A stretch of DNA of 46,965 nucleotides from Ardenticatenales bacterium (GTDB lineage: Bacteria; Chloroflexota; Anaerolineae; Epilineales; Epilineaceae): NCBI GenBank assembly GCA_020853525.1, contig JADYYS010000017.1:1-46965 (forward strand). The letters are read 5' to 3'. Below, piece after piece: positions 1 through 46,965 of the stretch (positions are counted from its first letter, which is position 1; the number at the start of each line of letters is the position of its first letter). The notes below the pieces were generated by a model. The model was not told where the DNA came from and did not search any database. It was given only the letters and a program-made list of their open reading frames with translations. A program made the translations under genes and the position numbers.

Positions 1-18
1 AGTCCGGGCGGGGGGGAG

Positions 19-50
19 CCGGGCCGGGGCGCCCATGCGCCCTGGCCCGG
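19..50. terminator. Strong GC hairpin at window start
   Basis: A 14-bp stem (19-32 against 37-50, one G-U pair) closes a four-base CCAT loop. It probably ends a gene lying off the left edge, but no T-run follows on either strand, so it may equally be a simple structured spacer. The rest of 51-243 holds no convincing gene. A TATACT -10-like hexamer at 167-172 could serve the methyltransferase that begins at 244, although no matching -35 is visible. Confidence 0.4.
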
Positions 51-243
51 ATCGCCATCGTCCGGAGACCGTTCTCCCTCCGACCCTACGTCACCTTCCG
101 GTTACACATCTTTCCCGACGCCCTCTGCGGCTCGGGAATGTTCCGACCCCCCCGCGCCGGTCGTCCTATACTTCCCATTCCCATACTTCCCTGGTGCGAT
201 CTGGTTGCGATCGTGCGCAGGACGCGAGCAAGCAGGCACCCCC

Positions 244-873
244 ATGACCCCTCAAACCCACTGGAACACGATCTACCGAACGAAGCCGGCCACCGAAGTC
301 AGCTGGTTCCAGGAGCACGCCCTGCGGTCCCTCGACTTCATCCGTCGCACCCAAGTGCCCCTGACCGGCCGCATCATCGATGTCGGCGGCGGCGCCTCCA
401 CGCTCGTCGACGATCTGCTGCTGGCGGGCTACACCGACATCACGGTGGCCGACATCTCCGGCGCCGCGCTCGACGTCGCGCGCGCGCGCCTCGGCGCCCT
501 GGCGGATCGCGTCACGTGGCTGGAAGCCGACATCACCCGTGCGGCGCTGCCGGCGGACGCCTACGACATCTGGCATGACCGGGCCGTCTTCCACTTCCTG
601 ACGGACGCGGCGGATCGCGCCCGCTACGTGGCTCAGGTGCGCCGCGCGGTGAAGAGCGGCGGCCACGTCATCGTCGCCACCTTCGCCACCGATGGGCCCA
701 GCCAGTGCAGCGGGCTGCCGGTCGTGCAGTATCGGCCGGAGACCCTCCACGCCGAGTTCGGCACGGACTTCCAGCTCACCGAGAGCCTCCAGGAGGCCCA
801 CGTGACGCCCGCCGGCAGCGAGCAGCGATTCGTATACTGCTATTGCCGGATGGAACCGAGCGCCGCGCCGTAG
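244..873 (+). CDS. Class I SAM-dependent methyltransferase
   Basis: This 209-residue protein has a Rossmann-fold methyltransferase core. Motif I is IIDVGGGAS near residue 45, the acidic end of strand 2 is VADIS, and motif IV-like WHDRAVFHFL lies near residue 110. The substrate is not identifiable, although the length and the early WNTIYRTK segment resemble small-molecule methyltransferases of the thiopurine/tellurite-resistance type. I chose the ATG at 244 because the protein aligns as a complete domain from there; an upstream GTG at 205 would add 13 residues of no evident character. The metal ATPase gene follows after 52 bases on the same strand, so co-transcription and a detoxification role are possible, but that is inference. 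Confidence 0.8.
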   Translation: MTPQTHWNTIYRTKPATEVSWFQEHALRSLDFIRRTQVPLTGRIIDVGGGASTLVDDLLLAGYTDITVADISGAALDVARARLGALADRVTWLEADITRAALPADAYDIWHDRAVFHFLTDAADRARYVAQVRRAVKSGGHVIVATFATDGPSQCSGLPVVQYRPETLHAEFGTDFQLTESLQEAHVTPAGSEQRFVYCYCRMEPSAAP

Positions 874-925
874 CCGGCACCGCCCATCCGGGCCGCCGCC
901 ATCCTCCTCGAACAGGGGCTCGACC

Positions 926-3121
926 ATGACCGTCTCGGCTGAAGCCCCGCGCACCGCCCGATTCCGCGTCCCCGACCTGTGCTGCGCCGCCGAGGAACAG
1001 CTCATTCGCGGCCGGCTGAAGACGATGGACGGCATCGACGAGCTGCAGTTCGACATCTTCGGACGCCAGGTGAACGTCCTCCACCGCCTGCCGAGTGCCG
1101 CGACGATCCGCGATGCCATCGACTCCGTCGGTCTGAAGGCGATCCTCCTGGACGAGCCCCACGACACCGCGGCCGTGCCGCACGACGCGTCCGCGCCCGC
1201 CGAAGCGCCCGCCGGTCATGCGGCGGACCACGAAGGCACGCACGCCGACGGCTGGGCTCTCCTCGCCGTCTCCGGCCTCCTCGCCGCCGCAGCCGAGGCC
1301 ACGGCGTGGTCCACCGGCGAGGATCGCTCCTGGCTCGTCGCGCTGCTCGTCGTCGGTTCGATCGCGCTCGGCGGCCGCACCGCCCTGCGGAAGGCCATCG
1401 GGTCCGTCCGCGCGCGCACGCTGAACATCAACCTCCTGATGGCCATTGCCGTCGTCGGCGCCGTCATCATCGGCCATTGGCCCGAAGCCGCGATGGTCAC
1501 GTTCCTGTTCGCCCTGGCGGAGGCGATCGAGGGCCGGGCCCTCGACCGGGCGCGGAACGCGATCCAAAGCCTGGCCGCCATCTCGCCCGACATCGCATTG
1601 CTCCGCGTCGGGACGGAGCTGCAGCGCGTTCCGACCGGCCAGGTGCGGATCGATCAGATCGTCCGCATCCTCCCGGGCGAGCGCGCGCCGCTGGACGGCG
1701 TCGTCGTCGACGGTATCTCGGCGATGAACCAGGCGCCGATCACGGGCGAGAGCATGCCGGTCCCCAAGCACGTGGGCGACCCGGTGTTCGCCGGCACGAT
1801 CAACGAAGAGGGCCCGCTGGACGTCCGGGTGACCGCCGTCGCGGGGGAGAGCATGCTCGCCCGGATCGCGCGGACGATCCAGTCGGCCCAGGCCCAGCGC
1901 GCGCCGACGCAGCGGTTCGTGGACGCGTTCGCTCGCTGGTACACGCCCGTCGTCGTGCTCCTGGCGGTCGTCGTGGCCGTTGGCCTGCCGGTGCTGTACC
2001 GGGTGCCGGTGTACGACGCGGTCTACAAGGCGCTCGTCCTGCTCGTCGTCGCCTGCCCGTGCGCCCTCGTCCTCTCGACGCCCGTGACCATCGTCAGCGC
2101 CCTGACCGCCGCGGCGCGGCACGGGATCCTGATCAAGGGCGGCATCTTCATGGAGCGCGGGCGCAAGCTCCGGGCCGTCGCCCTGGACAAGACGGGCACC
2201 CTGACCCACGGCGCCCCGCGCGTGACGGACATCGTGCCCCTGAACGGCCTGCCCCCCGCCGAGATCCTGAAGATCGCCGCCAGCCTGAACGTCCACTCGA
2301 CGCACCCCGTCGCCAAGGCGGTCGTCGCCGCCTGGCAGGCCGAGCACCCGGACGAGCCGCTGCTCACAGCCACCGACGTGCGGGCCCTCGCCGGCCGCGG
2401 CGTCACGGCCGCCATCGCCGATCGCCGCACCTTCGTCGGCAGCCACCGCCTGGCCGAGGAGCTGGCCACGTGCTCGCCGACCGTCGAGGCCGAGCTCGAC
2501 CGCATCGAGCGGGCGGGCAAGACCACCGTCGTCGTCGGGGCGGACGGCGAACCGATCGGCGTGATCGGCGTCGCCGACGAGGTGCGCGCGACGAGCCGGG
2601 AGGCGGTGGCGGCGCTGCTGAGCCGCAACATCCACGTCGTCATGCTCACCGGCGACAACATCACCACCGCCCGCGCCGTCGCGGCCGAGGTCGGCATCCG
2701 TGAGCTGCGCGCGGGCCTCCTGCCCGAGGACAAGCTGACGGCGATCGAAGCGCTGGCCGAGGCGTACGGCGACGTCGGCATGGTCGGCGACGGCGTGAAC
2801 GACGCCCCGGCCATGGCGCGGGCCGCCATCGGGTTCGCGATGGGCGCCGCCGGCACGGCCACCGCCATCGAGACCGCCGACGTGGCGCTGATGGACGACG
2901 ATCTCCGCAAGGTGCCGCAATTCTTCGACATCAGTCGGCGGGCCGCCCGGGTCCTGACCCAGAACATCGCCCTGTCCATCGGCCTCAAGGCCGTCTTCTT
3001 CGTCCTGACGCTAGCCGGCGTCGCCACCCTCTGGATGGCGGTCTTCGCCGACGTCGGCACGAGCCTGCTCGTGATCGTCAACGGGCTGCGGCTGCTGCGG
3101 GAAGGGCGTACGCCCCTCTGA
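926..3121 (+). CDS. Heavy-metal P1B-type ATPase (Zn/Cd type)
   Basis: This 731-residue membrane pump couples ATP hydrolysis to export of a soft divalent metal. An N-terminal HMA-like domain carries DLCCAAEE near residue 17. The CCxxE form is known from zinc ATPases rather than the copper GMxCxxC type. A His-rich linker at about residues 75-110 precedes the membrane domain. Diagnostic motifs follow in order: TGES in the actuator domain, CPC in the transport helix (Cys377 and Cys379), the phosphorylated Asp421 in DKTGTLTHG, and the hinge GDGVNDAPA. Start is the ATG at 926 behind an AGGGG ribosome-binding site. Zn(II)/Cd(II)/Pb(II) specificity is inferred from CCxxE. The 3' end overlaps the opposite-strand ATP-grasp-like gene by 111 bases. 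No MerR or ArsR regulator is nearby. Confidence 0.93.
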   Translation: MTVSAEAPRTARFRVPDLCCAAEEQLIRGRLKTMDGIDELQFDIFGRQVNVLHRLPSAATIRDAIDSVGLKAILLDEPHDTAAVPHDASAPAEAPAGHAADHEGTHADGWALLAVSGLLAAAAEATAWSTGEDRSWLVALLVVGSIALGGRTALRKAIGSVRARTLNINLLMAIAVVGAVIIGHWPEAAMVTFLFALAEAIEGRALDRARNAIQSLAAISPDIALLRVGTELQRVPTGQVRIDQIVRILPGERAPLDGVVVDGISAMNQAPITGESMPVPKHVGDPVFAGTINEEGPLDVRVTAVAGESMLARIARTIQSAQAQRAPTQRFVDAFARWYTPVVVLLAVVVAVGLPVLYRVPVYDAVYKALVLLVVACPCALVLSTPVTIVSALTAAARHGILIKGGIFMERGRKLRAVALDKTGTLTHGAPRVTDIVPLNGLPPAEILKIAASLNVHSTHPVAKAVVAAWQAEHPDEPLLTATDVRALAGRGVTAAIADRRTFVGSHRLAEELATCSPTVEAELDRIERAGKTTVVVGADGEPIGVIGVADEVRATSREAVAALLSRNIHVVMLTGDNITTARAVAAEVGIRELRAGLLPEDKLTAIEALAEAYGDVGMVGDGVNDAPAMARAAIGFAMGAAGTATAIETADVALMDDDLRKVPQFFDISRRAARVLTQNIALSIGLKAVFFVLTLAGVATLWMAVFADVGTSLLVIVNGLRLLREGRTPL

Positions 3122-4291
3122 CGGGCTGCGCGCGAGCCGATCCGCCGCGATGTGCGCCAGCAAGCCCATCGTCACCCGTGCGTTGACCTCTCCCAGCGCA
3201 TGCAGCCGGATGCGCTCCGCGGCATCGCGCCACCGGAAGGCGTCGATGCCGAAGGCGCCGCGGTAGCCGGCCCCGGCCAGCGCCACGCCGACGGCTCGGT
3301 GCACCTCCCGCAGTCGCGCCGCCTCGCCCGGCAGCAGCCCCACCGGCAGGCGAACGGCCGCGCCGCCATCGGCAACGCCGTCCGCCTCGCCGTCCGTCCC
3401 GCCGTCAAGCTCCTCGGCTGCGGGCACATCGATCCCCCTGAACCGCCCCCGCCCATCCACCCGCATCCGGTGCAGACCGACGAATTGCACCCGCCCCGCG
3501 TCGTCGACGTAGCCCACCGCCCCGAAGTCGTCCGTGCGGTCGAGCCACGGTTCGATGACGGCCTCCCCGTGCCGCTCGAAGAGCCGATCGAGCTGCGTGT
3601 CGATCGCCTCGCGTTCAGCCACACCATCGCCCCCGTCCAGCGGCACCCACACGCGGTCGCGTCCGGCCGACGAGCAGACGGCCTTCACGACGCACGCCGT
3701 CGCGCCGACCCGAACCGCCTCGCGCCGACTGTCGCCCTGCTGCCCGACGCGCATCGCCACCTCGCCCCGGCTGCGCACCAGCGCTGCGCCCGGCAGGGCC
3801 TCGCCCAGCTCGCGCGCCAACCGGAGGCCGAAGCCGCGGTGGTTGCAGCGGGCGGTGATCACGGCATCGGGCGGTTGGATCGACCACAGTGCGTCGACGA
3901 CGGCGTGGCCGGTTGGGCGGTGGGCGGGGGGCGGGCGGTCGCCGTTGGCGCGTCGGATCACCGCACGCAGGTCCGCCACGGCGCGTGTTTCGGCCCAGGC
4001 CAGGACCGGGACGTTCGGCAGATCGGCGCCCTGCCCGTCCGCCGCTCGCCAAGCCTCGACTTCGTGTTCGCGATCGCGATCGCCGCCGATGCCGATCATG
4101 CGGTCCCCGGGGTTCGTGAGCGCCGCAAGCCATCGCCCAAGCTCGACGGCGCGGTCGCGGGCGCGGGGCGACGGTCGCCGAACGGTGCGGGTCAGGCCGA
4201 GCGTCGTCTCGAAGTCGTGGTCCGCATCCAGGTTCGCGACGAGGATGCCGGCGCCGCCGGGCCAGCCGCCGTCGGCGCATTCGGAGCTCAC
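3011..4291 (-). CDS. ATP-grasp-like protein
   Basis: A 426-residue protein whose C-terminal half looks like an ATP-grasp ligase. It has a lysine strand (CVVKAVCSSAGR), then IEPWLDRTDDFG and the closing metal-binding segment LGEVNARVTMG, in which Glu and Asn would hold magnesium. Such enzymes join a carboxylate to an amine or thiol through an acyl phosphate; the substrate cannot be read here. The GTG at 4291 lies 10 bases after the stop of the DUF455 gene, so the two are probably one operon. About 35 final residues, rich in Pro, Gln and charge, read through the end of the ATPase gene on the other strand. This is a long convergent overlap for bacteria, and the functional protein may effectively end near 3121. 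The family assignment is by motif only. Confidence 0.68.
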   Translation of the reverse strand: MSSECADGGWPGGAGILVANLDADHDFETTLGLTRTVRRPSPRARDRAVELGRWLAALTNPGDRMIGIGGDRDREHEVEAWRAADGQGADLPNVPVLAWAETRAVADLRAVIRRANGDRPPPAHRPTGHAVVDALWSIQPPDAVITARCNHRGFGLRLARELGEALPGAALVRSRGEVAMRVGQQGDSRREAVRVGATACVVKAVCSSAGRDRVWVPLDGGDGVAEREAIDTQLDRLFERHGEAVIEPWLDRTDDFGAVGYVDDAGRVQFVGLHRMRVDGRGRFRGIDVPAAEELDGGTDGEADGVADGGAAVRLPVGLLPGEAARLREVHRAVGVALAGAGYRGAFGIDAFRWRDAAERIRLHALGEVNARVTMGLLAHIAADRLARSPSEGRTPFPQQPQPVDDHEQARADVGEDRHPEGGDAG

Positions 4292-4301
4292 GACGCCGCG
4301 C

Positions 4302-5165
4302 TCACGACGTCGACACTGCGTCGTCGCCCGACCCGCGGCGCGCACGCAGCGCCTCCAGCCCCGCCCCCCGCACATCGAGGTCGTTGTCCGCCGCCTCCAG
4401 CGCCGCGATGAACGCCGGATCCATCCCCGCCGCCACCCGCCCCGCCGCGTGGAACCGCCGCCCGCGCGCCAGTGCGGGCCGGAGCGGCCACGCCACGTTG
4501 GCCTGCCAGGCGTCCCACATCGTCATCCCGTCCGGCTTCAGCCGCGCCAGCCACTTCCAGCCGATCGCCACGTGCCGGACCTCGTCCGCATGCACCTTGT
4601 CGATGACGGCCGCCGAGGCCTCGTCGCCGCCCGCGCGCGCCGCGGCCGCCGTCTCGGTCGTGTGGTCCAGATTGGCGTTCTCCCACGTCAGGGCCATCGC
4701 GCACAGGAATTGCAGCGGCGTCGTGATCGACGGCGCTTTGGCCCAGAAGTAGTCCGTAACCGGAAAGTCGCCGAATGCCCGGCCGTGCGCCTCGACGCGG
4801 GCGACATACATCCGCGTGTGGCGCTGCTCGTCGACGAGGACCGACAGCAGGTCGGCGCGCAGCTCGCTCGGCGCATCGGGAAAGGCCAACAGCGCCCAGG
4901 CGTACAGCTCGACGGCCTGCAGCTCGTGGTTCGCCAGCGCATGCAGGATCCGGACGCGCAGCGCCGGGTTGCCCCAGGCCGACAGCGCCGGCACGCGGGA
5001 ACGGCGGACGTGCACCGGCATCAGGTTCGCCGGACGAGCGGGCTCCGCCAGGCGAAGCGGCGGGCCGGGACCGTCGTCCGGCAGGCCGCGCGGCGGGGCG
5101 ATGAGGCGTGCTTCCAGCGTCGGCGTCGTGAGGAGGGTGAGGGCGAAGGTGCGGAGGGTGGGCAT
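4302..5165 (-). CDS. DUF455 family ferritin-like protein
   Basis: This 287-residue protein matches the DUF455 group of ferritin-like four-helix proteins. Metal-ligand motifs stand in the usual spacing: NHELQAVELYAWAL, then DEQRHTRMYVARVEAHG, then DKVHADEVRHVAIGWKW. These Glu and ExxH pairs suggest a di-iron or di-manganese site. The biochemical role of DUF455 proteins is not settled; some relatives act in tRNA or redox modification, which I do not claim here. The ATG at 5165 sits six bases after a TACGAT -10-like hexamer (5172-5177, minus strand), so the transcript may be leaderless. The ATP-grasp-like gene follows closely downstream. Confidence 0.82.
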   Translation of the reverse strand: MPTLRTFALTLLTTPTLEARLIAPPRGLPDDGPGPPLRLAEPARPANLMPVHVRRSRVPALSAWGNPALRVRILHALANHELQAVELYAWALLAFPDAPSELRADLLSVLVDEQRHTRMYVARVEAHGRAFGDFPVTDYFWAKAPSITTPLQFLCAMALTWENANLDHTTETAAAARAGGDEASAAVIDKVHADEVRHVAIGWKWLARLKPDGMTMWDAWQANVAWPLRPALARGRRFHAAGRVAAGMDPAFIAALEAADNDLDVRGAGLEALRARRGSGDDAVSTS

Positions 5166-5213
5166 GGCGGGATCGTAACGCGGGGACGACGCAGGGGCCA
5201 GCCGGGAGGATCG

Positions 5214-5244
5214 ACGGTTATCCCGACGGTTACCTTAACGGTTA
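5214..5244. repeat. Three heptamer direct repeats, 12-bp period
   Basis: The heptamer ACGGTTA occurs three times, at 5214-5220, 5226-5232 and 5238-5244, with exactly five different bases between copies. It lies in the divergent gap between the DUF455 gene and htpG. Regularly phased heptamers are typical of binding sites for OmpR/PhoB or SARP-type winged-helix regulators, although the best-known sites have an 11-bp period. The function is inferred. Confidence 0.5.
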
Positions 5245-5308
5245 CATCGTCGGCCAAATCAACGGCACACCGTTGGCAACCTGACCGGAACCGTCACGGA
5301 ATCGCCCG

Positions 5309-5399
5309 TATACTGCGGTTGCGTTTTCTCCTCCTCACAGAGCGCTGAGCCGGACGGCACCCGCCGTCCGGCTCCCTCTGTTTAGGGCCCTGCTATCCT
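5309..5399 (+). promoter_or_regulatory. htpG upstream region: -10 boxes and a hairpin
   Basis: A TATACT hexamer at 5309-5314 is followed by a 12-bp stem (5347-5358 against 5363-5374, loop ACCC) and the run CCTCTGTTT. A second candidate -10, TATCCT with an upstream TG, lies at 5391-5399, 44 bases before the htpG start. The arrangement could be a terminated leader or small RNA followed by the htpG promoter. No CIRCE heat-shock operator is visible. No good -35 accompanies either box. Confidence 0.35.
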
Positions 5400-5442
5400 C
5401 ATGCGTCGAACCCTCCGCCGCCGACGCCCGAGGAGTCGACCG

Positions 5443-7587
5443 ATGTCGTCCGACCTGCGCACCCGCAAGTTCCAGGCTGAAACGCGCAAGCTCCTGGATC
5501 TCATGATCCACAGCGTCTACGCCCAGCGCGAGGTCTTCCTCCGCGAGCTGATCTCCAACGCATCCGACGCGATCGACAAGGTCCGCTACCTGGCGCTGAC
5601 GGATACGACCGTCGATCAGACCGAGCCCTTCGGCATCCGCCTCCTGCCCGACGCGACGGCCGGCACGCTGTCCGTGGAGGACAACGGCATCGGCATGACG
5701 TATGACGAGGTCGTGGCCAACATCGGCACGATCGCCGCCAGCGGCACCGAGGCGTTCGCGCGGGCGGTGGCGGCGGACGGCGGGGCGGCGGACGGCGACG
5801 GCGAAGCGGAGGCCGAGGCGGGCGACGGCGACGCCGGCAACGGTGCCGGCCAGCCGGACCTCATCGGCCGCTTCGGCGTCGGGTTCTACAGCGCGTTCAT
5901 GGTGGCGGACAAGGTCGAGCTCGTGACGTGCAGGCACGGCGCGGATCACAGCGTCCGCTGGGCGTCGAGCGGCGGCGACGCGTACCGGATCGCCAAGCTG
6001 CCGCCGGGGGCGCGCGGGACGCGGATCACGTTGCACCTCAAGCCGATCGCCCGCGGCCAGGGCGCGGACGAGGCCGACGGCGGCGATCCGCCCAAGGACT
6101 TCACGGACGCGGCCGTGCTGCGCGGGATCGTCAAGCGGCACTCCGACTTCGTGGCGTTCCCGATCCGGCTCGAGGCCGCGGGGGACGACGGGATCTCGAG
6201 CGAGCCGCTGAACTCCATGCAGCCGCTCTGGTCGCGTCCCAAGTCCGAGATCGACGACGCCGCGTATGACGACTTCTATCGCCACCTCACCCGGGACTGG
6301 GAACCGCCGCTGGCGCACATCCACGTCAAGGCCGAAGGCCAGTACGAGTACGCCGCGCTGCTCTACCTGCCGTCCCATGCCCCGTTCGACCTCTACCAGC
6401 GCGACGGCCGGCGCGGCCTGCAGCTGTACGCCAAGCGCGTCTTCATCATGGACGAGTGCCGCGACCTCATGCCGGAGCACCTGCGCTGGGTCCGCGGCGT
6501 CGTCGACAGCCCCGACCTGCCGCTGAACATCTCGCGCGAGATGGTCCAGGAGGACCGCCTGATCAGCGCGATCCGCCGCCACCTCACCCGCCGCGTCTAC
6601 GACGAGCTCGGCACGCTCCTGGCCGACGACCGCGCCCGCTACGAGACGTTCTGGGCCGACTTCGGCGCCGCCGTGAAGGAGGGGCTGCACCACGAGCCCG
6701 GCGATACGGAGCGCCTGCGCGGTCTTCTCCTCTTCCGCAGCACCGCCGTCGAGGGCTACACCACGCTGGACGAGTACGCCGGCCGCCTGTTGGCCGGGCA
6801 GAGGGCGATCCACTACCTCGCCGGCGACGACGCCAAGCTCATGCGCGGCGCCCCGCAGCTCGAGGGCTTCCGCGCCCGCGGCATCGAGGTTCTGCTGCTG
6901 ACCGACCCCGTCGACGAGCTCGTCGTCAGCCAGCTCCGGATGCACGCCGACAGCCCGTTCCGCTCAGCCGGCGAGGCCGGCATCGACCTCTCGGCGATCA
7001 CGCCGCGGGCGCAGACCGACGTGACGGACGGGGCGGACGTCGCGGCGGTCGGCGATGCGGATGGGGCCGCGGATGCGGCTGCCAAGGACGGAGGTCGCAA
7101 GCGCGCCTCGAAGCGCAAGGCGGCGAAGGCCGACGGCGGCGCCGAGGACGCCGGTACGGCCGCCGCACCGACACCCGAGGCCGCGGCCGCCGACCGCGCC
7201 GCCCTCACCCCGCTGTGTGACCGCCTTGCCGCTCTCCTCGGCGAGACCGTGTCGGCCGTGCGCCCGTCCGACCGCCTGACGACGAGCGCCGCGTGCCTCG
7301 TGGTGCCCGAGGGCAGCCCGAGCGACCACCTCCTGCGGCTCATGAAGGCGCTCGGCCAGGACGTCGAGACCACCAAGCGCGTCCTCGAGCTGAACCCGTC
7401 CCACCCCGTCGTCCGCGCCCTCGTCGCGCGCCACACCGCAGCGCCGGACGACGACGGCCTCGCGACGTACGCCGACCTGCTCTACGACAGCGCCCTCGTG
7501 GCCGAGGGCCAGCCGCCGCGCGATCCGGTGCGGTATGCGCAGGCGGTGGCGGAGGTGATGGCGACGGCGGTGGGGGCAGCGGGCTGA
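5443..7587 (+). CDS. htpG: Hsp90 family chaperone HtpG
   Basis: This 714-residue ATP-dependent chaperone keeps the order of bacterial Hsp90. The N-terminal GHKL ATPase has REVFLRELISNASDA (catalytic Glu, Asn), DNGIGM, IGTIAASGT and GRFGVGFYSAF. The middle domain and a dimerising C-terminal domain follow. The ATG at 5443 has a GAGGAG site seven bases upstream; an in-frame ATG at 5401 has none. Two insertions are unusual. A 25-residue Asp/Glu/Gly/Ala stretch (about 112-136) lies in the ATP-lid region just before LIGRFGVG. A charged Ala/Lys/Asp linker of about 60 residues (526-585) lies ahead of the C-terminal helices. The typical length is about 620-640, and these inserts account for the excess. 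The moeB-like gene follows after two bases. Confidence 0.96.
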   Translation: MSSDLRTRKFQAETRKLLDLMIHSVYAQREVFLRELISNASDAIDKVRYLALTDTTVDQTEPFGIRLLPDATAGTLSVEDNGIGMTYDEVVANIGTIAASGTEAFARAVAADGGAADGDGEAEAEAGDGDAGNGAGQPDLIGRFGVGFYSAFMVADKVELVTCRHGADHSVRWASSGGDAYRIAKLPPGARGTRITLHLKPIARGQGADEADGGDPPKDFTDAAVLRGIVKRHSDFVAFPIRLEAAGDDGISSEPLNSMQPLWSRPKSEIDDAAYDDFYRHLTRDWEPPLAHIHVKAEGQYEYAALLYLPSHAPFDLYQRDGRRGLQLYAKRVFIMDECRDLMPEHLRWVRGVVDSPDLPLNISREMVQEDRLISAIRRHLTRRVYDELGTLLADDRARYETFWADFGAAVKEGLHHEPGDTERLRGLLLFRSTAVEGYTTLDEYAGRLLAGQRAIHYLAGDDAKLMRGAPQLEGFRARGIEVLLLTDPVDELVVSQLRMHADSPFRSAGEAGIDLSAITPRAQTDVTDGADVAAVGDADGAADAAAKDGGRKRASKRKAAKADGGAEDAGTAAAPTPEAAAADRAALTPLCDRLAALLGETVSAVRPSDRLTTSAACLVVPEGSPSDHLLRLMKALGQDVETTKRVLELNPSHPVVRALVARHTAAPDDDGLATYADLLYDSALVAEGQPPRDPVRYAQAVAEVMATAVGAAG

Positions 7588-7589
7588 CC

Positions 7590-8735
7590 ATGCACGACCT
7601 GTCGCATGAGGAGATCCTGCGCTACAGCCGACACCTGATCATGCCCGAGGTCGGCCTGGCCGGGCAGCTCGCGCTCAAGCGCGCCAAGGTGCTGCTCGTG
7701 GGAGCCGGCGGCCTCGGTTCGCCGCTGGCGATGTACCTGGCTGCGGCAGGGGTCGGGACGATCGGCATCGTCGAGTGCGACACGGTCGACGTCACGAACC
7801 TGCAGCGCCAGGTGATCCACGGCACGGACGACATCGGCCGGAGCAAGCTGTCGAGCGCGACGGCGGCGGTCCGCGCGATCAACCCGCACGTGACCGTCGT
7901 GGGCCACGAGACGCTGCTGTCGAGCGCGAACGCGCTGGACATCCTCAGCCGTTACGACATCGTCGTCGACGGCACCGACAACTTCCCGACGCGCTACCTG
8001 GTCAACGACGCCTGCGTGCTCCTGGGCAAGCCGAACATCTACGGTTCGATCTTCCGCTTCGACGGCCAGGCGACGGTCTTCTCGCACGGCGACGGGCCGT
8101 GCTATCGGTGCCTCTACCCCGAGCCGCCGCCGCCGGGCATGGTGCCGAGCTGCGCGGAGGGTGGCGTGCTGGGCGTGCTGCCGGGCGTGATCGGCCTCAT
8201 CCAGGCGACCGAGACCGTGAAGCTCATCCTCGGCCGGGGCGAGCCGCTCGCCGGCCGGTTGCTCCTGTACGACGCGCTGGACATGCGCTTCCGGGAGATC
8301 AAGATCCGCCGCGATCCGCTCTGCCCGGTCTGCGGCGACGAGCCGACCGTCCGCGCGCTGATCGACTACTACGCCTTCTGCGGTGTCCCCGGCCACGGCG
8401 TGAACCACGCCGCGTTCGACGACGAGATCGCGCCGGCGGAGCTCGATGCCAAGCTGCGCTCCGGTGAACGGTTCGTCCTCATCGACGTGCGCGAGCCGCA
8501 CGAGCACGAGATCAACCGCATCCAGGGCGCCCGCCTGATCCCGCTGCGCGACCTGCCTGCCCGGGTGCACCAGTTGGATTCGGCCGACGAGATCGTCGTC
8601 CACTGCCTGATGGGCGCGCGGAGCGCCGAGGCGTGCCAGTTCCTGCGGACGGCGGGGTTCGGCAAGGTGCGGAATCTGCGGGGGGGGATTCGGGCGTGGA
8701 TCGAGGACGTGGATGGGGGGATGGCGCAGTATTAG
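7590..8735 (+). CDS. moeB: E1-like adenylyltransferase with C-terminal rhodanese (MoeB/ThiF)
   Basis: This 381-residue protein adenylates the C-terminal Gly-Gly of a ubiquitin-like sulfur carrier and probably supplies its sulfur. The nucleotide-binding GAGGLGSP begins near residue 36. CYRC and CPVC form the structural zinc site, and GVLGVLPGVIG is the usual ThiF/MoeB core. A rhodanese domain follows from about residue 290, with LIDVREPHEHEI and the active-site loop HCLMGARSAEA, whose Cys can carry a persulfide. The combination is that of MoeZ/MOCS3-type proteins, serving molybdopterin, thiamine, cysteine or tRNA thiolation. The start is two bases after the htpG stop. A Gly-Gly carrier gene lies just beyond, on the opposite strand. 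Confidence 0.93.
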   Translation: MHDLSHEEILRYSRHLIMPEVGLAGQLALKRAKVLLVGAGGLGSPLAMYLAAAGVGTIGIVECDTVDVTNLQRQVIHGTDDIGRSKLSSATAAVRAINPHVTVVGHETLLSSANALDILSRYDIVVDGTDNFPTRYLVNDACVLLGKPNIYGSIFRFDGQATVFSHGDGPCYRCLYPEPPPPGMVPSCAEGGVLGVLPGVIGLIQATETVKLILGRGEPLAGRLLLYDALDMRFREIKIRRDPLCPVCGDEPTVRALIDYYAFCGVPGHGVNHAAFDDEIAPAELDAKLRSGERFVLIDVREPHEHEINRIQGARLIPLRDLPARVHQLDSADEIVVHCLMGARSAEACQFLRTAGFGKVRNLRGGIRAWIEDVDGGMAQY

Positions 8736-8765
8736 GGGGGCCAGGTCAGCACGTCACCTCTCCCC

Positions 8766-9077
8766 CTACCCCCCCGCGATCGCCCCCACCACCAGAAACG
8801 GCTCGTCCCCCGCCGCAACCGCCGCCGGCAGCACCGCGTCCGGCGGCTCGAACGAGATGTCCTCGCCGCAGGCGAAGAACCGGAGGAACGCCCGGCGCTC
8901 CTTCGTGTGGTGGTCCCGGATCGTGCCGCGCAGGACCGGGTAGCGCGCCTCGAGGGCGTCGAGCACGGCTTGCGTCGTCGCGCGCTCGGCGCCCTCGACT
9001 TCGACCTCGACCTCGGCGCCGACGCGCGCGAGGTTGCGCAGGTGGTAGGGCAGGACGACGCGGATCTTGCGCAGCAT
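8766..9077 (-). CDS. MoaD/ThiS-family ubiquitin-like protein
   Basis: A 103-residue beta-grasp protein that opens with [13 protein letters not shown] and ends exactly in VVGAIAGG. The terminal Gly-Gly is the signature of sulfur carriers and prokaryotic ubiquitin-like modifiers, which are adenylated and then thiocarboxylated by E1-like enzymes. The ATG at 9077 lies 34 bases after the stop of the BNR-repeat gene, so both are likely co-transcribed. The E1-like gene converges on it from the other side, leaving 30 bases between stops. It is slightly longer than MoaD (about 80 residues), with an extra helix-turn region containing [15 protein letters not shown]. Which pathway it serves cannot be told from sequence. 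Confidence 0.85.
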
Positions 9078-9111
9078 CACGCTCGGATCCACTTTCGCTT
9101 CCACGTTCGGA

Positions 9112-10227
9112 TCACGCGAGCGTCTGGACTTCGACGGACAGGACGGCCGGGAAGTGCTCGCCGATGGCGCTCCAGTTGTCGCCCGAGTCCGGCGAGACGT
9201 AGACCTGGCCACCGGTCGTGCCGAAGTAGATCCCGCAATCGTCCAGCGTGTCGATCGCCATCGCCTCGCGCAGGACGTTCACGTAGCAGTCTTGCTGCGG
9301 CAGGCCGTTCGTCAATGCTTCCCAGTCCTCGCCGCCCTTGCGGCTGCGGTAGACGCGCAGCTTGCCGTCCGGCACGTAGTGCTCCGAGTCGCTCTTGATC
9401 GGCACCACATAGATCGTTTCGGGCTCGTGGGCGTGGACGGCGATCGGGAAGCCGAAGTCGCTGGGGAGCGCGCCGCTGACCTCGCGCCAGTTGTCGCCGG
9501 CGTCGTCCGAGCGCATGACGTCCCAGTGCTTTTGCATGAAGAGCGTGGCCGGGCGCGACGGGTGGAAGGCGATCCGGTGCACGCAGTGGCCGACCTCGGC
9601 GTCCGGCACGGGCATGAAGTTCGAGATCAGGCCCTTGTTGATCGGCTTCCAAGTGGCCCCGCCGTCGTCCGTCCGGAAGCTGCCGGCGGCCGAGATGGCC
9701 ACGAACATGCGGTTGGGGTTCGTCGGGTCGAGCAGGATCGTATGGAGGCACATCCCGCCCGCGCCCGGCATCCAGTCCTTGCCCGACGCGTGCTCACGAA
9801 GCCCGGCGACCTCGTTCCACGTCGTCCCGCCATCCGTCGACTTGAACAGCGCGGCGTCCTCGACGCCGGCCAGCACGGTGTCGCGGTCCGTCAGCGACGG
9901 CTCGAAGTGCCAGACGCGCTTGAACTCCCACGGGTGGGGCGTGCCGTCGTACCACTGGTGCGTGCCGGGCATGCTGGCGTAGCCGAACTCGTTGCCGACC
10001 GGCGCCCACGTCGTGCCGCCGTCGTCGGAGCGCTGGATGACCTGCCCGAACCAGCTGCTCGATTGCGACGCGTACAGGCGGTTCGGATCGACCGGCGAGC
10101 CCTTGACGTGGTAGATCTCCCAGCCGCCGAAGTGCGGGCCGTCGATCTTCCAGTTCCGGCGCTGGCCGTCGGACGTGCAGATGAAGGCACCCTTCTTGGT
10201 GCCGACCAGGACGCGGACGCTGCTCAT
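9112..10227 (-). CDS. BNR/Asp-box beta-propeller protein
   Basis: This 371-residue protein is built of Asp-box repeats. [36 protein letters not shown] and SPDSGDNW recur every 45-70 residues, indicating a six- or seven-bladed sialidase/sortilin-like propeller. No signal peptide is visible: the start is [15 protein letters not shown], so a cytoplasmic location is likely. Annotation pipelines often call such proteins glycosyl hydrolase or exo-alpha-sialidase, but I see no sialidase catalytic set, and a binding or scaffold role is as likely. The ATG at 10227 fits the first strand of the propeller better than the upstream in-frame start at 10263. It is paired with the Gly-Gly carrier gene downstream. 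Confidence 0.82.
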
Positions 10228-10361
10228 GACGGATCCCTCTCCCGTGTCATGGAATCGAATCAACGCAATCGAAGGCGATGGACGGCGATGGCGAACGGAT
10301 GTTCGACACGGCGCGCACCAGGATAAGGCGTCTCGCCCGCCGTGTCAATGCCCGAATCGCA

Positions 10362-11249
10362 TCAATGCCCACGTCGCCGCGCGACCCACCGCCCGACCCA
10401 CCGCCCGACCGCCGCCGACCACCGCACGGTCCGCGTCGAGCGCAGCGCGTCGAGGTCGCGCCGAACCGCAACCGTCGCAGCTCGCGCCGTGTCGCGCTCG
10501 GCGGCGACCTGGCGCAGCGTAGAAAGCTCCGCGTCGCGGTCGGCGAGAATGCGCTCGATGTCGGCCGCGACGACGCGCAGCGCCGCATTCGCCTCGCGCA
10601 GCTGATGGTTCGCATCGGCCAGCTGCCACAGCCGCCTCTCGTACGCGGCCACGACGCCGACGAGCGGGCCGTCGACCTTGCGGAAGCGGGCGGCCCAGGG
10701 CGTGAGGAACGTGGCGTCGAAGTCGGCGTCGCGGTAGAAGCCGCGGCGGGCGAAGGCAGCGGCCCACGCCTCGGGCGGCTGGACGTTCACGTGCGTCGGT
10801 TCGACGTGGTCGGTGGGGGACGACGAGAACAGGATGTTGTCGGCTGCGGCGGTCATCGCGTCGATCGCCCGATCGGCCGCATCCGGCGGCATGTGCTCGA
10901 GGACCTCGATGCATGTCACGACGTCGTAGCGGCCCGGCAGCGGGTCGGCGGCGCTGGCGACGGCGACGAACGGTGCGACGTCGGGATGGGCCTGCTGAAT
11001 CGCGTACTCGGACAGGTCGATCCCGCGCGCATCGACGCCGCGTTCCCGGAGCGCCTCGACGAGGAAGCCCATCGCGCAGCCGACGTCCATGGAAGTGCGC
11101 GGGGCGAGGTCGGCGACGATGCGGTCGGCGACGCGGCCGAAGAACGCCAGCCAGACGTCGTCGCGGACGTAAGGGCGGCCGCAGCCGTGGGCGTAGTAGT
11201 CGGCGTCGAACGTCGGGGCGGGCTGCGTGCGGCCGGGGTCATCCATCAT
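10362..11249 (-). CDS. SAM methyltransferase with C-terminal coiled coil
   Basis: This 295-residue protein opens with FDADYYAHGCGRPY, a start common in methyltransferases of glycan and lipid clusters. Motif I follows (MDVGCAMGFLVEAL, near residue 54), then DLSEYAI and VTCIEVLEHMP. After the catalytic core, residues about 200-275 form a long heptad-rich coiled coil (RRLWQLADANHQLREANAAL). The protein ends in a basic Trp/Arg tail. Coiled-coil tails of this type are seen on enzymes acting on surface polysaccharides, which is a hint and not proof. Two adjacent start codons at 11249 and 11246 are possible. The Tex gene ends 52 bases upstream and may share its transcript. Confidence 0.8.
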   Translation of the reverse strand: MMDDPGRTQPAPTFDADYYAHGCGRPYVRDDVWLAFFGRVADRIVADLAPRTSMDVGCAMGFLVEALRERGVDARGIDLSEYAIQQAHPDVAPFVAVASAADPLPGRYDVVTCIEVLEHMPPDAADRAIDAMTAAADNILFSSSPTDHVEPTHVNVQPPEAWAAAFARRGFYRDADFDATFLTPWAARFRKVDGPLVGVVAAYERRLWQLADANHQLREANAALRVVAADIERILADRDAELSTLRQVAAERDTARAATVAVRRDLDALRSTRTVRWSAAVGRWVGRWVARRRGH

Positions 11250-11301
11250 CGCGCGGGATTATAGAACGGTGCGGAGGGCATCCTTCCCGGACACGTCACG
11301 A

Positions 11302-13518
<2,217 letters not shown>

Positions 13519-13583
13519 CGGGCGGGCGGCTCCGGTGTCGCGTGCGAATCACGAAGGGTCACGAAAGCTTAATGGGTAGCGGC

Positions 13584-13612
13584 TTGACGACCTAGAACAT
13601 GTGTTCTATGCT
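13584..13612 (+). promoter_or_regulatory. Promoter with LexA-like operator in its spacer
   Basis: TTGACG (13584-13589) and TATGCT (13607-13612) are separated by 17 bp, a good sigma-70-type promoter. Between them lies the dyad TAGAAC-ATGT-GTTCTA (13593-13608), which contains GAAC-N4-GTTC, the core of the Gram-positive-type LexA box. A repressor bound there would cover the RNA polymerase site. The transcript would begin about 80 bases before the VOC gene. The operator identity is inference, since other dimeric repressors use similar dyads. Confidence 0.6.
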
Positions 13613-13700
13613 ATCGCAATCGGTGTCCGTCAAGCGTCGATTGTACGAGCGTCGCTGCTCACCCGCACCCCTTCGTCCGAACACAAAGGAGTCCACGTAC

Positions 13701-14066
13701 GTGAACGCGATCAACTGGTTTGAGATCCCGGTCAGGGACATGCCGCGCGCCATTGCCTTCTATAGCGCCGTCCTCGACAAGCAGATCACGCCGATGAAGA
13801 TGGGCGATGTCGACTACGCCTTCCTGCCGAGCGGCGAGGGCGGCGTCGGCGGCGGGTTGACCGCCGAGCCGCAGTGCGAGCCGGCGGGTGCGAAGGGCGT
13901 CGTCATCTATCTCAACGGGGGTGATGATCTGTCCGTCCCGCTCGGGCGTGTCGCGACGGCCGGCGGCTCGGTGACCCAGGAGAAGATGTCGATCGGCGAG
14001 AACGGTCACATCGGCTTCTTCATGGACACCGAGGGCAACCACGTCGGGCTGCACTCGATGGGGTAG
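13701..14066 (+). CDS. VOC (glyoxalase/bleomycin-resistance) family protein
   Basis: A 121-residue protein with paired beta-alpha-beta-beta-beta modules of the vicinal oxygen chelate fold. NWFEIPVRDMPRAIAFYSAVL opens module one and GGDDLSVPLGRVATAGG opens module two. ENGHIGFFMDTEGNHVGLHS closes it with the usual Glu/His metal-ligand region. Members may be dioxygenases, glyoxalases or binding proteins, and the substrate is unknown. I chose the GTG at 13701 because AAAGGAG stands nine bases upstream and the domain starts immediately; an upstream in-frame ATG at 13608 would add a basic, non-conserved leader. The gene sits alone behind the LexA-like promoter, so damage or stress induction is possible. 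Confidence 0.88.
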   Translation: MNAINWFEIPVRDMPRAIAFYSAVLDKQITPMKMGDVDYAFLPSGEGGVGGGLTAEPQCEPAGAKGVVIYLNGGDDLSVPLGRVATAGGSVTQEKMSIGENGHIGFFMDTEGNHVGLHSMG

Positions 14067-14104
14067 GCGAATCGTCGCAGATCGCGCGGTCGTTCGGCCT
14101 GCGG

Positions 14105-14160
14105 CCCTCACCCCCCGACCCCCTCCCCCAAGCTTGGGGGAGGGGGTCGGGGGGTGAGGG
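14105..14160. repeat. 56-bp perfect palindrome, G4-prone
   Basis: The two 28-base arms (14105-14132 and 14133-14160) are exact inverse complements with no loop, centred on AAGCTT. The right arm has G-runs of 5, 5, 6 and 3 separated by one to three bases, which fits a G-quadruplex motif on the plus strand. Palindromes of this kind usually belong to dispersed repeat families; it also lies where the VOC transcript should end and could act as a terminator. Only this copy is present in the window. Confidence 0.85.
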
Positions 14161-14474
14161 AGCGGCTCGGCAAATTGGGGGCACCTTCCGGACGCTTCGG
14201 GTGTCCTAATGTCCAACCAAGGTCGGCGTGGTGTTCTAGTAGGCATCCACGGTTTGGTTTGGTGATTTGGATTGGCGGCGACCGCCGCGGCTGGGGGACC
14301 GGCCGCGGCGGTTGCTGCGTTTGGGGCGCGCTGCGGATCCTCAGGAGACTGACTCAACCGCAAGTCCACTGGTCCGGATCGTTGTGCCCTGATATGCTCG
14401 ACGGACTTGTACCGCGGGCCACGACACAGTTGTTCGACTGGCTTCGCGCCGATTCCCCGTGAAGGATCGTGACG
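14161..14474. other. Gap before mrr: hairpin and candidate promoter
   Basis: No convincing gene is seen here. A 102-codon reading frame at 14154-14462 starts inside the palindrome and has composition unlike the neighbours. The stretch contains an 11-bp perfect stem (14281-14291 against 14302-14312, 10-base loop), a G/T-rich run near 14250-14275, and TGATATGCT at 14390-14398, an extended -10 promoter 76 bases before the mrr start. A small structured RNA is possible but unsupported by any known family. Confidence 0.4.
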
Positions 14475-15392
14475 ATGGCCGTGCCGGAGTTCTACTACTT
14501 CCTCCGTCCAGCACTCGAGGCCACCGCAACGAAGGATGGCATCCACTGGACTGAGGTCGCCGACGTCGCGGCTGACCGACTGCACCTCTCTCCCGATGAT
14601 CGTAGTGAGATGATCCCGGGCGGAACCCGATCGCGGTGGCACGATCGAACGCACTGGGCACTCACGTACTTGCGAGCGGCCAAGCTCGTGGAAAAGGCTG
14701 GCAGGGGGCTGAGTCGCATCACACCCCGCGGGCGCGACTACCTTTTGCGAGCGCCCGCGATCATCAAACCCCAGGATCTGCGTGAGTTCCAGGAGTTCGT
14801 GGACTTCCACCGGCGGGACCGAGCCAGCGAGCCAAAGGCATTGCAGGCCGGCGCGGAGTTGGAGATCAAGACGCCGCAGGAAGCCCTCCGCGATGCCTAC
14901 GTTCAACTTCGGTCGGCGCTGGCCGACGAAGTCCTTGATCGGGTGAAGGCGGTCACCCCGGCGCGATTCGAGACGATGATCGTCCAGCTGATGCTCCAGC
15001 TCGGTTACGGAGGATCGTTCGAGGATGCCGGGATGTCGGTCGGCCGAAGTGGCGACGAGGGCATCGATGGGATCATCAAGCAGGACCGACTGGGACTGGA
15101 CAACATCTATCTTCAAGCGAAGCGTTGGGGCGATAGTACGGTCGGCAGGAAAGAGATCCAGGCGTTTGTCGGCGCGCTGTCCGGACGGGGTGCATCGAAA
15201 GGCGTGTTCATCACCACGTCCACGTTCAGCCGCGAGGCGCGCGACTATGCCAAGGCGCTTCAGACGCCAACCCTCTCCCTCATCGACGGAATCGAACTCG
15301 CGCGACTGATGATCAACGTTGATCTGGGCGTGTCGTTGGAAGAGCGCTTCGACGTGAAGCGCATCGACTCGGATTTCTTCGTCGAGTCGTAG
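14475..15392 (+). CDS. mrr: Mrr-type restriction endonuclease
   Basis: This 305-residue protein has the two-part build of Mrr, a modification-dependent (type IV) nuclease. An N-terminal winged-helix region runs through about residue 100 (RSRWHDRTHWALTYLRAAKLVE). The C-terminal PD-(D/E)xK domain contains ARFETMIVQLMLQLGYGG, SGDEGIDGII with the metal-binding Asp198, and YLQAKRW with Gln214 and Lys216. The Q-x-K form is normal for Mrr. ATG 14475 has GAAGGA eight bases upstream; the GTG at 14469 is too close to it. No methylase or specificity subunit adjoins, as expected for a stand-alone enzyme. Codon use is less GC-rich than in the flanking genes, which suggests acquisition by transfer. Confidence 0.9.
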   Translation: MAVPEFYYFLRPALEATATKDGIHWTEVADVAADRLHLSPDDRSEMIPGGTRSRWHDRTHWALTYLRAAKLVEKAGRGLSRITPRGRDYLLRAPAIIKPQDLREFQEFVDFHRRDRASEPKALQAGAELEIKTPQEALRDAYVQLRSALADEVLDRVKAVTPARFETMIVQLMLQLGYGGSFEDAGMSVGRSGDEGIDGIIKQDRLGLDNIYLQAKRWGDSTVGRKEIQAFVGALSGRGASKGVFITTSTFSREARDYAKALQTPTLSLIDGIELARLMINVDLGVSLEERFDVKRIDSDFFVES

Positions 15393-15422
15393 TTACACCC
15401 ACCGTTGACAGATGATGTCCAT

Positions 15423-15439
15423 GAGTTCACCGTCAATTG
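15423..15439. repeat. 17-bp direct repeat, left copy flanking hicBA
   Basis: This copy matches 15952-15968 at 16 of 17 positions in the same orientation. It overlaps the last codon and stop of hicA. The pair brackets the toxin-antitoxin module exactly and is 529 bases apart, so it may mark a recombination event, duplicated target or attachment site. Confidence 0.7.
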
Positions 15440-15645
15440 GCGGAAAAGGCCTGCCAGTCCAAACCGAGCTGCCGAACGACCGCACGGATTGTGCCCAGTT
15501 TCAGGTCCTTCGAGCCCCAGTCTGGAACCGATGCCACCCGGTCAGTGGCGGGACTGAACCACTTGCGATGCGAACCACCACCGCGCCGAGGCAGTTCGCG
15601 GCAACCGAGTGCTTCGAGGCGACGTGCGGCTTCCCGGTACTTCAT
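15433..15645 (-). CDS. hicA: HicA-family mRNA interferase toxin
   Basis: A 70-residue double-stranded-RNA-binding-fold toxin. HicA cuts mRNA and tmRNA, using a histidine in the motif seen here as GGGSHRKW (His26). The start MKYREAARRLEALGC is typical of the family. The ATG overlaps the hicB stop by four bases (ATGA), giving tight coupling, so the antitoxin is made first. The more common order in this family is toxin first. The final codons coincide with one copy of a flanking direct repeat. Confidence 0.88.
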   Translation of the reverse strand: MKYREAARRLEALGCRELPRRGGGSHRKWFSPATDRVASVPDWGSKDLKLGTIRAVVRQLGLDWQAFSAN

Positions 15646-15893
15646 GCGACCAGGACAACGGTCTCCAGCCAAATGGGCGCGTCAGGCGCAACGCGCTGCA
15701 AGGCCGGCGGCAAGGGACGATCGAGGTCCTGATACGCCTCGAAGATCGCCGTCAGCGCATCCGTTGCATTGGCCATTGCCTCGGCAAGCGTGTCGCCCTC
15801 AGTGACCAATTCCGGCACGATCGGACAGGTCACCGTGTAACCGCCTTCGGGCTGCGGTTCGAGGATGAGGGGCAGTTTGTAGACGGCATCCAT
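15642..15893 (-). CDS. hicB: HicB-family antitoxin (short form)
   Basis: This 83-residue partner of HicA has the degenerate RNase H-like HicB fold. YKLPLILEPQPEGGYTVTCP and VPELVTEGDTLAEAMANA are the family hallmarks. It ends soon after the fold (PDAPIWLETVVLVA) and has no C-terminal ribbon-helix-helix or HTH DNA-binding domain, so it probably neutralises the toxin without strong autorepression of its own. The ATG at 15893 starts directly at the domain. A TTG-initiated extension to 15965 would be out of family. Confidence 0.87.
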   Translation of the reverse strand: MDAVYKLPLILEPQPEGGYTVTCPIVPELVTEGDTLAEAMANATDALTAIFEAYQDLDRPLPPALQRVAPDAPIWLETVVLVA

Positions 15894-15951
15894 GTGCTGG
15901 CCTCCGGGAGGACCCAACCTGACCAAGACCTGAGGGCTACGGCTGTGGGTC

Positions 15952-15968
15952 GAGTTCACGGTCAATTG
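15952..15968. repeat. 17-bp direct repeat, right copy flanking hicBA
   Basis: Same orientation and sequence as 15423-15439, apart from one C/G difference at the ninth base. It lies upstream of hicB and includes a TACAAT-like hexamer on the minus strand at its edge (15965-15970), which could be the hicBA -10 box. Confidence 0.7.
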
Positions 15969-15998
15969 TAGCGTCGCCCATCGCCGTGGGCTCGCTCG

Positions 15999-17834
15999 TC
16001 ACTCGGGCGCGCCCTTCGCCCCCTGCCACAACCCCCGAAACACCTCGCTCGTCTCCAACAGCGACTCGACGGTACCGACGGCCACAACCCGCCCCCCGTC
16101 CATCACGACCACCCGGTCCGCCCGCCCCAGCGCCGCCCGCCGGTTCGCCACCGCCAGCACGGTGCGGCCGGGGATCGCGAAGAGGCGGTCCCACAGGCGC
16201 GCCTCGGTCTCGACGTCGAGGGCGCTCGAGAGGTCGTCGAACACCAGGAGGCTTGGCTCCCGGATCAGCATCCGCGCCGCCGCCGCGCGCTGCGCCTGGC
16301 CGCCGGACAGACGCGTGCCGCGCGGCCCGAGGCGCGTGGCGAGGCCGTCGGGCATCGCGGCGACGTCGGCGTCGAAGACGGCGCGACGCAGGGCGGTGGC
16401 GACCGCCGTATCGTCCCGATCGAGTCCGAGGAGGAGGTTGTCGCGCAGCGGGTCGGAGAACAGGCGGGGCGCCTGGGGCGTGTAGGCGGCGCGCGGCGGG
16501 ACGAACCAGGCGGCCGGGTCATCGACGGTCCGGCCGTTCCAACGAATCGTCCCGGCGTCGGAGGGCAGCAGGCCGAGGAGGACGCGCAGGAGCGTCGTCT
16601 TGCCGGCGCCGACCGGGCCGGTGATCACCGTGACCGTGCCGCCGGCGATGTCGAGGTCGACGTCCTCGATGCCGCGCGCGCCGTCCGGCCAGCGCATCGT
16701 CAGGCCGCGGGCGGTGAGCGACGACAGGACGTCGCCGGGCGCGCGCGCCGGCTGCGGGACGGGCGGCAGATCGCCCCAGAGGTGGACGGGGCGGTGGCGG
16801 ACGAGGACGCGCTCGGGCACCGGATCGTCGACGAGCTCGGCCAGGCGCTTCAGCGAGACGTCCGTCTGGCGAAAGTTCGTCAGGTACTGGCCGAACATGC
16901 TCGTGATGACGGTCACCCACTCCAGGTAGGAGACGAACAACGCGAAGTCGCCGACGGCGAAGGCGCCCGGGTCGGTCCGCAGGCGCAGCGCGAGGAGGAC
17001 GAGCAGCAGGCCGATGCCGATCGTGCTGAGGTTGTAGGTCAGGGCTTCGATGAAGCGCGACAGAGCCGCGTCGCGCAGCACGGCCCGGCGGCGGCGGGCG
17101 TTCAGCTCGCGGAAGTGGTCGATCACGCGCCCCTCGGCGCCGGCCACCTTCACGGCCAGCACCGCGCCGACGATCTCGCCGATGTGCCCCGTCACCGCCC
17201 CCTCGCTCTCCCGACTGGCCAGCCGCAGCCGCCGGATCCGCCCGGCCAGCACGTTGACGATCGTCACGGTGGCGATGATCGGCCCGAACACGGCCAGCGT
17301 CAGCCGCGGGTCGACGCGCCAGAGCACGGTCAGCGCTGTCCCGACGGCGAGCGCTTGGCCGATGGGATCGAGCGTCCAACTCAGGAAGTTCGGCACGGCT
17401 TCGACGTCGCCGCGCAGCCGGCTGATCGCCTCGCCGGTCGACGACGGCAGTGGGCGGGCGCCGGGCCGGTCGAGGATGTGCTCGAGCAGGTTGGCCCGCA
17501 GGAGCGTCCGGATCACCTGCTGCAGGGATTGCTCGGCCGCGACGGCGCCGAGGAGGGACGTGAAGCGCATTGCGCCGATGCCGGCGATGCCGGCGACGAG
17601 CCACAGGAGCGCGGTCTGGTCGGCGGCGGCGGTCGCGACAGCGGAGATCGCGGCGGCAGAGGTCGCGTCGGCTGAACCTGGCGCATCCACCGACAGGCGG
17701 TCGAAGATCGCCTTGACGACGAGGCCGGGCAGGAGGGGCACGAGGTAGAACATCACGCTCGCCAGCAGGCCGCTCGCCGCGTACAGCGGCCAGGCGTAGC
17801 GGGCGAGGCGGGCGAGGGTGCGCCAGAACTTCAT
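15999..17834 (-). CDS. ABC exporter half-transporter, degenerate ATPase partner
   Basis: This 611-residue protein has an N-terminal six-helix exporter domain (to about residue 330) and a C-terminal nucleotide-binding domain. Walker A is GPVGAGKTT and the signature is the canonical LSGGQAQR. Walker B reads LLVFDDLSSALD, with Asp where the catalytic Glu normally follows, and the switch His is replaced (VANRRA instead of VAHRL). It therefore contributes a good signature loop but a weak catalytic site. This is the typical pattern of one half of a heterodimeric exporter. Its ATG overlaps the stop of the partner gene by four bases. The substrate (drug, lipid or peptide) is unknown. Confidence 0.93.
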   Translation of the reverse strand: MKFWRTLARLARYAWPLYAASGLLASVMFYLVPLLPGLVVKAIFDRLSVDAPGSADATSAAAISAVATAAADQTALLWLVAGIAGIGAMRFTSLLGAVAAEQSLQQVIRTLLRANLLEHILDRPGARPLPSSTGEAISRLRGDVEAVPNFLSWTLDPIGQALAVGTALTVLWRVDPRLTLAVFGPIIATVTIVNVLAGRIRRLRLASRESEGAVTGHIGEIVGAVLAVKVAGAEGRVIDHFRELNARRRRAVLRDAALSRFIEALTYNLSTIGIGLLLVLLALRLRTDPGAFAVGDFALFVSYLEWVTVITSMFGQYLTNFRQTDVSLKRLAELVDDPVPERVLVRHRPVHLWGDLPPVPQPARAPGDVLSSLTARGLTMRWPDGARGIEDVDLDIAGGTVTVITGPVGAGKTTLLRVLLGLLPSDAGTIRWNGRTVDDPAAWFVPPRAAYTPQAPRLFSDPLRDNLLLGLDRDDTAVATALRRAVFDADVAAMPDGLATRLGPRGTRLSGGQAQRAAAARMLIREPSLLVFDDLSSALDVETEARLWDRLFAIPGRTVLAVANRRAALGRADRVVVMDGGRVVAVGTVESLLETSEVFRGLWQGAKGAPE

Positions 17835-19603
17835 CGACCGGCCTCGCCAACCGTGCCCAGCGCCGCGTCGAGGTCCTCGAGCCCCGCCGCCAGCAGCTGC
17901 GCGTAGCGCGAGCCCGCGTCCGCCGCCAGCGCCGCCCGCGGCCCGTGCTCCACGATGCGGCCATCCGCCAGCAGGCAGACGGCGCCCAGCCGCTGGACGG
18001 TCGCCAGGCGGTGGGCGATGACGACGACGGTCCGGCCGGCGGCCAGGCGCGCCATCGCCGCGGTCAGTCGCGCCTCGGTGGCCGGATCGAGGCGGGACGA
18101 CGCCTCGTCGAGGACGACGAGGCCGGGGTCGCCGATGAAGATCCGGGCGAAGGCCAGCAGCTGCGCCTCGCCGGCCGAGACGCCGCCGCCGGGGGCCAGC
18201 ACGGTGTCGAGGCCGTCGGCGAGGCCGTCCACCCAGGCGCCGAGGCCCAGGCCGTCGAGGGCGGCGCGGATCCGCGTGTCGTCGACGGATGGGTCGAAGA
18301 GCGTGAGGTTGTCGCGAAGCGTGGCGCGGAAGAGCTGGACATCCTGGGTGACGATCGCGACGCGCCGCCGGAGGTCGGCTGTCGGGACATCGCGCACGTC
18401 GACGCCGCCGAGGTGCACGGTGCCGACGGTCGGGTCGAGCAGGCGGAGCAGCAAGCGGGTGAGCGTCGTCTTGCCGCTGCCGCTCGGGCCGAGGAGGCCC
18501 AGGGATGTGCCGGCCTGGACGGTCAGCGTGACGTCGTGCAGCGTCGGGGCGTTGCCGCCGTCCGTGTCCGCGTAGGCGAACGAGACGGCGTCGACGTCGA
18601 TGGCCAGCGGGCCGGCGGGCAGCACGCGGGCGTGATCGGGCGCGGGCTCGGGGAGCGACGTCCGCTCGTCGAGCAGCGCGCGGATGCGGGTGATGCTCGC
18701 GCCGGCCTGCTGCAGATCGCCCAGCTGCCGGGCGATGCCGGAGAGCAGGCCGTCCAGCTGGAGGCTGTAGCTGAACAGGAGCCAGGCCGTGCCGAGCGTG
18801 ATCGACCCGTTCTGTACCAGCACGACGGCCCAGCCGAGGCTGATCGCCATCGCCACGAACAACAGCAGCACGGACGTGCCGCCCGTGGCCGAGCCGAGGA
18901 GGCTGGCGCGGAGGTTGCGGCGCCAGATGTCGCGGGAGAGGCCGAAGAACCGGCGCAGCGTGTACGCCACGGCACCGTTCGCGCGCAGGTCCTCCGTGCC
19001 GGCGAGGCGCTCCTCGAGGAACCCGAACAGCTGCGCGGACGCCTCGCGCGCCGCCGCCCAGTGCGGCACGGCCAGGTGGAGGATGCCGCGCATGATCGCG
19101 ATGGCGACGAGGACGAAGACGGCCATCGTGGCGCCGATCCGGACGTCGACCCGAAACAACATCGCCAGCACGCCGACCACGAGCAGCGCGCTGCCGACGA
19201 GCTCGAGCAGGAAGCGCGACACGAAGTTCGCCAGCGTCGCCACGTCGCCGTCGATCCGCTCGATCAGCTCGCCGGGCGTGTGGCGGCCGTGGAAGGCGAG
19301 GTCGAGGTGGAGTACGTGCGCGAGCAGGTCCTCGCGCATCTGGTTCGTCGCCGTCTGCGCCAGCTCGGTGGACACGATGCCGGCCGCCACCATCAGCCCC
19401 TGCAGGACGAACGCGAGGCCGACGAACAGCGCGGCCAGGCGGACGAGGTCGCCCGCCGACGCGCCGCCGATCGCGCCGTCGATGAACGCGCGCTGGAGCT
19501 GCGGGCCCGCGAGGTCGAGGGAGATGTCGGCGAGCATGAGGGCGGTGAGGAGGGCGGCGCGGGAGCGCAGGGGGAGGAGGTAGCGGGTGAGGATGTCGCG
19601 CAT
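17831..19603 (-). CDS. ABC exporter half-transporter, catalytic partner
   Basis: This 590-residue exporter half is built like its neighbour, but the ATPase features are mirrored. Walker A is GPSGSGKTT. Walker B VVLDEASSRLD keeps the catalytic Glu and the switch VIAHRL keeps the His, while the signature is degraded to VSAGEAQ. Pairing the two gives one competent site and one degenerate site, as in TM287/288-type heterodimers. I chose the ATG at 19603, which begins the cytoplasmic elbow helix MRDILTRYLLPL; a TTG at 19639 would add 12 residues. It is transcribed first, and the second half follows with a four-base overlap, which favours equal expression. Confidence 0.92.
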   Translation of the reverse strand: MRDILTRYLLPLRSRAALLTALMLADISLDLAGPQLQRAFIDGAIGGASAGDLVRLAALFVGLAFVLQGLMVAAGIVSTELAQTATNQMREDLLAHVLHLDLAFHGRHTPGELIERIDGDVATLANFVSRFLLELVGSALLVVGVLAMLFRVDVRIGATMAVFVLVAIAIMRGILHLAVPHWAAAREASAQLFGFLEERLAGTEDLRANGAVAYTLRRFFGLSRDIWRRNLRASLLGSATGGTSVLLLFVAMAISLGWAVVLVQNGSITLGTAWLLFSYSLQLDGLLSGIARQLGDLQQAGASITRIRALLDERTSLPEPAPDHARVLPAGPLAIDVDAVSFAYADTDGGNAPTLHDVTLTVQAGTSLGLLGPSGSGKTTLTRLLLRLLDPTVGTVHLGGVDVRDVPTADLRRRVAIVTQDVQLFRATLRDNLTLFDPSVDDTRIRAALDGLGLGAWVDGLADGLDTVLAPGGGVSAGEAQLLAFARIFIGDPGLVVLDEASSRLDPATEARLTAAMARLAAGRTVVVIAHRLATVQRLGAVCLLADGRIVEHGPRAALAADAGSRYAQLLAAGLEDLDAALGTVGEAGR

Positions 19604-19673
19604 GGGGGTGGATGCTAGCGGTGCGCTCCGGTTGGGCAAGTTGGTGCGAACACGGCTCTTGCGCGATGCGGCC

Positions 19674-21611
19674 TCATGGCTGGTCGAGCTGGAACGTCCA
19701 GGGGCCAGGGATCTGGAAGATCGGGCGGGACAGGCAGAGGGTGGCGGTCGGCAGAATCTCGCCGGCTGGTCCGCCCACCATTCGCCACATCGCCGGCGCG
19801 GGGCCGGTCAGGGGCATCCCATGACCCCCGCCTCTGCTGAAACCTGCACATTCCCTACGCAGCCCGCCCCAAAGCGACCCGCGCCGCACTCGGCCAATGT
19901 CCAGATCGATCAACTGACGTCCGTCGGATCCATCATCGGCCCAGTGGACGGTGATCATTGCCGTTGGCAAACGACCGGCCCAGTCCGGATCGGCGTCGGC
20001 GGGCTTGGGCTCGCCGGGATCGACGACGACCGCGAAGCCGATCGCCAAACGGCGATCTGCGATCTGCAGCGTGTTCGTCACGGGATAACGTTCCACGGCC
20101 ATGCCGCTACGTGCCGCCGCGCCCAGATTCACGGAGTAGGCATACGTGGCGGCGACGGTATCCAATCGCACCGTTGTTGCGTTCGGGCCGTTCAGGGGTG
20201 TTCGCTCGACGAGAGATTCGTCGTCAACCGAATGCAGCAGGGGGCCGACGGTCAGATCAACGGGGCCGGTCCCCGAACCGGCAGGTACCGCAAAGAGCGC
20301 GGTGACGGGCAGCGACCATCGATAGACTGTCCCGGATGGATCCTGCCTGCTTCCCTTGGGCACGCGGAGTCCGAGTTCCGCCGCGGCGCCGCCCCCCGCG
20401 TGGTGATGCGTGAAGATGGCTGCCGGATGGAGCTCGGGCTGCCCAGGGCCTGCCACGGACACCGCATCGTACGGATCGGCGCGCCCGACGCCGAAGAAGC
20501 CAGGATTCTCGGCGTGGTCAAGGGTCGTGAAGCTGACCAAGTCCGCCGGGCCGATCGATACGGCCTCCAATCGCACGGCAAGGAGCCCATTGCCCGGAAC
20601 GGCCATCCACCCTTGGAGCTTCAGTCCTCCCCGTTCGACGGGCGCACCCATTCGGTGCGCCCTCGTCGATCCGCGGGCAGCCACCGAGGCCACCGGAACG
20701 CTGATCGCACGGAGATCTGGATTCCAGGTGTCTGTCCCGTCCGCAGTCCGCAGGCTGATGTAGCCGATTTCATGGTCCGGCTTTGCGAAGAAGCCGGCAT
20801 CGCCGCGCGCACGCTGCGCGGGTGATAGCGGGGGCACGATGCACGTTTGCGCGGGCAACTCAACGGTCCGTATCGTGCAGGTCAACCCCTCGTTGTTGCG
20901 CCCGAACTGCTCCTCACCCGTCTGGGGGTACAGTGTGACGATCCCCTGTTGATCACCGCCGGCCTCTGCCGGCGGCTCCACCTCGACCATGCGCACCGCC
21001 ATCCGCGTGGCATTCCGATCCGCCACAAGCCCGTCGATCACGACATCCAGGCCGCCGACCGTCACCGTGACGGGCGTCGTGGACACCCACGCGTCGGGCG
21101 CAAGTGGCAGGATCCCCATCCCCGGCACCCAGTAGTACGCGTCGTCGCCGGTGCCGACAGGCCCCGACCCGTCGCCGTCGCCGTCGCCGTCGCCCCGGCC
21201 ATCGCGCACCCCAACCCCCATCACCGCCCGCACCCACTCCCCAACCCCCCGCGCCCGCTCCTGAATCGTCCCGCCCCCCGGCATCGTCGCCAGCGCGCTC
21301 CCGACGACGATCACGACGACGACCGCCCCTGCGAACGCCATCGCCCACACCGGCCGCCGCGCCGTCACCGATCCGCGCCGCCACCGCGCCACACGCGCCC
21401 GCCCGATCTCGCCGGCGACGCGCCCGGCCAGCGTATCCGGCGCGGCCACGGGCTGCAGCAGGCCGCGCAGCGCCGCATCGACGCGCGCGGCCTCGGCGAG
21501 CGACGATGCGGCAACGGGCGACGATGCCGACGACGCCGTCGACACGCCATCCAGTCGCCGGAATGCCTCGGCCAAGGACTCGTCTTCATCCGTCGATCGG
21601 CGTCGGAACAT
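19674..21611 (-). CDS. Single-pass membrane protein, probable anti-sigma partner
   Basis: This 645-residue protein starts one base after the sigma-factor stop, and its ribosome-binding site lies in the sigma gene's last codons. About 88 cytoplasmic residues precede one membrane helix (MAFAGAVVVVIVVGSALA, about 89-108). A Gly-Asp repeat (GDGDGDGDGSG) and a large extracytoplasmic region of some 500 residues, rich in beta-strand pattern, follow. The position immediately behind an ECF sigma gene argues for an anti-sigma role. The zinc-finger motif HxxxCxxC of common anti-sigma factors is absent, and I do not recognise the outer domain. The large outer part could sense an extracellular ligand or stress; this is inference. 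Confidence 0.6.
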   Translation of the reverse strand: MFRRRSTDEDESLAEAFRRLDGVSTASSASSPVAASSLAEAARVDAALRGLLQPVAAPDTLAGRVAGEIGRARVARWRRGSVTARRPVWAMAFAGAVVVVIVVGSALATMPGGGTIQERARGVGEWVRAVMGVGVRDGRGDGDGDGDGSGPVGTGDDAYYWVPGMGILPLAPDAWVSTTPVTVTVGGLDVVIDGLVADRNATRMAVRMVEVEPPAEAGGDQQGIVTLYPQTGEEQFGRNNEGLTCTIRTVELPAQTCIVPPLSPAQRARGDAGFFAKPDHEIGYISLRTADGTDTWNPDLRAISVPVASVAARGSTRAHRMGAPVERGGLKLQGWMAVPGNGLLAVRLEAVSIGPADLVSFTTLDHAENPGFFGVGRADPYDAVSVAGPGQPELHPAAIFTHHHAGGGAAAELGLRVPKGSRQDPSGTVYRWSLPVTALFAVPAGSGTGPVDLTVGPLLHSVDDESLVERTPLNGPNATTVRLDTVAATYAYSVNLGAAARSGMAVERYPVTNTLQIADRRLAIGFAVVVDPGEPKPADADPDWAGRLPTAMITVHWADDGSDGRQLIDLDIGRVRRGSLWGGLRRECAGFSRGGGHGMPLTGPAPAMWRMVGGPAGEILPTATLCLSRPIFQIPGPWTFQLDQP

Positions 21612-21612
21612 G

Positions 21613-22194
21613 TCACACCTCCCCGTCAGCGGCGTGGGCGCGGTAGAGCGCCCCGAGCCGCTTGCGCGCGCGGAACAGCCGGGTCTCGATGGTCGAGGCG
21701 GGCACGTCCAGCAGCGCGGCGATCTCGGCGTAGGTCAGGTCTTCGAGGTAGCGCAGTACGAGGACCGCGCGGTCGGCGGGCGCCAGCGCTCGCAGTTGGC
21801 GTTCCAGGTCGATCCGCAGATCGTCGGAGCCGCGCCAGGCGGACGTATCGTCGGCGACGTCGAGTCCGAGCGATGCATCGTCCAGTGACACCGTGCGCGC
21901 GGCGCCGCGGGTGCCGCGGCCCACGCGACCCCCGCGCAGCCCGTTCAGCGCGCTGTTCGTCGTCAACCGGCGCAGCCACGGCCAGAGCGGCTCGCCGGGG
22001 CGGAAGCGGTCAAGCTGGCGATGGAAGCGGACGAAGGCCTCCTGCGCCAGATCCTCGGCGTCCGTTCGGTCGCCGCAGAGGTGGTAGCACAGGCTGTAGA
22101 CGGCGTCCTGGTAGCGCTGGATCAGGAGGCCGAACGCCTGGGCGTCGCCGGAGCGCGCGCGGTCGATGAGACGGTCGTCGGTGGAGGCGGCCAT
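21613..22194 (-). CDS. ECF-family RNA polymerase sigma factor
   Basis: A 193-residue sigma-70 family protein with only regions 2 and 4. Region 2 reads YQDAVYSLCYHLCGDRTDAE and ends with WPWLRRLTTNSALN. Region 4 reads LAPADRAVLVLRYLEDLTYA and contains the helix-turn-helix AEIAALLDVPASTIETRLFR. I chose the ATG at 22194, which has GAGGAA ten bases upstream. An alternative ATG at 22266 sits five bases after a TACTCT -10-like hexamer and could be read from a leaderless transcript, adding 24 Arg/Pro-rich residues. It is coupled to the membrane partner downstream. The target promoter is unknown. Confidence 0.92.
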   Translation of the reverse strand: MAASTDDRLIDRARSGDAQAFGLLIQRYQDAVYSLCYHLCGDRTDAEDLAQEAFVRFHRQLDRFRPGEPLWPWLRRLTTNSALNGLRGGRVGRGTRGAARTVSLDDASLGLDVADDTSAWRGSDDLRIDLERQLRALAPADRAVLVLRYLEDLTYAEIAALLDVPASTIETRLFRARKRLGALYRAHAADGEV

Positions 22195-22458
22195 CGGTGT
22201 CGCGTTCCTCGCGGGGGCGGGACGGTGGCCCGTCGGTCGGCGCAGCATCGCGTTCAGGAGGGTCATGTCATAGAGTACACGCGGGCGGCACCGCTTTCTT
22301 GCATCACCGCACAAATCCGATCCGCACCGAACCGGCCGTCACCCCGGGCGGTTGCCCCGCGTCCAACCTTCATTGCACACTTCGTCGCTTGGTCCGATGC
22401 CCTTCGTGTTCCACGCTGCCAACCGTAACCCCACTCCCATACCCGCAAGGTTGACCCG

Positions 22459-25400
22459 ATGCTGAAGCGCCCCATCGCCGTGAGCGGCCTCGCCGTGCTC
22501 GCGCTCGCCCTCACGCCCGCGGGTCCCCGCGCCACGTCCGCGCGCGTGGCGTCGCCGTCGGCCCTGCCCACCGGCTTCGTCGAGACGCGCGTCGCCGACA
22601 AGCTGAACGGTGCGACGGCGATGACGGTCGCCCCGGACGGCCGCGTGTTCATCGCCGAGCAGCGCGGGACGGTTCGCGTCGTCGAGAACGACGTCCTGCT
22701 TGCCGAGCCCGTCCTCACGGTCGCCACGACCGCCATCGAGGACCTTGGGCTCATGGGCATCACCGTCGGTCCGGACTTCGACGCGTCGCCGTCGCTGTAC
22801 GTGATGGTGACCGTCGATGCGCCGGTGACGCACAACCGGATTCTTCGCTACAAGCTCAGCGGCAACGTCGCCCCGGTCGAGAGCGCCCAGGTCATCGCCG
22901 ACCTCGAACCGCTGACCACGCGCACGCGCGTCGGCGGCGGGCTCCACTTCGGCGCCGACGGCATGCTCTACGTGGGCACGGGCGATGACGGCAACGGGGC
23001 CAACGCCGCCAGCCTGGAGTCGACCTTCGGCAAGATCCTGCGCCTTGCCCCGGACGGCCAGATCCCGCCCGACAACCCGTTCTTCGCCACGCACCAGGGC
23101 CGCAACCGCGCGATCTGGGCGAGCGGCCTGCGCAACCCGTACACGTTCGCAGTCCAACCCGCCACCGGCCGCATGCTGATCAACGATATCGGCCAAGCCG
23201 CGTTCGAGGAGATCAACGACGGTGCGGCGGGCGAGGACTACGGCTGGCCGTCGACGGAAGGCCCGACGTCCGCGCCCGGGATCACCGGCCCCCTCTACGC
23301 CTACCCGCACGTCCCGGGCTGCGCGATCAGCGGCGGCGCGTTCTACAACCCGGCCGACGCATGGTTCCCGCCGTCGTATGTCGGCAAGTACTTCTTCGCC
23401 GATTACTGCCAGGGCGAGATCCGCGTCCTCGACCCGAACAACCCCACCGACGTCACCGTCTTCGGCTCGACCAGCGCCCCGGCGTGGCCGATCGACGTTC
23501 GCGTCAGCCCGGACGGCGCGCTGTACTACCTGGCGCGCGGTGCGGAAATCGGCACCGATACGGGCGCGCTCTACAAGGTCCGCTACGTCGGCAGCGGCCA
23601 GCCGACGATCGGGATCCAGCCGGCCGCCGCATCCGTCGTCGTCGGCCGCACGGCCCGCTTCAGCGTCCGCGCCTTCGGGACGCAGCCGCTGACCTACCGC
23701 TGGCAGCGGGACGGCGTCGACGTGCCCGGCGGGACGGGCGCCGACCTCGTCGTCGGCCCGGTGCAGCCATCGGACAGCGGCGCGCGCTTCAGTGTGATCG
23801 TCGGCAACGGCGAGGGCTCGGTGTCGAGCGATGCGGCGCTGCTGACGGTCACGGAGCGCACGCCGCCGGTGGCCACGATCCTCCTGCCGAACGCCGGCTT
23901 CCAGTTCGTCGGGGACGGGCTCGTCACGTTCTACGGCCAAGCCGTGGACGCGCTCGACGCCCCGCTGCCGCCCAGCGCGCTCTCGTGGCGCATGGACCTC
24001 CACCACGCCGACCACGTCCACGAGCTCATGCCGACGACGGTCGGTATCGCCGGCGGCACGCACATGCTCGACCTGGACAGCCACCGCAGCCCGGACGCCT
24101 TTGTCCGGATCACGTTCACCGCACGGGACAGCGAAGGCCTCGTCACCGTGCGGACGCGCGACATCCAACCCCTGCTCGTCGACCTCGCCCTGACGTCCGA
24201 TCCACCCGGCATCACGCTGTCCGTGGACGACACGCCGGTCACGACGCCGGCGACCGTTCCGAGTATCGCCGGCGTGCGGCGCACCGTCGCCGCGGACGCC
24301 CTCGAGCGCGTCGGCGGCGCGCTGTACGCGTTCGAACGCTGGTCGGACGGGGGCGATGCGATCCACACGACCCCTCCCATGTCGCGGACGATGACGCTCA
24401 CCGCGACGTTCCGGCTCTTCGGTGGATCGCTGCCGATCGTCGACTGGGGCGGCGACTACGTCGATGCCGACGCCGCCTTCCGCGGCGCCGACGTGCCCGT
24501 CGAGACCGATCTCGATCTCGAACGCGACGGCGTGTACGACGACGAGCGTTGGTCGATCCCGTGGTCGGACGCCACGCCGCTCTCGCCGCCGGTCGATCGG
24601 GCCGCCAAGAGCGCCCGGTTTTACGGCGGTCTCCTCATCGAAAGCTACGACCGCCCCTTCGAGTACAAGTGGGCACAGGTCTGGGCCCAGTCACCCGTCA
24701 AGCCATTGGACAAGCTCTACTACGGCGCCGGCCCCGGAACGCGAGGCTGGGACCTGCGCTACTGGCGGAAGGCGGACTTCCTCAGCGGCGGCCACGACCG
24801 GCGCGTCTCGTTCGATGAGGCCAGCTCGATCGCGCTCGTGAACTACGAGGGCGGCGACGGCGTGCCGCAGAACAACTCCGGTCAGGTGCGCATCGTCGTG
24901 AAGGACGGCGGGCAGTGGTTCATCTCGGAGCGCGCCGGAGAACCGGCGAGCGAGACGGCGTCGCTGATCATCACGGACCCGCGGAACACCGGCTGGGCGC
25001 TGTACGATCCGCAGCCGCCGGCCCGGCTCGCCTTCAAGCCCAGGTTCGCCCAGTTCGAACCGCACGTCTTCGTGGACATCCAGGCCGTCGGCTACCTCCA
25101 CTCCAACGACGCCGTCCCGCCGCCCGCCGCCGACGCCCGCGCCGGATTCACCGTCGAGCGCGTCCACGTGACCGCGCGCCTCGGCGACCCGGCCACCGCC
25201 CTGCCGCCCGAGGGTCCGACGCTGGCCGCCAGCACCCCGGCCACGGCACCGCCGACGAGCCCGCCGACCGCAACGCCGACGGTCACGCCCGGCCCGTCGC
25301 CCACGGCGACGCGCACGCTCCTGCCCGGCGAGACGCCCCCTCCCACGGACACCGCCGCCCCGACCGACACCCCGCCGCCCGGCAGCACGACGGCCCGCCC

Positions 25401-27171
25401 GCCCGCCAGCGTGACGCCCACGTTCACCGTCACGTCGCCCGCGACGCGCACGCCGACCCGCCGTCCGCAAGGCGAGGGCGGTACGGTCTACCTGCCGATC
25501 GGCTACCGCCGCGCGACCGTCGCCGGCGCACCGGCTCCGCTGCTGAAAAACGGCCTGCCGGTCCGCACCGGCGTCGCGGAGATCGCGGAGATCGCGGACG
25601 TCGCGAACACCGCGAACACCGCGGACGTCGCCCCTGCCGCCCGCGCCGCCCACCACGCGGACGACCGCCGGCCCGTCCTCGTCGTCCTCCGCCCCGCCAT
25701 CGACGTCGCGCGGCGCGACGTGCCCGACGACGTCGCCATGAAGGCCGTCGCCCAAGCCCAGGACCGCGTGCTCGCCGACGTCGACGCGGCCGACGTGACA
25801 CTGCGCCACCGCTATGGGATCGTGCCGCTGCTCTTCGTCGACGCCAGCGCGCGCGGACGTGCGGCGCTGGCCCGACACCCGCTCGTGGCGGCCGTCGAGC
25901 CCGATCGTGTGAGCGTGCTGCAGCTCGCCGAGCACGCCCAAACGGTCCACGCCGACCGGGTATGGGCGGACTACGGTGTGACGGGGGAGGGCGTGAACGT
26001 TGCCGTGATCGACACCGGCGTCGACGCGAACCATCCGGACCTGAAGGACGCGATCGTTGCCCAGAAGTGCTACTCCGTCGAGAGCGGGTGCGGGGTCAAC
26101 AGCGCCGCGTCCGAAAGCGATGACGCGATCGACCGGAACGGGCACGGCACCGGCATGGCGGGGATCGTTGCGGGCCGCGGCGTTGTGGCGCCGCGCGGGA
26201 TCGCTCCCGGCGCCGGCATCGTGGCCGTGCGCGTCTTCAACGCCAAGGCCGAGTCGTACATCAGCGACCAGGCCAAGGCGTTCGACTGGATCGTCCGCGA
26301 GCGGAGCCGGCTGAACGTCAAGATCGCGAACATGAGCCTCGGCTCGAGGGAAACGTTCACCGGCAACTGCGACCAGTCGGACCCGGTCCGCGCGGCCGCC
26401 ATCCAAACCGCGATCACGCGCGGCATCGCCGTCTTTGTCGCCACCGGCAACAGCGGGGCCCAGAACGCGCTCAGCGCGCCCGGCTGCCTGTCCAACGTCA
26501 TCGCCGTCGCGGCGACGTACGACGCCGATCTCGGCCGTGAGCCGGACCGCGGCGAGTTCGGCGGTCCCGACGGCTGCTTCGACGAGAACGCCTCACCGGA
26601 CACGGTCACGTGCTTCTCGAACATCGGCCGCGGCGTGTCCCTGGTGGCGCCGGGTGCCTGGACGACGGCGCCCAAGATGGGCGGCGGGACGTCGTCGACG
26701 GTCGGGACGAGCAATGCCTCGCCGGTGGCCGCCGCGGTCGGTGCGCTAGTGGTGGCGGTAGACGGCAACATCCGCCCCGCGCAGCTCAAGAAGCTGCTCG
26801 AGGACACCGGCACGCTCGTCACGGCCAAGAACGGCCAGAAGTACCCGCGCGTCGATGCGCTGGCCGCCCTGATCAAGGCCGGCGCCAAGCCCGTGACGCC
26901 GGCCGGACCGACGGTGGTGCCGACGGTGGTGCCGACGGTGGTGCCGACGGCGACGCGGACACCGGGACCGACGGCCAGCGCGACAGGGACGCCGATCGCT
27001 TCGGACACGCCGGTGCCGAGCGCGACGACCGCCGCGCCTACGGCAACTTCGTCGCCTCCGGGTGAGACGCCGGTGCCGACGCGGACCTCGGCACCGGCGA
27101 CGAGCACGCCATTCCACGGAGACGGGTCCGGCCCACGCATCTACCTGCCGGTGGCCAGCAACCGCGAATAG
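22459..27171 (+). CDS. Secreted fusion: PQQ-type sugar dehydrogenase + subtilisin zymogen
   Basis: This 1570-residue protein has an N-terminal signal peptide (AVSGLAVLALALTPAG). Residues about 35-375 form a glucose/sorbosone-dehydrogenase propeller (GLMGITVGPDFD, AIWASGLRNPYTF). Ig-like and other beta domains follow to about 910, then a Pro/Thr linker (915-1005). VYLPI at 1010-1014 looks like a protein end. After it come an I9-like propeptide (about 1070-1155) and an S8 peptidase with Asp1185 (VIDTGVD), His1229 (NGHGTG) and Ser1418 (GTSNASP). A second Pro/Thr tail with three VVPT repeats and a terminal IYLPV (1561-1565) ends it. Frame is open throughout, so this is a true fusion in this assembly. 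Sugar oxidation with PQQ is inferred from family. Autoprocessing could separate the halves. Confidence 0.85.
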   Translation: MLKRPIAVSGLAVLALALTPAGPRATSARVASPSALPTGFVETRVADKLNGATAMTVAPDGRVFIAEQRGTVRVVENDVLLAEPVLTVATTAIEDLGLMGITVGPDFDASPSLYVMVTVDAPVTHNRILRYKLSGNVAPVESAQVIADLEPLTTRTRVGGGLHFGADGMLYVGTGDDGNGANAASLESTFGKILRLAPDGQIPPDNPFFATHQGRNRAIWASGLRNPYTFAVQPATGRMLINDIGQAAFEEINDGAAGEDYGWPSTEGPTSAPGITGPLYAYPHVPGCAISGGAFYNPADAWFPPSYVGKYFFADYCQGEIRVLDPNNPTDVTVFGSTSAPAWPIDVRVSPDGALYYLARGAEIGTDTGALYKVRYVGSGQPTIGIQPAAASVVVGRTARFSVRAFGTQPLTYRWQRDGVDVPGGTGADLVVGPVQPSDSGARFSVIVGNGEGSVSSDAALLTVTERTPPVATILLPNAGFQFVGDGLVTFYGQAVDALDAPLPPSALSWRMDLHHADHVHELMPTTVGIAGGTHMLDLDSHRSPDAFVRITFTARDSEGLVTVRTRDIQPLLVDLALTSDPPGITLSVDDTPVTTPATVPSIAGVRRTVAADALERVGGALYAFERWSDGGDAIHTTPPMSRTMTLTATFRLFGGSLPIVDWGGDYVDADAAFRGADVPVETDLDLERDGVYDDERWSIPWSDATPLSPPVDRAAKSARFYGGLLIESYDRPFEYKWAQVWAQSPVKPLDKLYYGAGPGTRGWDLRYWRKADFLSGGHDRRVSFDEASSIALVNYEGGDGVPQNNSGQVRIVVKDGGQWFISERAGEPASETASLIITDPRNTGWALYDPQPPARLAFKPRFAQFEPHVFVDIQAVGYLHSNDAVPPPAADARAGFTVERVHVTARLGDPATALPPEGPTLAASTPATAPPTSPPTATPTVTPGPSPTATRTLLPGETPPPTDTAAPTDTPPPGSTTARPPASVTPTFTVTSPATRTPTRRPQGEGGTVYLPIGYRRATVAGAPAPLLKNGLPVRTGVAEIAEIADVANTANTADVAPAARAAHHADDRRPVLVVLRPAIDVARRDVPDDVAMKAVAQAQDRVLADVDAADVTLRHRYGIVPLLFVDASARGRAALARHPLVAAVEPDRVSVLQLAEHAQTVHADRVWADYGVTGEGVNVAVIDTGVDANHPDLKDAIVAQKCYSVESGCGVNSAASESDDAIDRNGHGTGMAGIVAGRGVVAPRGIAPGAGIVAVRVFNAKAESYISDQAKAFDWIVRERSRLNVKIANMSLGSRETFTGNCDQSDPVRAAAIQTAITRGIAVFVATGNSGAQNALSAPGCLSNVIAVAATYDADLGREPDRGEFGGPDGCFDENASPDTVTCFSNIGRGVSLVAPGAWTTAPKMGGGTSSTVGTSNASPVAAAVGALVVAVDGNIRPAQLKKLLEDTGTLVTAKNGQKYPRVDALAALIKAGAKPVTPAGPTVVPTVVPTVVPTATRTPGPTASATGTPIASDTPVPSATTAAPTATSSPPGETPVPTRTSAPATSTPFHGDGSGPRIYLPVASNRE
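26911..26946 (+). repeat. 12-bp tandem repeat in the fusion gene
   Basis: Three perfect copies of the 12-base unit ACGGTGGTGCCG encode the repeating Thr-Val-Val-Pro linker just after the peptidase domain. Such runs readily change copy number by slippage, so linker length may vary between strains. Confidence 0.85.
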
Positions 27172-27200
27172 GAACCCTGCGGCATCACGGCAACCGGTTG

Positions 27201-27293
27201 GTAGGGGCACGGCATGCCGTGCCCACCGGTCGGGTACTACAGGCCGACGCGGTCGTGATTCCAGGGTAAGGGCACGGCATGCCGTGCCCCTAC
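27201..27293. repeat. REPIN-like pair of inverted REP elements
   Basis: Two identical 24-base elements face each other. One runs 27201-27224 on the plus strand and the other 27293-27270 on the minus strand, 45 bases apart. Each is the tetranucleotide GTAG followed by a 20-base perfect palindrome of GGGCACGGCA type. A 5' GTAG beside a palindrome is the known layout of REP sequences recognised by RAYT transposases, and an inverted pair is a REPIN. They lie between two convergent genes and may also end transcription. No RAYT gene is present in the window. Confidence 0.75.
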
Positions 27294-27337
27294 CATCGAC
27301 GGCGTGATGGACGGTTGGTCCGTTTTGGCCGCGCCCG

Positions 27338-28531
27338 TTACCCCACCCGCTCCACCACCACCGCCGTGCTCCCGCCCGTCCCGTGGCACAACGTCGCCAG
27401 GCCGAGGCTCTTGCCCCGATCGGCCAGCGCGGCCAGCAGCGTGACGATCAGCCGCGCGCCCGTCGCGCCGATCGGGTGTCCGAGGGCGATCGCGCCGCCG
27501 TTCACGTTCAGCTTTTCGTAGGGTACGCCCAACTCGCGGTGGAACAGGACGGAGTTCACCGCGAAGGCCTCGTTGTTCTCGAAGAGGTCGATATCGTCGA
27601 CCGTCATGCCGAGCTGGTCGAGGAGCTGCTTGACCGCCGGGATCGGCGCGGCGGCGAAGCGCCAGCCCGGGCCGGCCGCCCAGGTGTGGCCGAGGACCTT
27701 GGCGATGGGCTTGAGACCGTGGGCCGCCACGGCATCGCCGCTGGCGACGACGAGCGCCGCAGCGCCGTCCGTCAGCTGGCTGGCGTTGCCGGCGGTGATC
27801 ACGCCGTCCGGGTTGAACGCCGGCCGGAGCCTGGCCAGGCTTTCCAGCGTCGTGTCGGGCCGGATCCCCTCGTCGCGGTCGACGACGGTCACGCCCTTGC
27901 GGCCCTGGATCTCGTACGGCGCGATCTCGCCCGCGAACTTGCCGCCATCCGTCGCCGCCGCGGCGCGGCGGTGGGACTCGAACGCCACCTCGTCGAGGTC
28001 GGCGCGGCTGATCCCGAACTCGGCGGCCAGCCGCTCCGTCTGATCGCCCATCCGCTCGCCGGTCAGCGGGTCCGTCAGGCCGTCGTGGTCGAGCAGGTCG
28101 ATCAGCGGCTCGGACTTGCCCGAGATGTACTTGTAGCCCCAGCGCGCCGCCGGCCGGAGCAGGAAGCCGCTCTGGGACATCGACTCCGTGCCGCCGGCGA
28201 CCATGATGTCGCGCTCGCCGGCCTTGATGTGCGTCACGGCGTTCATCGTGGCCAGCATGGCCGAGCTGCACACCATGTTCACGTGGTAGCCGTCGATCGT
28301 GTCCGGGATGCCGGCCTTGATGGCGGCCTGGCGGGCGATCAACTGCCCGTGCCCGGCGCTGACGACGTTGCCGAACACGTAGCCGTCGACGGCCTCGGGG
28401 GCGACGTTGCCGCGCGCCAGGGCCGCGCGCATCGCGTGCGCCCCGAGGTCGACCGGCGAGACGTCCATCAGCCCGCCGCCGAACTTGCCGAGGGGCGTCC
28501 GAGCGCCCGAGACGATGAATGCTTCCTTCAT
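27338..28531 (-). CDS. phaA: Acetyl-CoA C-acetyltransferase (thiolase)
   Basis: This 397-residue thiolase condenses two acetyl-CoA into acetoacetyl-CoA, the first step to polyhydroxybutyrate; the same fold also works in beta-oxidation. The acyl-accepting Cys88 lies in NMVCSSAM, the base His352 in ALGHPIGATG and the second Cys382 in LCHGTGGST. The opening FIVSGARTPLGKFGG is standard. The ATG at 28531 follows an AAGGAG-type site. It is the last gene of the phasin-phaE-phaC-phaA run. A phaB reductase is not in the window and must be encoded elsewhere if the pathway is complete. The symbol rests on context as much as on sequence. Confidence 0.92.
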   Translation of the reverse strand: MKEAFIVSGARTPLGKFGGGLMDVSPVDLGAHAMRAALARGNVAPEAVDGYVFGNVVSAGHGQLIARQAAIKAGIPDTIDGYHVNMVCSSAMLATMNAVTHIKAGERDIMVAGGTESMSQSGFLLRPAARWGYKYISGKSEPLIDLLDHDGLTDPLTGERMGDQTERLAAEFGISRADLDEVAFESHRRAAAATDGGKFAGEIAPYEIQGRKGVTVVDRDEGIRPDTTLESLARLRPAFNPDGVITAGNASQLTDGAAALVVASGDAVAAHGLKPIAKVLGHTWAAGPGWRFAAAPIPAVKQLLDQLGMTVDDIDLFENNEAFAVNSVLFHRELGVPYEKLNVNGGAIALGHPIGATGARLIVTLLAALADRGKSLGLATLCHGTGGSTAVVVERVG

Positions 28532-28543
28532 GGTCCGCTGACT

Positions 28544-28594
28544 CCTTGTGCGCGTATTCGTTCCTGTGCGCGAATGGTCCCTGTGTGCGAATGG
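28544..28594 (-). repeat. Three 17-bp tandem repeats in the phaA leader
   Basis: Three near-identical 17-base units (28544-28560, 28561-28577, 28578-28594) lie between phaC and phaA. Read on the minus strand, each contains CGCRCA followed by a purine-rich core (AGGGA, AGGAA, AAGGAG). The last one is the Shine-Dalgarno site of phaA. The duplicated sites could act as standby ribosome sites. Confidence 0.65.
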
Positions 28595-28607
28595 TGAGCG
28601 AACGGCA

Positions 28608-29696
28608 TCACGACCGCGCGTCGAGCCATTCCACGAGCGCCGCCGGCAATGTCTTCTGCACCTTGCCGCTGACGTACATGCCGATGTGGCCGACCGGATA
28701 GGACAGTTCCTTGTAGTCCGTCGTGCCCACGCGCCCGGCCAGCGCCAGCGACGAGGCCGGGGGGACAAGATGGTCCTGCTCGGCGAAGACGTTCAGCACC
28801 GGCATCGTCACGGCCTTCAGGTCGACGCGCCGGCCGCCGAGCTCGACCTCGCCGGCGATCAGCTTGTTGTCCTGGTAGAAGTCCTTCAGGAACTGGCGAT
28901 AGGCCTCGCCGGCCTGATCCGGGCTGTCGAAGATCCACTTCTCCATCCGCAGGAAATTGCGGACCTTCGTCTCGTCTTCGGCGATGTCCAACAGTCCGGC
29001 GTACTTGGCGACGTTCAGCTGGAACGGCTTGAGCATCAGGAAGCCGAGGTTCATGAAGTCGCCGGGGATATTGCCAAGCGCATCGACCATGAGGTCGATG
29101 TCCATCGGCCGCGCCCAGGCGTTCAGCAGACCGCACTCGGCGCCGCTCTCCGCGTGGAAGTCGACCGGGGCGACCATCGCGATGAGGCTCTTGACCTTGT
29201 CGGGATGCAGCGCCGCGTAGCACAAGCTGAACGTGCCGCCCTGGCAGATCCCGAGGACGTGGATCGCCGGCTGGCCCGATCGCTCGCGGACCTCGTCCAC
29301 GCAGCGGTCGATGTAGCCGTTGATGTAATCGTCCAGCGTCCGCCAGCGGTCGGCCCGGGTGGGGTAGCCCCAGTCGATCAAGTAGACGTCGAGGCCGAGG
29401 TCCAGCAGGTTGCGGACGAGGGAGCGGTCCTCCTGGAGGTCGACCATGTACGGCCGGTTGACGAGCGCGTACGAGATCAACAGCGGCACCGGCCGCGGTT
29501 CGGCCACGCGCGGCGTGAAGCGGTAGAGCGTGATCCCATCCTCGCTCCAGACCGCCTCCTTGGCCGAGCAGCCGACCGTCACATCGTCGCTGTCGATGCG
29601 CGAGAGCGTCTCGACGCCGGCCACGGTCTGGCGGCTCATCTCGGCCAGCTCGCGGGCGAACGTCTCAGGCGTGATCGCGAACACGTTGGGCATCAT
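28608..29696 (-). CDS. phaC: Class III PHA synthase subunit PhaC
   Basis: This 362-residue alpha/beta-hydrolase polymerises 3-hydroxyacyl-CoA at the granule surface. The nucleophile Cys151 sits in the lipase-like box GICQGG, with Asp308 in EQDHLVPP and His337 in VGHIGMYV. DVYLIDWGYPTRADRWRTL is a PhaC hallmark. The short length and adjacency to phaE identify class III, in which PhaC needs PhaE. The start codon overlaps the phaE stop by one base (TGATG). A full AAGGAGGT site ends six bases before it, so PhaC translation should be strong and coupled. Confidence 0.96.
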   Translation of the reverse strand: MMPNVFAITPETFARELAEMSRQTVAGVETLSRIDSDDVTVGCSAKEAVWSEDGITLYRFTPRVAEPRPVPLLISYALVNRPYMVDLQEDRSLVRNLLDLGLDVYLIDWGYPTRADRWRTLDDYINGYIDRCVDEVRERSGQPAIHVLGICQGGTFSLCYAALHPDKVKSLIAMVAPVDFHAESGAECGLLNAWARPMDIDLMVDALGNIPGDFMNLGFLMLKPFQLNVAKYAGLLDIAEDETKVRNFLRMEKWIFDSPDQAGEAYRQFLKDFYQDNKLIAGEVELGGRRVDLKAVTMPVLNVFAEQDHLVPPASSLALAGRVGTTDYKELSYPVGHIGMYVSGKVQKTLPAALVEWLDARS

Positions 29697-30889
29697 CAGG
29701 ACACCTCCTTGTCGGTCGCCTTGTCGGTCGCCTTGCCGGTCGCCTTGTCGGTCGAAGCCCGGCCCGCCGTGCGCGTCGTGGGCTGCGCCGCCGCCATCGC
29801 CCGGCGGAGCTCGCGAACCTCGCGCTTGAGGGCGTGCAAACGCCGGTTCGTCTCATCCAGCTCGCTGCGCGACGGGATGTCCGTCATCTTGAGCGCCGTC
29901 TCGGCGATGTCGCGTTCGCGCAGGCGATAGCGCATCGCCGCGGCCAGCATCGCGGCCTGCGCCTCGGCGTAGCGCGGCGCGCGGAAGGCGTCCTCGAGCG
30001 AGCCGTCGGTGGCTTCGGACCAGACGTTCACGAACTCGCGCAGGCTGGTGATCGGCGTGTTCGCCTCGGCCCGCCGGCGGAGCATGTCGACCCCCGCCTG
30101 CCCGGACGCCGCCCAGGCTTCGTTCAGGACGACGCTGAACTCGAACACCGCGCGTCGGTAGTCCACCCAGGCCTCGAAGCCGCGCTGCAGCATCTCGGTC
30201 GTCTCGCGGGAATAGCCCATCGACGGCGTCTCGAGGAGACGTCCGGCGCTGCGCTCCCATGCGTCCCACAGGAGGCGCGTCTGGCCCAACATCTCGGAGC
30301 TGTCGCCGCCGAAGGCGCGCGAGGCCGACGTCGGCACCTCCTTGATCAGGTTCGCCCACGGTCCGGGCAGTCGCTCAAGGGCGGCAAGGTAGCCGGCCCA
30401 AAGGCTGTTCATGTCGCCGGGCGGCGTGCCAAGGCCGGACCACGGCACGGCGATCGACTGCTGCATCAGCCGGCCGAACGCATCGAGCTTGGCCGTCGTC
30501 TCCTCGGGCGAGGTCGCCGGCGCCGAGAGCATCGACCATGCCTGCTGCATGAGCGCACCGTAACGGAGCATCGTCTCCTGGGTGGCCGCCATGCCCTGGG
30601 CTGCGTCCCTGGCCACCGGGTCCGCCCCGGCCGTCCATGCCGTCGTGGTCTGGTGCGCCAGCTGCCGCCACGAGGCCAGCCACGCGTCCGTTGCACCCGA
30701 CCATGGCGAAGCACCCGGCCATTGCGCGGCGCCCGGCCACGCGGCGCCGGTCGGGGCGGCGCCGGTCGGAGCCGCGCCCGCGGTCTGGGCGCCGGCGGCC
30801 GCAAGGTCAGCCCACTGCGACCACATCTGACGCTGGGCATCGACCATGCCCTGCCACATCGAACCGATCCCGTCCTGACCCTCGCTCAT
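29696..30889 (-). CDS. phaE: Class III PHA synthase subunit PhaE
   Basis: This 397-residue partner of PhaC has a helical core. The segment SMGYSRETTEMLQRGFEAWV followed by DYRRAVFEFSVVLNEAW, and SLREFVNVWSEATDGSLEDA near residue 290, are the conserved PhaE/PHA_synth_III_E region. Residues about 35-65 form a Gly/Ala/Pro/Trp repeat (APTGAAPTGAAWPG). A C-terminal coiled coil (ELDETNRRLHALKREVREL) may bind PhaC or the granule surface, and a Lys/Asp/Thr repeat ends the chain. The ATG at 30889 lies nine bases after GAGGGG; the ATG at 30898 directly touches that site and is less likely. The stop overlaps the phaC start. Confidence 0.9.
   Translation of the reverse strand: MSEGQDGIGSMWQGMVDAQRQMWSQWADLAAAGAQTAGAAPTGAAPTGAAWPGAAQWPGASPWSGATDAWLASWRQLAHQTTTAWTAGADPVARDAAQGMAATQETMLRYGALMQQAWSMLSAPATSPEETTAKLDAFGRLMQQSIAVPWSGLGTPPGDMNSLWAGYLAALERLPGPWANLIKEVPTSASRAFGGDSSEMLGQTRLLWDAWERSAGRLLETPSMGYSRETTEMLQRGFEAWVDYRRAVFEFSVVLNEAWAASGQAGVDMLRRRAEANTPITSLREFVNVWSEATDGSLEDAFRAPRYAEAQAAMLAAAMRYRLRERDIAETALKMTDIPSRSELDETNRRLHALKREVRELRRAMAAAQPTTRTAGRASTDKATGKATDKATDKEVS
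29708..29755 (-). repeat. Four 12-bp tandem repeats at the phaE 3' end
   Basis: Four copies of a 12-base unit (one with a single change, and a changed last base in the outermost copy) encode the Thr-Asp-Lys-Ala/Gly tail of PhaE. The innermost copy merges with the AAGGAGGT site of phaC, so slippage here could alter only the PhaE tail and leave phaC translation intact. Confidence 0.8.
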
Positions 30890-30957
30890 GGCGCCCATCC
30901 CCTCGACGGCACGGAGCCGCTCGGTGCCCGGCGCGCACGCCGGCAGTTGAAACGACG

Positions 30958-30995
30958 ATCGGCCAGGGCACGGTGGATACTGTGCCCTGGCCGAT
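30958..30995. terminator. Perfect 14-bp hairpin between phasin and phaE
   Basis: A 14-bp stem without mismatches (30958-30971 against 30982-30995) has a 10-base loop and lies 48 bases after the phasin stop. No T-run follows on the minus strand. It may partly terminate transcription or protect the phasin message, which would give more phasin than synthase. Confidence 0.6.
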
Positions 30996-31043
30996 GACGA
31001 TGCGCCTCAAGGCAACCGCCCGTGGCGCGCAGCGCGAATGCGC

Positions 31044-31463
31044 TTAGTTCTTGCGGGCGGCCTTGGCCGTGTCCGCGACGCTCTCGGCCATCTCGCGGCC
31101 GGCGGTCGCGAACTCGGCGACCTGCGTCTGCGCGACGCGCGCCTGCGCCTGCACGGCCTTCACGGTCTCCTGGGCCATCGACTGGCCGGCCGTGCTCAGC
31201 GTCTCGGCGAGCTTGGTGGCCTGGTGCACGCCGGTCTGGACCTGACCCTGCCACGCCTCGGCGGCCTTCTGGATCTGGGCCTGCTCGCGCTGCGCCAACT
31301 CCTGGATGCGGTTCGCCGTGTCGGTGAACAGCACATTCCACTGCTCGCGCAGCGAAACGAGGGCTTCCATCTGGGCCTTCGTGGCCTCGAGGTTGAAGTG
31401 GTTCCAGGCGGTGAGGGTCTCGTTCCACTGGCTCAGGTTCGTCTTGACGGTCTCGGGCATCAT
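31044..31463 (-). CDS. Phasin-like PHA granule protein
   Basis: A 139-residue, almost wholly alpha-helical, Gln/Ala-rich protein (QWNETLTAWNHFNLEATKAQ, AQARVAQTQVAEFATAGREM). This is the amphipathic composition of phasins, which coat polyhydroxyalkanoate granules and control their size. The start is the first of two adjacent ATGs (31463/31460) behind AGGAGAG. It is the first gene of the phasin-phaE-phaC-phaA run and has its own promoter with a SARP-like operator. The family call rests on composition, size and neighbourhood. Confidence 0.78.
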   Translation of the reverse strand: MMPETVKTNLSQWNETLTAWNHFNLEATKAQMEALVSLREQWNVLFTDTANRIQELAQREQAQIQKAAEAWQGQVQTGVHQATKLAETLSTAGQSMAQETVKAVQAQARVAQTQVAEFATAGREMAESVADTAKAARKN

Positions 31464-31552
31464 CGTGGTCTCTCCTAGGCGTATCGGCACCCCGCGATCC
31501 GCAGGGTGGCTTTCGTGTTTCGCCGGCTACGCATTCGTGCCGTACGATGGAC

Positions 31553-31584
31553 AGTCTACCCAGGTGAGTTACACACCAGTTACA
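31553..31584 (-). promoter_or_regulatory. SARP-type operator and -10 box for the PHA operon
   Basis: On the minus strand the heptamer TGTAACT occurs at 31584-31578 and again at 31573-31567, separated by GGTG, giving an 11-base period. Exactly eight bases later stands TAGACT (31558-31553), a plausible -10 box, with no -35. Characterised SARP activators bind heptamer repeats with four-base gaps whose last copy is eight bases from the -10. A SARP-family gene lies about 0.7 kb upstream. The predicted start is near 31546, leaving a leader of about 83 bases before the phasin ATG. Confidence 0.6.
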
Positions 31585-31622
31585 GCGGCCGCACGCGCAC
31601 GCCGAGAACCCTGCGAATCCGT

Positions 31623-31647
31623 GTAGGGGCGGGTCTCAGACCCGCCC
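31623..31647 (+). repeat. Single REP-like element with GTAG head
   Basis: GTAG is followed by an inverted repeat with 10-bp arms (31627-31636 against 31638-31647) and a one-base loop. Head and outer stem (GTAGGGGC...GCCC) match the elements at 27201-27293, but the stem core differs, so it looks like a sister family. It lies between the 194-residue unknown gene and the phasin promoter. Confidence 0.65.
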
Positions 31648-31665
31648 TCCCGCGCCCCTCACGAC

Positions 31666-32250
31666 TCACGACGTCGATTCGCCCAAATCCCGCCCCCCCA
31701 ACGCCGCCTCAACCCGCGCCACCTTCTCGTCCAGCGCCTGCAGCCGGGCCGCCACCTCACCCAGCGCGGCCAGCACCGCCGCCGCGTCCGGCGGGCGCTT
31801 GTCCTTGTCGGCGGCCGCCCCCGTACCCAGAAACGGCGACCACCACGTCAGCGAGCGCTCGATCTGCTCACCCACCTGCTGGCGTACGGCCTCCGACTTC
31901 GCCATCGTCTGGCTGAAGGCGTCGAGCATGTACGTGGCGTAGCCGCTCGTCACGCGCTCCCACAGCTGGAAGCTGTCGGCCAGCGCCTGTCGCTGGTCGT
32001 CCGGCGAGCGGTCGGCGACGGCGTTCATCGTCAGCGTCGCCAGCTGGTGCTGCATGAACGCCACCGCGTCGGCGAACTCGGTGAAGCGCGCCTCGGCATC
32101 GCTCTGGACGTGCCGGATATGGCCCCGCCAGCGGACGCGCGACTCACCGCCCTCATCCGCATAGAGATCCTGGGTGAACCGCAGGACGAACGAGGCGATG
32201 TCCCCTCCCGCCTCCGTCGGTCGCCGCGCACCGCTATCACGCTCAGCCAT
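31666..32250 (-). CDS. Unknown helical protein of the PHA locus
   Basis: I do not recognise this 194-residue protein. The N-terminal part reads FVLRFTQDLYADEGGESRVR and then WRGHIRHVQSDAEARFTEF, a compact segment that looks conserved. The middle is helical with aromatic residues (SFQLWERVTSGYATYMLDAF). After a Lys/Asp-rich turn, the C-terminus is a clear coiled coil (VLAALGEVAARLQALDEKVA). The helical character and the place between a SARP-family gene and the phasin suggest a second granule-associated or regulatory PHA protein, but that rests on position. The start is the ATG at 32250, 45 bases after the regulator gene. Confidence 0.72.
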   Translation of the reverse strand: MAERDSGARRPTEAGGDIASFVLRFTQDLYADEGGESRVRWRGHIRHVQSDAEARFTEFADAVAFMQHQLATLTMNAVADRSPDDQRQALADSFQLWERVTSGYATYMLDAFSQTMAKSEAVRQQVGEQIERSLTWWSPFLGTGAAADKDKRPPDAAAVLAALGEVAARLQALDEKVARVEAALGGRDLGESTS

Positions 32251-32295
32251 GTCCGCTTCCTCCGAATCACGTCCGTCCGCCGCTTGCGACGCCGG

Positions 32296-33180
32296 CTACG
32301 CCCCCACTCCGAGCCGGACGGAATCGTACACCGCCCGCGTCTGCGGCAGCGGGGCGATGCCGAGCTCGCTCTCCAGCGCCGCCACGCACCGCTCCCAACT
32401 GCGAATCGCCAGCGCCCGGTTGCCGCGGGCGGCGTGAGCGCGCATCTCGATCCGCCAGGCGTCCTCCCAAACCGGGTCGGTCGCCAGGACGTGGCCCGTC
32501 AGCCGCAGGCTCTCGAGCGGGTTCGTCTCGACGAGCAGCTCCGCCAGCGTCGTCATCGCCCCGAACGCCAGCACCTGCAGCCGCTCGTGCTCGCTGCTCG
32601 CCCAGTCGTCATAGCGTCGTTCGGGGAGATAGTCCCCGCCGTACAACGCCGCCGCCGCCGCATAGTGCGCCGCGGCCCCGTCGCGGTCGCCGCCGATCAG
32701 CCGGTTGCCGGCCGCCACGTGCCCCTCGAGCGCCTCGGCATCGACCCACGCCTCCGCCAGGTCGATGCCGTATGCCGCTCCCCAGCGCCGAACGAAGCGC
32801 GGCTCGGCCCGTGCCGCGCGGTCCGGTTCGAGCGCCCGCTGCACGGCGTTCAGCGCCACCTTGAAGTCCCTGTCCCCGGCGGCCGCATCGAGATCCGGCC
32901 AGAGCGCGTCGACGATCTGCTCCTTGTCGAGCCGCTTGCGCCGGAGCGTCACGACGAACTGGAACAGCTGGACCGCCTTGTCCCGACCCCAGGCGGCCGG
33001 CAGCACCGGCACGCCGTCCCGCCAGACGCGAAACGCGCCCAACGTCTGGACGACGAGCGGCACGACCCGAATCGCCGCAGCCAGCGGGTCATCCCGCACG
33101 CCCGCCGGATCATCGGGGGACTGCGGTGGGTCGGACGCCTGAACGCTCACGCGGTCGATTGTCGTCGCCGATCCGACCAC
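32296..33180 (-). CDS. SARP-family regulator (winged helix + BTAD)
   Basis: A 294-residue DNA-binding activator. An OmpR-like winged helix covers about residues 40-125 (VQTLGAFRVWRDGVPVLPAA, QIVDALWPDLD, RDFKVALNAVQRALEP). A bacterial transcriptional activator domain of helical repeats then runs to the end (AAAALYGGDYLPERRYDDWA, ALAIRSWERCVAALESELGI). No ATPase or sensor domain follows, so it is the compact SARP form. It is translated from GTG at 33180 or, possibly, GTG at 33150; neither has a strong ribosome-binding site. Its family binds phased heptamers, and such a repeat stands before the phasin gene downstream, so it probably controls PHA formation. Confidence 0.87.
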   Translation of the reverse strand: MVGSATTIDRVSVQASDPPQSPDDPAGVRDDPLAAAIRVVPLVVQTLGAFRVWRDGVPVLPAAWGRDKAVQLFQFVVTLRRKRLDKEQIVDALWPDLDAAAGDRDFKVALNAVQRALEPDRAARAEPRFVRRWGAAYGIDLAEAWVDAEALEGHVAAGNRLIGGDRDGAAAHYAAAAALYGGDYLPERRYDDWASSEHERLQVLAFGAMTTLAELLVETNPLESLRLTGHVLATDPVWEDAWRIEMRAHAARGNRALAIRSWERCVAALESELGIAPLPQTRAVYDSVRLGVGA

Positions 33181-33217
33181 GCGTCAACCGCCGCATCCGC
33201 CACCGCGTCCCGCGCCG

Positions 33218-33526
33218 TTACGACTTCGCCCGCGGCCGCGTGATCCTCGGCCGCCCCGGCGAAGCTGCGTCCACGATCACGGCGTGCGCCGCACCGACGT
33301 CCTCGAGCACGGCGGCGAGCGCGATCTCGCGCGGCCAGCCCTCGCTGGCCAGCGTCCATGCTGCGTCGAGCGTCTCGGCCGTCCAGGCGTCGTCGCCGGC
33401 GCTGAGCTTGGCCAGCGCGGCGTAGGCGGTGCGGAAGGCGGTCAGGCGGTCGGGCGTGGCTGCAGCGGGCAGGGCGCGCTCGACGGCGCGGACGGCCAGC
33501 TTGAGGCGGGTCTCGGGCAGAGCCAT
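33218..33526 (-). CDS. Small helical protein of unknown function
   Basis: A 102-residue protein that starts MALPETRLKLAVRAVERALP and is mostly helical (LTAFRTAYAALAKLS, TAETLDAAWTLASEGW). It ends in a basic tail (PRITRPRAKS). I recognise no family. The ATG at 33526 has GGGAGAG seven bases upstream; a longer reading frame to 33751 is Arg-rich and unlikely. The SARP-family gene follows after 37 bases, so it heads that transcript. Confidence 0.65.
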   Translation of the reverse strand: MALPETRLKLAVRAVERALPAAATPDRLTAFRTAYAALAKLSAGDDAWTAETLDAAWTLASEGWPREIALAAVLEDVGAAHAVIVDAASPGRPRITRPRAKS

Positions 33527-33916
33527 GTCGTACTCTCCCTGGGTTGCGATCGGCGTCGTCCCCTGGGCGATCCAGGCGAAGCGGCCGGTCCGGTCGACGC
33601 GGTCCATCCGGCCGACACGCCCGACAGCGTACCCCGTTCGCTGCGTCGTGGCGCGTCCGTTTCCCGCCGCGCGCCCGCCGCGCAGCCGACGCTCGGCGGC
33701 GTCGCATGGCGCCCGACGACCGCATCCGGGCCGCCACCCGGCCGCATGCATGCCCGACAGAGACGACTGGCGCGGCTTGCCATGACCGATATAATCCCGC
33801 CGGTTCCCCCGGGCCGGAGCGTGGTGGCCGTTGGCCGCCGGCCGATCCGGAACAGCGATGCCCGGCCGCCCATGCGCGCGGCGTCGCCATGAATCCCCTC
33901 CAGGAGGCTTGACTTG
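33527..33916. promoter_or_regulatory. Divergent gap with TATAAT box
   Basis: I see no gene in these 390 bases. A consensus TATAAT lies at 33790-33795, 120 bases before the LysM-hydrolase start and on its strand. No -35 with normal spacing is visible, the nearest TTGCCA (33777-33782) being only seven bases away. The remainder is GC-rich with no clear repeat. Confidence 0.4.
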
Positions 33917-35293
33917 ATGCGAAAGCGTCTACTCATCGCAGTGGTTGCCGCAGGCGCCATGATGTCGTTCGGCGGACGTGCGAACGCCGCTCCGTTGACC
34001 GACACGACGTACACCGTCAAGGGCGGCGACACGCTCTCGGGCATCGGCTCGCGCTGCGGTGTCGATTGGAAGAAGATCCAGACGGCCAACCGCTTGGCCA
34101 ACCCGAACCGGATCGCCCCGGGCACGACGTTGAAGATCCCCGGCTCCGCGGCGTGCACCAGCCCGAAGCCCGCCGCACCGCGCCAGGCACCGGCCCAGCC
34201 GCAGCCGGCCGCCCCGGCCGACCCGAACGCCCCAGCGGCGCCCGTCGCCGCCGCCCCGGTTGCCGCGGCGCCGGCCGGCTTCGGCTACGGCATCCAGATC
34301 CACGCGCCCGACGGCGACCAGCGCGCCGTCGACGCCGTCGCGGACATCGGCTTCAACTGGGTGAAGCAGCAGGTCGAATGGTTCCGCTACGAGGGCTCGC
34401 CCGGCCAGGCGAACTTCGCCGGCCTGGACAACCTCGTGAACCAGGCGAACGCCAAGGGCATCAACGTGATGTTCAGCGTCGTCAAGGCGCCGGACTGGGC
34501 GCGGGCGGGCAACTCGGATCGCAGCGTCGCCGGCCCGCCGGCGGACCCGAACACGATGGCCAGCTTCCTCGGCCGCATGGCCGAGCACTTCCGCGGCCGC
34601 GTGAAGGCCTACGAGGTCTGGAACGAGCAGAACCTGCACTACGAGTGGGGCAACGAGCCGCTCTCGGCCGGCCGCTACGTCCAGATCCTGTGCGCCAGCT
34701 ACCGCGCGATCAAGGCCTCCGACCCCGGCGCCGTCGTCGTCAGCGGCGCGCTCACGCCGACCGGCGTGAACAACCACCTGGCGATGGACGACGTGAACTA
34801 CCTCAGCCAGATGTACGGCGCCGGCCTGCGCGGCTGCGCGAACGCCATCGGCGCGCACCCGTCCGGCTACAACAAGCCGGCCACCGCCGGTGTCGGCTGG
34901 TCGGCGCCCGGCAAGACGGACTTCAGCGGCCACCGCTCGTTCTACTTCCAGGGCACGATGCAGGCCTATCGCAACGTCATGGCCCGCAACGGCGACGGCG
35001 GCAAGAAGATTTGGGCCACCGAGTTCGGTTGGGCGTCCGTCGAGAACATGGGTGCCGGTCCGGCGCCCGGTTACGGCTACGCCGCCCAGAACAACGAGGG
35101 CGAGCAGGCACAGTATCTCGTCGACGCGTTCAACATGGCGCGCAGCTGGGGCTATGTCGGTCCGATGTTCGTCTGGAACCTGAACTTCGCGCCCGTCGCC
35201 GGCAACGCCGACGAGAAGGCCGCCTTCAGCATCGTCCGGAACGACTGGGCGCCGCGCCCGGCGTATCACCGGCTGAAGGGCATGTCCAAGTAG
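33917..35293 (+). CDS. Secreted LysM + glycoside hydrolase (clan GH-A-like)
   Basis: This 458-residue protein has a signal peptide (LLIAVVAAGAMMSFGGRANA) and one LysM domain at about 30-75 (TYTVKGGDTLSGIGSRCGVD, ending LKIPG), which binds peptidoglycan or chitin-like glycans. A Pro/Ala linker follows. From about residue 120 a TIM barrel carries the two clan-A glutamates: the acid/base in AYEVWNEQN and the nucleophile in IWATEFGW. This resembles GH39/GH5-type barrels, but the substrate cannot be assigned. The ATG at 33917 lies nine bases after a GGAGG site. The stop is followed by a strong hairpin at 35385-35429. Confidence 0.88.
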   Translation: MRKRLLIAVVAAGAMMSFGGRANAAPLTDTTYTVKGGDTLSGIGSRCGVDWKKIQTANRLANPNRIAPGTTLKIPGSAACTSPKPAAPRQAPAQPQPAAPADPNAPAAPVAAAPVAAAPAGFGYGIQIHAPDGDQRAVDAVADIGFNWVKQQVEWFRYEGSPGQANFAGLDNLVNQANAKGINVMFSVVKAPDWARAGNSDRSVAGPPADPNTMASFLGRMAEHFRGRVKAYEVWNEQNLHYEWGNEPLSAGRYVQILCASYRAIKASDPGAVVVSGALTPTGVNNHLAMDDVNYLSQMYGAGLRGCANAIGAHPSGYNKPATAGVGWSAPGKTDFSGHRSFYFQGTMQAYRNVMARNGDGGKKIWATEFGWASVENMGAGPAPGYGYAAQNNEGEQAQYLVDAFNMARSWGYVGPMFVWNLNFAPVAGNADEKAAFSIVRNDWAPRPAYHRLKGMSK

Positions 35294-35384
35294 GTCGGAA
35301 CTGCGAAGCCGTCGTTTGGTCGTCGCCGGTCTCGGCGTGAAGCCCGACGACGGATCCATCCACGACCCCTGATCATGTTCCATC

Positions 35385-35429
35385 CACAACGGCCCGGCCC
35401 AGCGCTCACCGCTCGGCCGGGCCGTTGTG
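35385..35429 (+). terminator. 15-bp perfect hairpin after the LysM-hydrolase
   Basis: A 15-bp stem with no mismatch (35385-35399 against 35415-35429) closes a 15-base loop. It is 92 bases after the hydrolase stop and most likely ends that transcript. Because it would lie inside the next gene if that began at the ATG at 35375, it argues for a later start. Confidence 0.65.
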
Positions 35430-35455
35430 CGTCGCCCGCCCGCCCCGTCGCTGTC

Positions 35456-36994
35456 GTGCGAGTGCGGCGATCCGCGCTCATCGCCGCCGCGCTCGCCTGC
35501 GCGACGTGCGCCTGCCGCCCGGCGGCTGGCCCGACCGCACCGCCCGACCCCTACGCCGACGTCTCTCGCCCCGCCCTCGCCCCTCTGCCGCCCGGCGTCG
35601 CCGAAGCCCTGACGGCACCGACGACGATCCCGGCCGCCGCGCCCGCCTCGGCGCCCATCCCCTTCGTCCTCCGCCCAGCCGCCGCGCCGCCGTCCGGGGA
35701 GTCGCCGCTCGGCGCCGGCCAATGGTCGCCCGACGGCAGGCACCTCGTGGCCTACACGCAGGAGTCGGGCGCTGCCGGCGAGGCGGCGATCGGACGCGTC
35801 TGGATCGTCGATGCGGGCGCGGCCGCGTCGGCCGTTGATCCCGCGGGCGCCGACGTCTCGCCCGCCCCACGCTGGACGGCGGACAGCGGCGACGTCGTCG
35901 GCGCGGCAGCGGAGCAGGGCATGGCGACGTGGCAGGCGGATGGCTCGCTGCTGCTGGCCCGTGAAGCCGACCCGATCGTCGATGCGGCGGGCGATGTCGT
36001 TCCATCGGCGCCGCCGGCGCGCAACGGCAACCCGCCGGCCGATATGCTGGCCGGCATCCCGGCCGACGTGCGTCACCGCATCCCGCCCGATGCCTGGGCG
36101 TGGCGGAGCGATGGCGGGCCGGCCGCGACGGTAACCGGCAGCGGCAGCGTTTGGCTCTTCGACCCCGCGGCGGCTGGACCGGCCCGCGAGATCAGCCGGC
36201 TGGTGTTCGAGGCCGGCGATGAGGGCGCGGACGGGGCGGGCGCGGACGGGGCGGGCGACGATGTCGGGGCCGCCGGGGCCGCCGGGGCCGCCGGGGCCGC
36301 CGGGGCCGCCGGGGCCGACGACGCCGACACGGCCGACACCCCCGTCCGCCCGATCTGGCTCGCCGACGGCCGCCTGTTCGTGCCGCGCCCAGCGCGCATC
36401 GGCGCCGAAACGGCGTCGCCCGTCGTCGACTATCCCCTGATCGACCCTGAGACGCTCGCCATCGAGCCGGCGACGGTGTGGGCGGGACTGCCCGCCAACC
36501 CGGCGACGCCGCCCGACGGCCGCGCGTTCGTCGCGCCCAACCGCATGACGGTGCTCGTCCCGCGCGTCGTCGTCGATCCCGGCGGCCCGGCGCTCGCCGG
36601 CGCCCGATTGGCGCACGTCGACGGCACGCCGCCGACGGACATCCAGCCGATCGGATCGCCCTTGTGGGCGCCCGACAGCAGCGCGATCGCCTACCCCGAG
36701 GCCGGCGCGCTGTTCGTGTACGACATCGCGTCTGGCCAGACGCGCCGGCTCTTCGACGGGGGAGCCGAGGATGTGTGGTGGTCACCCGACAGCCGGCGGC
36801 TCGCCGTCGCCACGCTCGATCGCGGGCTCGTGCTCGTCCAGCGCGATGGAGCGCTCGCGCCGACGCGCGTCCTCGGCGACTTCGACGGGACGTTGCCGCC
36901 GAGCTGGTCGGACGGGGGGGAACGCATCGCCGTCGCGTCGCGCGGCGTGGACGGGCAGCGTGGGCTTGTCGTCATCGACCTGCCGGCGCCTTGA
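35456..36994 (+). CDS. Lipoprotein with PD40/WD40-like propeller repeats
   Basis: A protein of about 512 residues with a lipoprotein leader (RVRRSALIAAALACATCAC; Cys in LAC or TCAC). A Pro/Ala spacer follows, then propeller-type repeats such as GQWSPDGRHLVAYTQE, SPLWAPDSSAIAYP and WWSPDSRRLAVATLD. It is probably anchored outside the membrane and may bind proteins or glycans. A GAA repeat at 36266-36319 interrupts one loop. I propose GTG 35456 (or 35462) since an ATG at 35375 would place a terminator-like hairpin in the coding region. The next lipoprotein follows after 42 bases and has a similar repeat type. Confidence 0.72.
   Translation: MRVRRSALIAAALACATCACRPAAGPTAPPDPYADVSRPALAPLPPGVAEALTAPTTIPAAAPASAPIPFVLRPAAAPPSGESPLGAGQWSPDGRHLVAYTQESGAAGEAAIGRVWIVDAGAAASAVDPAGADVSPAPRWTADSGDVVGAAAEQGMATWQADGSLLLAREADPIVDAAGDVVPSAPPARNGNPPADMLAGIPADVRHRIPPDAWAWRSDGGPAATVTGSGSVWLFDPAAAGPAREISRLVFEAGDEGADGAGADGAGDDVGAAGAAGAAGAAGAAGADDADTADTPVRPIWLADGRLFVPRPARIGAETASPVVDYPLIDPETLAIEPATVWAGLPANPATPPDGRAFVAPNRMTVLVPRVVVDPGGPALAGARLAHVDGTPPTDIQPIGSPLWAPDSSAIAYPEAGALFVYDIASGQTRRLFDGGAEDVWWSPDSRRLAVATLDRGLVLVQRDGALAPTRVLGDFDGTLPPSWSDGGERIAVASRGVDGQRGLVVIDLPAP
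36266..36319 (+). repeat. 9-bp tandem repeat encoding Gly-Ala-Ala
   Basis: Five copies of GGGGCCGCC plus a sixth that differs at one base lie in tandem in the lipoprotein gene. The six G4-runs in phase could form a G-quadruplex in the coding strand, and copy number is likely to vary. Confidence 0.8.
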
Positions 36995-37022
36995 TCGGCG
37001 CGGCCGGTCCAGGACGGTCATG

Positions 37023-37028
37023 TATACT
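37023..37028 (+). promoter_or_regulatory. -10 box for a likely leaderless transcript
   Basis: TATACT ends eight bases before the GTG at 37037, so transcription should begin at or next to the start codon. No ribosome-binding site is present in that gap (GCCCCGCC). The box is the basis for calling the following lipoprotein message leaderless. Confidence 0.5.
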
Positions 37029-37036
37029 GCCCCGCC

Positions 37037-38761
37037 GTGAAGATGCCCGACGAACCGTCCGACCGACACCGCCAGCCCCTCGGCTGGCTCGTTCCCGTCG
37101 TGGTCGCGGGGCTGTTCGCCGGCATGTCCGCCGGTTGCGACGGCCGATCCGGCGAGGCACGTGATCGCGATGCCGTGTCCGAGGCGGCGCTCGGACTGCC
37201 CGGCGACGGATCCCGCGCCGAGGCGCCGCCCGGCGTTCGCCTGGTGCTGACGATCGAACCGCAGATCGGCGACGCTCCGTTGACCGTCGAGTTGCGCGCA
37301 GTGCTCGAGGGCGACCTCGAGGAACCGGATCGCTACCGGTGCGCGACGGCGGCGTTCGCGCTGGGCGACGACAACGTCCAGCTGATCCCGCCGCCCGACG
37401 ACTGCACGGACGACGTGCAACGGGACTACGCCACGACGCATACCTATGCCGCCGCCGGAAGCTACCGCGCCTCCGTCCGCCTCATCGCCCGGCCCGTCGC
37501 GCCGAGCAAGCCCGTCCAGATCCTCGTCCGCGGCCCAACGCCGACGGCGGCACCGCTGGCGGCCAACCCCGGCCCGACGATCGTCATCGCCACCACGGAG
37601 CGCGAGCGGCCGACGGAGCAGGCCCCCGCACCGGACGACACGGCAGCGGCTGACGCGGCGCCTGAAGACACCGCGCCGCCGCCGTCAGCGCGACCGACGC
37701 GCACCGCGCGCACGAGCACCGCCCGCCCGCCCGAAGCAACGCGCCGCCCGTCGACGGCGGTCGCCCAGGCGCCGGCCGCCGTGGTGACGGCACCGTCAAG
37801 CCCGGCCGGCACGGCGACTGCACCGACCTCGTCCGTGCGGATCCCTCCTGCGTGGACCCGAATCGTTCCGACCCCACCAGGAATGCTCGCCGTTTTGCCC
37901 GCCGATCTGTACTATCTGCACGGTGATCCGCCGCGGCTGTGGCGCCTGCCGGCATCGGGCGACGAGCCCGAAGCCCTCGACCTTCCGGACGAGGTCACCG
38001 ATCAGTACGCCGTCTCGTCGATCGGGTTCATCGCCCGCCACCGCGACCGCACGATCACGGTCCAAGCGCCGACCGGCGGCGAGAGGACGTTGTTCGAACC
38101 GGACGGCAGCGTGTGGGGGCTGGCATGGTCGCGGGACGGCCACCAGTTGGCGTACAACGTCGGCGGCAATCGTCGGCTCTTCGACGTCGTGACATACAGC
38201 GAGCGCGATCTCGGCCTGGTCGGCGGCACGGCGCCGATGGCCTTCTCACGCGACGGGAAGTGGCTGCTCGAGGGCCTGGACAACGGAGCGCTTGGCCTCG
38301 TGGAGATGGCGACCGGCAAGGATCAACGCATCCCGCTCGACGAAGGTGTCGGGGCTAGGGCCGGCTGGCTGCCCGATCGCAACGTCCTGTGGTCGACGGG
38401 CATGGGATTGCGCTTCGTGACGGTGGACGACCCGCTGACGATCACGCCGGTGATCGAGCCGGACGTTCAGACATCGACGGCACTCGTCCGGTCCGATCAA
38501 CAGATGCTCGTCCTGGTCGGACGGGAGCTTGGCTCCGTCCTCGCCCGGATCGACCTGACTTCGCCGTCGATCAGCGCCGAGATCGTCGGTGCGCACATCG
38601 CCGTGTCGGCGGGCGCCGACATCGCATGGGCGCCGGATGGCCGAACGATCGCCGTCGCCGGAGAGAAGGGCCTGACGCTCGTCGACCCGGCGACGGGTGC
38701 GCGCGTGCCGCTGATCGACGGCCCGACGCGCGACCCGACCTGGGTGATCGGCGGTCGGTAG
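37037..38761 (+). CDS. Lipoprotein: PKD-like domain + propeller repeats
   Basis: A 574-residue protein with a membrane leader (LVPVVVAGLFAGMSAGC) whose Cys34 is a lipobox cysteine. A PKD/Ig-like domain at about 60-160 ends with the typical HTYAAAGSYRASVRL. A Pro/Thr/Ala linker (about 165-270) precedes C-terminal propeller-like repeats (WGLAWSRDGHQLAYN, IAWAPDGRTIAVAG). Surface attachment and binding are the likely role. GTG 37037 is preferred because a -10 box lies just before it; ATG 37043 is the alternative. It resembles its upstream neighbour in build, but not closely enough in sequence to call a recent duplicate. Confidence 0.78.
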   Translation: MKMPDEPSDRHRQPLGWLVPVVVAGLFAGMSAGCDGRSGEARDRDAVSEAALGLPGDGSRAEAPPGVRLVLTIEPQIGDAPLTVELRAVLEGDLEEPDRYRCATAAFALGDDNVQLIPPPDDCTDDVQRDYATTHTYAAAGSYRASVRLIARPVAPSKPVQILVRGPTPTAAPLAANPGPTIVIATTERERPTEQAPAPDDTAAADAAPEDTAPPPSARPTRTARTSTARPPEATRRPSTAVAQAPAAVVTAPSSPAGTATAPTSSVRIPPAWTRIVPTPPGMLAVLPADLYYLHGDPPRLWRLPASGDEPEALDLPDEVTDQYAVSSIGFIARHRDRTITVQAPTGGERTLFEPDGSVWGLAWSRDGHQLAYNVGGNRRLFDVVTYSERDLGLVGGTAPMAFSRDGKWLLEGLDNGALGLVEMATGKDQRIPLDEGVGARAGWLPDRNVLWSTGMGLRFVTVDDPLTITPVIEPDVQTSTALVRSDQQMLVLVGRELGSVLARIDLTSPSISAEIVGAHIAVSAGADIAWAPDGRTIAVAGEKGLTLVDPATGARVPLIDGPTRDPTWVIGGR

Positions 38762-38817
38762 GGCGGACCCGTTTCGAGCGGCAGCGCGGGATCGATATCG
38801 AGGAGGAGGACGAACAC

Positions 38818-39936
38818 ATGCGCACCCGGATCGCCATCAACGGCTTCGGGCGGATCGGACGACAGCTCGTGAAGGCGATTCACGAGCGCTACTGGGACGC
38901 TCTCGAGATCACGGTGGCGGGCATCACCGACCCGCACATCACCGAGCACCGGGCGATGCTGCTCAAGCACGACAGCGTGTACGGGGTGTTCGACGCCGAC
39001 ATACAGGCGGTCGTCGAGGGCCGGACGAACGCGATCCGCGTCGACGACCAGACGTTCGACGTCGTCGGCCGCAACCCGTACGGCCCGGTGCCGGAGTGGA
39101 AGCGCTGGGACGTCGATCTCGTCATCGAGGCGACGGGCTACTTCAAGACGCGCGAGCAGAACCGGCTCCACCTCCTGGCCGGCGGCAAGCGGATCCTGAT
39201 CACCCAACCGGCCAAGAAGCCGGACATCACGATCGTCCGCGGGGTGAACGAGGCGGCGTTCGACCCCGATGCCCACAAGATCGTCTCCAACGCCAGCTGC
39301 ACGACGAACGCCCTGGCGCCCGTGGCCAAGGTGATCTACGAGCGCTTCGGCATCCAGCACGCCTTGGTGTCGACGATCCACGCCTACACCTCGTCGCAGG
39401 TCCTCCTCGACCACGCCGGCAAAGACCCCCGCCGCAGCCGCGGCGCCGCGCTGAACATCGTCCCCACCACGACCGGCGCCGCCAAGGCCGTCGGCGAGGT
39501 GATCCCGGCGCTCGCCGGGCGATTCCACGGCTCGGCGCTCCGCGTGCCGACGCCCACCGTCAGCCTGGCCGACTTCACCGCGCTCGTCGAGCGCCGGCCG
39601 AGCGGCGTCGACGAGGTGAACGCCGCGCTCCGCGAGGCGGCGGCCGGCGAGCAGCGCGACGTCGTCGGCGTCGTGGACGTGCCGCTGGTCAGCATCGACT
39701 TCACCGGCGACCCGCGCTCGAGCATCGTCGACGCCCCGGCGACGCTGATCCAGGGTGATCTCGTCAAGACCGTCCTGTGGTACGACAACGAGTGGGGCTA
39801 CAGCTGCCGCGTCGCCGACATGGCGTTCTACATCACGCAGCGCGCCCGCGGCCGTTCACACGACGACGTCCGTGCCGACATGATCGAGCGCGCCCCGCGG
39901 GCGGCGCTGGCGATGACGACGGAGGTGGTCGCATGA
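38818..39936 (+). CDS. gap: Glyceraldehyde-3-phosphate dehydrogenase, catalytic
   Basis: This 372-residue type I GAPDH oxidises glyceraldehyde 3-phosphate to 1,3-bisphosphoglycerate in glycolysis, reversibly. The NAD-binding INGFGRIGRQ opens the protein. The active-site NASCTTN supplies Cys161, HAYT supplies His188, TTTGAAKAVG binds phosphate and WYDNEWGYSCRV closes the fold. It is somewhat longer than usual (about 335) because of a C-terminal extension (RARGRSHDDVRADMIERAPR). The ATG at 38818 follows a strong GAGGAGGAGG site. Its stop overlaps the start of the paralogous gene, and pgk follows, giving a compact glycolytic operon. Confidence 0.96.
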   Translation: MRTRIAINGFGRIGRQLVKAIHERYWDALEITVAGITDPHITEHRAMLLKHDSVYGVFDADIQAVVEGRTNAIRVDDQTFDVVGRNPYGPVPEWKRWDVDLVIEATGYFKTREQNRLHLLAGGKRILITQPAKKPDITIVRGVNEAAFDPDAHKIVSNASCTTNALAPVAKVIYERFGIQHALVSTIHAYTSSQVLLDHAGKDPRRSRGAALNIVPTTTGAAKAVGEVIPALAGRFHGSALRVPTPTVSLADFTALVERRPSGVDEVNAALREAAAGEQRDVVGVVDVPLVSIDFTGDPRSSIVDAPATLIQGDLVKTVLWYDNEWGYSCRVADMAFYITQRARGRSHDDVRADMIERAPRAALAMTTEVVA

Positions 39937-40982
39937 CCCGCAAAGCACGCGTGGCGATCTACGGCTTCGGCCGCACCGGCCGCCAGGCCTTCAAGGCGAT
40001 CTGGGAGCGCCACCGCGACTCGATCGAGGTCGCGGCGATCGGCCTCGCCAACCCCGACGACGCCAGCGCGGCGGCGCACCTCCTGCAGTACGACTCGAAC
40101 TACGGCCGCTTCGGCCCGCACGTCAGCGTCCACGACCACACGCTCCACGTCGACGACGTGCGCGTGCCTTTCGTCAGCGCCGCGCGACTGGCCGACCTGC
40201 CGTGGCGCGCGCACGGGATCGACATCGTCATCGAGGCGACGGGCCAGTACGAGGCCGGCGCCGAGGCCCGCGGCCACGTCGAGGCCGGCGCGGCGCACGT
40301 CGTCATCACCGCCCCGAGCGATGACGCCGACTGCACGCTCATCTACGGCGTCAACGAAGACCACTTCGACCCGGCCGCCCACGCCACGGTCTCGTCGGGC
40401 TCCGATACGACGAACGCGCTCGCGCCGGTCCTCATGGTCCTCGACGCGTCGTTCCCCCTGAAGAACGCGATGTTGACCGCGGTCCGCGCGTACACGAACG
40501 CCCAGAAGCTCGTCGACTCGACGGACCAGGACCTCCGCCGCGCCCGCTCGGCCCCCACCAGCATCGTCCCGACGACGACGCGCGCCCCCAAGGCCATCGC
40601 GCACGTGCTGCCGGGCATGGCCGGCAAGATCAGCGGCTATGCCGTTCGTGTCCCCGTGCCGACGGTGTCGTTCCTGGAAGTGACCGCGCAGTTCGATGCG
40701 CCGGTGAGCGTCGATGCGCTGAACGACGCCTTCCGCGCCGCCGCTCGCGGCCCGCTCGGCCGCGTCCTGGCCGTCTCCGACGCCCCGCTCGTCTCCACGG
40801 ACTTCCGCGGCAACCCGAACTCGGCCATCATCGACGCGCCGTTCACGATGGCGATCGGCCCGCTGGCCAAGATCAGCGCCTGGTACGACAACGAGTACGG
40901 CTACTCGAACCGCGTCGCCGACGTCGTCGCCTACATCGCCCAGCGCACGATCGGCACGCCGCGCAACGGCTCGGGCGCGTGA
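39933..40982 (+). CDS. GAPDH paralogue lacking both catalytic residues
   Basis: This 349-residue protein keeps the GAPDH fold ([28 protein letters not shown]). The active site reads SGSDTTN where GAPDH has NASCTTN, so the thiol nucleophile is Asp158. The general-base His is Arg185 (TAVRAYT instead of STIHAYT), and the phosphate loop is TTTRAPKAI instead of TTTGAAKAV. It cannot do the normal thioester chemistry. The frame is intact and coupled on both sides: its ATG overlaps the gap stop by four bases and its TGA overlaps the pgk ATG by one. A regulatory subunit, a hetero-oligomer partner or an altered enzyme are the options. Confidence 0.93.
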
Positions 40983-42256
40983 TGGCCGTCGGTTCCCCGC
41001 AACCGGGCGCCGGTCTCCCGACCTCGACCTCCCGGCTGCCGACCCTCGACGACCTCGACCCGGCCGGCAAGCGCGTCCTCGTGCGCGTCGACTTCAACGT
41101 GCCGCTGACGAAGGACGGCGCGGTGGCCGACGACACGCGCATCCGCGCCAGCCTGCCCACGATCCGCGAGCTGCTCGACCGCGGCGCAGCCGTCATCCTC
41201 ATGAGCCACCTCGGCCGGCCGAAGGGCCACGACCCGGCGCTTCGCATGGCATCGGTCGGCGCCGCCCTCGCCGCCCTCCTCGGCCGGCCCGTGCACACGA
41301 TGGCGGCCGTCACGGGGCACGACGTCGAGGAGACCGCGCGCCACCTCCGACCCGGCGAGATCATGCTCCTCGAGAACCTGCGCTTCGATCCGGGCGAGGA
41401 GTCGGACGATCCGCGCCTCGCCCAGGATCTGGCGGCGCTGGCGGATGCCTACGTCAACGACGCCTTCGGCACCGCCCACCGCGCCGCGGCCTCGGTTGTC
41501 GGCGTCGCCCGCGACCTGCCGGCGTACGCCGGACGACTGATGGCCCGCGAGATCGCAGCGCTCGGTGCCGTCACGTCCAACCCGGAGCGGCCTCTCGTCA
41601 TCGTCACCGGCGGGGCCAAGGTCTCGGACAAGGTCGCCGTCCTCGATCACCTCGTCCCGCTGGCCGACGCGATCCTCGTCGGCGGCGGGATGGCGAACAC
41701 GTTCCTGGCCGCACGCGGCGTCCCGATGGGCGACTCGCTCGTCGAAACCGCGGCGTTGGCCGACGCCGCCCGCATCGCCGCCGCGGCCGGCGACAAGCTC
41801 GTCCTGCCGGTCGACCTCGTCGTCGCGGACGCCTTCAGCGCGGAGGCGAACACCCGCGTGATCGCGGTCGCCGACGCCGCGCGCGACGACGTCGATTCCG
41901 CCGCCGCCGGCGTCCATGCGGCCGGCATCGACCCCGGCTGGCGCGCGCTCGACATCGGCCCGGCGACCATCGAGCGCTTCCGGCGCGCGCTCCTGGGGGC
42001 GCGAACCGTTGTCTGGAACGGGCCGATGGGCGTCTTCGAGCTCGCCCCGTTCGCCGAAGGGACGTTCGCCGTCGCCCGCATCCTGGCCGACCTGCCCAAC
42101 GCCCACACCGTCGTCGGCGGCGGCGATTCCGCGGCAGCGGTGCATGCTGCGGGGCTGGCGGACCGGATCGGCTGGGTGAGCACCGGCGGCGGCGCGACGT
42201 TGGAGTTCCTCGAGGGGCGGATGCTGCCGGCGGTGGCGGCGCTGCTCGGGCAATAG
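40982..42256 (+). CDS. pgk: Phosphoglycerate kinase
   Basis: This 424-residue enzyme transfers phosphate between 1,3-bisphosphoglycerate and ADP. The N-domain has [13 protein letters not shown] and [10 protein letters not shown]. The C-domain has [31 protein letters not shown] and [13 protein letters not shown], all normal for the family. A 30-residue Pro/Ser/Thr-rich N-terminal extension precedes the domain. The ATG at 40982 overlaps the stop of the GAPDH-like gene by one base (TGATG), so it is the third gene of the operon. Confidence 0.96.
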
Positions 42257-42268
42257 GTCCGAGCCACC

Positions 42269-42352
42269 ATGCGCGTTCTCGCGTCCGACCACGGCGCCCC
42301 GCTCGGCGACATCGACATCGTCCGCTGCGTGCGTGAGGCCGGGAACCCGTGA
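42269..42352 (+). CDS. 27-codon coupled mini-ORF
   Basis: An ATG 12 bases after the pgk stop opens a 27-residue frame (MRVLASDHGAPLGDIDIVRC then VREAGNP). Its TGA overlaps the GTG start of the next gene by four bases (GTGA). It could be a coupling leader peptide or the remains of a longer gene. The first residues faintly recall sugar-phosphate isomerase starts, which I would not press. Translation is unproven. Confidence 0.3.
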   Translation: MRVLASDHGAPLGDIDIVRCVREAGNP

Positions 42353-43284
42353 CGACGGATGCTTCGCCGCGCCCGGACCTGTCCGGCGTCCGCATCGGCT
42401 TCATCGGGCTCGGCGTCATGGGTGCGCCGATGGCCGCCCACCTCCTCGAGGCCGGCGCCGTCCTGACCGTCCACACCCGCACCCCGCAGCGCGCCCAACC
42501 CCTCCTCGACGCCGGTGCCCGGTGGGCGCCCTCGCCCGCCGACGCCGCGCGCGACGCCGCGTTCGTCGTGACGATCGTCGGCTTTCCCGAGGACGTCGAG
42601 GCCGTCTACTTCGGCCGGCGCGGGACGGCGGCTGCGCCGACGGGCGGCGCCGGCATCTTTTCGACCGCCGCGCCCGGCGCCGTGCTCATCGATATGACGA
42701 CGAGCCGTCCGGCCCTCGCCCGCGAGATCCACGCGGCCGCCGCAGCGCGCAGCATCGCGGCGCTCGATGCGCCGGTCAGCGGCGGCGACGTCGGCGCGCG
42801 CGCCGCCACGCTGTCCATCATGGTCGGCGGCGACGCGGACGCGTTCGAGCGAGCGCGCCCGATCCTGGCGGTCATGGGCCGCCTGGTGGTCCGTCAGGGG
42901 GCCGCCGGATCCGGCCAGCTGACCAAGCTCTGCAACCAGATCGCGATCGCCGGGACGATGTTCGGCGCGCTCGAGGCGCTCCTGTTCGCGCGACGGACGG
43001 GGCTCGACCCGACGACCGTGTTGACGTCGATCGGGGCCGGCGCGGCGGCCAGCTGGACGTTGCTCAACCTCTACCCGCGCGCCGAGCGGGGCGACTTCGC
43101 ACCGGGCTTCGCCGCACGCCACTTCCTCAAGGACCTCCGCATCGCCCTGGACGAGGCGAGCGACGCGGCGCTCGATCTGCCGGGCCTTGCGCTCGCCGAA
43201 CGGCTGTACGGTCGCATGGTCGAGGACGAGGGCCGCGGCGACTTCGGAACGCACGGCCTTCTGCTCACCCTCATGGGGTCGTGA
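42349..43284 (+). CDS. Beta-hydroxyacid dehydrogenase (HIBADH/tartronate-semialdehyde type)
   Basis: This 311-residue NAD(P)-dependent enzyme belongs to the 3-hydroxyisobutyrate dehydrogenase family. It begins with the dinucleotide site IGFIGLGVMGAPMAAHLLEA. The substrate loop DAPVSGGDVGAR follows, and the catalytic Lys lies in GQLTKLCNQ, near residue 190. The helical C-terminal domain (GFAARHFLKDLRIALDEA) is complete. Possible substrates are 3-hydroxyisobutyrate, tartronate semialdehyde or succinic semialdehyde. GTG 42349 overlaps the mini-ORF stop; no ribosome-binding site of its own is obvious, so translation may depend on upstream genes. Confidence 0.88.
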   Translation: MTTDASPRPDLSGVRIGFIGLGVMGAPMAAHLLEAGAVLTVHTRTPQRAQPLLDAGARWAPSPADAARDAAFVVTIVGFPEDVEAVYFGRRGTAAAPTGGAGIFSTAAPGAVLIDMTTSRPALAREIHAAAAARSIAALDAPVSGGDVGARAATLSIMVGGDADAFERARPILAVMGRLVVRQGAAGSGQLTKLCNQIAIAGTMFGALEALLFARRTGLDPTTVLTSIGAGAAASWTLLNLYPRAERGDFAPGFAARHFLKDLRIALDEASDAALDLPGLALAERLYGRMVEDEGRGDFGTHGLLLTLMGS

Positions 43285-43286
43285 TC

Positions 43287-45359
43287 TCAGCGCGCCTTCC
43301 GACCCACCGCGTCCCACCCGCTCCCCCGTGCCTCGCGCCGCCCGTGTTGACCCGCGCCGGCCGCCACGCGCGCGTCGATCACGAACAACGCCTGCCAGAC
43401 GACGTCGATCACCCGCAGCCGCGCCAGGCGACGCACCGCCCAGGCGATCGGTGCCCGTAGCGATCGTCGAACGTCGCGCCGCACACCGCCGCCCGACGGA
43501 CCGCCCGTGCGCCCATCCGACCGCCCGTCCGGCTGCCGACTCGACGGCCCGCCCGACCGCCGCCGCAGCGCGGCGAGCGCCGGTCGTTGGACGAGGGCAT
43601 CGTACAGCCGCCCGAACGGAAATCCCCAGCCCGTGAGCCGCTCGACACCGAGCCCGGCATCGCCAAGCAGCCGCTCCAACGCCGCGGCGTCGTACCGTCG
43701 CCGGTGCCCGGCCGCCCGGTCCGCCGCCCCGAAGCGCGCCGCACCGGCCGGCACGGTGATGGCCAGCGCGCCGCCGCCCGCCAACACCCGGGCGATCTCG
43801 CGCGCCGCCGCAACGTCGTCCACCACGTGCTCGAGCACCTCGCCGCTGACCGCCCCCTGCACGGATGCAGCGGCCAGCGGGATCGCAGCGGCATCGGCGA
43901 CGAAGACGTGGGTCGGCGCCGCTGTGCTCCTCCGGGCACGGCCGCGCGCCGCGCGCGCGCGCTCGAGATCGGCGTCGAAGGCGTACACAGTCCCGCCGAA
44001 TACCGCCCCCCCGAACCCCCCGTCGCCGCGCTCGCGCTGCCGCGCGCCGCCAAGGGCCAAGGCGAGCGCTCCGTCGCCGCAGCCGACATCCAGGACTGCC
44101 GGCGGGTGATCCCACGCGCCGGCGAATGGGGGCGCACCGTCGATCAGCCCGGCCAGGTGCGCCACGCGCCATCGCTGCCGCGGGCCGATGCCCCGCCGTT
44201 CCGCTCGATGCACGGCGACGGTCTCGGCCAGCGCTGCGCGGAGCACGCTGCCGAGGCGATGCGCGCTGAAGCGTTGCTCCCATGTGGTGCGCCCGGCGAC
44301 CGCCAGGCGCAGGCGCTCGTCCGGCGCGGCCGCCAGGCGGGTCAGAGCCTGCGCCAAGGCCGCCGGATCGCCGCACGGCACGGCAACGATGTCCTCGCCC
44401 GGCATCAGGCCTTCGCGCAGCGCCGGCGTGTCGCCGGTCACCACCGTGCGGCCGGCCGCCAGCGCCGCGTATACCTTGTACGGCACGACGCGCGCCGTCT
44501 TCGGCCGATCGGCGAACACGCCGAGGCAAACGTCGGCGCCGGTGATGTGCGCGCGGATCAAGTCGTCCGGCGGCAGCCACGCCGGGACGAAGCGGACGCG
44601 CGCGAGCGCGAGGTCGTCCGCCAACCGCGCGGCCGCCGCCTGCGTCTGACCGAGGCCGACGAACGTGAAGTCGATCGCCTGGCCGCGCAGCCGGTCGGCG
44701 GCCTGCAGCATCACCTCGACACCGTGCAGCGGAATGAACTGGCCGAAGTACACCACCGAGAGCGGCGTCCCGGGACGCGGCGCATATGCCGGCGTCGCGT
44801 CGTGAAAGATGCGGGGTGCGCCGACCGGGATCGTCAGCGCGCGTGCCGCGTCGAGCCCGAGGTCCTTCACCCAGGCCGCGGCGTGCGCAGCGGTGTCGAC
44901 CACCACCTGATCGGCCAGCGCGAACAGTCCGCGCTCGATGCGCTCGAAGACGGGCAGCCGCCAGGCGCCCTTCGCCAACCCGCGATCGCGCACCGTCTCG
45001 GCGAGCGAAACGAGCGGATCGAAGACCAACGGCGCCTCCAGCCGATCGGCCAGCCGGCGCGCGATCGGGAGATCGACCAGGCCGGTGGCGCCGACCCAGA
45101 CGACGTCCACCGCGGGCAGGTCGGCCGTCACGGCCGCCAGCGTCCGCCAGGCTCCGACAACGCGTCGGCTCACGCGGCCGAGCTGCCATGCGCTGCCGCG
45201 CGCCGCAGCCACCTTGTCGGCCGTCCCGACCCAAAGCGGCACGTGCCGCTCGATCACCTCGACGCCGGCCGACCGCAGCGCCTCGATGACGATCGCGTTG
45301 CGCCCGTGCGGTGCGCGGTCGTACGTGCCGACGAATGCGACGCGCAGCGGCCGGTTCAC
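43287..45359 (-). CDS. Fusion: glycosyltransferase (GT4-like) + SAM methyltransferase
   Basis: A 690-residue two-domain protein. Residues 1 to about 395 form a GT-B glycosyltransferase (RVAFVGTYDRAPHGRNAIVI; VVYFGQFIPLHGVEVMLQAA; YKVYAALAAGRTVVTGDTPA). Residues about 415-600 form a class I methyltransferase (VLDVGCGDGALALALGG near 420, EVLEHVVDDVAAAREIARVL). The rest is an Arg/Gly/Pro linker and a helical tail. It probably adds a sugar and methylates the glycan or its lipid carrier. Together with the GT2 gene just upstream (10 bases away), it points to surface glycan or glycolipid synthesis. Fusion junction and frame are continuous. Confidence 0.87.
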   Translation of the reverse strand: MNRPLRVAFVGTYDRAPHGRNAIVIEALRSAGVEVIERHVPLWVGTADKVAAARGSAWQLGRVSRRVVGAWRTLAAVTADLPAVDVVWVGATGLVDLPIARRLADRLEAPLVFDPLVSLAETVRDRGLAKGAWRLPVFERIERGLFALADQVVVDTAAHAAAWVKDLGLDAARALTIPVGAPRIFHDATPAYAPRPGTPLSVVYFGQFIPLHGVEVMLQAADRLRGQAIDFTFVGLGQTQAAAARLADDLALARVRFVPAWLPPDDLIRAHITGADVCLGVFADRPKTARVVPYKVYAALAAGRTVVTGDTPALREGLMPGEDIVAVPCGDPAALAQALTRLAAAPDERLRLAVAGRTTWEQRFSAHRLGSVLRAALAETVAVHRAERRGIGPRQRWRVAHLAGLIDGAPPFAGAWDHPPAVLDVGCGDGALALALGGARQRERGDGGFGGAVFGGTVYAFDADLERARAARGRARRSTAAPTHVFVADAAAIPLAAASVQGAVSGEVLEHVVDDVAAAREIARVLAGGGALAITVPAGAARFGAADRAAGHRRRYDAAALERLLGDAGLGVERLTGWGFPFGRLYDALVQRPALAALRRRSGGPSSRQPDGRSDGRTGGPSGGGVRRDVRRSLRAPIAWAVRRLARLRVIDVVWQALFVIDARVAAGAGQHGRREARGSGWDAVGRKAR

Positions 45360-45369
45360 GGCGAGCGAC

Positions 45370-46287
45370 TCAAAGCGACGTGCGCCGCACGATCAGGTCG
45401 GCCAAGAGGCCGATGACCATCACCTGCAAGCCGGTCACGATAAGCGCCAGCGTCGTGCCGGGCATCGGCGGCAGCCCCCACTCCGGATTGAAGCGCCAGA
45501 TGATGTCATAGAAGACGTACTTGCCCGTTCCGCCGAGCAGGAGCGCCAGCCCAAGGGGCAGGAAGATCTTCAGCGGGTTGAAGTACATCACGGTTCGCAC
45601 GCACAGCATGAGGTAGTTGTAGGTGTCGCGCAGCGGATGGAACGTCGATCGCCCGACGCGCGGGAAATAGTCGATGGGCAGCCATTGCACGGTGTAGGAA
45701 GCGGACAGGAAGGCGATCGTGATCGTGCTCACCCACGAGTGCGTCGTCGGCAGGATCGGCAGATAGCGCATCGTCAGGTCGCGGCGCTGCAAGCGCAGAC
45801 CCGAGTTGAGGTCGGGGATGCGCGTGCCCGTCATGAACTCGGCCAGCTTCCGGATGAACCACTTGGCCGGCGTCCGGAGCAGCTTCATCGTGCCCGCCTC
45901 GACCCGGCGCGCGCCGATGACCATGTCGGCGCCGGCGTCGATCATCGCCATCATGGTCGGAATCTGATCGACGGGGTACGTCCGGTCGGCGTCCGAGAAC
46001 GCCACGATCCGCCCGTGCGCCTGCCGCACCCCGGTCGTGCGCGCCGCGCCGTTGCCCCGGTTGTACGGGTGCTGAATCAACGTCACCCACGGCCGCGCGC
46101 GCGCGATCTCGGCCGTGCGGTCCCGCGACCCGTCGTCGACGACGAAGATCTCGTAGGTGTAGCGCGTGGCCGACATCGCGCGCTGGGTGTCGTCGAGATC
46201 GTCGCCGAGGGCCGCCTCCTCGTTGTAGGCGGGGAAGATGATCGTCAGATCCATCGGTGTGCCGTCGTCCGGCCGAACGTCCGTCAT
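45370..46287 (-). CDS. Membrane GT2 glycosyltransferase (dolichyl-P-mannose synthase-like)
   Basis: This 305-residue GT-A enzyme has FPAYNEEAALGDDL, VVDDGSRDRT, the metal-binding FSDADRTYP and LNSGLRLQRRDL. Two C-terminal membrane helices (IFLPLGLALLLGG; ALIVTGLQVMVIGLLADL) anchor it. It belongs to the DPM1/undecaprenyl-phosphate sugar transferase group and likely moves a sugar to a polyprenyl phosphate on the inner face of the membrane. The ATG at 46287 has GGAGGAG eight bases upstream. The GT-methyltransferase fusion follows in the same transcript. Confidence 0.92.
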   Translation of the reverse strand: MTDVRPDDGTPMDLTIIFPAYNEEAALGDDLDDTQRAMSATRYTYEIFVVDDGSRDRTAEIARARPWVTLIQHPYNRGNGAARTTGVRQAHGRIVAFSDADRTYPVDQIPTMMAMIDAGADMVIGARRVEAGTMKLLRTPAKWFIRKLAEFMTGTRIPDLNSGLRLQRRDLTMRYLPILPTTHSWVSTITIAFLSASYTVQWLPIDYFPRVGRSTFHPLRDTYNYLMLCVRTVMYFNPLKIFLPLGLALLLGGTGKYVFYDIIWRFNPEWGLPPMPGTTLALIVTGLQVMVIGLLADLIVRRTSL

Positions 46288-46445
46288 GAACGGTGCTCCT
46301 CCATGCTGTCGCGCCTGCGCGTGAGCGCCAGGCTTCGGCCAGGGGTTTGACCGACTGGGACACCGCGACTATACCTTAGGGTTGCTGTTTTCGGTCAGGG
46401 AAGCGCGGTTCGGCCTCCCCGATTCCTCAAGATGGTCAGGTGGTC

Positions 46446-46760
46446 ATGTTCTTCAACTACCCCGACATTCCGTCCGGCGCCATGGCCGAGGATCGCCACA
46501 TCGAGGCGAACAAGATCGGCGAGGGTTTGCAGCGGTCGTCGATCGAGCGCATCGAGACCCGCTTCGTCACGCTCCGCCTGCCGGACGGTCAGACGATCAA
46601 GGGCGACGTGGCGCAGAGCGGCTTCACGGTCTACTTCGGCGGATTCGACTGGGTCACCTATCCGACCCCGCCGCACGTCCTGCAGAAGTTCCCGCAATTC
46701 ATGCCGTTGCCGCAGCAGATGTATCGCAGCTCCGAGGACGACGACAGCCTGCTCGGCTAG
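46446..46760 (+). CDS. Small protein of unknown function
   Basis: A 104-residue soluble protein (MFFNYPDIPSGAMAEDRHIE; VTLRLPDGQTIKGDVAQSGF; TVYFGGFDWVTYPTPPHVLQ) with a beta-rich middle, probably a small barrel or Sm-like fold, and an acidic tail. I recognise no family. The ATG at 46446 is preceded by AGGTGG; GTG 46440 is possible. It stands alone and diverges from the GT2 gene. Confidence 0.68.
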   Translation: MFFNYPDIPSGAMAEDRHIEANKIGEGLQRSSIERIETRFVTLRLPDGQTIKGDVAQSGFTVYFGGFDWVTYPTPPHVLQKFPQFMPLPQQMYRSSEDDDSLLG

Positions 46761-46929
46761 TGCCCCACCACTGGACATGCTCGAGGTGGCTACCAGAGTA
46801 CGGAAACCGGAGAATCTGCAGTGGTGAGGTACCAGTAGACCGTCACGTGACGATCTGCGGATGACGGCGAGTCGCAATCCACCGGCAGCTGAAGCTGGCC
46901 GGCTGCAGGCGTCCCTGGCGGGCCGCCAT

Positions 46930-46951
46930 GGTGCCCGCCTTCGCGGGCACC
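46930..46951. repeat. Short hairpin repeat at window end
   Basis: A 9-bp stem (46930-46938 against 46943-46951) closes a CTTC loop. It resembles common dispersed hairpins and may terminate the unknown gene upstream. The rest of 46761-46965 holds no gene that I can support. Confidence 0.5.
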
Positions 46952-46965
46952 CAGAAGTCCGAAGC

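Follow-up and report, generated by a model that had tools for sequence, protein, structure and literature searches.

A probable SARP-type operator in front of a PHA granule operon in a Chloroflexota bacterium

The stretch of DNA analysed here (the window, 46,965 nucleotides of an Ardenticatenales bacterium contig) carries two TGTAACT heptamers just upstream of a -10 box and ahead of a set of PHA genes. We infer, with a probability of about 87%, that the SARP-type regulator encoded at 32296-33180 switches on phasin-phaE-phaC-phaA through this operator, which would act as a substitute for a -35 box. What we observed is the site and how it is conserved, the association of the site with both the regulator and the target genes, and the architecture of the regulator. 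On the minus strand the order is regulator, WRG-HVQ gene, operator, phasin-like gene, phaE, phaC and phaA, as follows.

32296..33180, minus strand: regulator of SARP type with winged helix and BTAD, 294 aa (PF03704, 71.2 bits against a cut-off of 22.1; profile and fold both match AfsR and EmbR)
31666..32250, minus strand: WRG-HVQ gene, 194 aa, between regulator and operator (in most relatives a homologue is the first gene past the operator; model)
31578..31584, minus strand: upstream heptamer TGTAACT (sequence; NGYAACN form kept in 16 of 18 loci)
31567..31573, minus strand: downstream heptamer TGTAACT, 11 bp past the first (sequence and conservation)
31553..31558, minus strand: -10 box TAGACT, 8 bp past the second heptamer (sequence and conservation)
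31044..31463, minus strand: phasin-like gene, 139 aa, first after the operator (orthologues in G001 and G002; sub-threshold Phasin_2; position in the PHA operon)
29696..30898, minus strand: phaE, PHA synthase class III subunit (PF09712, 134 bits)
28608..29696, minus strand: phaC, class III PHA synthase (TIGR01836, 510.9 bits against a cut-off of 365.3)
27338..28531, minus strand: phaA, acetyl-CoA acetyltransferase (TIGR01930 above its cut-off; Pfam thiolase N and C)

A class III PHA synthase operon is recognised by a class III phaC beside phaE, and this criterion was met by the TIGR01836 and PF09712 matches; the window phaE scored below the cut-off of the PhaE model TIGR01834. The start of phaA was placed by the profile match, and its open reading frame continues further upstream. 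An earlier note on this DNA had placed the regulator gene correctly, two genes upstream on the same strand, and had called the first gene after the operator a phasin. That label is supported by the gene's operon position and by sub-threshold matches, but no phasin family model reached its cut-off (PF09361, 14.9 bits against 24.9), so we use the name phasin-like, which rests on position and helical make-up.

Read on the minus strand from 31584 to 31553, the site is TGTAACT GGTG TGTAACT CACCTGGG TAGACT, with the heptamer pair, the GGTG gap and the eight bases to TAGACT exactly as the earlier note had them. It lies 90-121 bp upstream of the phasin-like ATG at 31463, in agreement with the 90-120 bases given before, and AGGAGA precedes that start codon. 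The absence of a -35 box, also claimed earlier, is consistent with a promoter pattern search that matched no sigma-70-type promoter upstream of the phasin-like gene. From this arrangement the transcript start is predicted near 31546. Within the window, TGTAACTN4TGTAACT with at most 3 mismatches has a single match (0.15 expected; at least one match in 13 of 100 shuffles), and within the 4.27 Mb genome, with at most 2 mismatches, it again has a single match. The backwards control pattern has 2 matches in the genome, so the scarcity of the heptamer pair alone is weak proof. A short way upstream of the operator, at window positions 31627-31647, lies a palindrome, GGGCGGGTCTGAGACCCGCCC; it is REP-like, and the genome has about a dozen scattered near-copies.

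Conservation was assessed in 18 loci with the same or a closely related regulator gene, each over the 1.5 kb downstream of the regulator stop codon. A scan of a genome collection contributed two of these, from MAGs titled Chloroflexota and Anaerolineales, and scans of the class and phylum contributed others. The closest stand-alone regulators scored at least 374 bits and the next matches, mostly long proteins, below 275 bits; two stand-alone regulators from below this gap (G180 and G231) were included as near relatives. The named loci are from metagenome assemblies, and two pairs of genomes share a genus (G303 with G277, and G089 with G112). The pattern NGYAACN-N4-NGYAACN-N8/9-TAnnnT was present in 16 of these 18 loci. 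It had been derived from the window and then refined on the relatives, so the controls matter more than base counts: dinucleotide shuffles gave a mean of 0.007 loci (maximum 1 in 300 rounds), and neither the opposite strand nor the reversed sequence gave any. Pairs of GYAAC were found 17 times at a spacing of 11 bp and at most twice at any other spacing.

The earlier note had asked whether the heptamers and the 8-base gap are conserved in relatives, and its interpretation is supported by this test. The heptamers, their 11-bp period and a gap of 8-9 bp are conserved in the 16 loci, with the correction that TAnnnT mostly follows at 9 bp (14 loci) and at 8 bp only in 2, the window and G001. G001 and G002 belong to the same family as the window and have orthologues of both the regulator and the phasin-like gene. 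Before the latter, G002 carries TGTAACT GGCG TGTAACT N9 TATGCT and G001 carries TGTAACT CGGC GGCAACT N8 TATCCT, and in both the operator has been kept although the flanking sequence diverged. A MAFFT alignment of the promoters misplaced the G001 heptamers, and sites were therefore located by pattern.

These results bear on whether the repeat is an operator at all. Some ECF sigma factors have GTAAC-like -35 boxes, and TGTAAC could in principle be such a box for an alternative sigma factor, or a chance repeat; we give these two possibilities almost no weight. Chance is excluded by the conservation in 16 of 18 loci and rejected by the shuffle, opposite-strand and reversed controls. An ECF-type -35 box was rejected on spacing, the second heptamer ending 8-9 bp and the first about 19-20 bp from the -10 box, and versions with three copies exist.

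The genes behind the operator point to PHA formation. The next gene is a WRG gene in 13 of the 16 loci and a phasin-like gene in the window, G001 and G002, and the genes beyond are often phasin-like, phaB-like, phaE or phaC. The WRG-HVQ gene is the most constant operator target across the clade; in the window it lies between regulator and operator. One genome, G405, has three operators: one precedes a WRG gene, another a pair of small phasin-like genes with phaC behind them, and the third a FabG/PhaB-like gene. In G277 an unlinked phasin-like gene is preceded by a similar element, TGCAACT CAAC TGTAACT N9 GATAAT. The two loci without an operator downstream of the regulator, in G317 and G255, have an unrelated gene there and not PHA-type genes. 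In G255 the WRG gene is on another contig, where TGTAACC GCGC TGCAACT N9 CAGACT precedes it and a reductase gene follows. The operator thus stays with its PHA-type target when the regulator is unlinked, which indicates that it belongs to the target. The same G255 operator, together with the window and G002, where one gene lies between, led us to reject the idea that the motif is merely the regulator gene's 3' end. The synthase genes are not always included, since G335 and G328 have phaE loci elsewhere in the genome at which no operator was seen. Judged from these sequences, the same arrangement of regulator, operator and PHA genes appears to recur in relatives across the class.

The assignment of the 32296-33180 product to the SARP family, made earlier from the sequence alone, is upheld by its relation to AfsR and EmbR in both profile and fold. 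The Pfam search returned BTAD only and did not match the winged helix. An 18-row profile of the regulator found AfsR at an E-value of 1e-8 and EmbR at 3e-4, and in the AlphaFold model (pLDDT 88) these two were the only PDB matches with E below 0.001, EmbR with a TM-score of about 0.73. An N-terminal OmpR-type winged helix was accepted on the full-length profile alignment to both proteins and on the model, and BTAD follows it directly, as expected of a SARP. The winged helix is OmpR/PhoB-like, and weak PhoB matches were also seen in the profile search. The recognition helix was compared at the residues by which AfsR contacts DNA (PMC10936776). In an ungapped alignment AfsR W74, R87 and K95 fall on W94, K107 and R115 of the window regulator, and AfsR T88 and R92 on V108 and A112, which would fit backbone contacts that are retained and a base specificity that is altered relative to AfsR.

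In published SARP sites the repeat period is 11 or 22 bp, and 8 bp separate the final repeat from the -10 box (PMC10936776). By analogy, the window site fits this scheme. Heptameric direct repeats with an 11-bp period are supported by sequence and conservation, in the absence of binding data, and the 8 bp from the last repeat to a -10 box, in place of a -35 box, is met in the window and is one base longer in most relatives. At such a site the two heptamers would take the place of the promoter's -35 region. Two protomers of the regulator would bind side by side on the same face of the DNA, on TGTAACT repeats one helical turn apart, and would offer an alternative docking surface for sigma region 4 and RNA polymerase. 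Transcription would then begin from the TAGACT box just downstream, and the phasin-phaE-phaC-phaA granule operon would be switched on. AfsR works by sigma adaptation (PMC10936776) and PimR needs two heptamers for binding (PMC5930380). For the window, binding, activation, AfsR-like sigma adaptation, the transcript start and a single transcript of the four genes are all inferred, as there are no binding or expression data.

Among the closest described systems is AfsR on the afsS promoter of Streptomyces coelicolor (PDB 8HVR, 8JKE and 8K60; PMC10936776), the best PDB match to the regulator by profile and by fold. Like the window system, AfsR combines a winged helix and BTAD with direct repeats of 11-bp period that end shortly before the -10 box, and with a poor or absent -35 box; it differs in being large, with C-terminal NOD and TPR domains, and in its CGTTCATC-like repeat. 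ActII-ORF4, DnrI and RedD (PMC10972967, PMC10936776) resemble the window regulator in being stand-alone winged helix plus BTAD proteins that use heptamers with 4-bp gaps and 8 bp to the -10 box, but their heptamers are different and their targets are actinomycete antibiotic clusters. PimR and other SARP-LAL regulators (PMC5930380) share the two or three heptamers with 4-bp spacers, of which at least two are needed for binding; the PimR heptamer, however, is CGGCAAG, and its main operator does not overlap the -35 box. EmbR of Mycobacterium tuberculosis (PDB 2FEZ and 2FF4) has the same winged helix plus BTAD fold. The window regulator, unlike AfsR, is stand-alone, comes from Chloroflexota, goes with a TGTAACT repeat and has PHA genes as its apparent targets. 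EmbR differs from it in having an extra FHA domain and arabinosyltransferase genes as targets.

The same kind of operator also lies directly downstream of genes for long regulators whose winged helix and BTAD are C-terminal (L058-L069, L075, L085 and L098), some with three copies; the one long regulator that was scanned has NTPase and TPR regions before the winged helix. In most cases an approximately 80-aa WRG-only protein follows, together with FabG-like, acyl-CoA ligase, FabH-like or CoA-transferase-like genes, names that were assigned by reading the translations. When 50 domains are placed on a tree, the label for the motif has to change 7 times, against 16.9 with shuffled labels. As far as sequence comparison can tell, the operator type is common to the stand-alone regulators and the long BTAD paralogues, so the exact pairing of regulator and operator in the window is not proven. 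A genuine operator bound by a different BTAD regulator of the same genome therefore has to be considered, and the window genome has 5 regulator-like matches. Such a paralogue acting at the window operator cannot be excluded; we nevertheless hold it to be quite improbable, because almost all genomes with the stand-alone clade show it linked to both the operator and PHA-type genes, and because the window genome has no second such site within 2 mismatches.

Across 26 genomes the strict pattern TGTAACY-N4-TGTAACY-N8/9-TAnnnT gave 18 matches and none backwards, and 11 of the 18 lie directly downstream of, or one gene from, a gene of this BTAD clade; a relaxed pattern gave 15 matches against 0 backwards. 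Of the remaining matches, L124 is upstream of a ketoacyl-synthase-III-like gene, and others (L128-L130) have no clear PHA or BTAD link. Two of these, L128 and L129, in G303 and G277 of one genus, are downstream of genes for an FtsK/SpoIIIE-like ATPase and a small membrane protein; their neighbourhoods hold neither a BTAD gene nor an obvious PHA gene.

Pho boxes are also direct repeats of about 7 bp with an 11-bp period beside a -10 box, and PHA synthesis is often higher under phosphate limitation. Together with the OmpR/PhoB-like winged helix of the regulator itself, this raises the prospect that the site is a Pho box, on which a PhoB/PhoP-type response regulator of the OmpR family would couple PHA synthesis to phosphate starvation. 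We regard this as highly improbable. No GYAAC pair was found in any of 18 pstS upstream regions from 12 of these genomes, some of which carry TTTAAC/TTTACA-type 11-bp repeats instead, and the element goes with BTAD genes in 11 of its 18 strict matches. The TTTAAC/TTTACA-type repeats were seen upstream of pstS at L175 and L182, and in weaker form at L168 and L177; they are probably the Pho box of these Chloroflexota.

The WRG-HVQ proteins are an undescribed family, comprising the window protein (31666-32250, motif WRGHIRHVQ) and homologues at L037, L040, L102, L104-L109 and L111-L114. In the model, the N-terminal part is beta-beta-beta-alpha and holds WRGxIxHVQ, and the C-terminal part is helical and phasin-like. 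Neither Pfam nor NCBIfam gave a match over cut-off, and a PDB fold search with the model gave nothing significant. We can only tentatively suggest a code that extends through the Chloroflexota, with the GYAAC operator common to small SARPs and long NTPase-TPR-BTAD regulators, which would jointly govern PHA granules and acyl-CoA/fatty-acid genes. In such a code, the WRG-HVQ protein may be bound to the granule and, as a partner of the regulator, signal the state of the granule back to it. That role is played elsewhere by PhaR, a different protein.

SARPs are known as antibiotic cluster switches in actinomycetes, and PhaR, PhaQ and PhaD are not known to belong to the protein family of the window regulator. 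Like the system proposed for the window, PhaR, PhaQ and PhaD act by local control of phasin and synthase genes (review PMC9049629). The text of that review contains no SARP, AfsR, BTAD or Chloroflex-, and in the open-access literature we found no description of SARP/BTAD control in Chloroflexi or of PHB. What appears new here is a pairing of SARP and operator that would serve PHA and acyl-CoA metabolism in bacteria other than Actinobacteria, its binding and activation being inferred. For following how winged-helix recognition changes between heptamers, the 18 loci with the regulator form a natural set together with the long paralogues. The operator is a short, testable DNA code through which PHA synthesis in the mostly uncultured Chloroflexota could be approached at the promoter level. 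In this other phylum, a primary carbon-storage pathway appears to have a dedicated switch in a SARP-type regulator and the operator that goes with it.
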